Assembly (NCBI RefSeq): GCF_002197845.1
Contig: NZ_NIDE01000002.1
Location: 744,001 to 808,000 of the forward strand
DNA from: Fimbriiglobus ruber
GTDB lineage: Bacteria > Planctomycetota > Planctomycetia > Gemmatales > Gemmataceae
Length of the DNA stretch: 64,000 bases
Direction of reading: 5' to 3'
Shown here one piece after another: positions 1 to 64,000 of the stretch (positions are counted from its first letter, which is position 1; every line of letters begins with the position of its first letter). A model generated the notes under the pieces. It made no database searches. It was given only the letters and a program-made list of their open reading frames with translations, and was not told the DNA's origin. Made by a program: the position numbers and the translations under genes.

Positions 1-3000
1 ATCCGATCCCGCCGAGAACGGCCGCGTTGCTCACGGACACCGCACCACCCCCGGCGAGCGTGCCGTTGACGACGAGCGTGCCACCGGTCACCGCCGTCGG
101 GCCGGTGTAGTTACTGGCGCCGGTCAGGGTCAGCGTGCCCGAGCCCTGGGTTACGAGGGCGAGGTTCTGGTCGGCCGCGGTGGCCCCACCGATCACCCCG
201 GCGTAGGTGGACGTGCCGGCCTGGTCGATCGTCAGGGTGGCCGCCGTCGCCGAGCCGTTGGCGATGCCGCCGGTGCCCGTGACGCCCGCGCCGGTGACGA
301 GGGTGAGGTTCTCACCCGGCAGGGTGACGTTCGCGGCCACGGTGATGCTTCCGGCGGTCGCGCTGCCGACGACCAGGGTGCCGGCGGTGATCTGAGCGAG
401 GTCGGCGGCCGACAACCCGAGGGTGAGGGGGGACCCGATCAGGACGTTGTCCCCGCCGAGGGCGATGAGGGTGCCGGGCGTCTGGGGCTGGATGGTGACC
501 GTCCCGGTGCCCGCGCTGATCGTGCCGGAGCCATAGGTGGGATCGGTGAGGGTCAGGCTATCGGCGGTAATAGTGATCGTGGAGTTGGTTAACGCGGTGG
601 TTACGGTTCCGCCGTCGTAAATATGCACGGCCTCACTTGTGCTGGTACCGGTGCCCGCCACCGACACAGCTCCCCCGCCTGAGGTTAGTGTCGCCCCAAG
701 AGCGACAGCGACGCCATAGTCGGAACTTCCGGTGCCGAGGCCGCCGGTGCCGGTCACTGACACTGCTCCCCCGCCCGAGGTGATCGTGCCAAATTCGATA
801 CCCACGCCGATATCAAAGTTCCCATTGCCGGTCCCGCCAGTGCCGGTGACTGTAACCATACCGCTCCCGCCCGACGTAAGCGCCCCAGTTACAAATACGC
901 CGTAATTCGCAATCCCAGGAGCGGAGCCACCGGTCCCGGCGATGGTGACCGCCCCGGTCCCGCTCGACGTGACGGTCCCCTCGATCTCGACGCCGATGTC
1001 AAAACCCCCACTCCCCGCGCCGCCGGTCCCGGTGATCGTCACCGCTCCGCTGTCGGTCGTCGTTACGGTCATCCCGCCTTCGACTGTCACCCCCGTCGAG
1101 TCCACCGCAGCGAGTCCCGATCCGGTGATCTGGACGCCACCCCCGCCGCCCGTCACGTTCGCCGCCACGTCCACGCTCTGCCCGGCGGTCAGGGTCACCG
1201 ACCCGGCCGGCCCGGTCGCCGCGATCGGTGCGGACACCGTCAGTGTGCCGCTCGTGGCCGTCAGAGACACCGCCTGACCGGTGGCCGTCACGCCGGCGAC
1301 CGAGCCGACCGTTCCGACCGTGAAGTCGGCCGCGTTCGTCACGGCCACCCCGCCGCTGGTCGTGTTCGTCGCCGCCAGCGTACCCACCGACGTCGTCAGC
1401 GGGGTGGCGGCCGACCCGATCCCGGCGACCGCCGACAGGGACAGGTTCGTGACCGTGAGGGCGGTTCCGACCGAGACCCCGTTGACGATCGCCCCGCCGG
1501 TCACCAAGTCGAGCGTCGGGGCGGTGGCCGTCAGGTTGAGCGGGGCGGCGACGGTGATGGTCCCGGCGGTCGCGTTGCCGACGACCAGGGTGCCGGCCGT
1601 GATCTGGGCAAGGTCGGTGGTCGACAGCCCGAGGGTGAGCGGAACCCCGGTCAGCACGTCGTCCCCGCCGAGGGCGACAAGGGTGCCGGGCGTCCGGGGC
1701 TGGATCGTCGTCGTCCCGGTGCCCGAGTTGATCGTGCCGGTACTACCACCAAAACTGATAGAAGTATTGCCAGAAGTTGCGGAGATAGGCGTCAGCGACA
1801 GGCTGTCGGTGGTGAGGGTGATCGGGGCGGCGGTCGATGCGGTTGTGATCATCCCGCCCTCGAAAATCCCGTAATCGATCTTTCCGCCGCCCGCGCCGCC
1901 GATTCCGGTGACGGCGACGGCCCCGGTGCCGCCCGACGTGACCGTCCCATAAACCTCGACGCCGATGTCGCCATCCCCGCTCCCTCCGCCGCCGGTCCCG
2001 GTGACCGTCACCGCCCCAGTGGCGCCCGACGTGACCGTCCCACTAATGTCGACGCCGACGTCGCCATCCCCGCTCCCTCCGCCGCCGGTCCCAGTAACCG
2101 TCACCGCCCCAGTGGCGCCCGACGTGACCGTCCCACTAATGTCGACGCCGAAGTCGAAGACCCCACTCCCCGCGCCCCCGGTGCCGGTGACCTTCACCGC
2201 CCCGTTATCGGTCGTCGTCACCATCGCCCTGGCCTCGACAATCACCCCGGTCGAGTCTTCCGCCGCGAGTCCCGATCCGGTGATCTGGACGCCACCCCCG
2301 CCGCCCGTCACGTTCGCCGCCACGTCCACGCTCTGCCCGGCGGTCAGGGTCACCGACCCGGCCGGCCCGGTCGCCGCGATCGGTGCGGACACCGTCAGTG
2401 TGCCGCTCGTGGCCGTCAGGGACACCGCCTGACCGGTGGCCGTCACGCCGGCGACCGAGCCGACCGTTCCGACCGTGAAGTCGGCCACGTTCGTCACGGC
2501 TACCCCGCCGCTGGTCGCGTTCGCCGCCGCCAGCGTACCCACTGACGTCGTCAGCGGGGTGGCGGACGTGCCGATCCCGGCTGCCGCCGACAGGGACAGG
2601 TTCGTAACCGTGAGGGCGGTTCCGGCTGAGGCCCCGTTGACGATCGCCCCGCCGGTCACCAGGTCGAGCGTCGGGGCAGTGGCCGTCAGGTTAAGCGGGG
2701 CGGCGACGGTGATGGTCGCGGCGGCCGCGCTGCCGATAACCAGGGTGCCGGCGGTGATCTGAGCAAGGTCGGCGGCCGACAACCCGAGGGTGATCGGGGA
2801 GCCGGTCGCGTCGTCCCCGCCGAGGGAGACGAGGGTGCCGGGAGTCCGCGGCTGGAGGGTGACCGTCCCGGTGCCCGCGGCGATCACGCCCGGGCCGCCA
2901 GAAACTTGAATAATAGCATCTGATGGATTAATTAATGTTATACTGTCGGTAGTGAGGATGATCGGGGCGGCGGTCGATGCGGTGGTGATGGATCCCAGGT

Positions 3001-3030
3001 CTATGATCCCGTAATCGACCGCTCCCCCCC
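1..3030 (-). CDS. Giant repeat-rich adhesin-like protein, downstream segment, open at left edge
   Basis: A third frame carries the protein on without a stop to the left edge of the window, so the C-terminus is not visible. It repeats the same large module at least twice (TTTDNGAVTITGTGGAGSG, then VTSG(G/A)TGAVTVTGTGG units, then TIQPRTPGTLV, LTLGLS, QITAGTLVVG, VAVTNAADFTVGTVG). Near-identical stretches at about 1190-1690 and 2330-2760 show recent duplication between modules. At 1-200 a second PATR-type repeat appears (GSGTLTLTGASNYTGPT). By family analogy a sorting or anchoring domain would follow outside the window. This stretch is antisense to several spurious plus-strand frames, which I ignore. 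Confidence 0.75.
3024..3030. repeat. Poly-C tract (C7) at frameshift 2 of the giant adhesin gene
   Basis: Eight C would restore the frame and give the expected repeat sequence GTGSTGGGAVDYGIID; with seven the product ends about ten residues later. Same direction and same size of shift as at 6000-6005. Confidence 0.7.
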
Positions 3031-6005
3031 GGTGCTGCCGGTCCCGGTGATGGTGACCGCCCCAGTCCCGCCCGACGTGACTGTACCATCGATGCCGACG
3101 CCGTAGTCTAAGTACCCGGTACCCGCGCCGCCGGTTCCGGTGATGATTACTACCCCGGTCCCGCCCGACGTGACCGTTCCTCCAATATAGACGCCGTCGT
3201 CGAGTTCGCCGCTCCCCGCTCCCCCAGTGCCGGTGATCGTCACCGCCCCGTTGTCGGTCGTCGTCACCGTCGCCCCGGGTTCGACAGCCACCCCGATCGA
3301 GTCTTCCGCCACTAACCCCGACCCGGTGATCTGGACCCCGTTCTCGCCGCCCGTCACGGTCACGTTCGCCACCACGTCCACGCTCTGCCCGGCGGTCAGG
3401 GCCACCGACCCGGCCGTCCCGGTCGCCGCGATCGGCTGCGTCACCGTCAGCGTCCCGACCGTGGCCGCCAGGGTCACCGCCTGGCCGATCGCCATCACCC
3501 CACTGACCGACCCGACCGTCCCGACTGCGAAGTCAGCCGCGTTCGTCACGGCCACCCCGCCGCTCGTTGCGTTCGCCGCCGCCAGGGTGCCGACGGCCGT
3601 CGTCAGCGTGATCCCGGTCGTCGCCGACAGGGACAGCGACCCGGCCACCACGACCGTCCCGGCCGCGGTCGTCGTGATCGCCCCGTCCCCGGCGTTCAGC
3701 GTCACCGTGTTGGCCGCCCCGGCCGTGAGCAAGGCGTTCACCGCGATCGACTGCGACTGGATGCTCACGTCGCCGGCGAACGTCGCCGCCCCGGCCACGG
3801 TCACCGCGTCCGTCCCGGCACCGGTGTTGATCACCAGGTTGTGGTTGCCGTGGGCGTTGTCCGCGCTGGCGATCGTGACCGCGTCGTTGCCGTCGATGGC
3901 CGTCGTATCGATCGTGACGGTGGTGTTGTTCGACAGGTGGGCCGATTCGATGTTGACCCCGCCGGACGTACCAGTGACGACCAGGGCCGGGATCTTTCCG
4001 GTCGCGGCGTCGAACCCGTCGGCGACGGTCACCACGTCGTCGGCGCCCGGCAGTGTGACGGTGGCGGCCAGTAGGTTGCTCATGTCGACCGGTTCGAGAT
4101 TGCTGAACGTGATCGTCTGGCCGCCCACGGCGATCGTGCCGCTTCCGGTCGTCGTCGACGACGGCGTGTAGTCGGCCGATTCGGTGCCGCTGCCGACGAC
4201 CGAGAGCAAGTCGTTGCCGCCCGCGCCGCCGTCGTACGCGATGCCGCCGGGCGGGAGGATGCCGTTGGCCAGGTCGAGGGTGACCGCGTCGTCGCCGGCG
4301 CCGGTGTCGATCTGGATTTGGCCGGTGATGCTGGCGAACGACAACTCGACCGTGTGCGCATCGACCTGGGTGACGCCGCTCTCGGCGACGAGAATGTTGT
4401 TCGGATCGGTGACGACCAGGTCGGCTCCGGTCCGCGAGACGGTCAGGGTGTCGTTGTGGCCGACCGTGTCGGTGACATCCAGATTGCCGGAGCCGTCGAG
4501 GGCCACCTGCGTGCCGACCGGCGTGAGGGTGAGGCCGAGGGAGGGGCTAACGTAGCTGTAGTCGAACGGTTGCCCGCCGACGAAGATCAGGCCGCCGTCC
4601 GGAAAGGTAAGGTCGGTGCCGTTGATGTCATGGAAAGAGTCGCTGAGAGCCCCACCTAGAGATCCCTCATTGAAGAGTTGGTATGGTCCGGTCAGCGGCG
4701 CCGTGGCCGTGCCGAGAAGGTTCGCGCCACCAGGGAGTGCCAAGGAACCGACATCGACTTTGTCCGCCGCCGTGCCGGGGCCGATGTTGACGAAGAACGT
4801 CGAGCCAGCGTTGAAAGTCAGTTGGCCGGTGACGGTCAATGTGCCGACGGCGTTATCGCCGGGGTTGAGCGTGCCGCCGCTGTCGACGGTCAGATCGCCG
4901 CCGACGGTGCCGGTGCCGCCGATCGTCCCGCCGCTGTTGACTGTCATCGCCCCGGTGCCGGAGGTGCCGTCGACGAGCAGCGTGCCGGCGTCGACCGTTG
5001 TCGTGCCGGAATAGTTACTGTCGCCGGCCAGGGACAGCGTTCCCGAGCCCTGGGTGACGAGGGCGAGGTTCTGAGCGGTCGCGGTGGCCCCGCCGATCAC
5101 GCCCGAGTAGGTGGACGTCCCGGCTTGATCGATGGTCAGGGTGGCCGCCGTCGCCGACCCGTTGGCGATGCCGCCGGTGCCCGTGACGCCAGCCGCGGTG
5201 ACCAGGGTCAGGTTCCAGCCCGAAAGGGTGATGTCGGCGGCCACGGTGATGGCCCCGGCGGTCGCGCTGCCGATGACTAGAGTGCCTGCCGTGATCTGAG
5301 CGAGTTCGGTCGTCGACAGCCCGAGAGTGAGCGGGGAGCCAGACAGCTTGTTGTCCCCGCCCAGGGAGATGAGGGTGCCGGCCGTGTAGGGCTGGATCGT
5401 CGTGGTCCCGGTGCCCGAGTTGATAGTGCTGCCGCTTCCGACGGACAAACTGTCGGCGGTGATGGTGATCGCCGCGTTCCCGCCGGAGGTGATCGTGCCA
5501 CTGTTGGCGATATACACGGCTTCGCTGTTGGCGTTTCCCGTTCCGGTGACCTGGATGGCTGCCCCGGCCGATGTGACCTGGCCGAGTACCTCGATCCCAT
5601 AGTCGGAGTTCCTATTTCCCGTTCCCCCGGTTCCAAATATGGTGACCGTTCCGGTTCCTCCCGACTTAATAGTTCCGCTGACATAGATACCGACGCTGGA
5701 GTTCCCGCTCCCCCCGCCCCCGGCGCCGTTGACGTTGACCGCTCCGTTCCCGCCCGACGTGACCGTACCATCGACAATGATGCCGATGTCTTCGTCCCCG
5801 CTCCCCGCACCTCCGGTGCCGTTAACGGTGACCACCCCGGCCCCACCCGACGTGACCGTACCACCGACATAGATGCCGACGTCATCGCTCCCACTTCCCG
5901 CTCCCCCGGTGCCGTTGACGGTGACCACCCCGGCCCCGCCCGACGTGACCGTACCACCGACATCGACCCAGACGCCGTCAATGAAGTTTCCGCTCCCTGC
6001 CCCCC
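3024..6005 (-). CDS. Giant repeat-rich adhesin-like protein, middle segment (between frameshifts 1 and 2)
   Basis: Continuation of the same gene one frame over; the first ATG in this frame is at 5928 but the coding sense starts at the C tract at 6000-6005. After more of the TVTSGG...GTGGAGSG units it contains a classic autotransporter-associated beta-strand (PATR-type) repeat, with SGTLSLAGDSNYSGTTT then VDAGTLLVDG and VGGDLTVDSGGTLNPG, at roughly 4850-5045. A less repetitive block at about 3800-4560 has ADDVVTVADGFD, GNDAVTIASADN and AGTDAVTV stretches resembling Asp/Gly-rich secreted repeat proteins. The module with VAVTNAADF and VGTVGSVSGV then recurs. The frame is lost at the C tract 3024-3030, and the formal open frame ends at 3001. 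I read this as one gene damaged or phase-switched rather than three genes. Confidence 0.75.
6000..6005. repeat. Poly-C tract (C6) at frameshift 1 of the giant adhesin gene
   Basis: Aligning this repeat unit with its sister units in the same gene shows that one base is missing here: seven C would keep the minus-strand frame. The tract is the only homopolymer at the switch point. Confidence 0.7.
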
Positions 6006-8705
6006 GATCCCGATGACGGTGGCCGCCCCGGTCCCGCCCGACGTGACCGTACCACCGACATAGATGCCGACGTCCTCGCTCCCACTTCCCGCTCCTCCGG
6101 TGCCGGTGATCTTCACCGACCCGTTGTCGGTCGTCGTTACCGTCACCCCGTCCTCGACCGTCACCCCGGTCGAGTCTTTCGCCACCAGCCCCGACCCGGT
6201 GATCTGGACGCCACCCCCACCGCCTGTCACGTTCGCAGCCACGTCCACGCTCTGGCCGGCGGTCAGGGTCACCGACCCGGTTGGCCCGGTCGCCACGATC
6301 GGCTGGGACACCGTGAGTGTGCCGCTCGTGGCCGTCAGGGACACCGCCTGACCGGTGGCCGTCACCCCGGCGACCGGGCCGACCGTTCCGACCGTGAAGT
6401 CGGCCGCGTTCGTCACCGCGATCCCGCCACTGGTCGCGTTCGCCGCCGCCAGCGTACCCACCGACGTCGTCAGCGGGGCGCCGGGGGCGCCGATCCCGGT
6501 GGCCGCCGACAGGGACAGGTTCGGGACCGTGAGGGCGGTTCCGGCGGCTACCCCGTTGGCGATCGCCCCGCCGGTCACCAGGTCGAGCGTCGGGGCGGTG
6601 GCCGTCAGGTCGAGCGGGGCGGCGACGGTGATGGTTCCGGCGGTCGCGCTGCCGACGACCAGAGTGCCGGCCGTGATCCGGGCGAAGTCGGCGGTCGACA
6701 GCCCGAGGGTGAGGGGTGGGCCGGTGAGGACGTTGGCCCCGCCGAGGGCGATGAGGGTGCCGGGCGTCCGGGGCTGGATCGTCGTCGTCCCGGTGCCCGA
6801 GTTGATCGCACTCGTGTCGTCGACGGTGAAGCTGTCGGCGGTGATGGTGATCGGCGCGCCGGTCGCCGCAGTGGTCATCGCCCCGCCTGCAATGACAACC
6901 ACGGCCACGCCGGTGCCGGTGCTAGTGCCTGTCACCAACACTGCCCCGCCGCCCGATGTGACCGTTCCGATCCTACCCCCAAAACCCTCGATACCGACGC
7001 CGCCATTAGAATTTCCGGTCCCGGAGCCGGCGGTCCCGGTCACTGATACGGATCCGCCACCCGACTTAATCGTCCCAGCACCGACAACGACGCCGACTGC
7101 AAAGTCCCCGTTGCCGGCCCCACCGGTGCCGGCGACGGTGACATCCCCACTCCCACCCGACGTGACCGTCCCGTCCTGGACAACAACACCGTATTCAGAA
7201 GCCCCGCTGCCGGCCCCGCCGGTGCCAGTGACCACCACCGCCCCGCTTCCGCCCGACGTGACCGTACCATCGACCCCGACACCTTCGTCGAACTCGCTTC
7301 CCGCACCCCCGGTGCCGGTGATCGTCACCGCCCCATTATCGGTCGTCGTTACCGTCGCCCCGCCCTCGACCGTCACCCCGGTCGAGTCTTTCGCCACCAG
7401 CCCCGACCCGGTGATCTGGACGCCGCCCCCGCCACCGGTCACGTTCGCCGCCACGTCCACATTTTGCCCGGCGGTCAGGGCCACCGACCCGGCCGTCCCG
7501 GTCGCGGTGATCGGCTGGGACACCGTAAGTGTGCCGCCGGTCGCCAGGGCGAGCGCCGAGATCGGGGTCGGGTTAGTCGCCAGGTTGACGGCCGCGCTGA
7601 CGGTCAGATTCCCGCTCGTGCTGTTGCCGATCGCCAGGGTGCCGGCGGTGATCTGGGCGAGGTCGGCGGCGGGCAGGCCCAGGGTGAGCGGGGAGCCGGT
7701 CAGGGTTTCGGTCCCGCCGAGGGCGACGAGTGTTCCCGGCGTCCGGGGCTGGATGGTCGTGGTCCCGGTGCCGGAGTTGATCGTTCCCGTCCCGAAGATC
7801 GGAACGGTGAGAGCCAGGCTGTCGGCGGTAATGGTGATCGGAGCGTTGGTCGAACTCGTGTTGATTGTCCCCGCGTCAGCCACGGCCTCGTAGCTACTCG
7901 TCCCGGTGCCCGTCACCGACACGGCTCCGCCCGACGTGACCGACCCTGTGATGCCGACGCCGTAATCGAGGAGTCCGCCCCCGGCGCCGCCGGTGCCGGT
8001 GATCGTGACCGTCCCGGTCCCGCCGGCCGAGACCGTCCCCAGGACCGCGACCCCGGTGTCGGTCCCGGACCCGGTGCCGCCCTGGCCCTGAATTAAGATG
8101 TCGCCCGACTGGCTGCTGACGGTCCCGGTCCCTGACACCGCGACGCCAGTGAAATTCCCCGTCGACACCGGTGTCTGCTGGTTGCCCGTCAGGGTGAGGT
8201 TGCCCGCGGACGTGCCGACGGTGGCCCCGCTGTTGACGAGAATGCCCTCCGTCGTGGACGCGGAAAGAGCGGCCGACCCGGTGAACGTGGTGGCCCCCGT
8301 GAAGGTGATGCCCGCCGCGGCCGCATTCTGGAGCGACACCCCGATGCTGTCGCGATACGTGTTCGCCCCGCTGTCGTTGAACGCGACGGAGGTTGCGGCC
8401 GCGGAATCCTGGATGTTAATGCCGGACGTGAACACCCCGGCGGTGACGGTCAGGGTACTATCGTTCGTCCCGCTCCAGGTATCGCCGGTCAGTGTCAGGG
8501 TGTACGTCGACCCGGCGGACACGATGCCGAGGCCGGCGTTCGCCGTGTTGAGGGTCAGATCGAGTTGCGTCCCGACGACCGCGATCGTGGCCGGGACGGC
8601 CCGGGGTTCCAGCTCCTCGATCGGCCGGCCGACCGCGGGCACCGGCTTCCGGAAGGAGGACGTACGCCGGGTGCGGAAAGCCGTGGTCATCAGGTTGCGG
8701 AGCAT
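6000..8705 (-). CDS. Giant repeat-rich secreted adhesin-like protein, N-terminal segment (before frameshift 1)
   Basis: I start the protein at the ATG at 8705 (an ATG at 8690 is also possible); an in-frame ATG at 8816 exists but adds a non-family leader. Residues about 25-35 hold a LEPRAVPA motif after basic residues, the N-terminal LExRxVP signature seen on many very large exported planctomycete proteins. The rest is Gly/Thr/Ser/Val-rich repeat sequence: units of about 31-33 residues with the pattern TVTSGGTGAVTVTGTGGAGSG...DxGVxV, embedded in larger modules with TIQPRTPGTL and LTLGLS..D.AQITAGTL. Such repeats are expected to form an extended right-handed beta-helix outside the cell. The frame is good down to the C tract at 6000-6005; the formal open frame then runs into out-of-frame sequence until 5277. 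Function in surface adhesion or matrix is inferred from composition only. Confidence 0.8.
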
Positions 8706-9244
8706 TTTCTCGGTGGGCTTAATGGTGCACCTGGAGTCTGGAATTACAGGGAGAGTCGTGCCACTCGGTCGGATGCCCACTGCGGCCAGCTGTCGCGGGG
8801 CGGTGGGGTCGGGCACGGTCGCTTCGGTTCGGGTTCACCCCCAATGCGAGATTTCGCCCGGGTTGTCTCACCGAATCCGGAAAAAAAAATTTGAGCCGCA
8901 GATGTGGGGCTTGTGTGAGGAATGTGTGAAGAGCTGACGCCAATGCGATTGTCCGGATCGGGAACGGGCGGCACCCGCGTCCGGCCGCGGCGTAACGTTG
9001 ACGCGTCGGCGACCAATGCTCGGTCGCCCGTCCAAGTGTCGAAAGATTGCCGGGCCGAAGTGTGGGAGCGGTGCGGGCGTTTCGGACGCCCGTGGGGATT
9101 TGAGGTATTAAGGCGAGCGGGGCACGTGAGTGCCCTGATTCTGTGAGACAAGCTCCGACAGGATGCCGTCGTACAGAATCAGGGCACTCACGTGCCCCGC
9201 TCGCCAGGGAGAATCGGGGGCACTCACGTACCCCGCTCGCCGCA
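8706..9244. other. Intergenic region with dispersed palindromic repeat
   Basis: 539 bp between the kinase stop and the adhesin start, both genes on the minus strand. The kinase-proximal end holds the palindromic element at 9112-9241. An A-rich run lies at about 8880-8890. I see no convincing gene; overlapping open frames on both strands have no recognisable protein sense. A promoter for the adhesin gene should lie here but I cannot place its boxes. Confidence 0.5.
9112..9241. repeat. Dispersed palindromic repeat, copy 1 (three arms)
   Basis: Arm 9112-9143 (GGCGAGCGGGGCACGTGAG...) is an exact inverted match of 9174-9205, separated by 30 nt, and a third arm-like copy follows at 9211-9241 in the orientation of the second. 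The last arm abuts the stop codon of the kinase gene (TAA on the minus strand, 9245-9247). Related copies lie at 21346-21456, 40382-40516 and, as a half-copy, 52714-52733. The position directly after stop codons suggests a transcription terminator or mRNA 3'-end stabiliser. Confidence 0.85.
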
Positions 9245-11512
9245 TTACTTCTTGAACTCTCCTTTGTCGTAGCGAGCCCAAAATTCCGCCGCCGGCCATT
9301 CCTTCCCGAACCCGACGGAGATGACCTGGATGCTAGTCATGCCGCGGAGGATCTCCAACCCCAGGGTGATGTTCCTGGGCGTCAGGCCGACGTACTCCAG
9401 CTGCAGATTTTTCAAGGGCGTCAAGTCGGTGACGCTGCTGTCATAAAAGATCAATTTTTTCAACGGCATGTTTTTGACCGGCGTCAGGTCGGACACCTGG
9501 GTGACCTGGATCATCAAGTCCCTGAGGGGTAGATCCTTGATGGGTTTGAGGTCCGTCACGGGTGCCCCGTGGCAGTTCAAGATTTTCAGCGGCATGCCCA
9601 CGAGCGGCGTCAAGTCGCGGACACCGGTGGAGGCGATACAGATGTCGACCAGTTCCATCCCGGTCAACGGGGCCAGGTCCGTGACGTTTAGCGACCCCGT
9701 CATGTTCAGCGAGCGGAGCGTCGCCATCTCTTTCAAGGGGGAGAGGTCGGTCACGCCCGTTCGCCACATGTCCAACCGGGCCAGTTCCATCCCCCGAAGC
9801 GGTGTCAGGTCGGTGACATTTTTCGCGTTGATTATCAGGATGTGGGTGTCCGTCATCGCCCGGACCGGGGAAAGGTCCCGCACCGCGTCGCCGCGCAAAG
9901 CCAAATCGATCCCGGGGACCACGGGCCAGTTGACCTCGCGGTTGAAATCGGGGTTCAGTTTCTGAAGTCGGGCGACGACCGCCCGAGCCCGTTCGGCCCG
10001 CGGCAAGGCGGCCACCGACTTCTCCCAGACCGCCGCGTCGGCCGCGGCCGGGTCGAGGGCGGGTTTCGGGGTCTGAGCCGCCGCGGCGGCCGGCTGCGGC
10101 GCGACTACTGGTTTCCGGGGCTGGGCCGTCTCGGCGGCCGGCGTCGCGACGGGGAGCGAATCGGCGACCGGTGTCGGAATCGGGAGGTCGCCGGCCGTGG
10201 GTTCACGGCTGATACCGACGCCCGCCATCTTTGCCAGCCCCAGGCCGGCCGCCAGTATCAGCGCGACCGCCAGCGTGACGGTGACGACTCCCCGGCGGCG
10301 AATCGGAAAGCCGGAGCGTGCCGCTTCTTTCGCGGCGGGTTGCGGCGGTGTGACACGATCGGAAGATGGTGCCCCGTCGGCCCCGCGGGCGAGCAGATCG
10401 ACCACCTCCCGGGCCGTGGCGAGGCGGTCGGCCGGGTTCTTGGCGTGCAACCGGGCGACGATGTCGCAGAGCCACGACGGCACTTCCGGGATGACGTCCC
10501 GGATCGGCCGGGGCGCATCCTCGGTCACCCGCTTGAGAATCGCGAGGGTGCCCGCGGCCCGGAACGGCGGGCGGCCCGTACACATCGCGTACAGCACGCT
10601 GCCGAGACTGAACAGGTCGGCCCGGTGGTCGATCGGCGACCCGTGCGCCTGTTCCGGGGACATGAACATCGGCGTCCCGGCGATGATCCCGGACTGGGTC
10701 AGACTGGCGTCGTCGGCCGACCGGGCCAGGCCGAAGTCGGTGATTTTGACGTGCCGGTTCGGGCCGCTCTCGATCAAGATGTTGGCCGGCTTGATGTCCC
10801 GGTGGACGATCCCCTGGGCGTGGGCGGCGGCCAGCCCGGCGGCGACCTGGCGGCCGATCTGCACCACCTCGGACACTTCCAGCGGCCCCGTCCGGTCGAG
10901 CAGGGCCTGGAGCGATTCGCCCGGGATGAACTCCATGACCAAATACGGGAGCGGTTGTTCGCCGACTTCGTACACCTGGACGACGTTCTCGTGCCGGACC
11001 GCGGCCGACCACCGGGCCTCGCGGAGGAACCGCTTGCGGGCCGGGGACGTGGCGGCCACGTGCGGGGCCAGCACTTTGACCGCGACGACCCGGTGGAGGA
11101 CGTCGTCGAACGCCCGGAAGACGATCCCGAACCCGCCCCGGCCGAGGACCTGAAGGACCTCGTAGTGACCGATCCGGCCGAGCGAATCGGGCCGTGACGA
11201 CGGGGCGAGGAACAGACTATGGTCGTCGCCGTCGTCCGGACTAGCCGGGCCGCGGGCCCCGCCGACCGATTCGGGTTCCGCGCGGGCGGCGAACGACCCC
11301 ATCTCGACGTGGTCCGGGTCGGGTATGACGGCCGCGGGCGTGCCGAGGAAACTCCCGCCCGTGTCGTGGGTCCGGAGCAGTCGTTCGACGCGGTCCCGGA
11401 GTTCGGCATCGCCCGCACACGAGTGGCCGACGAACGCCGCGCGGGATGTCGTGTCCGGGTGCTCGACCGCCGCGAGGAAGATTTCTTTGACGCGTTTCGG
11501 GTCGGCGGCCAT
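9245..11512 (-). CDS. Membrane serine/threonine protein kinase with leucine-rich-repeat sensor tail
   Basis: I take the ATG at 11512 (MAADPKRVKEIFLAA), typical for planctomycete kinases; the frame is open further upstream but overlaps the sigma factor gene. The protein has 755 residues. A short N-terminal region is followed by a Hanks-type kinase domain from about residue 116: glycine loop LGRGGFG, AVKVLAP lysine, HRDIKPAN catalytic loop near 237 and DFGLARS near 260, so it should be active. One membrane helix (VVTVTLAVALILAAGLGLA) lies near 430-445, then a Pro/Ala linker, then leucine-rich repeats of the T(D)LTPL..M.L type to the C-terminus. The domain order predicts a cytoplasmic kinase and an extracytoplasmic LRR sensor. 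It follows the ECF sigma gene by 73 nt in the same direction, a common planctomycete pairing. Confidence 0.93.
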   Translation of the reverse strand: MAADPKRVKEIFLAAVEHPDTTSRAAFVGHSCAGDAELRDRVERLLRTHDTGGSFLGTPAAVIPDPDHVEMGSFAARAEPESVGGARGPASPDDGDDHSLFLAPSSRPDSLGRIGHYEVLQVLGRGGFGIVFRAFDDVLHRVVAVKVLAPHVAATSPARKRFLREARWSAAVRHENVVQVYEVGEQPLPYLVMEFIPGESLQALLDRTGPLEVSEVVQIGRQVAAGLAAAHAQGIVHRDIKPANILIESGPNRHVKITDFGLARSADDASLTQSGIIAGTPMFMSPEQAHGSPIDHRADLFSLGSVLYAMCTGRPPFRAAGTLAILKRVTEDAPRPIRDVIPEVPSWLCDIVARLHAKNPADRLATAREVVDLLARGADGAPSSDRVTPPQPAAKEAARSGFPIRRRGVVTVTLAVALILAAGLGLAKMAGVGISREPTAGDLPIPTPVADSLPVATPAAETAQPRKPVVAPQPAAAAAQTPKPALDPAAADAAVWEKSVAALPRAERARAVVARLQKLNPDFNREVNWPVVPGIDLALRGDAVRDLSPVRAMTDTHILIINAKNVTDLTPLRGMELARLDMWRTGVTDLSPLKEMATLRSLNMTGSLNVTDLAPLTGMELVDICIASTGVRDLTPLVGMPLKILNCHGAPVTDLKPIKDLPLRDLMIQVTQVSDLTPVKNMPLKKLIFYDSSVTDLTPLKNLQLEYVGLTPRNITLGLEILRGMTSIQVISVGFGKEWPAAEFWARYDKGEFKK

Positions 11513-11585
11513 GTAAACTCCGTGTTTGGGCTCTCCCACCAATGCGAGAACCGAGACCGATCGTCTCACGGAATCCGGTAAATTT

Positions 11586-12155
11586 TTATCCGTCCTGGGC
11601 GGTCTCGGAAATGGCGTCCCGGAGCCAGACCCGGGCGTACGTCCAGTGACGGTACGCGGTGGCCCGGGAGAGGCCGAGTGCGTCGGCCGCGTCCTCGATC
11701 GAAAGGCCGGCGAAGTGACGCAACTCGACCACCCGGGCGGCGATCGGGTCTTCGGCGGCGAACCGGGTGAGGGCGGCGTCCAGGGCGAGTATCCGTTCGT
11801 CGGCGATCTCGGGGTTGGTCGGGACGTCATTCAGTTCGACGCGCTGCCGCTGGCCGCCGTGCTTGTGGGTTCGTTTCCGGCGGGCGTTATCCACCAGGAT
11901 GCGGCGCATGGCCTCCGCGGCGGCGGCGAAAAAGTGTCCGCGGTTTTCCCACCGGAGTCGTTCGGCGGGACTGGTCAACCGAAGATACGCTTCGTGTACG
12001 AGTGCCGTCGGTTGAAGGGTCTGGCCGGTTGCTTCGGCGGCCATCCGTGCGGCGGCGAGCTTCCGCAACTCGTCGTAGACGAGAGGCAGAAGGTGGGCAG
12101 CAGCGTGTTGGTCACCGGACGCGGCGGCGTTAAGAAGGTGAGAGACCTCGGACAT
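11586..12155 (-). CDS. ECF sigma factor (planctomycete kinase-associated type)
   Basis: 189 residues. The N-terminal region 2 has LVYDELRKLAAARMA and LVHEAYLRL, followed by the RGHFFAAAAEAMRRILVDNAR segment that marks the Sig70-ECF (PF07638-type) family. The C-terminal region 4 holds a helix-turn-helix (ELRHFAGLSIEDAADALGLS, then RATAYRHWTYARVWL) for -35 recognition. No anti-sigma factor gene is adjacent; instead the downstream gene 73 nt away encodes a transmembrane kinase, the usual partner for these ECF groups, so regulation by phosphorylation is a reasonable inference. Confidence 0.93.
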   Translation of the reverse strand: MSEVSHLLNAAASGDQHAAAHLLPLVYDELRKLAAARMAAEATGQTLQPTALVHEAYLRLTSPAERLRWENRGHFFAAAAEAMRRILVDNARRKRTHKHGGQRQRVELNDVPTNPEIADERILALDAALTRFAAEDPIAARVVELRHFAGLSIEDAADALGLSRATAYRHWTYARVWLRDAISETAQDG

Positions 12156-13164
12156 ATCTGAGAATATACCCGCTTCGCGACCGAAAGACCACTCGCGCCC
12201 GGAATTACGAAGTTACGAAATTACCCCCTCGCGGGACGACGGATCACCCGCATGGAAGTCGGCCAGGGTACTCGCCGTCAGATCGTTGCTCGTCAGCAGC
12301 GACGCCCCGTTCAGGATTAGGGCCGCGGACACCGGTTGGGCCACCGCCGTGGACCACGTCCCCGATCCCATTCCCGACCGCCACGGCCAGCACTACCCGA
12401 GACGTGATCGGTCACTGCTCAGGTGAAGGCTTTTTCAGCAAGCTTGTCATTCGGTTCGTAGTTGGCCGACATCGCCTGTATCCACATCCGGTTTCACAGT
12501 ATTTCACAAAACTCTGTGAACACTTCACAAATCCAAGCATTTTCACGCAATGCTTCGACCTGGACGCATTACTGGTCGTGGTGTAAAATCCCCTACGAAT
12601 TAAGTCGTTCGGAAGCTTTTGGGGTGGGGCAAGTTCGGGATTCACACGGACGAAGTCACAGGTTCAAATCCTGTATCGCCCACTCTGCCTACATCTTTTT
12701 GCCATCGCATTTCTCGCCGGCCTCTGGGTGTTCACCGACCTGGATGCGATCCGCCGGCGCGTGCGTCCCCTGCGGGAAATAGTCGACACCAATAATGTCG
12801 GTTCTTTCCCCGGAAGCCCAATCACTTTTGGCCCGAGTCGAGAGTAACCAGCTCAAGTAATCCAGCTTCGCATCCGCCCTCAACGACGCACACCGGCCGC
12901 GGGCCGCGAACCCCGACTGGGTATGATGCGTCACGTTCTCAACAACCTGCCACGGGGCGGGCACGGGTGGCTCATCCCTCGGCCTGAACCCACGCGGCAG
13001 GTGTCTGCGGCCGTTCGTGGTGCAGAAGTTCGTCCGGGTGAACCTGCCGGAGGTATACCACACCTACGCGGCCGGGCCGAAATATTCGGGTGAGAGTCCG
13101 ATGGTTCCCCGAGAGAACGAAGCCGAAGCCGTGGTCTGCTGACGACCGGAGGACCGAGAAGCCC
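12156..13164. other. 1-kb intergenic region with tRNA-end-like fragment and possible gene remnants
   Basis: No intact gene recognised. Composition is less GC-rich than the flanks around 12410-12700. It contains a tRNA 3'-end-like sequence (12658-12682). On the plus strand, the frame ending at the TGA 13140-13142 reads sensibly for its last 35 residues (KFVRVNLPEVYHTY... ) and may be the C-terminal scrap of a lost gene. On the minus strand an open frame at 12689-13063 contains LDYLSWLLSTRAKSDW and GVDYFPQG stretches that could be another remnant; I cannot identify either. The ends of this gap flank two unrelated operons transcribed divergently. Confidence 0.4.
12658..12682 (+). tRNA. tRNA 3'-end-like fragment (T-arm plus acceptor strand), not a complete tRNA
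   Basis: ACAGG / TTCAAAT / CCTGT forms a perfect 5-bp T-stem with a canonical 7-nt loop, followed by ATCGCCCA as an acceptor 3' strand plus discriminator. Upstream, GGGTGGG (about 12622-12628) could pair only imperfectly, and no D-arm or 7-nt anticodon loop with U33 can be drawn. It is most simply a duplicated tRNA 3' end, as left by integrase-mediated insertion, or a decayed tRNA. Confidence 0.4.
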
Positions 13165-14565
13165 ATGTTGTTGTCGATCACCACGACCCACGGTCCGGCG
13201 GGCGATCTGGGTTACCTGCTCCACAAGCACCCGGACAAATTCCAGTCTTTCAACCTGAGCTTCGGAACTGCCCACACCTACTACCCCGAGGTCGGCGACG
13301 GGCGGTGTACCGCCTGCCTACTGCTCGACGTGGACGCCGTCGGGCTGGTCCGGGGCCGCAACCCGGACCAGGACTTCCTGCTCGCCCAGTACGTCAACGA
13401 CCGACCCTACGTCGCCTCGTCGTTCCTGAGCGTTGCCATTGCCCAGGTGTTCGGGTCGGCCCTGCAAGGCCGGTGCAAGGACCGGCCGGAGCTGGTGACG
13501 ACCCCGATCCCGCTCGAAGCCCGGCTCGACGTACTCCCGGTGCGGGGCGGGGAGGGGTTCCTGCGGGCGGTGTTCGAGCCGCTCGGGTACGAGGTCGAAG
13601 CGACCCACCACCCGCTCGACGAGAAGTTCCCCGAGTGGGGCGAGAGCCCGTACTTCTCGGTCACGATCCGGCGGACGGTCCCGCTGTCCGAGTTGCTCAC
13701 CCACCTGTACGTTCTGGTCCCGGTGTTCGACGCCCGCAAACACTACTTCGTCGGCCACGATGAGATGGAGAAGCTGTTGGCGAAGGGGGAGGGCTGGCTG
13801 GCCCGCCACCCGGCAAAGGACGAAATCGCCCGCCGCTACCTCGGCCACCGGCTGAGCCTCTACCGGATGGCCCTCAGCCGCCTCGTCGAGGACGAGGAAC
13901 CGGGCGACGGGGACGACGAGACGCCCGCGAACGAACGGGCCGAACAGCGGCTGGAGAAGCCGCTCAGCCTGAACGACCAGCGCCTCGGGGCGGTCGTGGC
14001 GGCCCTCCGGGCGAGCGGGGCCAAACGGATTCTCGACCTGGGGTGCGGCGAAGGCAAGCTGCTCCGGGAACTGCTCGGGGACCGGCAGTTCGAGGAGATC
14101 CTCGGACTGGACGTGTCCGTCCGCAGCCTCGAAATCGCCACCCGCCGACTCAAGCTGGAGCGGCTGCCCGACGCCCAGGCGAAGCGGTTGAAGCTGGTCC
14201 ACGGGTCGCTCACGTATCGGGACCGCCGGCTGGACGGGTTCGACGCGGCCGCCGTGGTGGAGGTCATCGAACACCTCGACCCGCCCCGGTTGCGGGCGTT
14301 CGAGCGGGTGCTGTTCGAGTGCGCCCGGCCCGGGACGGTCGTCCTGACGACCCCGAATCGCGAGTTCAACGTGACGTGGGACGCGCTCCCCGCCGGCCGG
14401 TTTCGCCACGCCGACCACCGCTTCGAGTGGACCCGGCGGGAGTTCCACGAGTGGGCGACCGCCGTGGCGACCCGGTTCGGGTACGCGGTGCGGTTCCTCC
14501 CCGTCGGACCGGAGCACCCGGAGTACGGCTCGCCGACGCAGATGGGGGTTTTTGAGCGTGGTTGA
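13165..14565 (+). CDS. hen1: 3'-terminal RNA ribose 2'-O-methyltransferase Hen1
   Basis: I choose ATG 13165 (MLLSITTTHGPAGDLGYLLHKHP), preceded by GGAGGA at 13148-13153; the frame is open to a GTG at 13090 but the family starts here. 466 residues. The N-terminal half is the bacterial Hen1 Pnkp-activating domain; the C-terminal half is the methyltransferase with SAM-binding ILDLGCGEGKLL from about residue 286. The Mg-binding active site is visible as E366, E369-H370 (EVIEH) and H418 (HADH), which match the residues described for the Clostridium thermocellum enzyme as I remember them. Hen1 methylates the 2'-OH at the 3' end of cleaved RNA so that the Pnkp-sealed junction resists the ribotoxin that cut it. 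First gene of a tightly packed operon with the helical protein and Pnkp downstream. Confidence 0.96.
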   Translation: MLLSITTTHGPAGDLGYLLHKHPDKFQSFNLSFGTAHTYYPEVGDGRCTACLLLDVDAVGLVRGRNPDQDFLLAQYVNDRPYVASSFLSVAIAQVFGSALQGRCKDRPELVTTPIPLEARLDVLPVRGGEGFLRAVFEPLGYEVEATHHPLDEKFPEWGESPYFSVTIRRTVPLSELLTHLYVLVPVFDARKHYFVGHDEMEKLLAKGEGWLARHPAKDEIARRYLGHRLSLYRMALSRLVEDEEPGDGDDETPANERAEQRLEKPLSLNDQRLGAVVAALRASGAKRILDLGCGEGKLLRELLGDRQFEEILGLDVSVRSLEIATRRLKLERLPDAQAKRLKLVHGSLTYRDRRLDGFDAAAVVEVIEHLDPPRLRAFERVLFECARPGTVVLTTPNREFNVTWDALPAGRFRHADHRFEWTRREFHEWATAVATRFGYAVRFLPVGPEHPEYGSPTQMGVFERG

Positions 14566-14617
14566 TCGGACGAGTCGGGCGGTTCCGTCTGTCCCCGCTC
14601 GACCCGGTGAGTACACC

Positions 14618-14623
14618 AAGGAG
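14618..14623 (+). promoter_or_regulatory. Shine-Dalgarno AAGGAG that points to a GTG start at 14630
   Basis: AAGGAG lies 6 nt before the in-frame GTG at 14630 (VKFGDYSPPPLPSLEQQ). It is a better-supported start for the second gene of the RNA repair operon than the TTG at 14552, which overlaps the end of hen1 and has no comparable motif. Confidence 0.55.
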
Positions 14624-14629
14624 TCGTTC

Positions 14630-15964
14630 GTGAAGTTCGGCGACTATTCACCGCCGCCGTTGCCGTCACTGGAGCAACAGCGAGGCGCGTTGCAGAAAGG
14701 CCTTGGTCGAGCGCTTCAGTGGACCTTGAGTGGGCGTCTCCACGAAGAACCGCTTTTGGAGGTGTGCGTTCGGGACCAGCGATTGGATGTGCAGGTGGAG
14801 AGTCCACGGGCGAACTGGCTCTGGCAGATGGTCCGGGTTGTCGGGGCAGTCGACCGGTTCCGCGTCCCGATCCTGCACGCACTATACGACCTGTCGGACG
14901 ACCGCAGTGCCGCCCAACTTTGCGAACTGGCCTACAAGTACGCCGCGGCGGGGGACGAAACGTTCCGCACCCGACTCTTCGAGATCGTCGAGCAGAAGCC
15001 GTTCCCCGACAGCCCGTGGCTCGGGGAGGAAGAAGTCGTGTCCCTGGCCGGCGAGCAGGGCTTCTTGTTCGCCGCCCGGGTCCGCGGAAGGCTGCTGGCC
15101 GGTCGTGAGTGGGAGTGGGACGACGGGCACTTGATAGACCTTGCTACCAAACGGCTGGGCGCGGAATTCGTGAACCGCCTCCTCGACGGTTCGTCGGACG
15201 ACGCGGTCCGCCGGTTTCGGGACGGCTGGCGGCAAGAGGTCCAGAAAACGGCCGCGAGGGAAAGTTCGCCCACCCACCGGGAGAGGATGGTCGTGACCCC
15301 GGTGCATGACATCTTTCGAGCGGCCGAAGGTGTAAGTAAGTGCTTCTGGTTCCGGGGTTGGGGGATGCACGCCGACGAAGCCGATTTGCGGGCCGTCCTC
15401 CAGCGCCTCCGCGTCGAGAACGAACCGAGGGTCATCGCCAATCTGGCCAGAGTCTTTTCGGCCCGCCCGTTGCCCGAGTTCGACGCCCGGCTGATCGAAC
15501 TGTGCCGGCACGGAGACGAAGACGTGCGGACGCGGGCATTCGCTGCGCTGGAGCCGAATGCCCACCCCCTCGTACGGGAGTTCGCCCTGACCGAGCTTGA
15601 GAAGGGCGTCCGAAGCGGGTCGGTGGTCGCCCTGTTCATCAACAATTACCGGCCGGGAGACGAAGACCGAATTTTGGAGGCGATGGAGTTACCCGACGAC
15701 GAGTGCCGGCTCCACTGGCTCCTGATGGACGTCATCAAGGTGCTGGAGAAGAATCCCGAGGCCGACTGCTCTCGGCTGGGCGTGATCGGCTACGCCCTGA
15801 CCAACTGCGAAAACTGCCGGTTCCATGCAGTCCGACTCTTGTTGAGTCGGCGCGCCGCACCCGGCTGGCTTGCGGACGAGTGCCGGTACGACTCGGGCGA
15901 AGATTGCCGGGAACTGGTGGGCTTCCCCATGGTAGCGACGGAGGCAAGCAGCGCATCGCCATGA
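14630..15964 (+). CDS. Unknown alpha-helical (HEAT/ARM-like) protein inside the RNA repair operon
   Basis: I do not recognise a named family. From GTG 14630 the product has 444 residues (470 from TTG 14552). It is soluble, rich in Leu/Arg/Glu, with repeated helical pairs such as LRAVLQRLRVENEPRVIANLARVF, DARLIELCRHGDEDVRTRAFAAL and LVREFALTELEKGVRSGSVVALF in the C-terminal half, which look like HEAT or ARM repeats. A short Cys-containing patch (YALTNCENCRFHAV) lies near the end. No catalytic motif is evident. Its TGA overlaps the ATG of the Pnkp kinase gene (ATGA at 15961-15964), so translation is coupled; hen1 lies just upstream. The position argues for a scaffold, RNA-recognition or damage-sensing role in Hen1/Pnkp repair, but that is inference from context. 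Confidence 0.85.
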   Translation: MKFGDYSPPPLPSLEQQRGALQKGLGRALQWTLSGRLHEEPLLEVCVRDQRLDVQVESPRANWLWQMVRVVGAVDRFRVPILHALYDLSDDRSAAQLCELAYKYAAAGDETFRTRLFEIVEQKPFPDSPWLGEEEVVSLAGEQGFLFAARVRGRLLAGREWEWDDGHLIDLATKRLGAEFVNRLLDGSSDDAVRRFRDGWRQEVQKTAARESSPTHRERMVVTPVHDIFRAAEGVSKCFWFRGWGMHADEADLRAVLQRLRVENEPRVIANLARVFSARPLPEFDARLIELCRHGDEDVRTRAFAALEPNAHPLVREFALTELEKGVRSGSVVALFINNYRPGDEDRILEAMELPDDECRLHWLLMDVIKVLEKNPEADCSRLGVIGYALTNCENCRFHAVRLLLSRRAAPGWLADECRYDSGEDCRELVGFPMVATEASSASP

Positions 15965-16392
15965 AGATCAACATCCCGAAGCTGTCGCTCGTCGTCCTCG
16001 TCGGCCCCAGCGGGTCGGGGAAGAGTACGTTTGCCCGGAAGCACTTCCTGGCAACCGAGGTCGTGTCGTCGGACGCCTGCCGGGCGATGGTCAGCGACGA
16101 CGAGAACAACCAGGCCGTTACACCCGAGGCGTTCGCCCTCCTGCACACCATTGCCGGGCAGCGGCTCGCCCTCGGCCGGCTGACGGTGATCGACGCCACC
16201 AGCGTCCAGCCCGAGGCCCGTGCCCCACTCGTGGCCCTGGCCCGGAAGTACCACTGCCTGCCAGTCGCCGTCGTCCTCGACACGGCGGAGGAGGTCTGCC
16301 AGGAGCGAAACCGCGCACGCCCTAACCGCTCCTTCGGCCCGCACGTGGTCCGCAACCAGCGGTCCCAGCTGCGGCGGTCGCTCCGGGGTTGA
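15961..16392 (+). CDS. pnkp: Pnkp 5' polynucleotide kinase domain (separate ORF, split Pnkp)
   Basis: 143 residues starting MKINIPKLSLVVLVGPSGSGKSTF. The Walker A GPSGSGKST, the SSDACRAMVSDDE segment after it, VIDATSVQPEAR and the C-terminal RNRARPNRSFGPHVVRNQRSQL lid match the kinase module of bacterial Pnkp, which phosphorylates 5'-OH RNA ends left by ribotoxins. In known Pnkp this module is fused to a phosphatase and an adenylyltransferase; here the frame stops at TGA 16390-16392 exactly at the domain boundary, and the phosphatase frame opens with TTG at 16389 (TTGA overlap). Re-reading one T would give RRSLRGLNREGFRHV, the family's normal linker. Sequencing error, a true split with coupled initiation, or -1 frameshifting are all possible. 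Confidence 0.93.
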   Translation: MKINIPKLSLVVLVGPSGSGKSTFARKHFLATEVVSSDACRAMVSDDENNQAVTPEAFALLHTIAGQRLALGRLTVIDATSVQPEARAPLVALARKYHCLPVAVVLDTAEEVCQERNRARPNRSFGPHVVRNQRSQLRRSLRG

Positions 16393-18563
16393 ACCGGGAG
16401 GGGTTCCGCCACGTGTTCGTTCTCGACAGCGCCGAGGCGGTCGAGGCGGCGGTGGTCGAGCGGGTGCCGCTGTGGAACGACCGGACCGCCGATGCCGGCC
16501 CGTTCGACGTCGTCGGCGACGTTCACGGCTGTGCCGACGAACTGGAAACACTGCTGGAGACACTTGGGTACGGAAAGGTTGTCGTCGGCGGGCACGAGCC
16601 GGGCTGGTCGAACACCGGCTACGTTCACCCCGCCGGCCGGAAGGCGGTGTTCGTCGGCGACCTCGTGGACCGGGGGCCGCGGGTACTCGACACGCTGGGC
16701 ATCGTCCGCAACATGGTCGCGTCCGGTTCGGCTCTGTGCGTCCCCGGCAACCATGACGTGAAACTGCTCAAAAAGCTCACCGGCCGGGACGTGCAGGTCA
16801 CGCACGGCCTCGCCGAGACGCTGGCCGAGATCGACGCCCTGCCGGCCGACGCGCGACCTGCCTTCACGAAGTCGCTCGCCGCCTTCCTCGACGGGCTGGT
16901 CAGCCACTACGTCCTCGACGGCGGCAAGTTGGTCGTCGCCCACGCCGGGCTGAGGCAGGAAATGCAGGGTCGGGGGTCGGGGAAGGTGCGAGACTTCTGC
17001 CTGTACGGGGAGACGACCGGCGAGACGGACGAGTTCGGGCTGCCGGTCCGGCACAACTGGGCGGCGGAATACCGCGGGCCGGCGGCGGTCGTGTACGGGC
17101 ACACCCCGGTGCCCGAACCCGAGTGGCTGAACAACACCGTCAACATCGACACCGGAAGCGTGTTCGGCGGGAGGCTGACCGCCCTGCGGTGGCCGGAGCG
17201 GGAATTCGTCTCGGTCCCGGCGGCGCGGACGTACTGCGAGCCGGTCCGGCCGTTCCTGCCCGACCCCGACCCGACCCCAAGGCTCACCGCCCAGCAGTCG
17301 CACGACGACCTGCTCGACGCGGCGGACGTGCTCGGCAAGCGGATCGTCGCGACCCGGCTACGGGGGAGTGTGACCGTCCGGGAGGCGCACGCCACCGCGG
17401 CCCTGGAGGTCATGAGCCGGTTCGCCGCCGACCCGAGGTGGCTGATTTACCTGCCACCGACCATGTCGCCGTGCGAGACGAGCGGCGAGCCGGGGCGGCT
17501 CGAACACCCGGCCGAGGCGCTCGCCTACTACCGCACCCAGGGTGCCCCGCGGGTCGTGTGCGAGGAGAAGCACATGGGCTCGCGGGCGGTCGTGGTCGTG
17601 TGCCGGGACGAGTCGGCGGCCCGCGAGCGGTTCGGCGTCCTCGACGGCGAAGTCGGGATCGTCACCACCCGCACCGGCCGGCGGTTCTTCGCCGACCCGG
17701 ACCTGGAACGCCGGTTCCTCGACCGGGTGCGGGCGGCGGTCGCCGCCGCCGGTTTGTGGGACTCGTTGAGTACGACCTGGGTCTGCCTGGATTGCGAGCT
17801 GATGCCGTGGTCGGCGAAGGCTCAGGAACTTCTCAAGACGCAGTACGCGGCCGTCGGGTCGGCCGGGCGAGCGGCGGTGCCCCGGGCCGCCGCCTCCCTG
17901 GCCGCGGCGGCCGGCCGGTTGGCCGGCGACGAGAAGGCCCGGCTGGACCGGGTCGCCGGGCGCCTCGCGGGCCTGGAGGCCGGTATTCGCAAGTTCGTGG
18001 ACGCCTACCGGCAGTATTGCTGGCCGGTGAACGCGCTCACCGACCTGAAGCTCGCCCCGTTCCACCTGCTCGCGTCGGAGGGGTCAGTCCACACGGACAA
18101 ATCGCACGTCTGGCACATGGACACGCTCGCCGCCGTCTGCCGGGCCGACCCGGAATTGCTGCTAGCGACCTCTTACAAAGTGGTCGACGTGACCGACCCG
18201 GCGGGCGTGGCCGAGGGGGTCGCGTGGTGGGCCGACCTGACCGGGCGGGGCGGCGAGGGGATGGTGGTGAAGCCGCTCGATTTCGTCCAGCGGGGTAAAC
18301 GGGGGCTGGCCCAACCCGCTGTGAAGTGCCGCGGGCCGGAGTACCTGCGGATCATCTACGGCCCGGACTACGACGCCGCCGAGAACCTGTCCCGGCTCCG
18401 CGGCCGGCGGCTGGCCCACAAGCGGTCGCTCGCCCTCGGGGAATTCGCCCTCGGCGTGGAAGGGCTCGAACGGTTCGTCCGCCGGGAGCCGCTGCGGCGG
18501 GTCCACGAGTGCGTGTTCGGCGTCCTGGCCCTGGAGAGCGAGCCAGTGGACCCGCGGCTCTGA
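16389..18563 (+). CDS. pnkp: Pnkp 2',3' phosphatase and adenylyltransferase (ligase) domains
   Basis: 724 residues from a TTG that overlaps the kinase stop. The binuclear metallophosphoesterase domain has GDVHG (about residue 41), GDLVDRGP, GNHD, HAG and YGHTP, all intact, and removes 2',3'-cyclic or 3' phosphates from RNA ends. The C-terminal half is the adenylyltransferase module: CEEKHMGSR with the nucleotidyl lysine at about residue 394, and downstream CLDCELMPW and GGEGMVVKP ligase motifs. Bacterial Pnkp needs Hen1 for sealing, and hen1 lies three ORFs upstream in the same operon. The start of this ORF (NREGFRHVFVLDSAEAVEAA) is the linker normally fused to the kinase. Together with 15961-16392 this is a full-length Pnkp of typical size. 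Confidence 0.95.
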   Translation: MNREGFRHVFVLDSAEAVEAAVVERVPLWNDRTADAGPFDVVGDVHGCADELETLLETLGYGKVVVGGHEPGWSNTGYVHPAGRKAVFVGDLVDRGPRVLDTLGIVRNMVASGSALCVPGNHDVKLLKKLTGRDVQVTHGLAETLAEIDALPADARPAFTKSLAAFLDGLVSHYVLDGGKLVVAHAGLRQEMQGRGSGKVRDFCLYGETTGETDEFGLPVRHNWAAEYRGPAAVVYGHTPVPEPEWLNNTVNIDTGSVFGGRLTALRWPEREFVSVPAARTYCEPVRPFLPDPDPTPRLTAQQSHDDLLDAADVLGKRIVATRLRGSVTVREAHATAALEVMSRFAADPRWLIYLPPTMSPCETSGEPGRLEHPAEALAYYRTQGAPRVVCEEKHMGSRAVVVVCRDESAARERFGVLDGEVGIVTTRTGRRFFADPDLERRFLDRVRAAVAAAGLWDSLSTTWVCLDCELMPWSAKAQELLKTQYAAVGSAGRAAVPRAAASLAAAAGRLAGDEKARLDRVAGRLAGLEAGIRKFVDAYRQYCWPVNALTDLKLAPFHLLASEGSVHTDKSHVWHMDTLAAVCRADPELLLATSYKVVDVTDPAGVAEGVAWWADLTGRGGEGMVVKPLDFVQRGKRGLAQPAVKCRGPEYLRIIYGPDYDAAENLSRLRGRRLAHKRSLALGEFALGVEGLERFVRREPLRRVHECVFGVLALESEPVDPRL

Positions 18564-18706
18564 GCGCGCACCGGGCCGCGGCGCGACGGAGAAAGGTGAC
18601 CAGAAAACGCGGCACGCTAATTGGGGCCATGACACTCGGAAGAAACCGGAGGTATTTGCTAGAATTGCCCCGGGCCGCCAACAATCCGACGACGAGGAAC
18701 CCTCCG

Positions 18707-19108
18707 GTGAAAAAACAGTTCTTCAACCCGCTCGGCCTGAATCCGACGAACGGGTTCACGCACGTCGTCGCGGCGACCGGTGGGAAGACGGTCTACGTCT
18801 CGGGCCAGGTGAGCGTGAACGAGAAGGCCGAGGTCGTGGGCAAGGGCGACTTCCGAGCCCAGGTGGAGTACACGTTCCAGAACCTTCAAGTCGCGCTCGC
18901 CTCTGCCGGGGCCACGTTCGGGGACGTGGTCAAGATCACCTACTTCGTCGTCGACCTGAAACCGGAACTCGTTTCGGTGATCCGCGAGGTCCGGCGGAAA
19001 TACCTGGCCCCGGACGAACCGCCCGCGAGTACCTTGGTCGGGGTTACGACCCTGGTCGTCCCCGACTGGCTGATCGAGATCGAGCTGATCGCCGTGATCG
19101 CCGAATGA
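18707..19108 (+). CDS. RidA/YjgF family protein (putative enamine/imine deaminase)
   Basis: I choose GTG 18707 (VKKQFFNPLGLNPTNGFTHVV), preceded by GAGGA at 18694-18698; an in-frame ATG at 18629 would add a non-conserved leader. 133 residues, the usual size for the Rid family. YVSGQVSVNEKAEVVGKGD, QVEYTFQNLQVALASAGATFGDVVKITYFVVD and the C-terminal VTTLVVPDWLIEIELIAV follow the family pattern. Members hydrolyse reactive 2-aminoacrylate-type intermediates; the arginine typical of active RidA near the end (P..LIEIE region) is not obvious here, so activity is uncertain. It lies 143 nt downstream of pnkp in the same direction. Confidence 0.88.
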   Translation: MKKQFFNPLGLNPTNGFTHVVAATGGKTVYVSGQVSVNEKAEVVGKGDFRAQVEYTFQNLQVALASAGATFGDVVKITYFVVDLKPELVSVIREVRRKYLAPDEPPASTLVGVTTLVVPDWLIEIELIAVIAE

Positions 19109-19172
19109 TTCGAGGCGAACCGGGTGCGCGAATGCGGTAACGAAGGCAGGTCGGATTCGCCAAAGACGCCTT

Positions 19173-19649
19173 CTACCTCGATTTCCTTTTGCCCGGCTTC
19201 TTCGGACCCTTCGGGGCGCCGGTGATCGTGATCGCCCGGCCGTGGACCTCTCGGAAGCCTTCCGCCTGCTTGCCCTCGACGGCCTTGTGGTACGCGGCCA
19301 CGGCTCGGTCGCGATCCCGGAACTCCTTACCCCTGGCTTCCCCCGTCGACTCCCGCCAGTCCGTCCGAACCTTGCCCGCCTGCGTTCGCACCGTATCCCC
19401 GTCGAGCGAGACGATCCAGAACCGGTCGGCGGCAACGAACACCCGCCGCGTGAGCGATCGCTCCGTCTCCGCGAACCCCTCGGCCGTCCTCTCCGCCACC
19501 GCCCGCTCGAACTCCGTTTGCTTCGTGAAGACGTGCTCGACCAAGTTGTCGCCATCCGTGACCCGGTGCCCGAACCCGGTCGGATCGTCGATGAAGATCA
19601 ATTTGCAAGTGGAGGGCGGATCGCCGCCAGTTAGCTCGCGGAGTAGCAT
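19173..19649 (-). CDS. WGR-domain-like protein
   Basis: 158 residues, no signal peptide. Residues about 72-135 (RFWIVSLDGDTVRTQAGKVR, then GKEFRDRDRAVAAYHKAVEGK, then GFREV) fit the WGR fold: an N-terminal strand W/FW.I..DG..V.T..G, a K.F....A......K helix and a final GF.E. WGR domains occur in poly(ADP-ribose) polymerases and bacterial standalone proteins and are thought to bind nucleic acid. The N-terminal half (KLIFIDDPTGFGHRVTDGDN) is not assigned; the C-terminus is a basic GPKKPGKRKSR tail, consistent with nucleic acid binding. It faces the RidA gene convergently. Confidence 0.7.
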   Translation of the reverse strand: MLLRELTGGDPPSTCKLIFIDDPTGFGHRVTDGDNLVEHVFTKQTEFERAVAERTAEGFAETERSLTRRVFVAADRFWIVSLDGDTVRTQAGKVRTDWRESTGEARGKEFRDRDRAVAAYHKAVEGKQAEGFREVHGRAITITGAPKGPKKPGKRKSR

Positions 19650-19690
19650 GCCATTTCCTTCACGTCAGAGCCTCACGGTGCGCCGGAGTT

Positions 19691-19888
19691 TCACTGATTC
19701 CGCTTCTCTTTCGAGAGCTTGTACAGCAGATCCAGGCAGTTGCGACACGTCACGGCCGAGTGGTCATCGGTGGCGATACCTTCCACCTCGGCCCGGTGTG
19801 CGGCCTCCTTATCGCGGGGGTTGCAGAGGACCATGCCGTCCGGGTTCAGGGCGTGCAGGTCGCGCTTCTGCCTCTTGTCTTGTGACAC
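19691..19888 (-). CDS. Small hypothetical CxxC protein
   Basis: 65 residues, charged, with VTCRNCLDLLYKL near the C-terminus and a second Cys at VLCNPRD plus several His (AAHRAEVEG, DDHSAVTC), so a zinc-binding site is possible. It lies 41 nt upstream of the WGR gene in the same direction and is probably co-transcribed. No family recognised; coding reality is supported by its sensible composition and spacing only. Confidence 0.55.
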   Translation of the reverse strand: MSQDKRQKRDLHALNPDGMVLCNPRDKEAAHRAEVEGIATDDHSAVTCRNCLDLLYKLSKEKRNQ

Positions 19889-20231
19889 GCCAGATCCCCG
19901 TGTGGTGCTCGTCGCGGTCGGCTCGTTTCATAAGTGACGCCCCGCGCGATCCCTTCGAGCCGTGCTCGTTCACCGGCTCCCGCCGGCATGATCGAAGGGC
20001 GACGGAGGCGATAGTCCTCTGATTGATATGAAACGGTGATGTCGTCCGCGAGGCAACAGTTCTAAATCATGTTGTGCTGTTTCTCGGGCTCGGACCGCGG
20101 TCGGCGCCCGGGAAATTTGATCTCCGGCGCCGGGTTCGGGGACCGCCCGCGCGGCCGCCGTGGTGTCCGTCGTACGGCGCCATTCCTATAGCAACCGACG
20201 TCGCCCCAGCCCCCACCGACCCGGACTACCC
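19889..20231. other. Intergenic region between divergent genes
   Basis: 343 bp between the small CxxC gene (minus) and alanine dehydrogenase (plus). It must carry promoters in both directions, but I cannot place convincing -35/-10 boxes. No repeat or RNA structure stands out. Confidence 0.4.
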
Positions 20232-21344
20232 ATGCGCATCGGCGTCCCGAAAGAGATCAAAACGAACGAGAACCGCGTGGCCGTGGTGCCCGCGGGGGCG
20301 GAGGCGCTGGTGTCGGCCGGGCACGAGGTCGTGATCGAGACCGGGGCGGGCGTCGGCAGCGGCTTCGCGAACGCGGCGTACACCGCCGTCGGGGCCAAGA
20401 TCGCGGAGACGGCCGCGGCCGTTTGGGCCGGCGCCGAAATGATCATGAAGGTCAAGGAGCCGGTCGAAATCGAGTGGCCCCACATGCGGGCCGGCCAGCT
20501 CATCTACACGTACTTCCACTTCGCCGCGGACGAACCGCTCACCCGCGCGGTGATCGCGTCCGGCGCGATCGCGATCGCCTACGAGACGGTGCAGCTCCCG
20601 AACGGCGAACTCCCGCTGCTCACGCCGATGTCCGAGGTAGCCGGCCGGATGGCCGTGCAGGAGGGGGCCAAGTACCTCGAAAAGGTCTTCGGCGGCAGCG
20701 GCATCCTGCTCGCCGGCGTCCCCGGGGTGGCCCCGGGCAAGGTGGTCATCATCGGCGGCGGGGTCGTCGGCGTGAACGCCGCGAAGGTCGCCGCCGGGCT
20801 CGGCGCCCACGTCGTCATCCTCGACGTCTCGCTCCCCCGCCTCCGCTACCTCGACGACATCCTGCCGGCCAACGTCGACACGGCCTACTCCAACCGGCAC
20901 AACATCCTGACCGCGATCGAACACGCCGACCTGGTGATCGGGGCGGTCCTCGTCCCCGGGACCAAGGCGCCCCACCTCGTCAAGCGGGCCGACCTGGCGC
21001 GGATGCAGCCGGGGGCCGTCATCGTCGACGTGGCCGTCGACCAGGGCGGCATCTTCGAAACGATCCGGCCGACCACGCACGAAAACCCGACTTACTTCGT
21101 CGACGGCATCCTCCACTACGGCGTGGCCAACATGCCCGGCGGCGTCCCCCGGACCTCGACGCTGGCCCTGACCAACGCCACGCTCCCGTACGCCCTCAAG
21201 CTCGTCCGCCACGGCTGGAAGGCCGCCTGCAAAGCCGACGGCGCGCTGCGGCTCGGGCTCAACGTGGTGGAAGGCAAGATCGTCTACCCGGGCGTGGCCG
21301 AAGCGTTCGGGATTCCGGTGACGCCGGTGGAACAGGTACTCTAA
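20232..21344 (+). CDS. ald: Alanine dehydrogenase
   Basis: 370 residues from ATG 20232 ([20 protein letters not shown]), the standard family start and length. Catalytic and binding features: the substrate-binding R15 and K-containing [11 protein letters not shown] (about 72), the Tyr/His region YTYFHFA, and the NAD-binding Rossmann motif [17 protein letters not shown] near 170. [20 protein letters not shown] is a conserved segment near the active site. It catalyses L-alanine + NAD+ to pyruvate + ammonium + NADH in the cytoplasm. The stop codon is followed at once by palindromic repeat copy 2, probably its terminator. Confidence 0.97.
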
Positions 21345-21345
21345 C

Positions 21346-21456
21346 AGGCGAGCGGGGGACGTGAGTCCCCTGATTCTTTGCGAACTCGGACTTCAGGGGA
21401 GCGTTCCAAAGTTCGGGGTTCCAAAAAATCAGGGGACTCACGTCCCCCGCTCGCCT
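21346..21456. repeat. Dispersed palindromic repeat, copy 2
   Basis: Arms 21346-21377 (AGGCGAGCGGGGGACGTGAG...) and 21427-21456 are inverted matches, about 50 nt apart. The element starts 1 nt after the ald stop and ends 4 nt before the tandem 8-mers upstream of the ABC ATPase gene. Confidence 0.85.
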
Positions 21457-21460
21457 ATGC

Positions 21461-21500
21461 ATGACTTGATGACTTGACGACCTGAAGACTTGAAGACTGA
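21461..21500 (+). repeat. Five tandem 8-bp repeats just upstream of the ABC ATPase start
   Basis: ATGACTTG, ATGACTTG, ACGACCTG, AAGACTTG, AAGACTGA in direct tandem, ending 4 nt before the ATG at 21505. No other Shine-Dalgarno is visible, so the array occupies the ribosome-binding region. Confidence 0.8.
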
Positions 21501-21504
21501 ATTC

Positions 21505-22569
21505 ATGAGTATCACGGCAAAAAACATCTGGAAGCGGTTCGACGGCAAAGCCGTGCTGCGGGGCGTGACGGTCGAGGCGCCGACCGGGGCGCTCGTCGCG
21601 CTGCTCGGGCCGTCCGGGTCCGGGAAGACGACCCTGCTCCGCATCATCGCCGGGCTCGAAGTCGCGGACTCCGGGGCCGTCCAGTTCCACGACGACGACA
21701 TCACCCGGCACTCGGCCCGCGACCGGAACATGGGCTTCGTGTTCCAGCACTACGCGCTGTTCCGGCACATGACCGTGTTCGAGAACGTCGCGTTCGGCCT
21801 GCGGGTCCGGCGGTGGCCCGAGCAGAAGGTCCGCGACCGCGTCCACGAGCTGCTGAACCTGGTGAAGTTGCCGGAGATGGCCGCCCGGTACCCGGCCCAG
21901 ATGTCCGGCGGCCAGCGGCAGCGGATCGCGCTGGCGCGGGCGCTCGCCCCGGAGCCGAAGGTGATCCTGCTGGACGAGCCGTTCGGCGCCCTCGACGCCC
22001 AGGTCCGCGAGGAACTCCGCCACTGGCTGCGGCGGTTCCACGACCAGTTCCACGTCACCAGCATCTTCGTCACGCACGACCAGGAAGAGGCGTTCGAGGT
22101 GGCGGACCGGGTGATCGTCATGCACGACGGCAAGGTCGAGCAGGCCGGGACGCCGGCCGAGGTGTTCGAACACCCGGTCAACGAATTCGTGATGAAGTTC
22201 CTCGGCCGGGTGAACGTCTTCCAGACCCTGCTCAAAGACGGCCGGGTGCTGCTCGGGAACGTCGAGATGCCGGTCGGCAAGGGGGCGGTCGTCGAGACCG
22301 GGTCCGGGAAGGCGGACGTGTACGTCCGCCCGCACGAGCTCGACATCGGGCGGACGGCCGACACCGGCAACTGCATCCGCGGCAAGGTCGTCCACATCAA
22401 CCCGGCCGGGTCGGTCGTGAAGGTGCGCGTCCACGCCGAGGACTTCGGTCTGATGGTCAACGTGGACATCAGCCCCGAAAAGTACAGATCGATGGACTTG
22501 CGCGCCGACGATCAAGTCTTCGTGTCGCCGAAGACGGCGAAAATCTTCGAGCCGGATTACACGATCTGA
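21505..22569 (+). CDS. cysA: Sulfate/thiosulfate-type ABC transporter ATP-binding protein
   Basis: 354 residues from ATG 21505 ([14 protein letters not shown]). Walker [11 protein letters not shown]-loop FVFQHYALF, signature [15 protein letters not shown], Walker [13 protein letters not shown] and switch His in [15 protein letters not shown] are all intact. The C-terminal about 110 residues ([12 protein letters not shown], then [13 protein letters not shown]) are the regulatory TOBE-type domain of CysA-like ATPases. It energises uptake of sulfate or a related oxyanion (molybdate-type is the alternative). No permease or binding protein gene is adjacent, so it is an orphan here. Upstream lie palindromic repeat copy 2 and tandem 8-mers; downstream a 155-bp long palindrome. 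Confidence 0.93.
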
Positions 22570-22632
22570 TACACGATCTGGGTAGTTGTGACCGGTATCG
22601 GCTGCCAATCTCGGCGTGGGTTCACGTCCGCC

Positions 22633-22787
22633 CCCGGTGTCCCCGGGCTCCCGCCCGGGTCTACGTTAGGCCGCCCCGGAGGGGCGGAAAGACCAAGGGC
22701 AAGGGACGATTCCCTTCAAATCGTGAGGTTTTCCGCCCCTCCGGGGCGGCCTAACGTAGACCCGGGCGGGAGCCCGGGGACACCGGG
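22633..22787. repeat. Long palindromic element with 58-bp arms and 39-nt loop
   Basis: 22633-22690 is an exact inverted match of 22730-22787; the spacer 22691-22729 is 39 nt. No gene inside. The element lies downstream of cysA and immediately upstream of the IS1380-type insertion. The same geometry (about 60-bp perfect arms, 39-nt loop) recurs with unrelated sequence at 36087-36249. Confidence 0.9.
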
Positions 22788-22862
22788 CGAACGACCGCAT
22801 CGATCACTAGACCTTAACCAAGCGTCGCCATTGGCAAATTGACGTTGGAGAAAAACGAAAAG

Positions 22863-22939
22863 CTTGAAATCCTTCGTGTTTTCCGGTGTTTGTAGGGTTG
22901 CAGAGTCCACAACCACCGGAAAACACGAAGGATTTCAAG
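22863..22939 (+). promoter_or_regulatory. Hairpin that sequesters the transposase start
   Basis: Arms 22863-22888 and 22914-22939 are exact 26-bp inverted copies with a 25-nt loop. The last base of the second arm is the G of the GTG start at 22939, so in a transcript reading in from outside the start region would be folded away. Confidence 0.65.
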
Positions 22940-24468
22940 TGAAACCTATCTTCCGCCGCTGGTTCCAAAAAGGCAAGGCCCGCATCGATCGCCGACTCGA
23001 TCAAACGCGCAATCCGCTCAGCCCCGAGCCCGTGCTCAAAGCCCGCAACATCCACTATGAGGTCTCCGACAAGGCCCAGGCCATCCACTGCGGTGGCATC
23101 GGCCTCATCCACGCGCTGGGTCAACGATTCGGGCTCGCCAAGACCATCGACCAAAAACTTCATCTGCTCAAATTCCACGTCCCGTATCACGAATCCGATC
23201 ACGTCCTCACCCTCGCCTACAACCCGCTCTGCGGCGGCACCTGCCTTCAAGACCTCGAACTCCTCCGCAACGACGAGACCTTCCTCAACGCCCTGGACGC
23301 GCGACGCATCCCCGACCCCACCACCGCCGGCGACTTCTGCCGCCGCTTCTTGGCGTCCGACGTCGAAGCGCTGATCGACGCGATTAACGAGGTTCGCCGG
23401 CGCGTCTGGGCCGAGCAACCCGAGTCGTTCTTCGACTGCGCGACGATCGACATGGACGGTACCCTCGTCGGGACCACCGGTCCGTGCAAGGACGGGATGG
23501 ACATCGCCTACGACGGCACCTGGGGTTATCACCCGCTGGTCGTTTCGCTGGCCGAGACCGGGGAGGTCCTCAGCATCGTGAATCGTCCGGGGAATCGACC
23601 GTCGCACGAGGGCGCGGCCCGGGAAGTCAACCGCTCGCTGGTGTTGTGCCTCGAGGCCGGTTTTCGCACGGTCCTCTTGCGGGGCGACACCGATTTCTCG
23701 CAGACCCAGTATCTGGATGGCTGGAATGCCATCCGCAAGACGCGGTTCCTTTTCGGTTACGATGCCGTGCCCACTCTGGTGCAGAAAGCCGAGGAACTCC
23801 CGGACCACGCGTGGCGGCGGCTGACCCGCCCCGCCCGTTATCACGTGAACACGCAACCGCGGCGGACGCCGGAAAACGTCAAGGCCAGGATCGTGACGGA
23901 GCGGGAGTACGAGACGCTCCGTTTGGACTCGGAAGACATCGCCGAGTTCGAGTATCGGCCCACCGCCTGCCGCCAGAAGTACCGGATGGTGGTGATCCGC
24001 AAGAACATCACCAAGGCGAAAGGCGAGGCGGCGCTGTTCGATGACGTGCGTTACTTCTTTTACATCACCAACGAGCGGGAGTGGTCGGCGGACGCGATTG
24101 TGTTCTCGGCCAACGACCGGTGCCACCAGGAGAACCTGCACGCCCAGTTGAAGAGCGGCGTGCGGGCGTTGCGGGCGCCGGTGGACACGCTGGAAAGCAA
24201 CTGGGCGTACATGGTGATGACGGCACTGGGCTGGAACGTGAAGGCGTGGTGGGCGTTGTCGTTGCCGGAACCGCCGGGCCGCTGGCGAGACAAGTATCGT
24301 CAGGAGAAGCGGTGGGTGTTGGGTTTGGAGTTCCGGAGTTTCGTCCACGCATTCGTCGGGCTGCCGTGCCAGGTTCTCCGGACGGGCCGCAAGCTAGTTT
24401 ATCGTCTGTTGAGTTGGAACCCTCATTTACGGGTCTTCTTCCGACTGGTCGAGACGTTGAACTGTTGA
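22939..24468 (+). CDS. IS1380-family transposase (DDE type)
   Basis: From GTG 22939 the product has 509 residues; an in-frame TTG at 22864 would add 25 residues encoded by the hairpin. The DDE catalytic core is visible: TIDMDGTLVGT (first Asp) near residue 170, LLRGDTDFSQ (second Asp) and the C-terminal NDRCHQENLHAQLKSG (Glu) region. FDCATIDMDGT and the SNWAYMVMTALGWNVKAWW stretch are typical of IS1380 elements. No frame disruption is seen, so the element may be active. Confidence 0.93.
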   Translation: MKPIFRRWFQKGKARIDRRLDQTRNPLSPEPVLKARNIHYEVSDKAQAIHCGGIGLIHALGQRFGLAKTIDQKLHLLKFHVPYHESDHVLTLAYNPLCGGTCLQDLELLRNDETFLNALDARRIPDPTTAGDFCRRFLASDVEALIDAINEVRRRVWAEQPESFFDCATIDMDGTLVGTTGPCKDGMDIAYDGTWGYHPLVVSLAETGEVLSIVNRPGNRPSHEGAAREVNRSLVLCLEAGFRTVLLRGDTDFSQTQYLDGWNAIRKTRFLFGYDAVPTLVQKAEELPDHAWRRLTRPARYHVNTQPRRTPENVKARIVTEREYETLRLDSEDIAEFEYRPTACRQKYRMVVIRKNITKAKGEAALFDDVRYFFYITNEREWSADAIVFSANDRCHQENLHAQLKSGVRALRAPVDTLESNWAYMVMTALGWNVKAWWALSLPEPPGRWRDKYRQEKRWVLGLEFRSFVHAFVGLPCQVLRTGRKLVYRLLSWNPHLRVFFRLVETLNC

Positions 24469-24677
24469 GGCCTGGCAACCCGAAGTCGGGATCTGGATGT
24501 CCCGATCCGCAACGGCGCCGAAAGCGATCGCGCGAAACGGAGGCTGAATACTCGGGTTGTTGAAGGAGATATAACAATGAAGAAGCCCACTCTCATGAGT
24601 GGGGCCAGAGATGATATGCAATTTACCAGAGCGACACTGCCTACATCGCGATCGCAACCGCCCTCGCTTGTTTAAGG

Positions 24678-24951
24678 ACTAGAAGAAGCCCGAGCCCAAA
24701 CGCCAATTGTTCGGGACATCATCGGTAGTCCCTTCCGCACAGTTACCGTCGACCCTTCGTGGCTGACTTCAGCAGTCGTGGCCATCGCCCGCGGCATCTA
24801 CGCTGATCGGGCCTTCGACCGGACGCCGGTCCTCGCCGATGCCCTTCAAGACGCCGGGTGCGACGACGATGACATTTTGAGTCACCTCTGTGGAACTGGC
24901 CCACACGTGAAAGGGTGCTGGATAGTAGACCTGCTGCTGGGCAAACAGTAG
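24678..24951 (+). pseudogene. 3' remnant of a Gemmataceae family gene cut by the IS1380 element
   Basis: Reading from the target duplication: LEEARAQTPIVRDIIGSPF, then VTVDPSWLTSAVVAIARGIY, PVLADALQDAGCDDDDIL, GPHVKGCWIVDLLLGKQ, stop TAG 24949-24951. It is clearly homologous to the protein encoded at 37684-38437. Across the duplication on the left the frame stays open for a few codons (GERPHRS) but then enters the 22633-22787 palindrome, so the 5' part of the gene is gone or was replaced. Function of the family is unknown to me. Confidence 0.75.
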
Positions 24952-25109
24952 CTCTGGGCGATGAGAGCCCGGAGATCGGTGCGCGGGAGGAAAAACTTCC
25001 GAAACACCTTCTCGCCAAGATCGGGCGAGGAATCGAGGAGGGATTTCAAATCGGTGAGCTGGTTCCGGCAGGCGATCGGATCGAACACGTGTGGCTGAAA
25101 GTCGGGCAT
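24952..25109 (-). pseudogene. Truncated second gene of a toxin-like pair
   Basis: Starts MPDFQPHVFDPIACRNQLTD, then LKSLLDSSPDLGEKVFRKFF and LRALIAQSY. After about 52 residues the sequence meets the end of the neighbouring remnant on the opposite strand and loses protein sense; the formal frame ends at 24882. The start lies 15 nt after the stop of the upstream minus-strand gene, as in an operon. The N-terminus reminds me of DUF4263 (Shedu-type) proteins, which begin with a short region of this kind, but so little remains that this is a guess. Confidence 0.45.
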
Positions 25110-25124
25110 CGCTCGTCCCCACTA

Positions 25125-25415
25125 TCAGTCACCGATCCCGGCAAACAACTCCAGCCGTTCTTGCTGAAAAATGTCCAGGGCTTCCGGGGGTTGTCCGGCC
25201 ACAGCGCGAAGAATGACCCGCCAGGTGCCATCGACGTGGAAGAGGTACAGTGGCTCCGCAGTCGCTAGCTTTTTGGCCCCGGCCGCCGGCCACTGGGCGA
25301 GTGGCACCCCTGCGAGTGCGTCGAGTCGGTCCCGCACGGTCGCCTGCTCTTCGCCCGAAAGTTGATGAAGGGCCATCAAGGCCCGGCGGTGAAGCGTGTA
25401 TTTGCTCGCTACCAT
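25125..25415 (-). CDS. Small RelE/ParE-like protein (possible toxin)
   Basis: 96 residues from ATG 25415 (MVASKYTLHRRALMALHQL); an upstream in-frame GTG-type start at 25475 adds an unlikely leader. The order of an N-terminal helix pair, then KKLATAEPLYLFHVDGTWRVILRAV and ALDIFQQERLELFAG resembles the RelE/ParE fold, where a strand ending W/YRV(I/L)xR precedes the last strands. There is no antitoxin gene upstream; the truncated gene 15 nt downstream may have been a functional partner of another kind. Toxin identity is an inference from pattern, not certain. Confidence 0.55.
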   Translation of the reverse strand: MVASKYTLHRRALMALHQLSGEEQATVRDRLDALAGVPLAQWPAAGAKKLATAEPLYLFHVDGTWRVILRAVAGQPPEALDIFQQERLELFAGIGD

Positions 25416-25608
25416 CGGAATCCTCCGACCCAATAACGATACCGGTTTGCGGACGAACGCGCGTGTCGGGCTCACGGGAATTGTAACCGGAAACGAGTTA
25501 CCGTCGCTAGTTCGGCTCGGGGCTGGGAACCAGTCGGGTTTCCGTCACGTGATTTGAAGGCGCGCGCGACAGGGTAGGTCTGAGTCGCTCGGGGAAAACG
25601 CCGGCGGC

Positions 25609-26093
25609 CGCGTTGTCCCGGCTCAGGTTTCGGGCCATAATCGTGGCGACCCGCGTCACGAGCCTCTCTCGTAGGGGACGGGCATGCGACACCGGCGGAC
25701 GCCACCCGCGCTGCCCGCGGACCTACAGGAGCGACTCGGCCGGCCGGAGGCCGTGTTCGGCCCGAACTGGCGGTTCCTCACCACGTCGACGATCGCGGGC
25801 GCCGGCTTGGTCCTGCTGGGTGTCGTCTTCTGTTCGGTCTGGGCCGCCAGCGTCCCGCGGGGTCGGGCACCCGAAGGCCCGTTGTACCTGCTGTTGGGCG
25901 GCGGGTTGATAACCTGCGGGTTGGCCGCCGTGGTGCTGCCACGGCAAGTCCCGCCGACCTGGATCTTCGTCTGCCCGCATGGATTGGCCTGGGGCCGCGG
26001 GGAGGACTGGAAGGCCATTGAGTGGGCGGAGGTGATCCGGTTCGAGGACGCCGCCCTGCCCGCCGGGGTGCAGGTCCGGCAGTGCCGGCTGGT
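25609..26093 (+). repeat. 485-bp direct duplication, left copy
   Basis: Nearly identical to 27202-27686 (offset 1593 bp), covering about 75 bp of upstream region and the first 137 codons of a small membrane protein. The match stops abruptly at 26093 where new sequence leading to the TPR gene begins. Confidence 0.9.
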
Positions 26094-26271
26094 GCGGCAC
26101 GAGCGTACCGCCTCGTGGCGTCGTACATTTCGAGCAAAGTGGGGGGTCATTCGGGGCAAAGTTCTGGGCGATCTGTGGGTGAAGTGGTGGGATGGTCGCC
26201 ACACGCAAGATAATTTGTCTGTTGAGAAGCTGACCAACCGTGTTCACTTACCTGCTAGCAGAGGAGTGCCC
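25684..26271 (+). pseudogene. Truncated copy of the small membrane protein, fused in frame to the TPR gene
   Basis: Residues 1-137 copy the protein of 27277-27786 (MRHRRTPPALPADLQERLG, membrane helices AGAGLVLLGVVFCSVWAA and LLLGGGLITCGLAAVVLP). After QCRLV the sequence differs (RHERTASWRRTFRAKWG...) and stays open through the ATG of the TPR gene to 27084, making a 466-codon chimera on paper. Because the TPR gene has its own ribosome-binding site and signal peptide at 26272, I treat this part as a broken duplicate. Confidence 0.65.
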
Positions 26272-27084
26272 ATGTCGTCTCGATTGTTCTGGCGCGCTGT
26301 GGTGCTTGTGTGCGGGTGGATGCCCTGGATGCTCCCATTGGCAGCCGCCCAGGAGCCGAAAACTGCCAACGATTTCTACAACCGTGGGGTGACGTGGGTC
26401 AAGAAGGGCGAGTTCGACAAGGCGGTCAAAGACTACGACGAAGCCATCCGACTCGACCCTAAACACGCTGACGCTTACTACAGCCGTGGGGCGGTGTGGG
26501 CCGAGAAGGGTGAGTTCGACAAGGCCACCAAAGACTTCGACGAAGCCATCCGACTTAACCCCAAAGATGCAGCCACATTCTACAACCGTGGGGTGACGTG
26601 GGTCAAGAAGGGTGAGTTCGACAAGGCGGTCAAAGACTACGACGAAGCCATCCGACTCAACCCCAAATACGCTGACGCTTTCTACAACCGTGGGGTGATA
26701 TGGGCCGGGAAGGCCGAGTTCGACAAGGCGATCAAAGACTTCGACGAAGTCATCCGACTCAACCCCAAAGATGCGCGCGCTTTCAACAACCGTGGATCTG
26801 CATGGGCCAACAACGGTGAATCTGACAAGGCGGTCAAGGACTATGACGAAGCCATCCGACTTAACCCCAAATACGTTAACGCGTTCATCAACCGTGGGCT
26901 GACATGGGCCGGGGAGGGTAAGTTCGACAAGGCGATCAAAGACTTCAACGAAGCCATCCAACTCAACCCCAAATTCGCTCTCGCTTTCTACTCCCGTGGG
27001 TTGGCGTGGAAGGCGAAGGGAGAAAACGAGAAGGCTGCCAAGGATTTCGCCGAGGCCGAGCGGTTGCAGGAACTCAAGAAGTAG
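26272..27084 (+). CDS. Secreted TPR-repeat protein
   Basis: 270 residues from ATG 26272, preceded by GAGGAG at 26261-26266. A signal peptide (SSRLFWRAVVLVCGWMPWM, then LPLAAAQE) is followed by seven 34-residue tetratricopeptide repeats of the FYNRGVTWVKKGEFDKAVKD / YDEAIRLNPK type, so regular that they must have arisen by recent duplication. TPR arrays are protein-protein scaffolds; export suggests a periplasmic role. It sits between the two copies of the 485-bp duplication, so it probably arrived by insertion or recombination. Confidence 0.88.
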   Translation: MSSRLFWRAVVLVCGWMPWMLPLAAAQEPKTANDFYNRGVTWVKKGEFDKAVKDYDEAIRLDPKHADAYYSRGAVWAEKGEFDKATKDFDEAIRLNPKDAATFYNRGVTWVKKGEFDKAVKDYDEAIRLNPKYADAFYNRGVIWAGKAEFDKAIKDFDEVIRLNPKDARAFNNRGSAWANNGESDKAVKDYDEAIRLNPKYVNAFINRGLTWAGEGKFDKAIKDFNEAIQLNPKFALAFYSRGLAWKAKGENEKAAKDFAEAERLQELKK

Positions 27085-27106
27085 TAGACCTCCCGGCCGT
27101 TCGATT

Positions 27107-27199
27107 GCGAAGACGGTTTTGCCAGACGCCGCGCCCACGCGATCGTTCCGCCGTGTGCTTCGACCACCTGTTTGGCGACCGCCAAACCCAATCCGATTC
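27107..27199 (-). pseudogene. Scrap of a sensor histidine kinase (ATPase G2 box)
   Basis: On the minus strand: RIGLGLAVAKQVVEAHGGTI, then AWARRLAKP. This is the GLGLA(V)AK..VEAHGG signature of the HATPase_c domain near the C-terminus of two-component sensor kinases. Nothing of the rest of such a gene is present, and the fragment ends where the right copy of the duplication begins. Confidence 0.65.
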
Positions 27200-27201
27200 G
27201 C

Positions 27202-27686
27202 CGCGTTGTCCCGGCCCAGGTTTCGGGCCATAATCGTGGCGACCCGCGTCACGAGCCTCTCTCGTAGGGGACAGGCATGCAACACCGGCGGACGCCACCC
27301 GCGCTGCCCGCGGACCTACAGGAGCGACTCGGCCGGCCGGAGGACGTGTTCGGCCCGAACTGGCGGTTCCTCACCTCGTCGACGATCGCGGGCGCCGGTT
27401 TGGTCCTGCTGGGTGTCGTCTTCTGTTCGGTCTGGGCCGCCAGCGTCCCGCGGGGTCGGGCACCCGAAGGCCCGTTGTACCTGCTGTTGGGCGGCGGGTT
27501 GATGACCTGCGGGTTGGCCGCCGTGGTGCTGCCACGGCAAGTCCCGCCGACCTGGATATTCGTCTGTCCGCGGGGGCTGGTCCGGGTCCGCGTGGAGGAC
27601 TGGAGGGTCATCGAGTGGGCGGAGGTGATCCGGTTCGAGGACGCCGCCCTGCCCGCCGGGGTGCAGGTCCGGCAGTGCCGGCTGGT
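27202..27686 (+). repeat. 485-bp direct duplication, right copy
   Basis: Partner of 25609-26093; differs by scattered substitutions. The coding region continues intact past its end, so this is likely the parental copy. Confidence 0.9.
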
Positions 27687-27786
27687 CCTGGCCGGCGGTG
27701 GCGAGTGGGGATTCCTGGCCAATTCCGTGGCCGACTACCCTCGGCTGACCGAGGTCCTGCGGCGGAAGGTGGCCCCAACCCTCTAA
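27277..27786 (+). CDS. Small two-helix membrane protein, intact copy
   Basis: 169 residues. Two hydrophobic helices (about 37-55 and 68-88) are followed by a cytoplasmic or periplasmic domain with PPTWIFVCPRGLVRVRVEDW, RVIEWAEVIRFEDA and YPRLTEVLRRKVAPTL; this layout (membrane hairpin plus a PH-like beta domain with W/IFVCP.GL and EWAEV) resembles planctomycete proteins with a bacterial PH-like domain. No function can be given. The truncated duplicate lies 1.6 kb upstream. Confidence 0.75.
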   Translation: MQHRRTPPALPADLQERLGRPEDVFGPNWRFLTSSTIAGAGLVLLGVVFCSVWAASVPRGRAPEGPLYLLLGGGLMTCGLAAVVLPRQVPPTWIFVCPRGLVRVRVEDWRVIEWAEVIRFEDAALPAGVQVRQCRLVLAGGGEWGFLANSVADYPRLTEVLRRKVAPTL

Positions 27787-27849
27787 CGGACCCAGCCCGC
27801 AAAAAAGTTTGGGCCGGTGAGTTTTTGTTCTGCGCCGGAGGACGAACGG

Positions 27850-28158
27850 ATGGCAACGGCCGGGCAAGAAACAGCGGCTTCCGCTACTCCGCCGGAACAC
27901 AATGGGGCGTTCACTCTGATTGACCTCATGCACCTGCTGATCCGGGACGGCAGCATTGCGGGGTGTGCGATCGCGGGTTGGTGGCTGGGCGGGTGGTACG
28001 GCGCGGTGGCCAGTTTACCCGTTGGGTGGGCGGTCGGGTGGGCCACGCGGTGCGCCGTCGTGTTCCTGCTAGCGGTAGTGTTAAAGCAGCTGTTCGGGGG
28101 CACCATTTGGGGTCCGGGCGGTCACGCCAGACCCGACGCCACAGACGGCAGGGCCTGA
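27850..28158 (+). CDS. Small hypothetical membrane protein
   Basis: 102 residues from ATG 27850, preceded by GGAGGA at 27837-27842; an in-frame GTG at 27817 is less likely. Hydrophobic segments lie at about 39-62 (AGCAIAGWWLGGWYGAVASL) and 66-82 (VGWATRCAVVFLLAVVL), rich in Gly/Trp. The downstream gene follows by about 57 nt. No family recognised. Confidence 0.65.
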   Translation: MATAGQETAASATPPEHNGAFTLIDLMHLLIRDGSIAGCAIAGWWLGGWYGAVASLPVGWAVGWATRCAVVFLLAVVLKQLFGGTIWGPGGHARPDATDGRA

Positions 28159-28215
28159 TTCGGCGTCTGGGACTGCAAGCGCACCGGTGCCCTGCCACTG
28201 CGGGGCGTTGTTGTG

Positions 28216-28869
28216 ATGTCGCCGAGTACGAAGATGGACGATGCCGACCGACTCTTCTCACAGGGCAGGGCCAACCCGGAGAAATTCGGATGGCCGATTC
28301 GTTCATCCGCGGGCGAGCGCCCCGACCCCGAGCGAATCGGCGAGGCGGCGCGCCTGCTGGGGCGGCCGGCATTTCTCGTCGATGCCGACGGCTACGAGTG
28401 TGAAATCATCGGGGCTGCTACCAACGCCTCCGGCGACATTGCGTATGTCGAGTCTCGCACAAAGGATGTCGGATTCAATCAATACGGCGCCAACCAACGC
28501 CACATTGATGTCTCCATTCGCATCCATTTGGCCGGAAAATCGGGACCGCACAGGTCTGCCGAAATCGAGTCGTACAATCCGTTCTTCGGGTGCGACATTC
28601 GGTTTTTTGAGTGGAAAGATCGCACGGTAGTTCTCATCTACCGCGAAAAGCACGATACTTATGCCTGTCGCTTCGGGGATATCTGGCCGCCGCGATTCGT
28701 GGAGATCGAGGATGATTGGGTTCTCAACGGAAACATTCTCGGTTATGTCGGTTACAAGGAAAAAGTGGTTCGCCGACTGAGCTTTCCCGAGTTAGACGTG
28801 CTTGACCCAATATCGGCGGCCGAAGCGATTCGAATTAGTCTGCTGCCACAGAACCGACGGGCGACATAA
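28216..28869 (+). CDS. Hypothetical protein
   Basis: 217 residues from ATG 28216 (GTG 28213 and ATG 28234 are also in frame). Soluble, no signal peptide, with mixed alpha/beta character: PAFLVDADGYECEIIGAATN, NQRHIDVSIRIHL, FFEWKDRTVVLIYREKHDTY and ILGYVGYKEKVVRRLSFPEL. Codon use is less GC-biased than in the neighbours. It ends 34 nt before the target duplication of the IS701-type element. I do not recognise the family. Confidence 0.75.
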   Translation: MSPSTKMDDADRLFSQGRANPEKFGWPIRSSAGERPDPERIGEAARLLGRPAFLVDADGYECEIIGAATNASGDIAYVESRTKDVGFNQYGANQRHIDVSIRIHLAGKSGPHRSAEIESYNPFFGCDIRFFEWKDRTVVLIYREKHDTYACRFGDIWPPRFVEIEDDWVLNGNILGYVGYKEKVVRRLSFPELDVLDPISAAEAIRISLLPQNRRAT

Positions 28870-28906
28870 CCGGCCGCTGCACCTGACGCCGCCCGCATTC
28901 TGTTAG

Positions 28907-30276
28907 CAGTACAGCGCAGTAATTTAATAGGATGGGAGGGAAGGATTTAGGAGGAATCACATGACCGAGCAGGAAATCGTGGGCGTCGGCCCGGCGTTCG
29001 CCCGGTATCTGGGCCGGTATCGGGACGTGTTCCGGCAGGACCGCACGGCCGCCCACTTCGACACGTATTGTCGGGGCCTGTTATCCGACCTGCCGCGGAA
29101 ATCGATCGAACCGATCGCGTTGGCGAGCGGGACGACGGTCCGTACCCTCCAGTTGTTCGTGACGACCTCGGTGTGGTCGTACGACGAGGCCCGGACGCGG
29201 TTGCACCGATTCGTGGCCGATACGCTGGCCGATCTCCCGACCGATCCCGTCGGAACGGTCGGGGTGATCGACGAGACGAGCAGCCGGAAGTGGGGGGATC
29301 ACACTCCGGGCGTCCAACGGCAGTACCTGGGGTGTGTGGGCAAGGTCGACAATGGGATCGTGACCGTCCACGTGGGGGTCACCAAGGGCACCTTTCGTAC
29401 CCTGTTGGACGCCGACCTGTTCCTACCCGAGTCGTGGGACGTGGACCGCGCGCGGTGTCAGGCGGCCGGCATCCCGGACACCGTCCGGCACCACCCGAAG
29501 TGGCGGCTGGCCCTCGACCAACTCCTCCGGGCGAACACGAACGGGATCACGTTCGACTGGCTGACGTTCGACGAAGGGTACGGGGCAGCCGTCCCGCTCC
29601 TGACCGTGTTGGGCGTGATGGGACAGCGGTTCGTGGGTGAAATCCCGACGAATTTCGCCGTCCGGGACGCGGCCGGGGGCCCCTCCCGGCGGGCCGACGA
29701 GCGGTTGACCGGGGGTCACGCCGAGCGGGGGCGAGTGTACCGGTTGACCCGCCAGACGACCCGCCCGTCGGTCTGGCGGGTGGCCACCGCCATCGTCTGG
29801 GTGGCCGACCGCAAGCACACCCTGATGGTCGCCCGCAACGACGCGACCGGGGAGATCAAGTACTTCCTGACGAACGCCACGGCCGAGCCGGTGGCTCGGA
29901 TTCTCGCCGTCGCCTTCCGCCGGTGGACGGTCGAGCATCTATTCCGGGTCGCCAAACAGGAAGTCGGACTGATGCACTACGAGGGGCGGGATTACACGGG
30001 GCTGATGCGGCACCTGACCCTGGCCGTGGTCGTCCTCGGATTCGTCGCCGCCCACACGGAGCGGCTCCGGGGGGAAAAACCCAGACGTGACGATGGAGCA
30101 GGTGTGCCGGGCGCTCAACGTCCGGTGCGCGATCCTGTTCCGGCGGCGACGGGGAACCGGGGCCACCCAACATACCAGCGACGTAATTCAATACCACCAG
30201 CGGCGAAACAAGCAAGCCACCCGATCTCATAAGAAGCAGCGGCACAAACGTGTTACGTAAAATACGCGCTGTACTG
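28907..30276 (+). mobile_element. IS701-family insertion sequence
   Basis: Terminal inverted repeats CAGTACAGCGC at 28907 and, reversed, ending at 30276 (11 bp perfect, similarity continuing inwards). TTAG is duplicated at 28903-28906 and 30277-30280, matching the YTAG target preference known for IS701. Length 1370 bp, typical. The transposase C-terminus is frameshifted. Confidence 0.92.
28961..30260 (+). CDS. IS701-family transposase with C-terminal frameshift
   Basis: ATG 28961 follows AGGAGG about 7 nt upstream. The DDE core is visible: VGVIDETSSRKWGDHTPGV (first Asp, about residue 105), WLTFDEGYGAA (second Asp) and RRWTVEHLFRVAKQEVGL (Glu). At 30069-30079 a G6A5 run occurs; the initial frame runs on to 30232 as nonsense (RRDDGAGVPGAQ...), whereas the +1 frame after the run gives the sensible end NPDVTMEQVCRALNVR...RHKRVT with TAA at 30258-30260. 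One extra G explains this. The lost part is short, so the effect on activity is unclear. Confidence 0.88.
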
Positions 30277-30297
30277 TTAGGCTGTCGGGGATCTGAG

Positions 30298-30588
30298 ATG
30301 TCGGACGACACATGGTGCAACCAATGGGGGTGGATGCGACTCGCCGCCTTCCGATTGGGAAAGACTCTCCGGCAAGTAGAGCAGACTGACCTCCCGATTG
30401 AATCCGACACCTTTTACGGACCATTCCTTGCCGAATTGCGCGAGTTTAAACGGCAGATCCTGCCGACGGACACTCTCTACTACTTCGATGCGGACCAATC
30501 AGAATGGGACAAAGGTTTCGGGAGTGAAGGGTTTGCTCTGGTGCGGGATGGGGAACTTTTCCGGACCCTGACCATTCGAATGAACTGA
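30298..30588 (+). CDS. Hypothetical protein
   Basis: 96 residues from ATG 30298 (MSDDTWCNQWGWMRLAAF). Contains PIESDTFYGPFLAELREFKR and LYYFDADQSEWDKGFGSEGFALVRDGE. It resembles small planctomycete proteins of unknown role that sit alone; no catalytic pattern. Its start is only 17 nt from the IS701 target duplication, so the insertion may have removed its promoter or its 5' context. Confidence 0.65.
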   Translation: MSDDTWCNQWGWMRLAAFRLGKTLRQVEQTDLPIESDTFYGPFLAELREFKRQILPTDTLYYFDADQSEWDKGFGSEGFALVRDGELFRTLTIRMN

Positions 30589-30735
30589 GCCGGTGCCCTT
30601 CCGCGAACTCGAACGCACTTCCAAAAACAACCACTCGTTGTCACTGCACGAAAGCCAGTTACACTCGGGGATGGTTCGCGGCGCCGGCCGCCATCACGTC
30701 CGGCCGCTGCCCGCACCTTCCACCGAGTTGCACCG

Positions 30736-31731
30736 ATGAGTACCGACAAGCAAACGACGGCCAACCGCCGGAACGCGGGCCAGTCGACCGGCCCGCGCAC
30801 CACGGCCGGGCTGACGGTCGCCGCCGGGAACGCGCTGACGCACGGGCTCAGCTCGGTCCGCCCGGTCCTCCCCGGCGAGTCCCCGGACGACTGGGACCGG
30901 CACCGGGCCGGGGTACTCGCGTCCCTCGCCCCGGTCGGCACCCTGGAAGAAGCCCTGGCCGACCGGGTGGCCGTTTGCCTGTGGCGGCTCCGGCGGGTCG
31001 TCGCCTACGAGACGGCCGTCTCCGTCACCGGCCTGGAGGAGGCCGCCGACCCGGACCCGGGAGCGGAGCCCGAACCCGACCTCCGCCGCCTGAAGAAGCT
31101 CGACCGCCGGCTCGCCGAAGCCCGCGACGCACTCGAGGTCGGGGTCGAGACGAGCGCCCTGTTCGACCGACTACCCGGCCTGGCGGACGACGCGGCCGTC
31201 TCCGGGGCGGCGGCCGAGGGCCTGTTCGACGACGTGAACAATGTCCTCTTCAAAACGGCCGCCGGGTACTTCCATTTCGAGTCCGACGACTTCCTGACTG
31301 ACATCGGCATGCCGCCGAGCTTCCTCCCTTATCCGTGGGATTGGCCCGGGTGGACGGCCGGGCTGGTCCGCCGGGGAGTGGCGTTGGCTGCGTCCCAGTT
31401 CGGAGCCGCGGCCGACGACTTGCTCACTCGGGCGGCGGCCAACCGGCGGGAGTGGGTTCACGTGCAACAGGCCAAGGTCGGGCGGTTGGAGGCGGACGTG
31501 CGCGCGACCCGGACCCAGGCCGACGCCCGTCAGGGCCGACAGGTACTCTGGGCCGCCCTGCCCGACGGGGCCACCCTCGACCGGATCACCCGGTATGAGG
31601 CCCACCTGTCGCGACAGGCGACCCAGGCCCTGCACACACTGGAACGGCTTCAGGCCGCCCGGTTGGGCCGTCCGGTCGCCCCGCCGGTGGCCATCGACGT
31701 GACCGTGGCGGCGCCCGGGTTGGGAGGCTGA
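30736..31731 (+). CDS. NRRNA..STGP family protein (function unknown)
   Basis: 331 residues. The N-terminus TANRRNAGQSTGPRTTAGL followed by GNALTHGLSS matches a widespread family (NA..STGP...GK...N.LKHGL) found in many copies in planctomycetes and acidobacteria. The remainder is helical with LEEALADRVAVCLWRLRRVV, a negatively charged linker and a Gln/Ala/Arg-rich coiled region (VQQAKVGRLEADVRATRTQ). Directly downstream lie four copies of a short repeat (31731-31966), a combination I associate with this family. The role is unknown; a DNA-binding or phage-related origin has been supposed from similarity to terminase small-subunit starts. Confidence 0.7.
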   Translation: MSTDKQTTANRRNAGQSTGPRTTAGLTVAAGNALTHGLSSVRPVLPGESPDDWDRHRAGVLASLAPVGTLEEALADRVAVCLWRLRRVVAYETAVSVTGLEEAADPDPGAEPEPDLRRLKKLDRRLAEARDALEVGVETSALFDRLPGLADDAAVSGAAAEGLFDDVNNVLFKTAAGYFHFESDDFLTDIGMPPSFLPYPWDWPGWTAGLVRRGVALAASQFGAAADDLLTRAAANRREWVHVQQAKVGRLEADVRATRTQADARQGRQVLWAALPDGATLDRITRYEAHLSRQATQALHTLERLQAARLGRPVAPPVAIDVTVAAPGLGG

Positions 31732-31966
31732 TTGGGTTCGTTTGGTAAAAACAGGTGGCCACCGATGGGACCGCGGCCGCGGTCGATGGAGGGGCGAATT
31801 GGGTTCGTTTCGTAAAAGCGGTGTCGGGCGCCTGTGGATGGTCCGTCCAAGTGAATGCACGTCGACGCAATCGGGTTCGTTTCGTAAAAGCGGGTGCCGG
31901 TGTCCCCTGGAAACAGGATGATAAGGGCGTAAGCCCCGTCGGAAATGGGTTCGTTTCGTAAAACCG
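31731..31966. repeat. Four spaced copies of a 17-20 bp repeat (GGGTTCGTTTCGTAAAA)
   Basis: Copies start at about 31734, 31801, 31873 and 31947, spaced 67, 72 and 74 bp. On the minus strand each can be read as F-Y-E-T-N-P-I or a frameshifted variant, the ETNPI-type repeat often mis-annotated as small proteins. The first differs by one base (TTTGGT). The spacers are unrelated to each other, so this is not a CRISPR array (too few copies, long variable spacers). Confidence 0.8.
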
Positions 31967-32210
31967 ATACCGATGCCGGGGGGGAGCCTCATGTCGCTCC
32001 CCGTGGGCTGTCGTCGATTGGCTCCCGATCCGTCCCGCCTACCCTTCCGTATCATCCCATCCGCGCCCAGCCGGGCAAACGGTATAATCCCTCTAAGCAG
32101 CCTCGCGCGTTCCCGCCCAGACCCCCGAAAGTGCTTGACCCACCGCGGCCGTCGCCGATACTGACATTCTCCTCAGCAAATCCTGCCTGACCCCGGAGCT
32201 TTTCCCTCCC
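31967..32210. other. Intergenic region upstream of the cytochrome/dehydrogenase gene
   Basis: About 240 bp with no gene. It must contain the promoter of the gene starting at 32211; CTTGACCC around 32134 could be a -35-like box and TATAAT-like sequence is visible near 32090 (GGTATAATCCC), but their order is not that of one promoter. No further structure seen. Confidence 0.35.
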
Positions 32211-35200
32211 ATGCGACCTTACCTATTTACCCTCATTTTCGCCGCGGCCGGGGCCGCCGCGTCCGCCGCCCCGCCCACCCCGCCGCCCGAGTTCGCCGGA
32301 CCACAATCACCCCCCAAACCGGCTCCGTTCCCGGTGAAATACGTCGACCAGGGCGAGTTCGACCCCCGGCTCAAGGGGCTCCGCGCGCCCGAAGGGTTCA
32401 AGGTCGACCTCGTGGCCGACACGCCGGTGGTCGTTAACCCGGTCGGCCTCACGTTCGGCCCGGACGGGACGCTGTTCGTCCTCGAATGGACCGTCGACCC
32501 GGTCACGAAGGGCAACTGGTTCGAGTTCAAGGAAACCTTCCGGTACCGCGACGGGACGACCAAACAGGTCGCCACGATGAAGAAGTTCGTCATGGACCCG
32601 GTCAAGAAACTGATTCCGGGCGGCCCGAACGGCTCCTACGACCGGGCCGAAACCCTCATCGGCGAGGAACTGCCCTCCAGCGTCATGTACCACGACGGCT
32701 GGCTCTACACGTCCGGCCGCGGCACCGTCCGCCGGTACAAACAGTCGCGCCCGGGCGGTCCGTGGGACATCCGCGAGGTGATCGCCCAGGGCTTCTGCGG
32801 CTTCCACCACCACCAGGTCTCCGGCCTCACCATCGGGACGGACGGCAAGCTCTACATCACCAGCGGCGACGACGACAACTTCGTCGAGGGGTCCGACGGC
32901 TCGCGGGCGACGGCCCTGCGGACCGGGGCCATCTTCCGGTGCAATCCGGACGGCTCCAAGATGGAACTCTTCTCGCTCGGCTACCGCAACCCGTACCGCG
33001 ACCTCGCCTACGACGACAAGTTCAACCTCTTCCACGCCGACAACGACAACGAGGACGGTAGCAAGTTCACCGGCTGCCGGCTCATGCATGTCGCCGAGGA
33101 CGTCGACTACGGATGGCGGCTCCGGCTCGGCGCCCGCTGCTGCCGACCGGACAACGCCCGCGGGGCCGTCGCCGGCGAGCTGCCGGGCAAGCTCCCGCCG
33201 ATGCTCAAGACCGGCCGCGGGTCGCCCGCCGGCCTCTTGATTTACAACGACACCCAGCTGCCCGAGCAATACCGCGGCCTGCTCTACTACCCGGACGTCT
33301 TCCGCAAGCTCGTCCGCGCGTACAAGGTCGAACAAGCCGGGGCGACGTTCGCCGTCACCAACGAGTTCGAGTTCCTGAACAGTGACGACCCGCTTTTCCG
33401 CCCCTGCCAGATGGTGACCGGGCCGGACGGGGCCATTTACGTCTGCGACTGGCGGACCGACTCCGGCGGGGCCGGCCGGCTCTCCGGCGACGGCGTCCAC
33501 GGCCGCATCTACCGCGTCTGGTGGGCCGGAACGAAGTCGTCCCCCGGCATCCCGCTGCGGCCGATGGACACGTGGGCCAAGCTCGCCGGCCCGCAAACGC
33601 CGCTCGACGCCCTCGTGACCGGCTACCGTTCGCCGGACGCGACCACCCGGCAACTCGCCCAGCGCGAGATGGTTCGCCGGGCGAAGAAGAACCCCGACCT
33701 CGTCCGCGGCTACCTCCGCCGGGACGCGGACGCGGAGGCCGGCCTGCCGACTCCGGTCCGCCTCCTCTGCGTCGGCGGCCTGCAACAACTCTGGACGCCC
33801 ACCATCCGCGACTTCTTCCTCGACCTCACCCGCGACGCCGACCCGGACGTCCGCCGGCTGGCGGCCGAGGCGCTCGGGGAGAACGCCACCCCGGAAGACG
33901 CCGGCCCGATTCACGAGGCGCTCGGCCGCCTGCTGACGGACCAGAGCCTGGCGGTCCGCCGCGTCGCCGCGCTGGCCGTCGCCCGCGTCGGCGTGGACGG
34001 GGCGGCCGACGCCCTGATTTCCGCGTGGAAGTTCGACGACGCCCACGACGCCTTCCTGACCGACGGCTACATCCACGCGATCGAGAAGCTGGGCAAGCCG
34101 GGCGTGCAGGCGCTGCTCGCCCTGGCGGCGTCCGGCCAGAAAGCCGACCTGGACCGGGCGGTGACGGCGTTCGTGGCGTTCCGCACGGCCCCGGCTTTCG
34201 AGGCGCTGCCGGAAATGCTGGCCAACCCGCACCTGTCCGCCGCGGGCCGGGCCGACCTGATTCGGTCGTACACCAATTACCTGTTCGACCCGATGCCGTC
34301 GTTCGACCCGCTGGTCAACTTCCTGCTGACCCACCCGAACGAGTCGGCCCCGGTCAAGATCGCCGGGCTCGATGTCCTCGCCTCGACCGGCACCGTCTCC
34401 GGCCCGCGGGCCGTCGGGTACGTGCTGGCGCTGCTCGACGCGGCCGAGCCGGAAACCCGATTGGCGGCGCTCCAGGTCGTCGAGTCGACCCGGCTCACCG
34501 AGGCGGTGCCGAAGCTCGCCCACATCCTGGCCGACCCGAAGCGGCAGGCCGGCGAGCGGACGGCCGTGCTGAAAGCCCTCCGGTCCACCGGCGGGGCGGC
34601 CGCGATCCAGCCGCTCGTGGAACTGTTGAACCGCACCGAGCCGGCCATCCTCAAGGCGGAAGCGCTCCGGGCGCTGGCCGCGGCCGCCCCGGACCGGGCC
34701 CGGCCGATCGCCGAGAAGTTGCTCGACCAACCCGACCCGACGCTGCTGGCGGAAGCCGTCGGCACGCTCAGCAACACGAAGGCGGGGGCCATCATGATCG
34801 GCGAGCGCTACGTGGCCAAGAAGCTGCCCCGCGACCTCTTCCAGCGGGTGTCGGACGCGCTGCAGAAGTTCGTCTCCGACCCGGCCGTGGCGAAGGTGTA
34901 CGGCGAGGTGATGAAGGGCGGCTTGTTCCTCTCGTTCGACCCGATCCGGGCCGAGCAGATCCGCAAGCAGGTACTCACGAAGGGCGATCCGAAGCGCGGC
35001 AAGGAACTCTTCCTGAACACGGCCCTCCTGGCCTGCGCGACGTGCCACCGGATTGAGGGCGTGGGCGGCAGCGTCGGCCCCGACCTGACCCGCCTGTGGG
35101 ACACGCTCTCGACCGAGAAGATTCTCGAATCGATCGTCGAGCCGAGCAAGGAGATCAAGGAGGGCTACCAGTCGTACAAGGCGGTCACGGTCAACGGCCA

Positions 35201-35888
35201 GGTGTTCACCGGCCTGAAGGTGTCCGAGACGCCGCAGGCGGTGGTGATCCGCGAGGCGAACGGGCACGACGTCCGCATCGGGAAGGAAGACCTGGACGAA
35301 CTCTCGGTGTCCAAGGTGTCGCTGATGCCGGACAACGTGATCTCGCAGCTGAGCTACGACCAGTTCATCGACCTGCTGGCGTTCCTGAAGAACCGGGCGG
35401 CCCAGGAATCGCTCCGCGGGTCGGCCGTCGAGTTCGCGGTGGCGACCGGATTTAAGCCGGCCCTGAACGAGATCGATCCGCTGGAGAAGTCGCCCAACCC
35501 GTTCGCCAAGACGGCCGCCGGCGCCCCGATCTGGCAGGTCCGCCCGGTTGAGCCGAGCGGCTTGCTCAACCTGGCGCCGTTGCTCCCGCCCGGCCGGTCA
35601 GCGGCATACGTCCTGGCGTACGTCCACAGCGTGAAGGCCCAGAAAGTCACGCTCGCGCTGGAGACCGAGGACGCGGTCCGGGTGTCGGTCGGCGGCAAGA
35701 TCGTGTTCGAGAACCCGGTCACGTTGATCCCGCACCCGCGGAAGGTGGCCCCGAAGATCGCGGTGGACTTGCCCGCGGGGTGGACGCCGATCCTGGTGAA
35801 ACTGGTCACAACCGGAAAGGACCACACGTTCCGGCTGCAAATCGAGGGCGACAACCTCCGCACCACGACGCGGCCGGACGAGAAGTAG
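32211..35888 (+). CDS. Large secreted PVC-type dehydrogenase / HEAT-repeat / heme-binding protein
   Basis: 1225 residues. Signal peptide MRPYLFTLIFAAAGAAASAA. Residues about 40-430 form a beta-propeller dehydrogenase-like domain (PEGFKVDLVADTPVVVNPVG, GLTIGTDGKLYITSGDDDNF, GPDGAIYVCDWRTDS) of the planctomycete membrane-bound dehydrogenase type (TIGR02604-like). HEAT repeats follow from about 470 to 900. A c-type cytochrome module (TIGR02603-like) has the CATCH heme motif (about residue 944) and VGPDLTRLWDTLSTEKIL, IVEPSKEIKEGYQSY. The C-terminal region (VHSVKAQKVTLALETEDAVRVSV) is beta-rich. Such proteins are numerous in planctomycetes and are supposed to oxidise sugars or other polymers in the periplasm; the substrate is unknown. 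Confidence 0.93.
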   Translation: MRPYLFTLIFAAAGAAASAAPPTPPPEFAGPQSPPKPAPFPVKYVDQGEFDPRLKGLRAPEGFKVDLVADTPVVVNPVGLTFGPDGTLFVLEWTVDPVTKGNWFEFKETFRYRDGTTKQVATMKKFVMDPVKKLIPGGPNGSYDRAETLIGEELPSSVMYHDGWLYTSGRGTVRRYKQSRPGGPWDIREVIAQGFCGFHHHQVSGLTIGTDGKLYITSGDDDNFVEGSDGSRATALRTGAIFRCNPDGSKMELFSLGYRNPYRDLAYDDKFNLFHADNDNEDGSKFTGCRLMHVAEDVDYGWRLRLGARCCRPDNARGAVAGELPGKLPPMLKTGRGSPAGLLIYNDTQLPEQYRGLLYYPDVFRKLVRAYKVEQAGATFAVTNEFEFLNSDDPLFRPCQMVTGPDGAIYVCDWRTDSGGAGRLSGDGVHGRIYRVWWAGTKSSPGIPLRPMDTWAKLAGPQTPLDALVTGYRSPDATTRQLAQREMVRRAKKNPDLVRGYLRRDADAEAGLPTPVRLLCVGGLQQLWTPTIRDFFLDLTRDADPDVRRLAAEALGENATPEDAGPIHEALGRLLTDQSLAVRRVAALAVARVGVDGAADALISAWKFDDAHDAFLTDGYIHAIEKLGKPGVQALLALAASGQKADLDRAVTAFVAFRTAPAFEALPEMLANPHLSAAGRADLIRSYTNYLFDPMPSFDPLVNFLLTHPNESAPVKIAGLDVLASTGTVSGPRAVGYVLALLDAAEPETRLAALQVVESTRLTEAVPKLAHILADPKRQAGERTAVLKALRSTGGAAAIQPLVELLNRTEPAILKAEALRALAAAAPDRARPIAEKLLDQPDPTLLAEAVGTLSNTKAGAIMIGERYVAKKLPRDLFQRVSDALQKFVSDPAVAKVYGEVMKGGLFLSFDPIRAEQIRKQVLTKGDPKRGKELFLNTALLACATCHRIEGVGGSVGPDLTRLWDTLSTEKILESIVEPSKEIKEGYQSYKAVTVNGQVFTGLKVSETPQAVVIREANGHDVRIGKEDLDELSVSKVSLMPDNVISQLSYDQFIDLLAFLKNRAAQESLRGSAVEFAVATGFKPALNEIDPLEKSPNPFAKTAAGAPIWQVRPVEPSGLLNLAPLLPPGRSAAYVLAYVHSVKAQKVTLALETEDAVRVSVGGKIVFENPVTLIPHPRKVAPKIAVDLPAGWTPILVKLVTTGKDHTFRLQIEGDNLRTTTRPDEK

Positions 35889-35922
35889 CCCCGGGGTAGC
35901 GATTCTCGCTCGCAGTTTGCCG

Positions 35923-35973
35923 CATGGCCCCGGTTAGCCGCACGACATCGTCGTGCGGCTAACCGGGGCCATG
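35923..35973. terminator. Perfect 24-bp hairpin downstream of the dehydrogenase gene
   Basis: CATGGCCCCGGTTAGCCGCA(CGAC) pairs exactly with its copy 35950-35973 around a 3-nt loop ATC. It starts 35 nt after the stop. There is no U-tract, so it is a strong stem that may act as terminator or mRNA end protector rather than a standard intrinsic terminator. Confidence 0.6.
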
Positions 35974-36005
35974 TGGAGCGTATTGGGCGGAGTTAACGTC
36001 TGTCT

Positions 36006-36299
36006 AGAGCATTTTCACTACCAATCTGGCGACTGACCCGTGATCGTTGGCCTTGAAGCGTTACGGCCGACTCCGCTTGCTTTCGGTCTTTACGCCGGAG
36101 GCGTTGCAGCGATTAGCCGGTGGTTGAGCGCAGCGACACCACCGGTTCACGGCAACCCCGATCGGGGTCGTGGGTTATGGCCATCGCGAACCGGTGGTGT
36201 CGCTGCGCTCAACCACCGGCTAATCGCTGCAACGCCTCCGGCGTAAAGATCAGAACATTTTCACTACCAATCTGGCGGCTGACCCGTGATCGTCGGCCT
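36006..36299. repeat. Direct repeats of about 47 bp flanking a 163-bp perfect palindrome
   Basis: The direct repeat (CATTTTCACTACCAATCTGG..., 36006-36053 and 36252-36299, a few mismatches) flanks an inverted repeat with 62-bp perfect arms at 36087-36148 and 36188-36249 and a 39-nt loop. The arms contain TTGCAGCGATTAGCCGGTGG. No gene fits. It looks like a non-autonomous mobile or structural element of the same architecture as 22633-22787. Confidence 0.85.
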
Positions 36300-36421
36300 C
36301 CAAGATCAAGGTTGGGCCGCCAGACTGAGAGTAAAAGTGCTCTAATTTCGAGTCCGGCGAAAGAGAGCAGAAGTCCCGTGACACCCGATGAGTGGCGAAC
36401 GTGGGAGCGGCTTCATGGCGA

Positions 36422-37673
36422 CAGGGCCTTTCCTTTATTCACTTTGTGGGATCCCAATCAGCGCCCGGGCTTCATCGTGGTGGATTTGCAGCCACTCGAT
36501 GGCCTCCGGACGGTTCTCGGTGTCGACATCGGCCAACAGATGGACGACGGCGTTCCGGATGGCGGCCAGGACCTGCGGAGCCGCACCCATCCGCACCCGG
36601 CAGCGGTCCTCGCCCAGGGTCTCATCCCGGACCCAATGCAATCCGTTCTCGATCGGCCAGTGATCCCGGAGGATGGACAGACGTGTCGCCGCATTCGCCT
36701 GTTGGATCGACAGACTGGTGATTCCGTACACATCCTCGATCGTCTTCTTCCCTTTGACCGTCCGCTCGCGGGTGACGTGGAACCCTTGCTTGGCCCCCTT
36801 CCACTTCCCCTCGGCGGTCAGAATCGTCGTCGTGTGGAGGGTTCGCTTCTCGATCCGCCCATGTCCCTTGTCGACCGACGTGGCCACCCGGTCGGGATCG
36901 GGTGCCGTTGGCAGGTCCTCAGGGGGAAGTGGCCGCCGCGATCGATCGGGCGGCGGTCGCGAAGGCGAATCCGGCTCGGATATCGGCGACCAAGGCCGGT
37001 TGGTTGTCCTTGGCCACGTGGACGTAGTCGCCCCCGGAATCGATCACCTGGGTGGCCAGATCGCGCTGACAGAACATGGCGTCCCCGGTGACCACTTTGC
37101 CCCGCACGGGGAGGATACCGAGGAGTTCGAGGGCGGCCTTGTGTTCGTTCGTTTTGGCATCGACCCGGACCTGAGCGAGGACGGCCTGGACGGCGGGTGC
37201 GTAGGCGGCCACCAAGTGGTGGCCGGGCACGTCCCCGTGGCGGCTGCCTCGCAACGTCTTGCCGTCGATCGCGATGTGCTCGAACGCGTGGGGGTCGAAC
37301 CGGCCGGTCACCCACCGGGACAGGGCCGCTTCGAGGTCCTGGGGGTCGAAGCGGCGGAGGGTTCGGGAGAGGGTCGAGACGGTCGGCGTTTTGCCCCGCC
37401 GGAAGCCCAGGGCGTGAGCCAGCGGAGCCCCGTGCTGCCGTCCGAACCGGGAGATCCCGGCCAAGCTCTTGCGGCCACTCAGCATGGCCAGAGCGACCAG
37501 TCCCATGACCGCCGGGAGGGGATGAATGCGACCGTGGCGGCTGCGGGGATCGGGGAGGGTGGCGAGGGCCTCGTACAGCGTACACGCGGGCATGGGCAGC
37601 TCCTGGCAATCGGAAGGTGCCCCGTTTACCCAGCCCAGGTCGATTCAACAAGATGAAACAAGGAAAGGCCCTG
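36422..37673 (-). mobile_element. ISAs1-family insertion sequence
   Basis: Terminal inverted repeats CAGGGCCTTTCCTT at 36422 and reversed ending at 37673. The 10-bp target duplication TTCATGGCGA is present at 36412-36421 and 37674-37683. Length 1252 bp; the transposase reads on the minus strand in two frames. Confidence 0.93.
36435..37593 (-). CDS. ISAs1-family transposase, two overlapping frames (frameshift at 36919-36927)
   Basis: The first frame (37593 to a TGA at 36919-36921, 224 residues) has the N-terminal DUF4371-like/ISAs1 start LYEALATLPDPRSRHGRIHP and the DDE residues IAIDGKTLRGSRHG and VVTGDAMFCQRDL, VAKDNQPAL. The second frame (from GTG 36887 or, by frameshift, from 36918, ending 36435) has GHGRIEKRTLHTT, LSILRDHWPIENGLHWVRDE (catalytic Glu) and AAIRNAVVHLLAD. 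The switch is at TCC CCC TGA: a +1 slip on CCC gives TSP-EDLPTAPDPDRV and joins the two parts. Programmed +1 shift or a one-base insertion are both possible. Confidence 0.88.
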
Positions 37674-38645
37674 TTCATGGCGACCAGACCACCGAAGAGG
37701 AGTGGCTGGCTTGTCCGGCCGCCGATATGCTCCTGGGTCGGCTCTTAGGGCTTGGTGTGAGCGAACGGAAGCTTCGCCTGTTCGGGTGCGCTTGCTGTCG
37801 GCTGGTCTGGCATAACCTCGTCCATCGTGAGAGCAAGGCCGCGGTCGAAGCTGCGGAGCGATACGCCGTGAACGAATTTTCCGCCGAGCAGATGCGGGTG
37901 GCAGCGGACGCCGCATCGGCAGCGAACCGGAAGGACAACCCGCCGCGGAATACCGACCGGCGTCGACGAGAGGAATACATCGAACACATCTCCGGCGTGT
38001 CGGCTGCGGAGGTAGCGCGGGAGGAAGACGAGGGCGGGTGGCCGTACTGGGAGCGAATCGTGGACATCCCAGACCGGGTACTGGAGATGGCCCGATACCA
38101 ACGGTTCGGGCTTGATCTGCCAGCGATGGAGGCGGCCTTGTGTGACCGCCTCAGGGATATCGTGGGCAACCCTTACCGCTCAGTGACCGTGCCTCCCGAG
38201 TGGCGCACACAAGCCATTCTTGCGTTGGCACAAGGAATCGTTACCGAGCGGGCGTTCGATCGATTGCCCGCCTTGGCCGACGCGCTAGAGAAGGTCGGCT
38301 GTTCGGACTCGGAACTGCTGACCCATTGTCGGCAACCCCGGGTGCATGTTCTGGGCTGTTGGGTGGTGGATTTGCTGCTGGGTTATTCGTGGCGAGACGC
38401 CGGACCATTCGCCGCACCTGACACAGCGGGCATGTAGACTTTTCAGGGATCAAGCTCCCATCGCCCGCGGGGCAGGTGAGCTTGGTTGGCCGGCCACAAA
38501 CAGGACGTTTGCCTCCCAGAGCAGGCTGATAGAGCGTCGGTATACAAGATCGTCTTCGAGACGTAGTGCTTCGAGCAAGACATTCCGGCACCGTACCCGA
38601 GGTGATACGATTGACACGGAAGTCATCCTCTGTTGAGGGCCACCG

Positions 38646-38876
38646 ATGCCACCGACGATTCAAGATTTGGGGATCGACCGAATGAGTATCGAGGACCGCA
38701 TCGCATTGGTCCAGGAGATTTGGGATAGTGTGGCCGGGGAGGGCGAACAGGTTCCCATCAGTGATGCTCAGCGAACGGAATTGGAGAGACGACTGGCCGA
38801 CAGTATCGCTCGTCCGGGCGCCGTGACCCCGTGGGAAGATGTCAAGGCACAGGCGTTGGCGCGGGCGCGACAATGA
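38646..38876 (+). CDS. Addiction module antitoxin-like protein (orphan)
   Basis: 76 residues: MPPTIQDLGIDRMSIEDRIA, LVQEIWDSV, then ELERRLADSIARPGAVTPWE, DVKAQAL. This is the TIGR02574/PF09720 putative addiction module family, usually the antitoxin of a RelE/ParE toxin encoded just downstream. Here an ATG overlaps the stop (ATGA at 38873) and begins MSLPRPGPRG before stopping within about 20 codons, so the partner toxin appears to be lost or truncated. Confidence 0.85.
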   Translation: MPPTIQDLGIDRMSIEDRIALVQEIWDSVAGEGEQVPISDAQRTELERRLADSIARPGAVTPWEDVKAQALARARQ

Positions 38877-38952
38877 GTTTGCCTCGACCTGGCCCGCGGG
38901 GTCGAACCGAACAGGCTACTCGCCCTGATGCCGCGAGCATATCACGTCCCCC

Positions 38953-40401
38953 ATGACTCCTTTCGCTGCCGAATCGGCCCGCTGCCGCGCGGCCCAGGCC
39001 GGGTGGGCGACCTGCTCACCCGGCGACCGCCTCCGCCCCGTCCGCGAGTTCCGCCACCTGCTCGTCGAGCGGGCGGACGAGTTGACCGCCGCCGTCCGCG
39101 ACGACGTGGCCCGCCCGCCGGACGAGGTGGTCGCGACCGACCTGTTGCCGACGGCCGCCGCCGCGAAGTTCTTGCAGGCCAACGCCCGCCGCATCCTCGC
39201 GCCGCGGCGGGTCGGTGGGCGGCCGCTCTGGCTGATCGGGTGCCGGGACACCGTCTACCGCCGGCCGCACGGGGTCGTCGGGCTGATCGGGACGTGGAAT
39301 TACCCGGTGTTCCTTACGGCCGTCCCCGTTTTACATGCGCTGGCGGCCGGGAACGGCGTGTTGTGGAAACCGAGCGAACAGACGCCGCGGACGGCCGCCG
39401 TCCTCCACGACCTCTTCCTCCGCGCCGGGTTCCCGCCCAACCTGCTAGTCCTCCTGCCGGGCACGCGCGAGGCCGGGCCGCTGCTCGCCGAGGCGGACGT
39501 CGATTTCGTTCACTTCACGGGCTCCGAAACCGTCGGCCGGAAACTCGCGGCCCGGCTCGGCGAACGGCTCGTGCCGTCGGCCCTGGAACTGTCCGGGTGC
39601 GACGCCATGATCGTGCTTCCGGACGCGGACGTCGCGTTTGCCGCACGCTCGGCGTGGTACGGGGCGACGTTGAATGCCGGCCAGACCTGTATGGCCACAC
39701 GCCGGGCGTTCGTTCCCCGCGCGACCTACGGCGGATTCGTGGACGCACTCAAGCCGCTCGCCGCCGGAGCCCACCCGGTGCGACTCGTCCTCGACGCGCA
39801 GGCGGAGCAGGCCCGTCGACTCGTGGCGGAGGCAGCCGATCGTGGGTGTACCGTGCTGCGGTCGGCCGAATCCAGTGACCCGGCGGCCGTCTTGCCGGCC
39901 GTCATTCTGGGTGCCTCGCCGGACATGAGCGTTTGCCGCGAAGTGTCGTTCGCGCCGCTCCTGGCGGTGATCCCGTATGACACCGTCGATTCGGCGATCG
40001 CGATGCACAACGATAACCCATTCGGCCTGGCGGCGGCGGTGTTCGCGGGCGACCCGGCGGCCGGCGTCCGCGTCGCCGAACGCCTGCGCGCCGGCTCGGT
40101 GGTAGTAAACGACGTGATCGTGCCGACCGCCCACCCGGCGACGCCGTTCGGCGGTCGCGGCGCGAGCGGCTGGGGCGTGACGCAGGGGGAAGAAGGGTTG
40201 TTGCAGATGACGGTGCCGCAGGTCGTCAGCACCCGCGCCGGCACGTTCCGGCCGCACGTCGACGCGCTCCTGACCCGCGATCCGTCGGCCGGCGACGTGG
40301 CCCGCGGCGCCCTCCGGCTCGTCCACGCCCGTACCCTCGGCGACCGCTGGCGGGGGCTCAAGCAACTTGTCCGCGGCATTAAGGCGAGCGGGGGACGTTA
40401 G
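38953..40401 (+). CDS. Aldehyde dehydrogenase family protein
   Basis: 482 residues. The NAD(P) fold has GLIGTWNYPVFLTAVPVLHA, WKPSEQTPRTA and FTGSETVGRKLA; the active site has ELSGCDAMIV (general base Glu about 217) and NAGQTCMATRRAF (nucleophile Cys about 243). The C-terminal NDVIVPTAHPATPFGGRGASGWG matches the class of coniferyl/fatty aldehyde dehydrogenases (ALDH3-like). It oxidises an aldehyde to the acid; the substrate is unknown. The last codons (KASGGR stop) are encoded by palindromic repeat copy 3, so the gene end has been remodelled. Upstream start alternatives are few; ATG 38953 fits. Confidence 0.9.
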   Translation: MTPFAAESARCRAAQAGWATCSPGDRLRPVREFRHLLVERADELTAAVRDDVARPPDEVVATDLLPTAAAAKFLQANARRILAPRRVGGRPLWLIGCRDTVYRRPHGVVGLIGTWNYPVFLTAVPVLHALAAGNGVLWKPSEQTPRTAAVLHDLFLRAGFPPNLLVLLPGTREAGPLLAEADVDFVHFTGSETVGRKLAARLGERLVPSALELSGCDAMIVLPDADVAFAARSAWYGATLNAGQTCMATRRAFVPRATYGGFVDALKPLAAGAHPVRLVLDAQAEQARRLVAEAADRGCTVLRSAESSDPAAVLPAVILGASPDMSVCREVSFAPLLAVIPYDTVDSAIAMHNDNPFGLAAAVFAGDPAAGVRVAERLRAGSVVVNDVIVPTAHPATPFGGRGASGWGVTQGEEGLLQMTVPQVVSTRAGTFRPHVDALLTRDPSAGDVARGALRLVHARTLGDRWRGLKQLVRGIKASGGR

Positions 40402-40516
40402 TCCCCTGATTCCGGCGCCGCGTACCGGAATCCGGCGACGCGTCCCCTGATTCCGGCGACCGTTTCCAGTAAGGAGCTGTTCCCAGAATCAGGGGACTTA
40501 CGTCCCCCGCTCGCCT
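40382..40516. repeat. Dispersed palindromic repeat, copy 3, between convergent genes
   Basis: Arms 40382-40413 and 40486-40516 are inverted copies. The left arm supplies the stop of the aldehyde dehydrogenase gene (GGA CGT TAG) and the right arm reaches into the stop of the opposite gene (TAG on the minus strand, 40515-40517). A partial internal copy (CGTCCCCTGATTCCGG) lies in the loop. Confidence 0.85.
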
Positions 40517-41219
40517 ATTTCCCCCACGTCTCGCGCATCAGCCAGTACCCGGCGGTGTCGTACCGGAGGAGGCCGCCGCGGTCGTAGGGGAAGTTCGCGC
40601 TCTTGCCGAAGTACGACTCGGACAGCGTGGCGAAGTATTCGTGCGCGTTGGTCACGGCGTAGCCTTTGCCGCGGAAGCCGTTGAAGTGTTCGACGTCGTC
40701 GTACAGTTTCCGGTCGACGGCCTGTTTGAACGCCACTTCGATCGCCCGGGTCTGCTTCTGGAGCGCGAGGAAGTGGTAGCCGTGGGCGAGTTCGTGGATC
40801 ATCACGCACGGCTGGCCGTTGTCGCGGGCCGAGACGAACAGGCGGGTGTTCGCGACCTCGATGCCGTTCGCCTTGTCCGGGTTCAGGTCGTGGTCGCGGA
40901 CCCACCGGTCGCCGGGGAAGAACCGGGCGATCACGTTCTTCGGTACGTCGTCGGCGCGCCACTCCAGCCAGATCTTGACGCCCTTCAGCACCTTGACCGC
41001 GGCCGGCGGGACGTTGTCGTTGATCCGATTCAGCTCGACGTCCAACTCCCGCAGGGCGGCGTCCGAATCCCGCTTGTTCTTCAGCGCCTCCGCGCCGATC
41101 ATGACGGTGTAGCCGTGGAGGGTCTGTTTCTTGTAAGTGGAGGTCGGCTCGAACGCCCGCGCGGGCACGGCGAGAACCAATGCGGCGGCCAGGGCGACGA
41201 CCGGGGCGCGGGCGGACAT
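40515..41219 (-). CDS. Secreted metalloprotease-like protein (HExxH)
   Basis: 234 residues from ATG 41219; the frame is open much further upstream but overlaps the divergent hydrolase gene. Signal peptide MSARAPVVALAAALVLAVPA. The zinc-binding helix VMIHELAHGYHFLAL (HELAH, about residue 142) and a downstream NAHEYFATLSESYFG Glu-containing segment (gluzincin-like third ligand) point to a metallopeptidase fold. Similar planctomycete proteins are annotated as putative metallopeptidases of unknown substrate. Its 3' end is set by palindromic repeat copy 3. Confidence 0.8.
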   Translation of the reverse strand: MSARAPVVALAAALVLAVPARAFEPTSTYKKQTLHGYTVMIGAEALKNKRDSDAALRELDVELNRINDNVPPAAVKVLKGVKIWLEWRADDVPKNVIARFFPGDRWVRDHDLNPDKANGIEVANTRLFVSARDNGQPCVMIHELAHGYHFLALQKQTRAIEVAFKQAVDRKLYDDVEHFNGFRGKGYAVTNAHEYFATLSESYFGKSANFPYDRGGLLRYDTAGYWLMRETWGK

Positions 41220-41333
41220 GGCGGTTCCACAATCGGGCAAACGGGGAGAACCGCTGGAATGTAGAGCGAAAACCGGCGCGGGGCAAACCCGCCCGGCCCG
41301 GGAACGTCTTCCCCCACCCCGCGAGGTGTAGTG

Positions 41334-42287
41334 ATGTGGGTTCACGTCGTCGTGGCGGTTCTCGTCGGCGCCGCCGGTCCGCGGGTGACGTCCGAGCCCG
41401 CGGAACTCAAGACGGATTCCGGCACCCTGTTCGGCACACTCGACCTGCCCCCAGGCAAGGGGCCGTTTCCGGTCGTGCTGATCCACCCGGGGTCGGGGCC
41501 GACCGACCGGGACGGGAACCAGGCCCGGCTGAAGAACGACTCGCTCAAATACCTCGGCCGCGCCCTCGCGGCCCGGGGGATCGCGTGCCTCCGCGTCGAC
41601 AAGCGCGGGGTGGCGGCCAGCGCGAAGGCGGGTGCCGCGGAAGCCGACCTCCGGTTCGATACTTACGTGAGCGACGCGGTCCGGTGGATCGGCTGGCTGC
41701 GGGCGGATAAGCGGTTCGGCAAAGTCGGCGTGGTCGGCCACAGCGAGGGGGCGCTCGTCGGCGCGCTCGCCGCCCCGACCGCGCGGGTCGACGCGGTCGT
41801 TCTCCTGTGCGCCACGGGCCGGACGCTCGACGCGCTGTTGCGCGAGCAGTTGAAAAAGAACCTGCCGGACAAACTCTTCGCCCAATCCGAGCCCATCCTG
41901 AACGCGCTGGCGGCCGGCAAGCAAGTGAAGGACGTACCGGCGGAACTGAAGGCCCTCTTCCGCCCGAGCGTCCAGCCGTACCTCATCTCGATCCTCACCC
42001 GCGACCCGATCGCCGCCGTCGCCGCCGTGAAATGCCCGCTCCTGGTCGTGTCCGGGACGACGGACATTCAAGTCACCGAAGTCGATGCGAAGGCACTCTC
42101 GGCCGCGCGGGCCGGGATCAAGGCGGTGCGGATCGAGAACATGAACCACATGCTAAAAGAGATCGAATCGACGAACACGTTCCTCCAGACGGCCCGCACC
42201 TACGCCAACACGGCCACCCCGCTCCACCCGAAACTCGCGGGCGAACTGGCCGCGTTCCTCGCGACCGCGCTCGCCGCGGGCCGGTGA
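41334..42287 (+). CDS. Secreted or periplasmic alpha/beta hydrolase
   Basis: 317 residues from ATG 41334 (a GTG lies 3 nt upstream). The N-terminus MWVHVVVAVLVGAAGPRV is a short signal-like stretch. FPVVLIHPGSGPTDRDGN is the oxyanion-hole region, VGVVGHSEGALVGAL the nucleophile elbow (GHSEG, Ser about 142), LLVVSGTTDIQV the Asp region and ENMNHMLKE the catalytic His. The GSGPTDRDGN motif is typical of the YqiA-like/bem46 group of dienelactone hydrolase-type esterases. It is divergent from the metalloprotease gene, with a 114-bp shared upstream region. Confidence 0.9.
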   Translation: MWVHVVVAVLVGAAGPRVTSEPAELKTDSGTLFGTLDLPPGKGPFPVVLIHPGSGPTDRDGNQARLKNDSLKYLGRALAARGIACLRVDKRGVAASAKAGAAEADLRFDTYVSDAVRWIGWLRADKRFGKVGVVGHSEGALVGALAAPTARVDAVVLLCATGRTLDALLREQLKKNLPDKLFAQSEPILNALAAGKQVKDVPAELKALFRPSVQPYLISILTRDPIAAVAAVKCPLLVVSGTTDIQVTEVDAKALSAARAGIKAVRIENMNHMLKEIESTNTFLQTARTYANTATPLHPKLAGELAAFLATALAAGR

Positions 42288-42583
42288 ATCAACTTACCCG
42301 CGGCCAGGAATGGGGTCTTTCGCCGTCCGGTTGTGGGTGGGGTCGGCGTCCCCGGGAGGTGCGACCTCACCCACAACCCCTCTCCGAAACGGAGAGGGGA
42401 GCAAGTGGGCAACCGTCGGCGGCGCTGGAGGACGCCCTTTTCCTGCTCGGGTTCCCCCTCTCCGCATCGGCGAGGGGGCGAGGGGGCGAGGTCGCGACTT
42501 CCGGACCACGAGAACGTTTACGAGTACGGGCGACCAACGACCTTTCGCGGGCACGACAGGCGTCCGTTGGTCGGAGACAAGCG
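42288..42583. other. Intergenic region with short REP-like hairpins
   Basis: 296 bp without a gene. Two short palindromes occur: CCCCTCTCCGAAACGGAGAGG (about 42376-42398) and CCCTCTCCGCATCGGCGAGG (about 42458-42477), of the REP-like kind scattered in planctomycete genomes. They lie between convergent genes and may terminate transcription. Confidence 0.5.
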
Positions 42584-42736
42584 TCATTTCTGACCGCGCG
42601 AGTAGTAAACCCGGGGTTGAGAACAATCGATAAGATGATATTTATAAGGTTGGTTAACATCGGCTCCCGCCGCGATCGCCGCCATTACACCGACGGCGTC
42701 ACCCGCGGCGATCGCATCGACCAGTTGCTGTTGCAT
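42584..42736 (-). pseudogene. Ankyrin-repeat gene fragment (50 codons)
   Basis: A minus-strand ATG at 42736 opens MQQQLVDAIAAGDAVGVMAA, IAAGADVNQPYKYHL, then loses sense and stops at 42584. LVDAI.AGD...V..AIAAGADVN is the typical start of an ankyrin-repeat protein. It lies 22 nt downstream of the ABC-F stop in the same direction. Confidence 0.5.
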
Positions 42737-42757
42737 GACCTCGGCCCCAACAGTTGG

Positions 42758-44548
42758 TCATTCCGCCCCTTCTAGCTCCTCATACAGCTCGGCCCATTTC
42801 TCCTCGGCCGCGCTTAACTCGTTCGTCACGGACTCGAGTTCGGCCTGCAGACGGAGCGATTCCTGGGAATCGCTCTCGTCCATGTACTTCGTGGTCAGCG
42901 CCTTCTTCCGCTCGTCGAGCTGGGCGATCGATCGCTCCACGGCTTTCTGCTCTTTGCGGATATCCTTCTCGCTCCGCTTGACGGCGCGGGCCACGACGTG
43001 CGTCGGCTTGAGTACCTCGGCGGGCAACTTCTTCCGCACGGTCGCGAGTTCGCGTTCGCCGGCCTCGATCTCCTCGTTCACCTTCTCCAGGTACGCCTCG
43101 TACTTGCCGCTGTAGTTCACCACCCGCCCGTCGCGCACTTCGATGACACAGGTCGCGACTTGACCCGTGAAGTGCCGGTCGTGGCTGGTGAAGATGACGG
43201 TCCCCTCGTAAGACCGCAGCGCGTCGACCAGGGCGTCCACGGTGTCGACGTCCAAGTGGTTACCCGGTTCGTCGAGAATCAGCACATTGTGCCTGCTTAG
43301 CATGAGGGCCGCCAGGCAGAGGCGGGCGCGTTCGCCCCCGGAAAGGACGGAGATTTTCTTCTGGACGTGCGTGCCCTTAAACAGGAACGAGCCGGCCACG
43401 TCGAGGATTTCCTGCTCTTTCTTGCCGAATGCCGCCTGACCGCGGAGGTAGTCGATGACCGTCTTCGACTCCGGCAGGCTGGTGTAAACGTGCTGGGCGT
43501 AGACGCCGAGTTGGCAGCCGTGGCCCCACCGGACCTCGCCGGCGATCGGCTTCAACGAGTCGACGATGGTCCGCAGGAACGTCGTCTTGCCCTGGCCGTT
43601 GTCGCCGACGATCGCCGCCCGGGTGCCGTGGTCGAGTTCCAGGCGAATGTCGCTCGCGATCTGGCGCTCGGGATAGCCGATGGCCAGTTCCTTGCACCTC
43701 AGCGCGATGCCTTTTCGGGGCTCGATCTGTGGCGCGCGGATGCGGACGGCCGGTTCGTCGCCGAGGACGTCGATCGTTTCGAGCTTTTCCAGCGCTTTGC
43801 TCTTCGACTGCGCGAGCTTCGCGGTGGCGGCCCGGGCCTTGTTGCGGGCGATGAAGTCTTCGAGGTGCCGCCGCTTGGCGAGGATCGCTTCGTTCGATCG
43901 CTCGTCGTGCTGCCGCCGTTCGCGCATGAATTCGAGGTAGGCGTCGACCTTTCCGGGGAACGAGGTCAACTTGCCGCGCGACAGGCCGAGCGTGTGGTCG
44001 CAGGTGGCGCCGAGGAACGTCCGGTCGTGCGAGACGATCAGGCAGCCGCCATCGTAGTGCTTGAGGAAGTGTTCGAGCAGAATTTGCGTCCGCAGGTCGA
44101 GGAAGTTGGTCGGTTCGTCGAGGAGCAGCAGGTTCGGTTCGTGGAGCAGGAGGGCGGCCAGCTTCACGCGGGTCTGCCAGCCGCCGGAGAGCTTCTGGAT
44201 CGGGCCGTCGAGGTACGCGCCCTTCAGTTCAAACTCCCCGGCCACCTCGCCGCACTTCCAGTCGGGTTGGCCGCTGTCGCGCATCAGGTAGTCGAGGGCG
44301 GATTCGTCGGGCAGGAACGGGTCGTGCTGGCGGAGGTAGCCGAGGCGCAGATTCGGGTGGCGAATGACCTCCCCGGAATCGAGTTCTTCTTCGCCGAGGA
44401 AGATGCGCAGGAGTGTACTTTTCCCGGCCCCGTTGCGGCCGACGAAGCCGATTTTGAGGTTGTCCGGGATCGTGGCGTCGGCCTCGTCGAGCAGGGTTTG
44501 CTCGCCGTAATGCTTCGAGGCTTTGACAATTTGCAGCAGGCTGGCCAT
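42758..44548 (-). CDS. ABC-F family ATPase (ribosome-associated type)
   Basis: 596 residues. Two ABC domains: Walker A GRNGAGKST and GDNGQGKTT, signatures LSGGWQTRVKLAALLL and LSGGERARLCLAALML, Walker B LLLLDEPTNFLD and VLILDEPGNHLD; the second has Gly in place of the usual Thr (EPTNHLD). Between them lies the charged linker (HLEDFIARNKARAATAKLAQ) typical of ABC-F, and the C-terminus is a coiled coil (AVERSIAQLDERKKALTTKY). No membrane segments, so it acts on ribosomes rather than in transport; closest to Uup/YheS-type proteins. Resistance or housekeeping function cannot be decided. Confidence 0.93.
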   Translation of the reverse strand: MASLLQIVKASKHYGEQTLLDEADATIPDNLKIGFVGRNGAGKSTLLRIFLGEEELDSGEVIRHPNLRLGYLRQHDPFLPDESALDYLMRDSGQPDWKCGEVAGEFELKGAYLDGPIQKLSGGWQTRVKLAALLLHEPNLLLLDEPTNFLDLRTQILLEHFLKHYDGGCLIVSHDRTFLGATCDHTLGLSRGKLTSFPGKVDAYLEFMRERRQHDERSNEAILAKRRHLEDFIARNKARAATAKLAQSKSKALEKLETIDVLGDEPAVRIRAPQIEPRKGIALRCKELAIGYPERQIASDIRLELDHGTRAAIVGDNGQGKTTFLRTIVDSLKPIAGEVRWGHGCQLGVYAQHVYTSLPESKTVIDYLRGQAAFGKKEQEILDVAGSFLFKGTHVQKKISVLSGGERARLCLAALMLSRHNVLILDEPGNHLDVDTVDALVDALRSYEGTVIFTSHDRHFTGQVATCVIEVRDGRVVNYSGKYEAYLEKVNEEIEAGERELATVRKKLPAEVLKPTHVVARAVKRSEKDIRKEQKAVERSIAQLDERKKALTTKYMDESDSQESLRLQAELESVTNELSAAEEKWAELYEELEGAE

Positions 44549-44736
44549 CGCGGAACCCGTCCCCCGGAATCAAAGAGAAAATTGTACGACGTCACGCGGT
44601 AGAAGGCGTGAAATCTGCGCGAGGGAGAGGGGTTGAGAGGTTAGCGAGGTTAGAGAAGAGAGGTAAGAGGTTGCGTCTGATTGATTTTAGGAGAACTCGA
44701 AACACTTGTCCCCGAAGGCTGCTCGCGCCGGCGCTC
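44549..44736. other. Short intergenic region between two minus-strand genes
   Basis: 188 bp between the split Uma2 gene and the ABC-F gene. It contains purine-rich repeats (GAGAGG, TTAGAG, AGAGAGG at 44630-44670). No gene seen. Confidence 0.35.
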
Positions 44737-44980
44737 TCACCTCTGCCCATACGAGGTAAAACCACCGGGTAGTTTGTGCGCCGCCCGGAGTTTGGCGACG
44801 AACGCGGCATACTCGGGCGAAGCCAACCCGCGGTTCAACACGCTCAGGACGGTGGCCAAATCCTCTCGGATCAGCGCAGCCGGGTCGAGCCACAATCCTG
44901 GGAACGCCTCACTCCGGATCACACCATCCTCACCCGGTGCGAGCGGTACGAACTGCTCTCCGCGCAGGATAAGCCAGTCC

Positions 44981-46273
44981 CAGTAGTTTCCATTTTTTGT
45001 CACGACGCATGTGATGGTGGGTTTGGATGTTGCGACTGCTGGAACAGGTACTCGCTGAAGTCATCGAGGATATCCTGATACCGCGGGGGTGTGGATGCCG
45101 CGACCGGTCGGTTTGCCTTCCGGCCATGCGTCTTTGACGGACGGGCGGTCCCGACCAGCCATTGCCACACGTTCCGCAAGAACAGCGACAGCCCGACCAG
45201 CAACAACCGGTACAGTGGATCCCGTGAGGAGGTCCGAGCCCGGGAGTGGTTCAACTGGCGGTAGCTGGCTTCGATCCCGAACCGCGTCCGATACGTCTCG
45301 CGGACATCGACCGGAGACAATCGCACCTTCCAGGTCGCGAAGAACAGCTTCTTCGTGTGCCGCGTCTTCGTGCGGTGGCGGCGATACGACTTGTACGTCA
45401 CGACCAACCGGATGTCGACCGCGTCCTTCCCCGCCCGGTGGGTGTACGGGTACGAGCCCGCCTTCCAGTTCCGGCACGCGCGCATCCCCTTGGCCTTGCG
45501 GCCCCGCTTGGGTTTGCGGCCCCGCATGACCACCGGGATGATGAACGGGAGATTGTGATCCTGGAGCCACGCCATCACCGGCACGGTGAAGAAGTAGCGG
45601 TCGAGGAGAGCCGTCTTGCACACAATCCCGCTGGCCGCCACCTCGGCCCACAGGCGCTCGAGAACGTCGGTCGGCGTCTCCTTGGCGCGGACCCAGGTCA
45701 GGGCCAACGTGTACCGCCAACCGGCGACGACGACACACACGGTGGCATACGTATGGAACTTGGTGGTCCCGCGGTCGGGTTTGCCGCGGCGGAGTTGGCG
45801 GGCACTTTTTTTTGGGGCGCCGTAGTACGGGATGGCATGGTAATCGACCGCCAGGGTGACCGCCCGACCGGCCAATCGGGGCAACAGGGCGGGGAGCCGA
45901 AGCAACCGGTTGAGTCGTCGTTCGAGAGCCGGTACCTGCCGGGGCAGGTGGACCCGGAGGAGGTTCCAGAACGTCTGGTCGTGGGTTCCGGGGTACAGTC
46001 GGTGGACGGCACGGGATAACGACGCGGTGCGAGCCGCCGCCCACACCAGGACCGTCCAGAGCATGGCGGCCGTGCAGACCACCGCATCACCGAACGCGAA
46101 AACGGTTTGGCAATGCTCGGCGGCGGCCGCGAACACCTCGTTGGGGATGACACGAGGCGACAACCGGGTATACACTCCCATGGAACACGGGCTCCTTCCG
46201 TGGAGGGTGATTGCGTGACACAACCCCTTTACCGAACGGAGCCTGTGTTCCCTAGCTCAATTGGAAAGTACTG
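44981..46273 (-). mobile_element. ISH3-like insertion sequence (DDE transposase)
   Basis: Ends CAGTAGTTTCCATT (44981) and, reversed, CAGTACTTTCCAATT (ending 46273) form imperfect terminal repeats. AGTCC is duplicated at 44976-44980 and 46274-46278. Length 1293 bp with one transposase gene. Family assignment rests on the transposase pattern and the 5-bp duplication. Confidence 0.9.
45000..46223 (-). CDS. DDE transposase, ISH3-like
   Basis: 407 residues starting MCHAITLHGRSPCSMGVYTR. DDE features: VTLAVDYHAIPYYG (first Asp, about 123), CKTALLDRYFFTVPVMAWL (second Asp) and TRFGIEASYRQLNHSRARTS (Glu). FIIPVVMRGRKPKRGRKAKG is a basic insert seen in ISH3-type transposases. The open frame is intact. 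IS4-superfamily membership is clear; the ISH3 label is from memory of the FGIE(A)SYRQ and DRYFF motifs. Confidence 0.85.
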   Translation of the reverse strand: MCHAITLHGRSPCSMGVYTRLSPRVIPNEVFAAAAEHCQTVFAFGDAVVCTAAMLWTVLVWAAARTASLSRAVHRLYPGTHDQTFWNLLRVHLPRQVPALERRLNRLLRLPALLPRLAGRAVTLAVDYHAIPYYGAPKKSARQLRRGKPDRGTTKFHTYATVCVVVAGWRYTLALTWVRAKETPTDVLERLWAEVAASGIVCKTALLDRYFFTVPVMAWLQDHNLPFIIPVVMRGRKPKRGRKAKGMRACRNWKAGSYPYTHRAGKDAVDIRLVVTYKSYRRHRTKTRHTKKLFFATWKVRLSPVDVRETYRTRFGIEASYRQLNHSRARTSSRDPLYRLLLVGLSLFLRNVWQWLVGTARPSKTHGRKANRPVAASTPPRYQDILDDFSEYLFQQSQHPNPPSHAS

Positions 46274-46803
46274 AGTCCAGTATTCGATCAGCCACGCGCC
46301 AGAAAAGGTATTCTCGCACACCGTTGCGGCAGTAGGCCCGCATTTTCTCATCCACGTCAACCGTACCCGGGGCGGGAGCCACGTCGGCCACGAGTTCGGG
46401 CGCACCGGACACAAACCCATCGGCGTCCAATTCGATCTGCCCGCCGTACTCCGGGAGTACGATTAGCGCCACATCAGGCTGCATTTCGTTAACCGCGTCG
46501 AGCCGCACGGTCGTGTTCGCACCCGTACACACGCCGGGCATACCAACGTGATACGTGCCGAGCCAGCCAATCAAATCCGCGCGCGGGCCGCCGTGGTACA
46601 GCCAGGTGGAGGTCGACGGAAGATAAACAACGCCGTCGATCAACTCGGCTTTCTTGAGATTCGGCATGGCCGTGTAACGCCGCTCGAATTCGTCCCGGGT
46701 GAGGCGGTCACCGGGGACGAGCGGGGGAATTCGAGCGGTCGGGTCCGGAGGAGCGAACACGAATGCCTCCCGATCGAGGTATTACCCGCCTGCAACTTCG
46801 GGC

Positions 46804-47760
46804 TCAGATCCGGTAAAAATTCGCCGCGTTGTCGTGCAGGATCTTCCGCTGATCGGCCTCGGGGCGGGACGCGATGATCGCGCGGAGGGCCGTCAGCCAC
46901 TCCTTGTACGTCGCGGCCAGCGTCACCACCGGCCAGTCGCCGCCGAACATCACGCGGTCGACGCCGAACGCCCCAATCGTGCCGTTCACCGCCGGCGCGA
47001 GGTCATCCGTCGCCCACTTGCCCTTTTCCCAGCCGTTCGCGATGAATCCGGAGATCTTCGACACCACGTTTTTCTTGGCCGCCAGCGCGTCCATGTCCTT
47101 GCGCCACTGGTCCCATTGTTCCTTCGTGAACTTCGCGCTCGGGTTGCCACAGTGGTCGAGGATGAACCGGGTGCCCGGGCACTGGTCGACCAGCTTGACA
47201 TAGTTCGGCAACTCGGCCGGGCGGACACAGAGGTCATAACTCAGGCCGAGGTCGCCGAGGAGTTGAATCCCCTTCACGAAGTTCGGCTCCAGGCAGTACC
47301 CGGCCGGCGTGGTCGGGACGTGCAGAACTTGCCGTATTCCCTTGACGTACTTGTGGCCCTTGAACGGCGTGATGTACTTGGCGAACGCCTCGCCCGCATT
47401 CGGCCGGCCGGAGATGACGGCCGCACACGTCGGCGTCTTCTTGCTCTCGCAGAGGGCGACGATGTAGTCGGCTTCCTTCTGCTGCTGCTCGGGCACCACA
47501 TCCACTTCCATGTACACGGACTTAACGACGTGCAGCCCGTCGATCGCGGCCGCGTACTCGACCGGGGTGTAGCTCGCGTCGAGCGCGTCGCCCGGCTTCA
47601 GCCAGCCCAGCTTGAATTTGGTCAGATCCCAGAGGTGCTGGTGGGTGTCGATCACGGGCAGCATGGCGGGCTTGTCCTCGGCGGGCGCGGGGGAGAGGCG
47701 GGCGGTGGCCGCGACGGCGGTCGCGGCCAAAAACGCGCGGCGGTTCACGCGGGAGTCCAT
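46804..47760 (-). CDS. Exported amidohydrolase (amidohydrolase-2 / TIM-barrel family)
   Basis: 318 residues. The N-terminus MDSRVNRRAFLAATAVAATA is a twin-arginine-type signal (RRAFLA). VIDTHQHLWDL (HxH metal motif), ISGFIANGW and RVMFGGDWPV (metal-binding Asp) are the features of the amidohydrolase-2 family related to 2-pyrone-4,6-dicarboxylate lactonase and L-rhamnono/fucono-lactonase. LDHCGNPSA contains the expected His. Likely a lactone or amide hydrolase in sugar or aromatic breakdown in the periplasm. The NAD-dependent epimerase gene is divergent upstream, a context often seen for sugar lactone pathways. Confidence 0.9.
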   Translation of the reverse strand: MDSRVNRRAFLAATAVAATARLSPAPAEDKPAMLPVIDTHQHLWDLTKFKLGWLKPGDALDASYTPVEYAAAIDGLHVVKSVYMEVDVVPEQQQKEADYIVALCESKKTPTCAAVISGRPNAGEAFAKYITPFKGHKYVKGIRQVLHVPTTPAGYCLEPNFVKGIQLLGDLGLSYDLCVRPAELPNYVKLVDQCPGTRFILDHCGNPSAKFTKEQWDQWRKDMDALAAKKNVVSKISGFIANGWEKGKWATDDLAPAVNGTIGAFGVDRVMFGGDWPVVTLAATYKEWLTALRAIIASRPEADQRKILHDNAANFYRI

Positions 47761-47847
47761 CGGGGCGGTGTCCTCGCGGGCGGTTAGGGAGAAATCGGGG
47801 AGATTGTACCACTACCCGGGCTGGAATCATAGCCGGCGGCGCGTACC

Positions 47848-48648
47848 ATGCCCGGCATGAGCCAGCCACAACGCGTTCTCGTTACCGGGTCGGCCGGGCG
47901 GGTCGGCCGGGCCGCGGTCAAGGGCCTGACGGCCGCCGGCCACCACGTCGTCGGGTTCGACCGCGTCCCCACGCCGGGACTGCCGCCGGCCCAGAGCCTC
48001 GTCGCCCCCCTGTCCGACGTGGCCGCCTTGCGGGCCGCGGTCGCCGACGGCGTCGACTGCGTGATCCACCTCGCGGCCGCCCCGGACGACGCCGCGTTCC
48101 CCCGCAAGCCGCCGCCGGACGACGGCGACAACTTCCTCTCGGACCTCGTCCCGAGCAACCTGGTCGGGCCGTACCACGTGATGGAGGCAGTCCGGACGGC
48201 GGGCGTCCGCCGGGTGATCCTGGCGAGTACCGGCCAGGTGGTCGACGGCCACCTCCGCTCGGACGACGTCCCCGTGACGGCGACGATGCTCCCGCGGCCG
48301 CGATATCTGTACGCCTGCACCAAGGTGTTCCTCGAAGCGCTGGGCCAAGTCTACGCGACGCAGCACGGGATCACAGTGCTGGCGGTGCGGCTCGGGTGGT
48401 GCCCGCGGGATCTGGGCCAGGTCGCGGAGATCCGTGCCAGCCACCTGGGGCAGGACGTGTTTTTCAGCCCCGGCGACGTGGGTCGGTTCTTCGCGGCGGC
48501 CGTCGGCGCGGAGAAGCTACCACAGTACGCGGTCGTCTACGCCGGCAGCCGGCCGGTCCACAACATGCGGTACGACCTCGACGCACCGCGGAAGTTGTTC
48601 GGGTACGAGCCCCAGGACCAGTGGCCGACGGGGGCGGAAGAGTTTTAA
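47848..48648 (+). CDS. NAD-dependent epimerase/dehydratase (uronate dehydrogenase-like SDR)
   Basis: 266 residues (ATG 47848; a second ATG at 47857 is possible). Extended SDR features: RVLVTGSAGRVGRAAVKGL (TGxxGxxG), HLAAAP at strand 4, catalytic Ser in VILASTGQVV and YLYACTKVFLEAL (YxxxK). Short C-terminal domain as in uronate dehydrogenase-type SDRs. Divergent from the amidohydrolase, so oxidation of a sugar acid followed by lactone hydrolysis is a reasonable hypothesis, not shown by sequence. Confidence 0.9.
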   Translation: MPGMSQPQRVLVTGSAGRVGRAAVKGLTAAGHHVVGFDRVPTPGLPPAQSLVAPLSDVAALRAAVADGVDCVIHLAAAPDDAAFPRKPPPDDGDNFLSDLVPSNLVGPYHVMEAVRTAGVRRVILASTGQVVDGHLRSDDVPVTATMLPRPRYLYACTKVFLEALGQVYATQHGITVLAVRLGWCPRDLGQVAEIRASHLGQDVFFSPGDVGRFFAAAVGAEKLPQYAVVYAGSRPVHNMRYDLDAPRKLFGYEPQDQWPTGAEEF

Positions 48649-48669
48649 TCGCGTCTCACTGGAGAAGCC

Positions 48670-50379
48670 ATGCGAATGACCACGGCGCCCCTCGCGCTGC
48701 TTGCCTGCGCGTTCGCACTCCGTGCCGCGGACGGTCCCAGCGTCATTCGCGTGACGGCCCGGTATCCCGGTGCGAGTGTGCAAGTACTGGACGCGACCGT
48801 CGCCCTGCCGCTCTTGAAGCAAATCCAGGGCACGGAGGGAGTCACGCGCACGGAATCGGAGTCCGCCAAAGACGGGACTTGCGCGATCACGGTCCGGCTC
48901 GACGCGAAGACCGATCCGATGAAAATGCAGGACGTGATCCGGAAGCGTGTCGCGCTGGCCGAGCCGGTTATTCCGGAGAAGTGCAAGCGCAGCGGAATCA
49001 CGGTCCGAACCGATCCGGCCCAACCGGTGGAGTTCTGGTTCGCACTTACAGATACGCGCAACCCGGACGACGTGCGGGATCTCGCGGATCATGCCCGCCA
49101 GGAGTACGCAGACGTCCTGCGCCGCATCCCTGGCGTGAACGAAGTACGGGTTCTCGGAACCACGGCCACGGATTCTTTCCTGCGTATCACACTGGACAAG
49201 GAGAAGCTCCGAGCTCGTGCCGTGTCGGTCGAAGAGGTCCGGGCGGCCGTGCAAGCGACGAACGATGTGGTTACGATCACCGCGACCGACCCGTCGCCGA
49301 AGGGAGATCCTCGACTGGTCATCCGGATTTCCGGACAATTGTCGACTACCCCCAAAACACTCGACGAGATTGTCATCAAGCTGGGTAACGGTCAAAACGT
49401 ACTCCTGCGTGACGTGAGCCGGCTGGAACTCGGTTCGAAAACGCCGAACGAATTGACGACGTTCGGCGGCAAACCCGCGGCGCTGCTCGCAGTCATCGCG
49501 AATCGCGACGCCACTCTCGAACAGCTCGAACCAGCAATCGATTTGCTACGGAAGGCAGCTCCCCCGGGCATGCAGTTCACGATGGCCGTCACGCCCGTTA
49601 CGCCGCGCGTGTTGCGCCTGGAAGTGCTGGTACCCGATGCCAGAACCATGGAGTACACACAGGAAAAGTGCAAGCGGGTGATGGAGAGTGTACTCGTCTG
49701 GAACGACGGGCTCCCGGCCATTTCGTTCACCGACCGGCTCCAAACGAACAGGGCCGAACTGCTGGTAACGTGCAAGCCGGACGCGGACGCGGACGCTCTG
49801 CAAAAGCGCCTCGCGGGCGAGATCCGCGAGGCCACCATCCGCATCTGCGATGTCACCGGGGGCAAGCCGGCGTTCCCCGTTCGCGTCGCGCTCGCGGGGC
49901 CCGACGCCGAGCATTTGTGGAAGTGGTCCGAGGCGATCCGGACGCGTGCCAGAAAGGACGCCCTCGTGAACGATGTCGCGGACTGGCCCGGCCGTGATGT
50001 GACCCGTCACGAGATGAGCTTCAACAAGGAAAAAGCAGAGGAGCTGGGGATCAGTCTGGGTAAGGCCCTTGAGTCCCTAAATTCCCTGACGGAAATGCAC
50101 AAGTTCCGAGGGGAAAAGCCGGACGAGTTGAACAACCTGTTTTTGAAGAATGCGAAAGGAGAATTGGTCCCGTTCACGGCGTTCGCCACGTTGAATCCCG
50201 TGGTGGAGTCCGCGTCGATCTACCGGCTCGGCCTGGAACGGGCCATACGGATCACGGCAAACGCGGCCGACGGGAAATCAGTCACGGACTGCGCCGAAAA
50301 ACTTCACGCCCTGGCCGAGAGCGAGAAAGCGAATCTCAAATTGGCGACCGGCTACCGCGCCGTCATTCTTGTTCCCTGA
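48670..50379 (+). CDS. Exported RND porter-domain-like protein without membrane segments
   Basis: 569 residues. Signal peptide MTTAPLALLACAFALRAADG. The mature part follows the porter (PN/PC) regions of HAE1/AcrB-type RND pumps: VIRVTARYPGASVQVLDATV, LLKQIQGTEGVTRTESESA, VIRKRVALAEPVIPEK, VTVRT-like strand, RIPGVNEVRVLGTTATDSFL, RITLDKEKLRARAVSVEEVR, AAVQATND, then, in the second half, EELGISLGKALESLN, FLKNAKGELVPFTAFATLNP, SIYRLGLERAIRITAN. In true pumps these are interrupted by 12 membrane helices; here none of the hydrophobic blocks exists. It begins 22 nt after the epimerase gene. Perhaps a soluble sensor, chaperone or domesticated porter; the function is unknown. Confidence 0.8.
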   Translation: MRMTTAPLALLACAFALRAADGPSVIRVTARYPGASVQVLDATVALPLLKQIQGTEGVTRTESESAKDGTCAITVRLDAKTDPMKMQDVIRKRVALAEPVIPEKCKRSGITVRTDPAQPVEFWFALTDTRNPDDVRDLADHARQEYADVLRRIPGVNEVRVLGTTATDSFLRITLDKEKLRARAVSVEEVRAAVQATNDVVTITATDPSPKGDPRLVIRISGQLSTTPKTLDEIVIKLGNGQNVLLRDVSRLELGSKTPNELTTFGGKPAALLAVIANRDATLEQLEPAIDLLRKAAPPGMQFTMAVTPVTPRVLRLEVLVPDARTMEYTQEKCKRVMESVLVWNDGLPAISFTDRLQTNRAELLVTCKPDADADALQKRLAGEIREATIRICDVTGGKPAFPVRVALAGPDAEHLWKWSEAIRTRARKDALVNDVADWPGRDVTRHEMSFNKEKAEELGISLGKALESLNSLTEMHKFRGEKPDELNNLFLKNAKGELVPFTAFATLNPVVESASIYRLGLERAIRITANAADGKSVTDCAEKLHALAESEKANLKLATGYRAVILVP

Positions 50380-50478
50380 ATCCGGCCGCGGCTTCGCATC
50401 GGATCGTCGGCGAATCGCACGGGTCAGCAGGGCGTTCCTACCAAGGACGGTACACAAAAACACAAACCAAAAAGCAAA

Positions 50479-50520
50479 AGCGCCGCACTCCAAATCGGCG
50501 CCGATTTGGAGTGCGGCGCT
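50479..50520. terminator. 42-bp perfect palindrome between convergent genes
   Basis: AGCGCCGCACTCCAAATCGG runs into its exact complement without a loop (axis at 50499/50500). It lies 100 nt after the RND-like gene and 30 nt after the WD40 gene on the other strand, the right place for a bidirectional terminator. AAAAGCAAAAG precedes it on the plus strand. Confidence 0.7.
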
Positions 50521-50549
50521 TGACCGCCGCTTCTGCTTTTAAATGAGCG

Positions 50550-52394
50550 CTACTCTTCCAGCAGCTTCTTGAACGGCACCTGGTAGCAGGTCGTGTTGCC
50601 GTTGCCGGTGAACAGCGTCGTCCCGTCCGGGCCGAACGCGACCGACTGGACCGGCGTGCCGATCTCGCGGACGACGAGCAACCGGCCGCTGAGGACGTCC
50701 CACACGCGGACCGTCGTGTCGTCCCCGCCGGAGACGAGGTAGCTACCGTCCGGGCTGAACGTCACCGCGTTGATCCGCTCCTGGTGGCCGTCCAGCTCGA
50801 ACACGAGTTCTTCCGTCGCCAGGTCCCACAGGTAGACGCGGTCGCCGATCCCGGCCCCGGCGAGGTACCGCCCGGTCGGGTCGAACGCCACCGCGTACAC
50901 GCCGTAGTCGAACGTCGCGCTCTTCTGCTTGGTGGTCAGGTCCCAGACGCAGACGGCGCCGTCCCGCTCGCCGGTCGAGAGGACGTCGATCCCGCCGACG
51001 GCGACGCGGTTGCCGTCCGGGTGGAAGGCGATGCTTTCGAGGGTGCAGCCGTCGGCCGCCTCAATCAAGATAAGCAGCGGCTGGGCGGTCTCCGTCGTCC
51101 AGACCCACGCGAGCCCGTCGACCGGGCTGGTATGCGCCAGTAGCGTCCCGTTCGGGTGCAGGGCGACGGCCCCGATCGGCGGCTTGGTCGCCTCCAGGCG
51201 CGTCGGCGTGCCCGGGGTCTTGAGGTCGTAGAGCCGGGTGAAGAAGTCGGTCCCGCCCACGGCCAGCCAGTGGCCGTCGGAACTGCTCGCGACCGAGTAC
51301 GCCGGGCCGTCCCCGCTCGGGGATACCTCGACGCCGGTTTCCGCGTCCCACGCCCGGAAGACCGGGCCGCCGGTGCTGGCGAGGATCGTCCGGCCGTTCG
51401 CGGTGTAGACCGCGATCCCGTGCTTGCCGCGCGGGTTCGGGCCGGCCACCAGACTGCCGGCCGTCACGTCCCACACGTGGACGACGCGGTCCGCCCCGGC
51501 GGACGCCAGCCGCGTCCCGTCCGCGCTGAACGCCAGGCAGCGGATCTCGTCCGCGTGCCCGCGGAGGACGTGCCCAGCCTTCCCGGTCTTCGGATCGGGC
51601 CAGAGGTGGATGTCGTTGTCCGAGTCGGCCGTCGCGATCAGCGCCCCGCCCGGCCCGGCGGCCAGCGTCATGACCTGTTCGGCATGGCTGTTGAGCAGGA
51701 TGACCGGGTCAGTCCGGCCGAGCGACCACACCCGGGCGGACGTGTCCCACCCGGCGGAGATGAGCAGGCTGCCGTCCGCGGTCCACGCGAGCGCCGGAAT
51801 CCGGTCGGTGTGGCTGGCCAGCTCGGCCACTTTCTTGTGCGAGGTCGCGTCCCACACGCGGACAATCCGGTCTTCCCCGGCCGTAGCCAGGAAATCTCCG
51901 CGGGGCGAGAACGCCACCGCCGAGACGGCCCCCGGGTGGGCGGCGATTTCCCCGGCGAACGCCTGCGCGGCCGTGTTCCAGAACCGGACGGAGCCGTCGT
52001 CGTGCCCGCAGGCGAGGAACCCGCCGTCCGGGCTGAACGCCATCGCCGTGACCCACGATTTCTGTTCGAGCCGGCGGACGAGTTGCCCTTCCGCTACGTC
52101 CCAGAGGAGAACGTCGTCGTTCGCGCTGGCGAGTAATTTGGCGCCGGGCGCGAAGCACCACAGCGTTTCGAGGTCGCTTAAAAACGTCCGCTTGAGTAGC
52201 TTCCCGTCGCCCGCCCAGTGCCGGAGGACGCCGGCCTCGTCAATCGACCAAACGGTGTTGTCGGCCGCGAAAGCGACGGCCGCGATATCACCTTCGGTAT
52301 GAAAGCGCGGCTCGCCGTAGGTGCGAGTCACGAGGGCGGACGAGGCGAGAGCGGGGGTCGCGTCGGCGGGGGTAGCCGGAACGGGAGTCGTCAC
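50550..52394 (-). CDS. WD40 repeat protein (about 14 repeats, two propellers)
   Basis: 614 residues, no signal peptide or membrane helix. WD units such as VTAMAFSPDGGFLACGHDDG-SVRFWN, VSAVAFSPRGDFLATAGEDR-IVRVWD, IRCLAFSADGTRLASAGADR-VVHVWD and INAVTFSPDGSYLVSGGDDT-TVRVWD recur every 40-43 residues from about 30 to 605, enough for two seven-bladed beta-propellers. Unlike many planctomycete WD40 proteins it has no kinase or peptidase domain. A scaffold in the cytoplasm is the general expectation; partners are unknown. It is convergent with the RND-like gene. Confidence 0.92.
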   Translation of the reverse strand: MTTPVPATPADATPALASSALVTRTYGEPRFHTEGDIAAVAFAADNTVWSIDEAGVLRHWAGDGKLLKRTFLSDLETLWCFAPGAKLLASANDDVLLWDVAEGQLVRRLEQKSWVTAMAFSPDGGFLACGHDDGSVRFWNTAAQAFAGEIAAHPGAVSAVAFSPRGDFLATAGEDRIVRVWDATSHKKVAELASHTDRIPALAWTADGSLLISAGWDTSARVWSLGRTDPVILLNSHAEQVMTLAAGPGGALIATADSDNDIHLWPDPKTGKAGHVLRGHADEIRCLAFSADGTRLASAGADRVVHVWDVTAGSLVAGPNPRGKHGIAVYTANGRTILASTGGPVFRAWDAETGVEVSPSGDGPAYSVASSSDGHWLAVGGTDFFTRLYDLKTPGTPTRLEATKPPIGAVALHPNGTLLAHTSPVDGLAWVWTTETAQPLLILIEAADGCTLESIAFHPDGNRVAVGGIDVLSTGERDGAVCVWDLTTKQKSATFDYGVYAVAFDPTGRYLAGAGIGDRVYLWDLATEELVFELDGHQERINAVTFSPDGSYLVSGGDDTTVRVWDVLSGRLLVVREIGTPVQSVAFGPDGTTLFTGNGNTTCYQVPFKKLLEE

Positions 52395-52896
52395 GACGTT
52401 GCTCCTAACGACATGGAATGTCTCGGCCCGCCAGCGAGCGCGGGGGGTCGATTAACAATCTAGAACAGCTTTACCGCCAGGGCGATGAAACAATGTCAAC
52501 TTCGGGAACAAATTGCGCAGCTGGTACAAATTTACGCGAGTACCAAGCGACATTCATTGTACCCCGACCGCAACGGCTCAGATGTGGCCAAAATTTAACC
52601 CAACGGGCGTCGCCACGCACGAAAAATCACGAAAGTATGGCCTGGGAATAATGGGCTGAATAGCGAGTGCGCTGTCGAAACTGAGACATTTGCTACCCCT
52701 GATCGGTTGTGTCCAGGCGAGCGGGGGACGTGACAGGATTTTCAACTCGTCGAAACGACGCTAAGGGATGTTCAGTTCAGGTGTTATGCCAATCCGAGTC
52801 CGCCCTACTCCACGGGCTGCACGCGGTCATGGCGTTCGGCCCTACGACCGCCGGCACTGTTCGCCTGGCTCGCCTGGTCTGCTGAGCCATTCCTGC
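52395..52896. other. Intergenic region with a half palindromic repeat
   Basis: 502 bp between two minus-strand genes. Composition at 52460-52680 is notably AT-richer than the surroundings. 52714-52733 (CAGGCGAGCGGGGGACGTGA) is one arm of the dispersed palindrome without its partner. I see no gene; this region should hold the WD40 promoter. Confidence 0.45.
52714..52733. repeat. Dispersed palindromic repeat, solitary half-copy
   Basis: Identical to the first 20 bases of the arms of copies 2 and 3 (allowing the GTGA/GTTA variant), then diverges. It lies downstream of the FhcA gene, again near a gene 3' end. Confidence 0.75.
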
Positions 52897-54540
52897 TTAC
52901 CGTTCCACGACCGTCTTGCCCCGCGTCAGGTACTCGTCGCCGACCGGGTAGTTCGCGAACCGGATCGAGTACGCGGACTCGAACCACTCTTTGACGTGCG
53001 GCAGCACACCCGCGTCGTAGGCCGGCTCCACGCACACGGCCGGTCCGAACGGCACGCGGCGGATCTCGCCTTCCTCGACCACCACCTCGCCCGCCTTGAG
53101 GACGTATCGGGGTAGCTCGAACATCGCCTTGATGTCGGCGCCGGGTGTGTAAATCGTCACGTCGGCATCGGCGCCGGGGCCGAGGTGGCCCTTGTGAGCG
53201 AGGCCGAGGATGCGGGCGGGGCCGGCGCGGGTGATGATCGCGATCTCGTTCAGCGTGTACTCGCGGTCCAGGTCCGGCAGCACGCACCGCTCGCGGACGC
53301 GGGCCGGCAGCCCCTTCAGCACCTCCCGCCGGTAGTCCCGGCTCATCAACAGCGCGACGATCTCGGGGTACGCGACGAACGACCCGCCGTTCGGGTGGTC
53401 GGTACTCATGGCCACCCGCCACGGGTCGGTCACGAGCAGGTACCACTCCAGGCCGATCGCCCACTGGAGGGCGTGGACGAGCGACTTCTCCTTGTACGTG
53501 ATCGGCACGATGCCGCACCCGCCCTCGCACTCGGTCTCGCCGTTGAACCACTTCCGGCCGGTCACTTTTCGCAGGAAGTAACCCAGCGGGCCGTCGCCGG
53601 TCATGGACGTGGTCTCGCCGAACATCACCTGGCCGACGTCCACTGTCAGGTTCGGGTGGGTGTTCACGTAGTCGGCCAGGGCGGGCACCTTGGAGCAGAA
53701 CGTCCCCTGGTCGTCCGGCCCGCCGCCGTAGCTGTGGAACTGGATGTGCGTGAAGTGCCCCCGACGGCCCTCGACGGCCCGCATGGTCTCCAGGGTGGTG
53801 GTCCAGTTGCCGGGCATGCCGAGCTGGTTGCAGTGGATGTGGACGGAATGCGGCAGCCGCAGGTTGTCCGCGGCCCCGGCGATCGCGCGGACGATTTGCC
53901 GGGACGTGACGCCGAAGCCGGGCACGGGGTCGTCGAGCCCGGTGGGGCCGTTGACGCCCTGTTTCCAGGCTTCGACGCCGCCGGGGTTCACGACCTTGAG
54001 GGCGTACCCGCGGGTGGCGTGGAGGAGCCAGCCGAGGAACCCGCGGAGGCGGTCGTGTTCGCCGGCCGCGATCTGTTTCATCGCGTAGTGGTTGTTGCCG
54101 ACGAGGACGAAGAACCCCTTGTCGATGACCGGCGTGTCGTGGAACTCCTCGTGGGTGTGCCGGGCGCCGAGCGGCGGGATGGCCGCGTCGAAGACGGTAG
54201 TGTACCCGAGGCCGGCGTACAGGTAGCCGGTGGCGAACGTGGTCGGCGTGCTGCCGAGGGTGCCGGACCGGAGGAGGTCGGTCCGGCGGAACGGCGGACT
54301 GTCGCGCCGGTCTTCCGGCCGCAACTTCCGCGCGACGTTGACCTTGGGGCCGGCGATGTGCGCGTGGATATCAATCCCGCCCGGCATGACGACCAGCCCG
54401 CGGGCGTCGAGCACGCGGTCCGCGGCCGTGCCCGGGTCGGCGACCACCTTGCCGTCGCGGACCCAAATGTCCCGTGTCTCCCCGGCGACGCCGTTCGCGG
54501 GATCATACACCGTGCCGCCGGCGATTTTGAGCAGAGTCAT
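52897..54540 (-). CDS. fhcA: Formyltransferase/hydrolase complex or formylmethanofuran dehydrogenase subunit A
   Basis: 547 residues: LLKIAGGTVYDPANGVAGET, MPGGIDIHAHIAGPKVNVAR (binuclear zinc HxH), HSVHIHCNQLGMPGN, FHSYGG, GGCGIVPITYKE and AMSTDHPNGGSFVAYPE are family hallmarks of FmdA/FwdA/FhcA amidohydrolases. In methylotrophs and planctomycetes FhcA is part of the formyltransferase/hydrolase complex of the tetrahydromethanopterin C1 pathway, releasing formate from the formyl-methanofuran-like carrier. The other subunits (FhcB, C, D) are not in the window, although they are usually adjacent. Which reaction direction applies cannot be told; planctomycete occurrence favours FhcA. Confidence 0.93.
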   Translation of the reverse strand: MTLLKIAGGTVYDPANGVAGETRDIWVRDGKVVADPGTAADRVLDARGLVVMPGGIDIHAHIAGPKVNVARKLRPEDRRDSPPFRRTDLLRSGTLGSTPTTFATGYLYAGLGYTTVFDAAIPPLGARHTHEEFHDTPVIDKGFFVLVGNNHYAMKQIAAGEHDRLRGFLGWLLHATRGYALKVVNPGGVEAWKQGVNGPTGLDDPVPGFGVTSRQIVRAIAGAADNLRLPHSVHIHCNQLGMPGNWTTTLETMRAVEGRRGHFTHIQFHSYGGGPDDQGTFCSKVPALADYVNTHPNLTVDVGQVMFGETTSMTGDGPLGYFLRKVTGRKWFNGETECEGGCGIVPITYKEKSLVHALQWAIGLEWYLLVTDPWRVAMSTDHPNGGSFVAYPEIVALLMSRDYRREVLKGLPARVRERCVLPDLDREYTLNEIAIITRAGPARILGLAHKGHLGPGADADVTIYTPGADIKAMFELPRYVLKAGEVVVEEGEIRRVPFGPAVCVEPAYDAGVLPHVKEWFESAYSIRFANYPVGDEYLTRGKTVVER

Positions 54541-54610
54541 GAGGGAAAGGTAGAGAAGGAAAGGGAATCGTGAGGACTCGAATCACTGCACCTTGAGGGG
54601 AGAGCAATAC

Positions 54611-55609
54611 TCAAGCGCCATCGTGGGCCGCGAGTTTATCCCGCAAAGGCCGGATAAGGCCGTCTACTTCCTCTTTCGCAAAGAACACGTCGAGGTTGGC
54701 GGGCGTTCCGGCTGGAGGGTCGAGCCAGAGTACTCCCAATGACCAGAGCAGTTCATTGATACGTCCGTTAAGAAACTTGTCAGGATTAAGTTCATTCAAC
54801 CTCAATTCAAGATCTAGCTCATCAAGCAAGGCGCGAAGCAGCCACTCCAGTTCGACTTGGGGCGTCGGTAGGTGCTGGGGGGCGACATCTCTGAGAAATT
54901 CGCTCGCGACGAAACTATGGGGCCGGTAGCGGACGGCGAACAAGCCAGCCTCGGCGGCATCGCCTTGATCGAGCGCCTCCTGCACGGCGTCGATCACCTT
55001 CAAGCGAGCGCGGACGAGGTCCGGATCGATGTTGAGGCGGAAAAACTTGACCGCCCGTTCGACTCTTTTTCTCGCTACCGGACTGATGTTCGACCGGGGT
55101 TCCACCAAGCAGAGGTCATCTTGCCAGTTCGGGCGTACCCAACTTTCCAGCGGGTCGATGAATGGGTCGAGTAGTATGCGTGCTTCGCGAGCGAGCCTGG
55201 CACGTTGAGCAAAGCCATAGTGTCTCGACCCGGATCGGATGAGTGGGAAATGGTCCCGCTTCAGCGAGCGATTGCAGACGGAGCAGCTCAGCACGTAATT
55301 CGTGAACGAGTAGGCAAGCCACCAGTAGCCTCCGTGTGCGAGGTCTTCGGCCACTCTGCCTTTGGGCCGAAAATGATCAACGTCACCGCGGTCGTTGCCG
55401 GGCAAATCGCGAGCACAGTAGCCACAGGTCCTGCCGTGAAAGGCGTACAGTGACCCACGCACGTCGGGCAGGTTCCAGTGTTCGGGGAAGGAGAGAGGAG
55501 TGTTGGGATCAGCCACACGATCGTTTAGGTGCTGCGTGGCACATCTCCCACCTGCGCCAGTGCCGCGCAACGTCGGAGGGATGCTGTTGGGGCGCCGTAG
55601 CTGTCTCAT
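54611..55609 (-). CDS. HNH endonuclease, PtuB/TIGR02646-like (second gene of a Septu-like system)
   Basis: 332 residues. The nuclease core is GRTCGYCARDLPGNDRGDVD-HFRPKG, then WWLAYSFTNYVLSCSVCNRS-LKRDHFPL: two CxxC zinc pairs around the D(V)DHFRPK motif and an N..C..CN segment, as in the TIGR02646/PtuB and retron-associated HNH proteins. The remaining 200 residues are helical with no motif. Its ATG overlaps the TAA of the ATPase gene by one base (TAATG on the minus strand), so the two are translated together. Predicted effector nuclease of an ATPase-gated defence system. Confidence 0.88.
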   Translation of the reverse strand: MRQLRRPNSIPPTLRGTGAGGRCATQHLNDRVADPNTPLSFPEHWNLPDVRGSLYAFHGRTCGYCARDLPGNDRGDVDHFRPKGRVAEDLAHGGYWWLAYSFTNYVLSCSVCNRSLKRDHFPLIRSGSRHYGFAQRARLAREARILLDPFIDPLESWVRPNWQDDLCLVEPRSNISPVARKRVERAVKFFRLNIDPDLVRARLKVIDAVQEALDQGDAAEAGLFAVRYRPHSFVASEFLRDVAPQHLPTPQVELEWLLRALLDELDLELRLNELNPDKFLNGRINELLWSLGVLWLDPPAGTPANLDVFFAKEEVDGLIRPLRDKLAAHDGA

Positions 55610-57861
55610 TAGCGGAATTTCTCGAGGCGTTCGGCCCGACGGCGGACGCGCTCCTTAGCTTGGTCTTCGGTGACCTCCGGTGACATTTCGAGCATGGCGG
55701 CCAAATCGCTTTTGACCAACGAAGTCGAGTTCCCGGCGAACTGAGCGAGCTGGTCTTCCATCGCGCCACTGTTCGCCGGCGTGTCCATGAGCCAGCGGTA
55801 GATTTCGTCGGTAGTAAACCCCAGAATCTCCCGGTCCAGGAAACGAATTCCGCCCGGCTCGGCACGGTCCAGCGCGACAATCTCGGCACTGTCAAAGCTG
55901 GACAGGATGAGCGGCGAGTGTGTGGTGACGACCCACTGTACTCGGGGCAGGGTTTCGCGAAGCCGGGGGACGAGGATGCGCTGGAGGGAGGGGTGTAGGT
56001 GCAGATCGATCTCATCAATGAGTACCAAAGCGTCGATGTCTTCTGTTCTGCCGTTGCGCGCTTGCTTGGGGAACTTCTCGCACCAAACGGCGCACAGATC
56101 GGCCATCCAAGCGGCGAGCGAGCGAAAACCGTCGGGCAAGTCGACCGCCTCTAGCCGCTCTTTTTGCGTGATGAAGCGGACCTTTCCGCGGTCTATCACC
56201 ACGCGGAGTGTGTCGCCAAAGACACGCTCAACAAGAGCAGCGAAGAGGCGGTGGAGTACCTTGTCTTTTGGCCGTGCGCCGAGAAGAGTTTCAGCGCTAG
56301 CAATTTGAGCGAGCGGATCAAAGAGCGTGATCTGTCGACGCACTTCCGGGCTAAGGCTGAGGTGACGGGGATCTTCATAATCACTCAGTGTCCGCGTTGC
56401 TCCATAACTGACTATGACGTGATCTCGTAGTTCTCGCCAGATCCGGCGCATACTACGAGACAAGTCTTCTTCGTCTTCGGAAGCGAATTGCTTGTGCCCG
56501 CGCAGTTTTACCTCGACGTAGTGGCGATTGGGCCCTTCTCGGAACCAGGTGCCGATCTGAGCGAGTCTGCGCTCGTTCGCGTTGAGCCGCCGTAAACGTT
56601 CGAGCCGTTCGCCGCCAAGTTCCTGGATAAGCGGTTCGCCCAGCAGCGATAAGCAGAGGGCCTGCAACACCGAAGATTTGCCCGCGCCGTTTATTCCCGC
56701 GAGGCAGGTCCAACGCCCCGGTAGTTTCGACTCGAGGTCGAATCCGACGGCAAGTTGCTCCAAGCTACGAATGTCGAACAGTTCCATTTGCTCAACAATA
56801 AGCCCGGAATCAGGCTCGGCCGCGCCGGGCGGTCGCGGGACTGGCTTCGTACCGCGCGTTGCCCGGGCTAGCTCGTGGCGATAAGCCTCAACCACTGCCG
56901 GATCAAAACCCGGATCGGGAACGAAGCTGTGCTTTGGTTTGTCGTAGCAGCGCGGCCGTAAGGTAAGAGACTGCAGGCCAGATTCCACCCGGACGGTGCC
57001 CAAAACGAATTCAACAGAGCCCTCACGCCCGCCGTAGGAAGACGAAGTCGGTACAACCAAGGGAATCGTCTGTCGCCACGAATCACCGTAAAGCTCGTCC
57101 GGCTTACCACAGAGATGCAGTGCGAAACGACCGGGTGGCGCGATCTCGGCGCGGTAGGCCGGCCGCCACAGTGGGGTAAGCCATCCCGGACCGTGGTACG
57201 TGATAAGGAGGCAAAAGTCATGTTCCCGCACCCAGGCACCCGGGTTTGGTGAACAGACAGCCTGGAGTTGCTTCGGGTGAAGCGCGGCAGGCCCCTCGGA
57301 GGGGCGCTTAGTAGGCCGAACCCAAACCGTGTTGAGTCCGACCAAGCCGACATGACAGTCCGTACCGCTCACCGTCAGGGCGAAGTCGCCTGGAACGGCC
57401 ACTGGGCGTTCCACCTGACCAAACGGGTAGTCCCTCGCCCATTCTCGGTAAGTACTGAAGGCATCAAAGAGGTGCCCCCGGGTATCGTCGTCCAGAAACT
57501 CGGTCTCCGAGGACACGAGGTCAACCACCGACCTTCGCCCCCCGTCCCAGAGCAGGTCCACTGCTTTTTGATCAATTTCCGTGTAACCAGGGACCGCGAC
57601 GAAGGTCGGATTTGAGCCGAGTGCATTAATCTCTGAAAGCAATGAATTAAGCTCTTCGCCAAGGCGCCGAAATTCATCGCGCCGACCTCGGCTGGTAAGT
57701 CCGCCTGCCAGGATGACGGCATCAATAGAACCTGATTCGTCGTGTAGTCTTTTGATGTCTTCAAGAAGCCTGGCGCGATGGAAGTTACTCACCCGTGAGT
57801 TAACCTCCCAGTCAAGGAGGTGAAGCCACGTAAACGTCTTCGGGCCGTCGCGTCTTGACAT
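55609..57861 (-). CDS. AAA-type ATPase fused to an inactive metallophosphoesterase-like domain (Septu PtuA-like)
   Basis: 750 residues from ATG 57861 (MSRRDGPKTFTWLHLLDW); an in-frame ATG at 57936 adds a poor leader. Residues 1-260 align with calcineurin-like metallophosphoesterases, but every metal motif is changed: HLSDLH to HLLDWE, GDLTxRG to GGLTSRG, PGNHD to PGYTEID, THHPP to TYHGP, FGHxH to CGKPDE. From about 375 follows an ABC/AAA-type ATPase: Walker A GINGAGKSS (about 389), VIVSYGATR, Walker B VLIDEIDLHLHPS (about 612) and VVTTHSPLIL, as in PtuA and OLD-family ATPases. The HNH gene follows directly. I predict phage or plasmid defence in which the dead domain recognises something; activity is unproven. 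Confidence 0.88.
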   Translation of the reverse strand: MSRRDGPKTFTWLHLLDWEVNSRVSNFHRARLLEDIKRLHDESGSIDAVILAGGLTSRGRRDEFRRLGEELNSLLSEINALGSNPTFVAVPGYTEIDQKAVDLLWDGGRRSVVDLVSSETEFLDDDTRGHLFDAFSTYREWARDYPFGQVERPVAVPGDFALTVSGTDCHVGLVGLNTVWVRPTKRPSEGPAALHPKQLQAVCSPNPGAWVREHDFCLLITYHGPGWLTPLWRPAYRAEIAPPGRFALHLCGKPDELYGDSWRQTIPLVVPTSSSYGGREGSVEFVLGTVRVESGLQSLTLRPRCYDKPKHSFVPDPGFDPAVVEAYRHELARATRGTKPVPRPPGAAEPDSGLIVEQMELFDIRSLEQLAVGFDLESKLPGRWTCLAGINGAGKSSVLQALCLSLLGEPLIQELGGERLERLRRLNANERRLAQIGTWFREGPNRHYVEVKLRGHKQFASEDEEDLSRSMRRIWRELRDHVIVSYGATRTLSDYEDPRHLSLSPEVRRQITLFDPLAQIASAETLLGARPKDKVLHRLFAALVERVFGDTLRVVIDRGKVRFITQKERLEAVDLPDGFRSLAAWMADLCAVWCEKFPKQARNGRTEDIDALVLIDEIDLHLHPSLQRILVPRLRETLPRVQWVVTTHSPLILSSFDSAEIVALDRAEPGGIRFLDREILGFTTDEIYRWLMDTPANSGAMEDQLAQFAGNSTSLVKSDLAAMLEMSPEVTEDQAKERVRRRAERLEKFR

Positions 57862-58319
57862 GACGAAAGTGTATCCCCAAGAGAATCTTCGCTCAATAGA
57901 TCCGATGGAAAACTGGTCGGCCAGAACCCCAATCACAGGAAGTGGGGTGGGCCGAAACGGTCAAATACTGCAACATTGGAGTCGCTCGCATTTCTATCAC
58001 TGCTCAGCCGTGAACAGGATCTGAAGGGGCCGTTGACCCGGTTCTCGTGCATCCGGACTACTAGCCCCGCATAGCCCACGCTCCGGTACCCAACCACCTT
58101 AGGTCGGTTTGTTTTCAGCCAAATCGCGTCCGTCGCGATCCTTGTCTGTGCATGTCTACCAGAAACGCGCTTTTCAGCGCAAAAAATACCAAAAAATCCC
58201 CGCCAGTCGCCCGGCCCCACGCGGAAAATCCCCGCCGCCGCGCCCCATCACCGTCCCGCGAAGGTTAGTCTGCATTAAAGACGACCGCGTTCCACGAATG
58301 ACGTTCCGGAGGGGCTGCG
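57862..58319. other. Intergenic region between the defence operon and the HTH gene
   Basis: 458 bp between divergent genes. No gene or repeat recognised. It must contain the promoters of both; AT content rises at about 57880-57990 upstream of the ATPase start. Confidence 0.4.
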
Positions 58320-59174
58320 ATGGCCGAGGGAGAGCGGGGCCGCCCGACCAAATTGACGCTGCTGGCCCAGAAGATCATTCTGATGGCGCTGGAGGGCGGG
58401 ACGACTCGGAGGACGGCGGCCGAGAGAGCCGGGGTCAGCCCGCGCACCCTCCAGCTCTGGCTCCGGGTCGGACTGTCGCCGGACGCCGACCCGGAGTACC
58501 GCGAGTTTCGCGTGGAGGTCCTGCGGGCCGAGGCGAGAGCGGTCCTGGAATGCGTCGAGATCGTCCGGAACGCCGCGCATAAGGACTGGAAGGCGGCCGC
58601 CTGGTGGCTCGAACGGCACTGCCCGGAATACGCCAAAAACAAGACGTTCGAGCCAGCCGAAGACGAAGAGGAACTCGAAGAGCTGATGCGTCTCTCGGCC
58701 CTGGCGGAGCCGAATACCAAATCGAACGAACAACAACCGCTGACCGCCGCGGCGAATAGCACGGTGAACTCGTCGACGGACGAGCTACCGATTTCCCCTC
58801 TGCCGACCGAGTCGGCCCACTCGCCTGAGCCTGTCCAAATCCCCGTCCCGGCGACACCAGCAACTCTGGCCACTCCGACTGGCCCGATCGCTGAACCGTG
58901 CGTCCCGGGTCGCGAGACACCGGCTCCGTCCGCCGCCAACCCAATTCCGGGCGTCGGCCCCAGCACGTCTCACAGGGTCGAACCCCGGCCGGCCGCCGTT
59001 CCCACGCCGGCCGAGCGGTCGGCCGATCGCGCCGCCAACCCGTCCTGCCCCACGCCCGCCTCGGCACCCGTGAACCCGCCAAACCAATCGAACCCCCGGC
59101 GCGGACCTGGTTCGAAAGAGTCCGGGGGCCATCGACCGAGCCGGTCTCCGCGCCGGCCACTCTGCTGCGTGTGA
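58320..59174 (+). CDS. HTH protein with terminase-small-subunit-like N-terminus and disordered tail
   Basis: 284 residues. Residues 1-60 (GRPTKLTLLAQKIILMALEG, TTRRTAAERAGVSPRTLQLW) form a helix-turn-helix as in phage terminase small subunits and homeodomain-like recombinases; residues 60-115 (LRAEARAVLECVEIVRNAAH, then WKAAAWWLERHCPEYAKN) are the usual helical continuation. The last 150 residues are Pro/Ser/Thr-rich low complexity, with no hydrophobic core. No large terminase or phage genes are near, so a domesticated DNA-binding protein is likely. Confidence 0.75.
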   Translation: MAEGERGRPTKLTLLAQKIILMALEGGTTRRTAAERAGVSPRTLQLWLRVGLSPDADPEYREFRVEVLRAEARAVLECVEIVRNAAHKDWKAAAWWLERHCPEYAKNKTFEPAEDEEELEELMRLSALAEPNTKSNEQQPLTAAANSTVNSSTDELPISPLPTESAHSPEPVQIPVPATPATLATPTGPIAEPCVPGRETPAPSAANPIPGVGPSTSHRVEPRPAAVPTPAERSADRAANPSCPTPASAPVNPPNQSNPRRGPGSKESGGHRPSRSPRRPLCCV

Positions 59175-59320
59175 GTGAAGCGGGAAGGCGGAAAAGCCCC
59201 GACGGGCTCAGAAAAAGTGGCCTGTGAAATCACCCCGAAGTGGCCCTCACGAGCGGGCCACTTCGGGTTTACCATGTCTTCGTTCGTCAAAAGAACACAG
59301 TCCGTCACGGGCGAAACGCC

Positions 59321-59785
59321 ATGACAGCGAACAATCGTTCCTTATTCTGGGCCGCCATCGCGTTGCGGGTGGCCCTGGCAGCCAGTTTCCTGTCGGCGGT
59401 GGCCGACCGATTCGGGCTGTGGGGCTCGCCCGGTACGCCGGGGGTCGGGTGGGGCGCGTTCGAGCCGTTCCTGGCCTACACCGGCAAGCTACTGTGGTTC
59501 CTGCCCCCGGGCCTGGTACTCGTCGCCGGGTGGACGGCGACCGTGTTGGAAGTGGTGCTGGCCGTCGCCCTGTTGGCGGGCGTGTGGCTCCGGGCGGTGG
59601 CGTTTGCCAGTGGGGTGTTGCTGGCGACGTTCGCCGTCGCGATGACGGCCGCCCTCGGTCCCGAACCGCCGCTGTCGTACTCGGTGTGGACGGCAGCCGC
59701 GGGTGCGTTCCTGCTGGCCGCCCTCCCGCCCGCGAGCCGGCGACCGACCGCTGGTGAGAGTGCCGCGCAAGTCACGATCCGATAG
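59321..59785 (+). CDS. DoxX-family membrane protein
   Basis: 154 residues from ATG 59321 (an in-frame ATG at 59240 is less likely). Four hydrophobic helices at about 9-28, 61-82, 84-106 and 113-132 and the N-terminal R(V)ALAASFLSAVADRFGLWG match DoxX-like proteins (PF07681 or the related DoxX_3 group). Function of this group is unclear, often oxidative-stress or quinone related. The ABM-domain gene follows after 26 nt, so the two are probably one operon. Confidence 0.75.
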   Translation: MTANNRSLFWAAIALRVALAASFLSAVADRFGLWGSPGTPGVGWGAFEPFLAYTGKLLWFLPPGLVLVAGWTATVLEVVLAVALLAGVWLRAVAFASGVLLATFAVAMTAALGPEPPLSYSVWTAAAGAFLLAALPPASRRPTAGESAAQVTIR

Positions 59786-59811
59786 CCGATCATTCCCGGG
59801 AGAACACACAC

Positions 59812-60114
59812 ATGGCCGTGACGGTCGTTTGGGACAGTTGGTTCAAGCCCGGTGCCGAGGCGGAAGGGCTCCGGCTGACCCGCCAGGTGTGGGCGGACAT
59901 GCACCGCTTCGAGGGCTATTTGGGCTGTCAACTTCTCGTCGACCAGGACGCCCCGGGCCACATCCTCGCCCTCGGCCGCTGGCGGTCGCGGGCGGACGCC
60001 GATCAGGTCCGGGACCGCTACAAGGATTCGGAGACGATCCGCCAACTCGTCCCGCTGCTCGCCCGCCCGCGGGATCGCTGGGTGATGGTCGAGGACGATC
60101 CGGCGGCAGGATAA
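59812..60114 (+). CDS. Antibiotic-biosynthesis-monooxygenase-like (ABM) small protein
   Basis: 100 residues: MAVTVVWDSWFKPGAEAEGL, MHRFEGYLGCQLLVDQDAPG, HILALGRWRSRADADQVRDR. This is the dimeric alpha+beta barrel ABM fold with the W..F..G....L....G..G C.L..D..PGH pattern. Cofactor-free oxygenation of quinones or heme is typical but residues are not diagnostic. A DoxX-type gene precedes it in the same operon, a common quinone-related pairing. Confidence 0.75.
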   Translation: MAVTVVWDSWFKPGAEAEGLRLTRQVWADMHRFEGYLGCQLLVDQDAPGHILALGRWRSRADADQVRDRYKDSETIRQLVPLLARPRDRWVMVEDDPAAG

Positions 60115-60152
60115 CGATACTGGTCAGGGGAATCGGACGGGACGCCCGGTCA

Positions 60153-61046
60153 CTATTTGGCGTCGCGAAGCATTTCGAGCACCTTCCGCCGGGTCTTCTC
60201 GACGTCCATTTCCTCCACGGGCTTCTCCCGCACGTCCTTCTTCGTGATCCGCGTGATCGCGTTGATCGCGTGGTACACGTCGCGCTTCTTCGGATCACCT
60301 CCAAGGATGTCGCGCAAGACCGGCAGGGCGGCCGCATCGCCGACGACACCGATGGTCACGATGTATCGCTCCCGCACCCACCAGTGAGCTTCCAGATCCT
60401 TAAAGTTCTTCCAGTCGCGGACGAACTTCTCACTGGCCCAGGCCCGCTCGTCCGCCGTCAGGGAATGGTCTTTGAAGTCGAGCCCCTTGATCGCTTCCCG
60501 GGCGAGGGCAGCGGAAGCCTGCGGCTTGGCGAACTTCACCTCGGAAATGCTACCCCAATAGCCGGCCCATTCCTGGTCGAAGAGCGCTTTCTTGTCCGCC
60601 GTCAGGCGGGCATAGACCCAAAAGTCGTTCGAGGAAGTGGTGAAGGAATTTCCAAGCTTGGCGGCTTTGAGCGTTGCCGCTTCCACGACGGCAAGGTCGC
60701 GCAGCAATTCGGCGTAGGCGTCAGTCTTCAGCCGGGCCTTCTTGACCGCCACCGGCGCGCGGTCTGGCGGCCACTTCGACTCATACGGGTGTCGCCCTTC
60801 ACCGAACTGAATGGAGAGAACGTCCACCCCGTCTTTGCCGGGCAGGAAGCGCACCCAGCCGAGGTTAAACCCGTGCCCGCTGCCGTAGCCGATCTCCAGT
60901 GTCGCACCGGGATCATAGGCGTCCGGGGCTTCCCAGGCGACTGAGTAGTTGTCGCTTTTAAGCTGCTTCTTGACCCGTTCACTCGGTTCGGTGGCCTGTG
61001 TCGAACCCACCAGAGCCAGTACGAGGCAAGCGGACACTGCACGCAT
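60153..61046 (-). CDS. Exported hypothetical protein
   Basis: 297 residues. Signal peptide MRAVSACLVLALVGSTQA. The mature protein has VSIQFGEGRHPYESKWPPDR, DFWVYARLTADKKALFDQEW-type motifs and, in the last 80 residues, helical HEAT-like sequence (WWVRERYIVTIGVVGDAAAL, PVLRDILGGDPKKRDVYHAI). Similar planctomycete proteins with a W...YWGS segment are uncharacterised. It faces the ABM gene convergently and is divergent from the phosphoglycerate mutase gene, sharing a 103-bp upstream region. Confidence 0.75.
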   Translation of the reverse strand: MRAVSACLVLALVGSTQATEPSERVKKQLKSDNYSVAWEAPDAYDPGATLEIGYGSGHGFNLGWVRFLPGKDGVDVLSIQFGEGRHPYESKWPPDRAPVAVKKARLKTDAYAELLRDLAVVEAATLKAAKLGNSFTTSSNDFWVYARLTADKKALFDQEWAGYWGSISEVKFAKPQASAALAREAIKGLDFKDHSLTADERAWASEKFVRDWKNFKDLEAHWWVRERYIVTIGVVGDAAALPVLRDILGGDPKKRDVYHAINAITRITKKDVREKPVEEMDVEKTRRKVLEMLRDAK

Positions 61047-61149
61047 GGGGCCTCCATCGGGAAAGGAATCTGGGGCCGGACAGAACCACCGGAGCGGACG
61101 GCTTCTACCGCGTGGACGATGTTACCCGGGCGGCGGTACAATTGCCCGC

Positions 61150-62370
61150 ATGAACACCAAATACGTCATCGTCATCCCCGACGGCTGCGCGGACGAGCCG
61201 GTCGACGCCCTCGGCGGTCTCACCCCGCTTCAGGCGGCCCGGCTGCCGAACATGGACCGCGTCGCCCGGGCCGGCGTCGTCGGCCGGGCGAACAACGTCC
61301 CGCCGACCCTCACCCCGGCGTCGGACGTGGCCACCCTCTCCCTGTTCGGGTACGACCCGCTCCAGGTCTACACCGGCCGGGCGCCGCTCGAAACGGCCGC
61401 CATGGGCATCCACCTCGGGCCGAACGACTGGGCCATCCGGTGCAACCTCGTGTACGTCCCGGACGGCCGCATGCGCGACTTCACCGCCGGCCACATTTGC
61501 AGCGCGGACGGCCGCGAACTCATCCTCGCCCTGCAGAAAGAACTCGGCGGCCGGGAACTCGTGGGCGGGACGCTCGAATTCCACCCCGGCGTCCAGTACC
61601 GCAACATCCTCGTCTGGCGCGGGCACGGCGGCCCGGCCCCGTTCGAGGGGACCAAGGCCCAGCCGCCGCACGACATCCCGGACCGCGAAGTCGCCGACTA
61701 CCTGCCGTCCGGCCCGGGCCGCGACGCCCTCGTGCAACTGATGGAGGCCAGCAAGCCGATCCTGGCGGCCCACCCGGTCAACCAGGCGCGGATCGCCCGC
61801 GGCGACAAGCCGGCCACGCAGATCTGGCTGTGGGGCCACGGCAAGGCGCCGCGGGTTGAATCATTTAGCGAAGTGTACGGCCCGTCCGGGGCGATCATTT
61901 CGGCCGTCGACCTCGTCCGCGGCGTCGGTGTACTCATCGGCTGGCACCGGATCGACGTGCCCGGGACGACCGGCTACCTCGACACCGACTATGCGGCCAA
62001 GGGCAAGTACGCGATCGAGGCCCTCGGCGCCTTCGACCTCGTCTGCGTCCACGTCGAGGCGCCGGACGAGGCGTCGCACGAGGGCCGGGCGGACGAGAAG
62101 GTGAAGGCGCTGGAGCGGATCGACGAACACATCGTCGGCCCCCTGCTGGACGCGCTGCCGCGGTACGATTCCTGGCGCATCCTGGTCGAGCCCGACCACC
62201 GGACGACGCTCAAGACCCGCGCTCACGCTTACGGTGCGGTCGCGTTCGCGGCCGCCGGCGCCGGCATCGCGCCCGCCGGCCAGACCAGCTACGACGAGCC
62301 GACCGCCGACGCGAGCCCGCTGTCGTTCGACCCCGGCTGGGGGCTGATGAAGTGGTTCCTGGGCAAATAG
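61150..62370 (+). CDS. apgM: 2,3-bisphosphoglycerate-independent phosphoglycerate mutase, archaeal type
   Basis: 406 residues from ATG 61150 (MNTKYVIVIPDGCADEPVDA), the usual family size. PDGxxDEP is the first metal motif, TPASDVATLSLFGYDP contains the catalytic Ser, YTGRAPLETAAMGI and WAIRCNLV, AGHI are family motifs; the C-terminal metal Asp-His is in VCVHVEAPDEASHEGRADEK and LVEPDHRTTLKTRAH. The last is less canonical than the usual GDHPTP. It interconverts 3- and 2-phosphoglycerate in glycolysis/gluconeogenesis. Homologues can also be homoserine kinase-like ThrH types, but the motif set favours the mutase. Confidence 0.92.
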   Translation: MNTKYVIVIPDGCADEPVDALGGLTPLQAARLPNMDRVARAGVVGRANNVPPTLTPASDVATLSLFGYDPLQVYTGRAPLETAAMGIHLGPNDWAIRCNLVYVPDGRMRDFTAGHICSADGRELILALQKELGGRELVGGTLEFHPGVQYRNILVWRGHGGPAPFEGTKAQPPHDIPDREVADYLPSGPGRDALVQLMEASKPILAAHPVNQARIARGDKPATQIWLWGHGKAPRVESFSEVYGPSGAIISAVDLVRGVGVLIGWHRIDVPGTTGYLDTDYAAKGKYAIEALGAFDLVCVHVEAPDEASHEGRADEKVKALERIDEHIVGPLLDALPRYDSWRILVEPDHRTTLKTRAHAYGAVAFAAAGAGIAPAGQTSYDEPTADASPLSFDPGWGLMKWFLGK

Positions 62371-62493
62371 CGGATGTGTCGAGCCGAGGGATTTTGGGGC
62401 GGCCCGGGCAGTGGTTCGGATGTGGGGTGGGACCGCCCACCACCCGTTCCCGAGACCGAAACACCCCATGCCCGATCGGTCACCCGGTCGCCC
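62371..62493. other. Short convergent gap
   Basis: 123 bp between apgM and the RDD gene. GGGATTTTGGGGCGGCCCGG-type G/C sequence but no perfect hairpin; no gene. Confidence 0.35.
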
Positions 62494-64000
62494 TCACACC
62501 GGCACGAGGTACGTGCCCATGATCCGGTCCTGCGGCGGGCGGGCGGGCTCGCGGAGGGCGATCGCCACGTAGAGCGGGACCATCAGCACGGCGGCCAGCC
62601 ACAGCACCGTCCGCGCCAGGACCAGCTCCGGGGCGGCCGCCTGGGCCCACAGGCACGCCAGCAAGACGGCGGTCAGCGGCAGCCAGACGAGTAACTCGCG
62701 GGCGGCACAGCGGACCCGGCCGGCCGGCCGGCCGTCGGCCCGGACGATGGTGATCCCGGCCACCGCCATGGCCAGCCCGCCCCGGAAGACCAGCGCGAAC
62801 CCGGCCCACACCAGCGGCCACACGACCACCCCCACCACGAACACCCCGAACATCGGCCACCGGGCTGCCGCGAACGTCGCCCCCTTGCCCGCCCGGGCCG
62901 TCGTCACGGCGAAATCCACGTTCCGCAGGCTGATCTCGTCCGCGTCCGTGACGTCGTCCGCACTCTCCTGCTGGAACCGGGTGAGTACGGTCCGCTCCGG
63001 CCGGTTTAAGTGCTGTCGGATTTCGTCCAGTTCGACCTGCTGGACGGCAACCGCCTGCCGCAGTTTGCGCCGGGTCGCGGCCCGGTCCGTCGGCCGCAGG
63101 GCGGACTCGATCCGCTCCCGCTCGGCGGCGTTCAGCGCGTGCCGCCGGGCCCGCTCCAAAAGGGTCTCGCAGCCGGCGTCGGACTCGATGATCCTGGCCG
63201 TGTCCGCGAACGACTGGGCCCGGAGGACGGCGGTCAGCGCGGACGTGAGGTTGAACACGCCGCCCAGGACGAACATCACGACCAGCCCGAGCGCGAGCAT
63301 CGGCCCCTGGACGCCGATGTGCGCGGCCCGGACGCCGGCCGAAACGTGCGGCGGGAAGGCGTGGTTGTCCGCGAGGGCGCCGCGGAGGGCGTCCAGGGCG
63401 CCGGGCTCGCCGCCGCCGAACAAGCGGTCGGTGATCCGGGAGGCGTGCGCCGGCAGCGGCGCCCGGACCCGCCCGCCGGCCGCCCGCGGGGTGCCCTCCA
63501 GCGCCAGCGTGGCCACCCGGCGGACCAGGTCGGACGGGTCGCCGGTTCCGGGCTCGGGCAGCGCCCCGGGCACCCGCGCGGCCCCGACCGGGAGCGGGAA
63601 GTCGAGGATCTGGACCCGCCCGCCGGGCTCGACCCACACCTGCTCGACGGCCGGCCGGTAGACGCCCGACCCGTCCCCGGCCGCGTCCGCCAGCTCGTTG
63701 ACGAGTTGTTCTAAGATCAGGCGGGCGTCGGCCCACGAGAGCGGGCCGCGGGGGTCGATCACGTCCGCCAGGGGGGCGCCGGCCGGGGCCACGTACCCGA
63801 CCCACGCCCGCTCGGTCCCGTTCCACGCGACCGTCCCGTGCCCGACCGCCCGCAGGCGGGTCGGCCGGGTGACCGGGGCGTCCCAGTTGACCGGGTCGTC
63901 GCGGCCCGGCGGGAAGACGCGGACGAGGACCCGCCGGCCGAGCGCCTTGTCCACCCCCGCCCACACCTCCCCGCCGTCCGGGAGGGCGCAGATTTTCCCC
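62494..64000 (-). CDS. Kinase-like protein with RDD membrane domain, N-terminus outside window
   Basis: Open at the right edge; the visible part has about 500 residues (first in-window start codon GTG 63966, but the frame continues with KICALPDGGEVWAGVDKALG). GRRVLVRVFPP resembles the VAIK strand of protein kinases; the expected HRD and DFG are replaced (YRPAVEQVWVEPGGRVQILDFP), so the kinase part looks like a pseudokinase. Two hydrophobic helices (LALGLVVMFVLGGVF and FGVFVVGVVVWPLVWA) enclose a charged coiled region, then a C-terminal RDD-type domain (RGGLAMAVAGITIVRADGRP, ELLVWLPLTAVLLACLWA). Planctomycetes often carry kinases fused to RDD domains. A signalling or transport-regulatory role at the membrane is inferred. 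Confidence 0.8.
   Translation of the reverse strand, partial: GKICALPDGGEVWAGVDKALGRRVLVRVFPPGRDDPVNWDAPVTRPTRLRAVGHGTVAWNGTERAWVGYVAPAGAPLADVIDPRGPLSWADARLILEQLVNELADAAGDGSGVYRPAVEQVWVEPGGRVQILDFPLPVGAARVPGALPEPGTGDPSDLVRRVATLALEGTPRAAGGRVRAPLPAHASRITDRLFGGGEPGALDALRGALADNHAFPPHVSAGVRAAHIGVQGPMLALGLVVMFVLGGVFNLTSALTAVLRAQSFADTARIIESDAGCETLLERARRHALNAAERERIESALRPTDRAATRRKLRQAVAVQQVELDEIRQHLNRPERTVLTRFQQESADDVTDADEISLRNVDFAVTTARAGKGATFAAARWPMFGVFVVGVVVWPLVWAGFALVFRGGLAMAVAGITIVRADGRPAGRVRCAARELLVWLPLTAVLLACLWAQAAAPELVLARTVLWLAAVLMVPLYVAIALREPARPPQDRIMGTYLVPV

What the first reader, a model, noticed from the sequence alone, without database searches (positions are those of the whole stretch)
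48670..50379. Exported RND porter protein that lost all membrane helices
Seen: signal peptide plus sequence closely following both halves of the periplasmic porter region of HAE1/AcrB-type pumps, with no hydrophobic block anywhere in 569 residues. Known: RND pumps need 12 membrane helices for proton coupling, so this cannot be a pump alone. Inference: a domesticated soluble porter, perhaps modulating or templating a real RND pump or binding its substrates.
Basis: partly seen in the sequence, partly recalled or inferred. Interest (0 to 1): 0.65.

Follow-up and report, generated by a model that had tools for sequence, protein, structure and literature searches.

The report
Efflux-pump body without its membrane motor
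The gene encodes an exported protein that is the periplasmic half of a drug-pump-type transporter with all of the membrane motor gone; it belongs to a small family in one group of planctomycete bacteria, and some of its relatives are fused to, or encoded beside, the pump's adaptor protein, which suggests that pump parts have been reused for another job.

Summary
ORF 48670-50379 (+) encodes a 569-aa exported protein covering both periplasmic halves of an HAE1/AcrB-type RND pump, with no membrane-like hydrophobic segment after the signal sequence. TM1 is replaced by a signal sequence, TM2-TM7 are missing at one junction, and the chain ends before TM8. The AlphaFold2 model matches RND pumps over about 500 residues; Foldseek's 16 best hits are laboratory-made soluble AcrBper chains. 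It is not a private deletion: 15 such proteins were found in 12 of 95 genomes of the family (probably Gemmataceae), three in this genome, on one side of a well-supported branch (99/98). All 15 lack the proton-relay residues. Three lie directly downstream of an RND adaptor gene and two, in different genera, are adaptor-porter fusions; the adaptors are of two lineages. The two long inter-protomer arms are the most relaxed segments, while the short funnel hairpins stay as conserved as in real pumps. Best reading: a motorless, adaptor-binding RND porter that regulates or holds tripartite assemblies. Substrate binding has no support but is not excluded. The window copy evolves fastest and has no adaptor neighbour, so its role is inferred from relatives.

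The parts
48670..50379 (+). Gene of the motorless (TM-less) RND porter, 569 aa
   Evidence: ORF and translation; PF00873 6e-54; AF2 model pLDDT 79.2, pTM 0.70
48661..48665 (+). Shine-Dalgarno-like GGAGA, 4 nt before the ATG
   Evidence: sequence read
48670..48732 (+). Signal sequence, residues 1-21, in the place of pump TM1; LRA-A type cleavage by eye; an early LLAC (residues 10-13) leaves a lipoprotein signal possible
   Evidence: cleavage judged by eye, no signal-peptide program available
48736..49605 (+). N-terminal periplasmic half (PN1, PN2, DN), residues 23-312, aligned to about AcrB 40-330
49591..49617 (+). Junction (residues ~308-316) where AcrB ~331-570 (TM2-TM7 and the cytoplasmic link) is absent
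   Evidence: alignment to AcrB and own pumps
49606..50376 (+). C-terminal periplasmic half (PC1, PC2, DC), residues 313-569, aligned to about AcrB 571-860; ends before TM8
50092..50118 (+). Place of the missing long DC arm (AcrB ~755-777); low-confidence stretch 475-483 of the model
47848..48648 (+). NAD-dependent epimerase/dehydratase gene; 21 nt between its stop and the porter ATG, so co-transcription is possible
   Evidence: PF01370 1.6e-20; spacing
50478..50521 (.). Perfect 22-nt inverted repeat without spacer between the convergent porter and WD40 genes; terminator-like
   Evidence: sequence

Best explanation
The gene product is a soluble, exported RND porter-plus-funnel module that has lost the whole proton-driven membrane motor. 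It belongs to a family that most likely arose once from an HAE1 pump, in or before the ancestor of this bacterial family, by loss of TM2-TM7 and of everything from TM8 on, with TM1 replaced by a signal sequence. The family works as a partner of RND periplasmic adaptors (MFP): it keeps the short funnel hairpins and other periplasmic surfaces near which adaptors dock, has dropped selection on the two long arms that join AcrB-type protomers, and does not transport. I think it holds or titrates adaptors (a decoy or place-holder that limits assembly of real tripartite pumps, or a motorless cap on adaptor-channel assemblies). Shown: architecture, predicted fold, family, single branch, loss of proton relay, adaptor operons and fusions, relaxed arms. 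Inferred: physical binding to the adaptor; that the window copy, which has no adaptor neighbour, does the same; and the regulatory outcome.
For: Architecture. Fold: Foldseek ranks 1-16 are engineered soluble AcrBper chains (7b8s, 5ens, 5en5 and others; E 4.1e-41 to 1.7e-38); VIA Z 42.2 to CmeB (510 residues, 6.7 A), 41 to 42 to MdtF and AcrB. Family: 15 members in 12 of 95 family genomes; they match the junction profile from position 1-3, the other rows listed from position 16 or later. One side of a branch 99/98, 100% of 200 bootstrap trees, DN-arm columns left out. Proton-relay positions absent in 15 of 15, present in the 2 own full pumps printed. Adaptor gene directly upstream in 3 of 15 (TIGR01730 over cut-off in 3 of 3); among these three, adaptors are 61-64% and porters 58-64% identical. 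Adaptor-porter fusions in 2 of 15 (964 and 966 aa; TIGR01730 1.9e-72 and 2.6e-79 followed by RND permease matches; AF2 model of one: adaptor-like part, low-confidence linker 372-389, porter). A separate adaptor HMM over all 15 loci found adaptors in these 5 and in none of the other 10. The two adaptor types are different lineages (26-29% identical to each other; nearest own adaptors L070 at 55-62% and L067/L068 at 45-50%). Window scan: long DN and DC arms at conservation ratios 0.30 and 0.28 to real pumps (lowest 2.2% and 1.5% of 546 windows); short funnel hairpins 0.99 and 0.96. Adaptor contact sites of AcrB lie in DN, DC, PN2 and PC1 (PMC6975555, passages). Outer-membrane-channel genes (PF02321) are present in the genome.
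Against: Ten of 15 members, the window copy included, have no adaptor in the stretches read (9.4 to 64 kb), so the adaptor link may hold for sub-lineages only. The long DN arm of a neighbouring protomer also contacts one adaptor position in AcrAB, so arm loss might weaken adaptor binding too. Engineered AcrBper crystallises as a trimer (with a DARPin) without any membrane part (PMC8617272, passages), so arm divergence does not prove loss of trimers. The window copy is the longest branch (1.69), lacks the DC arm and has lower GC3 (0.76) than its three neighbours examined (0.92-0.94), which also fits decay. The first, larger tree did not give one branch. No binding, expression or phenotype data exist here.
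Confidence: 0.5

Rival explanations
1. Hetero-trimer subunit: the soluble porter replaces one protomer in trimers with full-length pumps and so changes or poisons them.
For: HAE1 hetero-trimers such as MdtBC exist and inactivating one AcrB protomer abolishes function (PMC8277102, passages). Pore helix conserved nearly as in pumps (ratio 0.92). Many full-length pumps in the genome.
Against: The arms that connect protomers are the least conserved parts and are lost in some members: DN arm in both fusions, DC arm in the window copy and G043. HMMs of the pump membrane parts found no full pump in any of the 15 loci, while the control locus L067 gave both of its pumps.
Confidence: 0.15
2. Periplasmic substrate-binding or scavenging protein: the porter pockets bind a ligand in solution, as engineered AcrBper binds drugs.
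For: AcrBper binds doxycycline, fusidic acid, levofloxacin and others without TM helices (PMC8617272, passages). PC1 and PC2 are kept, PC1 in shortened form.
Against: At the aligned positions of AcrB F136, F178, F615, F617 and F628 the window copy has V, L, R, gap and L; the switch-loop stretch is shorter and without the glycines. This weighs little: the two own full pumps printed also differ from AcrB at most of these positions, and ligand binding was not testable.
Confidence: 0.17
3. Decaying remnant: the window copy is a pump relic on its way to loss, with no present function.
For: Longest branch of the family (1.69), lost DC arm, lower GC3 than neighbours and than two own HAE1 pumps, no adaptor neighbour.
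Against: Intact 569-codon frame, SD-like site, signal sequence, mostly confident fold, and a family whose other members keep open frames and recognisable conservation. The other two own copies share the low GC3 (0.79, 0.76).
Confidence: 0.12

Closest known systems
HAE1 RND multidrug pumps (AcrB, MexB, CmeB, MdtF)
   Same: All six periplasmic subdomains in the same order; PF00873; predicted fold over about 500 residues
   Different: No TM2-TM12, no proton relay, signal sequence instead of TM1, altered switch loop, reduced inter-protomer arms
[quoted passage not shown]
   Same: Nearly the same cut: the two periplasmic loops joined, TM helices removed; top Foldseek hits; described in PMC8617272 (passages)
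   Different: AcrBper is a laboratory construct; this is a natural, exported family with reduced arms and, in some members, adaptor fusions
RND periplasmic adaptors (MFP, TIGR01730: AcrA, MexE, OqxA)
   Same: Fused or operonic partner in 5 of 15 members
   Different: The porter itself is not an adaptor; searches of the held library for such fusions or for TM-less RND proteins gave no description (listings only)
Hetero-trimeric RND pumps (MdtBC)
   Same: A precedent for non-identical protomers in an RND assembly (PMC8277102, passages)
   Different: Both MdtB and MdtC are membrane pumps (recalled)

Membership tests
RND superfamily, HAE1/ACR_tran homologue | Significant match to PF00873 over its cut-off | tested here: met
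   183.6 bits, cut-off 28
RND superfamily, HAE1/ACR_tran homologue | Porter (PN1, PN2, PC1, PC2) and funnel (DN, DC) fold | tested here: met
   AF2 model; Foldseek and VIA matches; window copy lacks the long DC arm
RND pump (functional transporter) | 12 transmembrane helices | tested here: not met
   no 19-residue window after the signal sequence above 1.18; AcrB ~331-570 and everything after ~860 absent
RND pump (functional transporter) | Proton relay D407, D408, K940, R971 | tested here: not met
   absent in 15 of 15 family members, present in the 2 own pumps printed
RND pump (functional transporter) | NCBIfam permease models over their cut-offs | tested here: not met
   best 178.6 bits against 1250
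RND pump (functional transporter) | Trimer | not testable with these tools
   no multimer prediction; arm relaxation is indirect
Tripartite efflux component (partner of an MFP) | Adaptor encoded with it | tested here: inconclusive
   met in 5 of 15 family members, not in the window copy
Tripartite efflux component (partner of an MFP) | Physical binding to the adaptor | not testable with these tools
   no binding assay or complex prediction available

The most novel reading that the evidence does not exclude
A natural class of motorless RND proteins: planctomycetes have turned the pump's periplasmic body into a soluble adaptor-binding part, in one sub-lineage as a single adaptor-porter polypeptide, which either controls how many real tripartite pumps assemble or forms a passive or differently energised periplasm-to-outer-membrane duct.
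Probability: 0.35. Interest if true: 0.78.

Novelty: new variant of a known kind. Interest (0 to 1): 0.62.

Why it matters
RND pumps are regarded as motor plus periplasmic pump body in one chain. Here nature made close to the same cut that structural biologists made to obtain AcrBper, kept the product as a family, and in two genera has it fused to the adaptor. That gives natural material for asking what the periplasmic half does without proton coupling, which surfaces suffice for adaptor binding, and whether pump assembly is regulated by motorless look-alikes. It also warns annotation pipelines: a PF00873 hit on a 570-640 aa protein need not be a transporter or a fragment.

Tried and rejected
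Rejected: one-off deletion or assembly artefact (15 members, two fusions in two genera). Rejected: wrong frame or chance ORF. Rejected: pump gene split in two with the membrane part nearby; HMMs of the pump membrane parts found nothing in the whole window or in the other 14 loci. Checked: 20 of the listed hits with short frames, fetched because they might have been further TM-less members. 19 of 20 have pump membrane matches next to the porter part, or in the next frame, and are pumps cut by a contig edge or a broken frame; the last (G042:C114) runs off its contig right after the porter part and stays open. Other short frames in the lists (G086, 333 aa, and several of 779-893 aa) were not fetched.

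Results against my reading. In the first tree (81 rows) the then 13 members needed two changes, with TML_G064 joined to the full pumps at support 87. Leaving out 20 of 81 rows (9 distant, mostly long-branch pumps and 11 others, mostly near-copies) gave one branch at 94, not starred. The careful tree with 15 members, 11 full-length pumps of the 20 then held and 18 of 48 N-half rows, DN-arm columns removed, gave 99/98 starred. The root is not inferred. Ten of 15 members have no adaptor nearby. The G094 neighbour that I first took for an adaptor from its size is a metallo-beta-lactamase-fold / cyclase-repeat protein. Hydropathy of 1.6 or more after the N-terminus occurs once in the family, in the G026 fusion (1.77), where the model shows strands. 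Own pump L070 has GC3 0.82, so low GC3 is not unique to the family.

Limits. At most 14, 3, 25 and 8 candidates per genome were scored (all of them, 14, in the own genome too), and their listings were cut, so 15 in 12 of 95 is a lower bound and absence outside the family is provisional. Subdomain boundaries of AcrB are recalled; the short-hairpin windows were placed by me from A803 and pseudo-symmetry. The AcrA row is out of frame and means nothing; I did not use it. Alignment A7 mixed adaptor and porter parts and was not used.

Papers. PMC8617272, PMC8277102 and PMC6975555: passages. All others: search listing and start of abstract only. Ten searches in all; those aimed at TM-less RND proteins, adaptor fusions or planctomycete RND systems were 25, 28, 29, 65, 66, 79 and 80: 0 papers for 25, 28, 65 and 80, 1 each for 29 and 66, 83 for 79 (15 listed). 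No listing showed such a family. Most subscription journals are outside that library.

Full report
1. The observation. The ORF at 48670-50379 (+) is real and intact: 569 aa, ATG start with GGAGA 4 nt upstream, TGA stop. It matches PF00873 at 6e-54 and solved RND pumps at up to 3e-34, the second half more weakly. Against E. coli AcrB and 19 full-length pumps of the same genome, the alignment shows three changes: the TM1 region is a signal sequence; AcrB ~331-570, that is TM2 to TM7, is missing at one junction; and the chain stops at AcrB ~860, before TM8. Nothing after the signal sequence reaches the hydropathy of a membrane helix.

2. Fold. AlphaFold2 on the window protein with its 12 then-known relatives gave pLDDT 79.2 and pTM 0.70. 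Foldseek's 16 best PDB chains are AcrBper entries (E 4.1e-41 to 1.7e-38), then come full AcrB-type pumps. That these entries are an engineered soluble AcrB comes from PMC8617272 (passages; entries not named there share their sequence with 5EN5). VIA-align gives Z 42.2 with 510 residues at 6.7 A to CmeB and 41 to 42 to MdtF and AcrB; the large rmsd suggests subdomain shifts (inference). Residues 475-483, where the long DC arm is missing, are of low confidence.

3. Not alone. The genome (G000, 12.36 Mb) holds two more such genes: C19:270831-272534 and C2:545810-547471, 33% and 30% identical. A profile of the three found 13 full-span short frames in 95 genomes of the family. A profile of the second half plus junction found the same 13 and two more; all 15 match from position 1 to 3, while the other rows listed start at position 16 or later. 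So 15 members in 12 of 95 genomes. The two same-genus genomes (86 and 87% complete) showed none in the lists; a short frame in one of them (G007:C52) is a pump cut by the contig edge. In draws of 392 genomes of the phylum and 297 of the class, every listed full-span match was in this family, with at most 3 and 8 candidates scored per genome. Of 20 short-frame hits examined afterwards, 19 proved to be cut or broken pumps and one is undecided. A contig scan named two carriers: Limnoglobus roseus PX52 and a lake MAG.

4. One origin. In a careful tree of 44 N-terminal porter regions, without the DN-arm columns, the 15 members are one side of a branch with support 99/98, in 100% of 200 bootstrap trees. 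Two earlier, quick trees gave two changes and one at 94. The nearest full pumps by identity are mostly those of L067/L068 (up to 41%).

5. Partners. In G000 C19, G018 and L. roseus (G051), three genera, the gene lies directly downstream of an RND adaptor gene; all three adaptors pass the TIGR01730 cut-off. In G026 and G092, two genera, adaptor and porter are one polypeptide of 964 and 966 aa. The AF2 model of the 964-aa fusion shows an adaptor-like part (long helices 92-128 and 135-167), a linker of low confidence (372-389) and the porter (pTM 0.54, relative placement not interpreted). The operonic adaptors are 55-62% identical to the adaptor of own full pump L070, the fused ones 45-50% to those of L067/L068, and the two sets 26-29% to each other. 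So the association exists with two adaptor lineages, which I read as evidence for working together. An adaptor HMM over all 15 loci found adaptors in these five and none in the other ten, the whole window among them; HMMs of the pump membrane parts found no pump in any of the 15, and all three models rang in the control locus L067. The genome also encodes many other adaptors and outer-membrane channels.

6. What was lost and kept. Proton-relay positions are gone in all 15. The switch-loop stretch has 10, 11 or 14 residues against 15 in AcrB and 17 in two own pumps, and the glycine-rich motif is not kept (its role from PMC8277102, passages). In a scan of 546 windows of 21 residues, comparing identity among the 15 with identity among 11 full pumps (AcrB and ten own; median ratio 0.82), the twelve lowest windows all start at 212-216 or 755-763, that is in the long DN and DC arms (ratios 0.30 and 0.28 at the preset windows); the short funnel hairpins are at 0.99 and 0.96 and the pore helix at 0.92. 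Without the window copy and with 8 own HAE1 pumps as reference, the arms again fill the lowest rows. Both fusions lack the DN arm; the window copy and G043 lack the DC arm. The long hairpins join neighbouring protomers in AcrB (PMC8277102); adaptor contacts lie in DN, DC, PN2 and PC1, though the neighbour's DN hairpin also contributes (PMC6975555, passages).

7. N-termini differ: cleavable-type signals in most; lipobox-like IPAC, TAAC and VSAC in C2b, G092 and G010; long hydrophobic N-terminal stretches in G094, G032 and G043 that may be anchors (assigned by eye and hydropathy). The family looks exported, perhaps anchored in some members.

8. Mechanism. I favour an adaptor-binding, motorless porter that regulates or holds tripartite assemblies. 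Steps shown: architecture, predicted fold, family, loss of motor, gene association, fusions, selective relaxation of arms. Steps inferred: binding, regulation, and transfer of this role to the window copy, which is the fastest-evolving member (branch 1.69), has GC3 0.76 against 0.91 in own pumps L063 and L067 but 0.82 in L070 (C19 and C2b copies 0.79 and 0.76) and sits 21 nt behind an epimerase gene.

9. Standing. As a member: RND homologue yes, RND pump no. What it works like: closest is AcrBper in shape; in role perhaps a decoy subunit. No description was found in the searches listed under Tried and rejected.

Noticed in passing
window 50478-50521: Perfect 22-nt inverted repeat with no spacer between convergent genes, with A-rich sequence before and T-rich sequence after it; looks like a two-way terminator (sequence).
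   Followed up: no
L141:5253-8147 and L142:6247-9147: Natural fusions of an RND adaptor and a TM-less porter in one frame, in two genera.
   Followed up: partly
L059:10099-12159: Neighbour of the G094 member: 686-aa ORF whose C-terminal part passes the NCBIfam model for subclass B3 metallo-beta-lactamase (291 against 240 bits), with squalene-hopene-cyclase-like matches before it.
   Followed up: no
window 48670-50379; L021:8781-10535; L022:8766-10520: The three TM-less genes have GC3 of 0.76 to 0.79, against 0.91 in own pumps L063 and L067 (0.82 in L070); weaker codon selection or lower expression is possible.
   Followed up: partly
window 45003-46223 (-): DDE transposase ORF (PF01609, 1.3e-7) near the porter gene; a transposase-like ORF, by eye only, also lies about 160 bases downstream of the C19 porter gene (L021:7408-8613).
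   Followed up: no
L066, L067, L068: Own genome has adaptor genes followed by two tandem full-length RND pumps (L066, L067; probably L068), an MdtABC-like order (the comparison is recalled).
   Followed up: no
L147:1730-3961 (G041:C52): A 744-aa frame away from contig edges that holds only one porter half followed by membrane-part matches: half an RND pump, or a pump with a broken frame.
   Followed up: no
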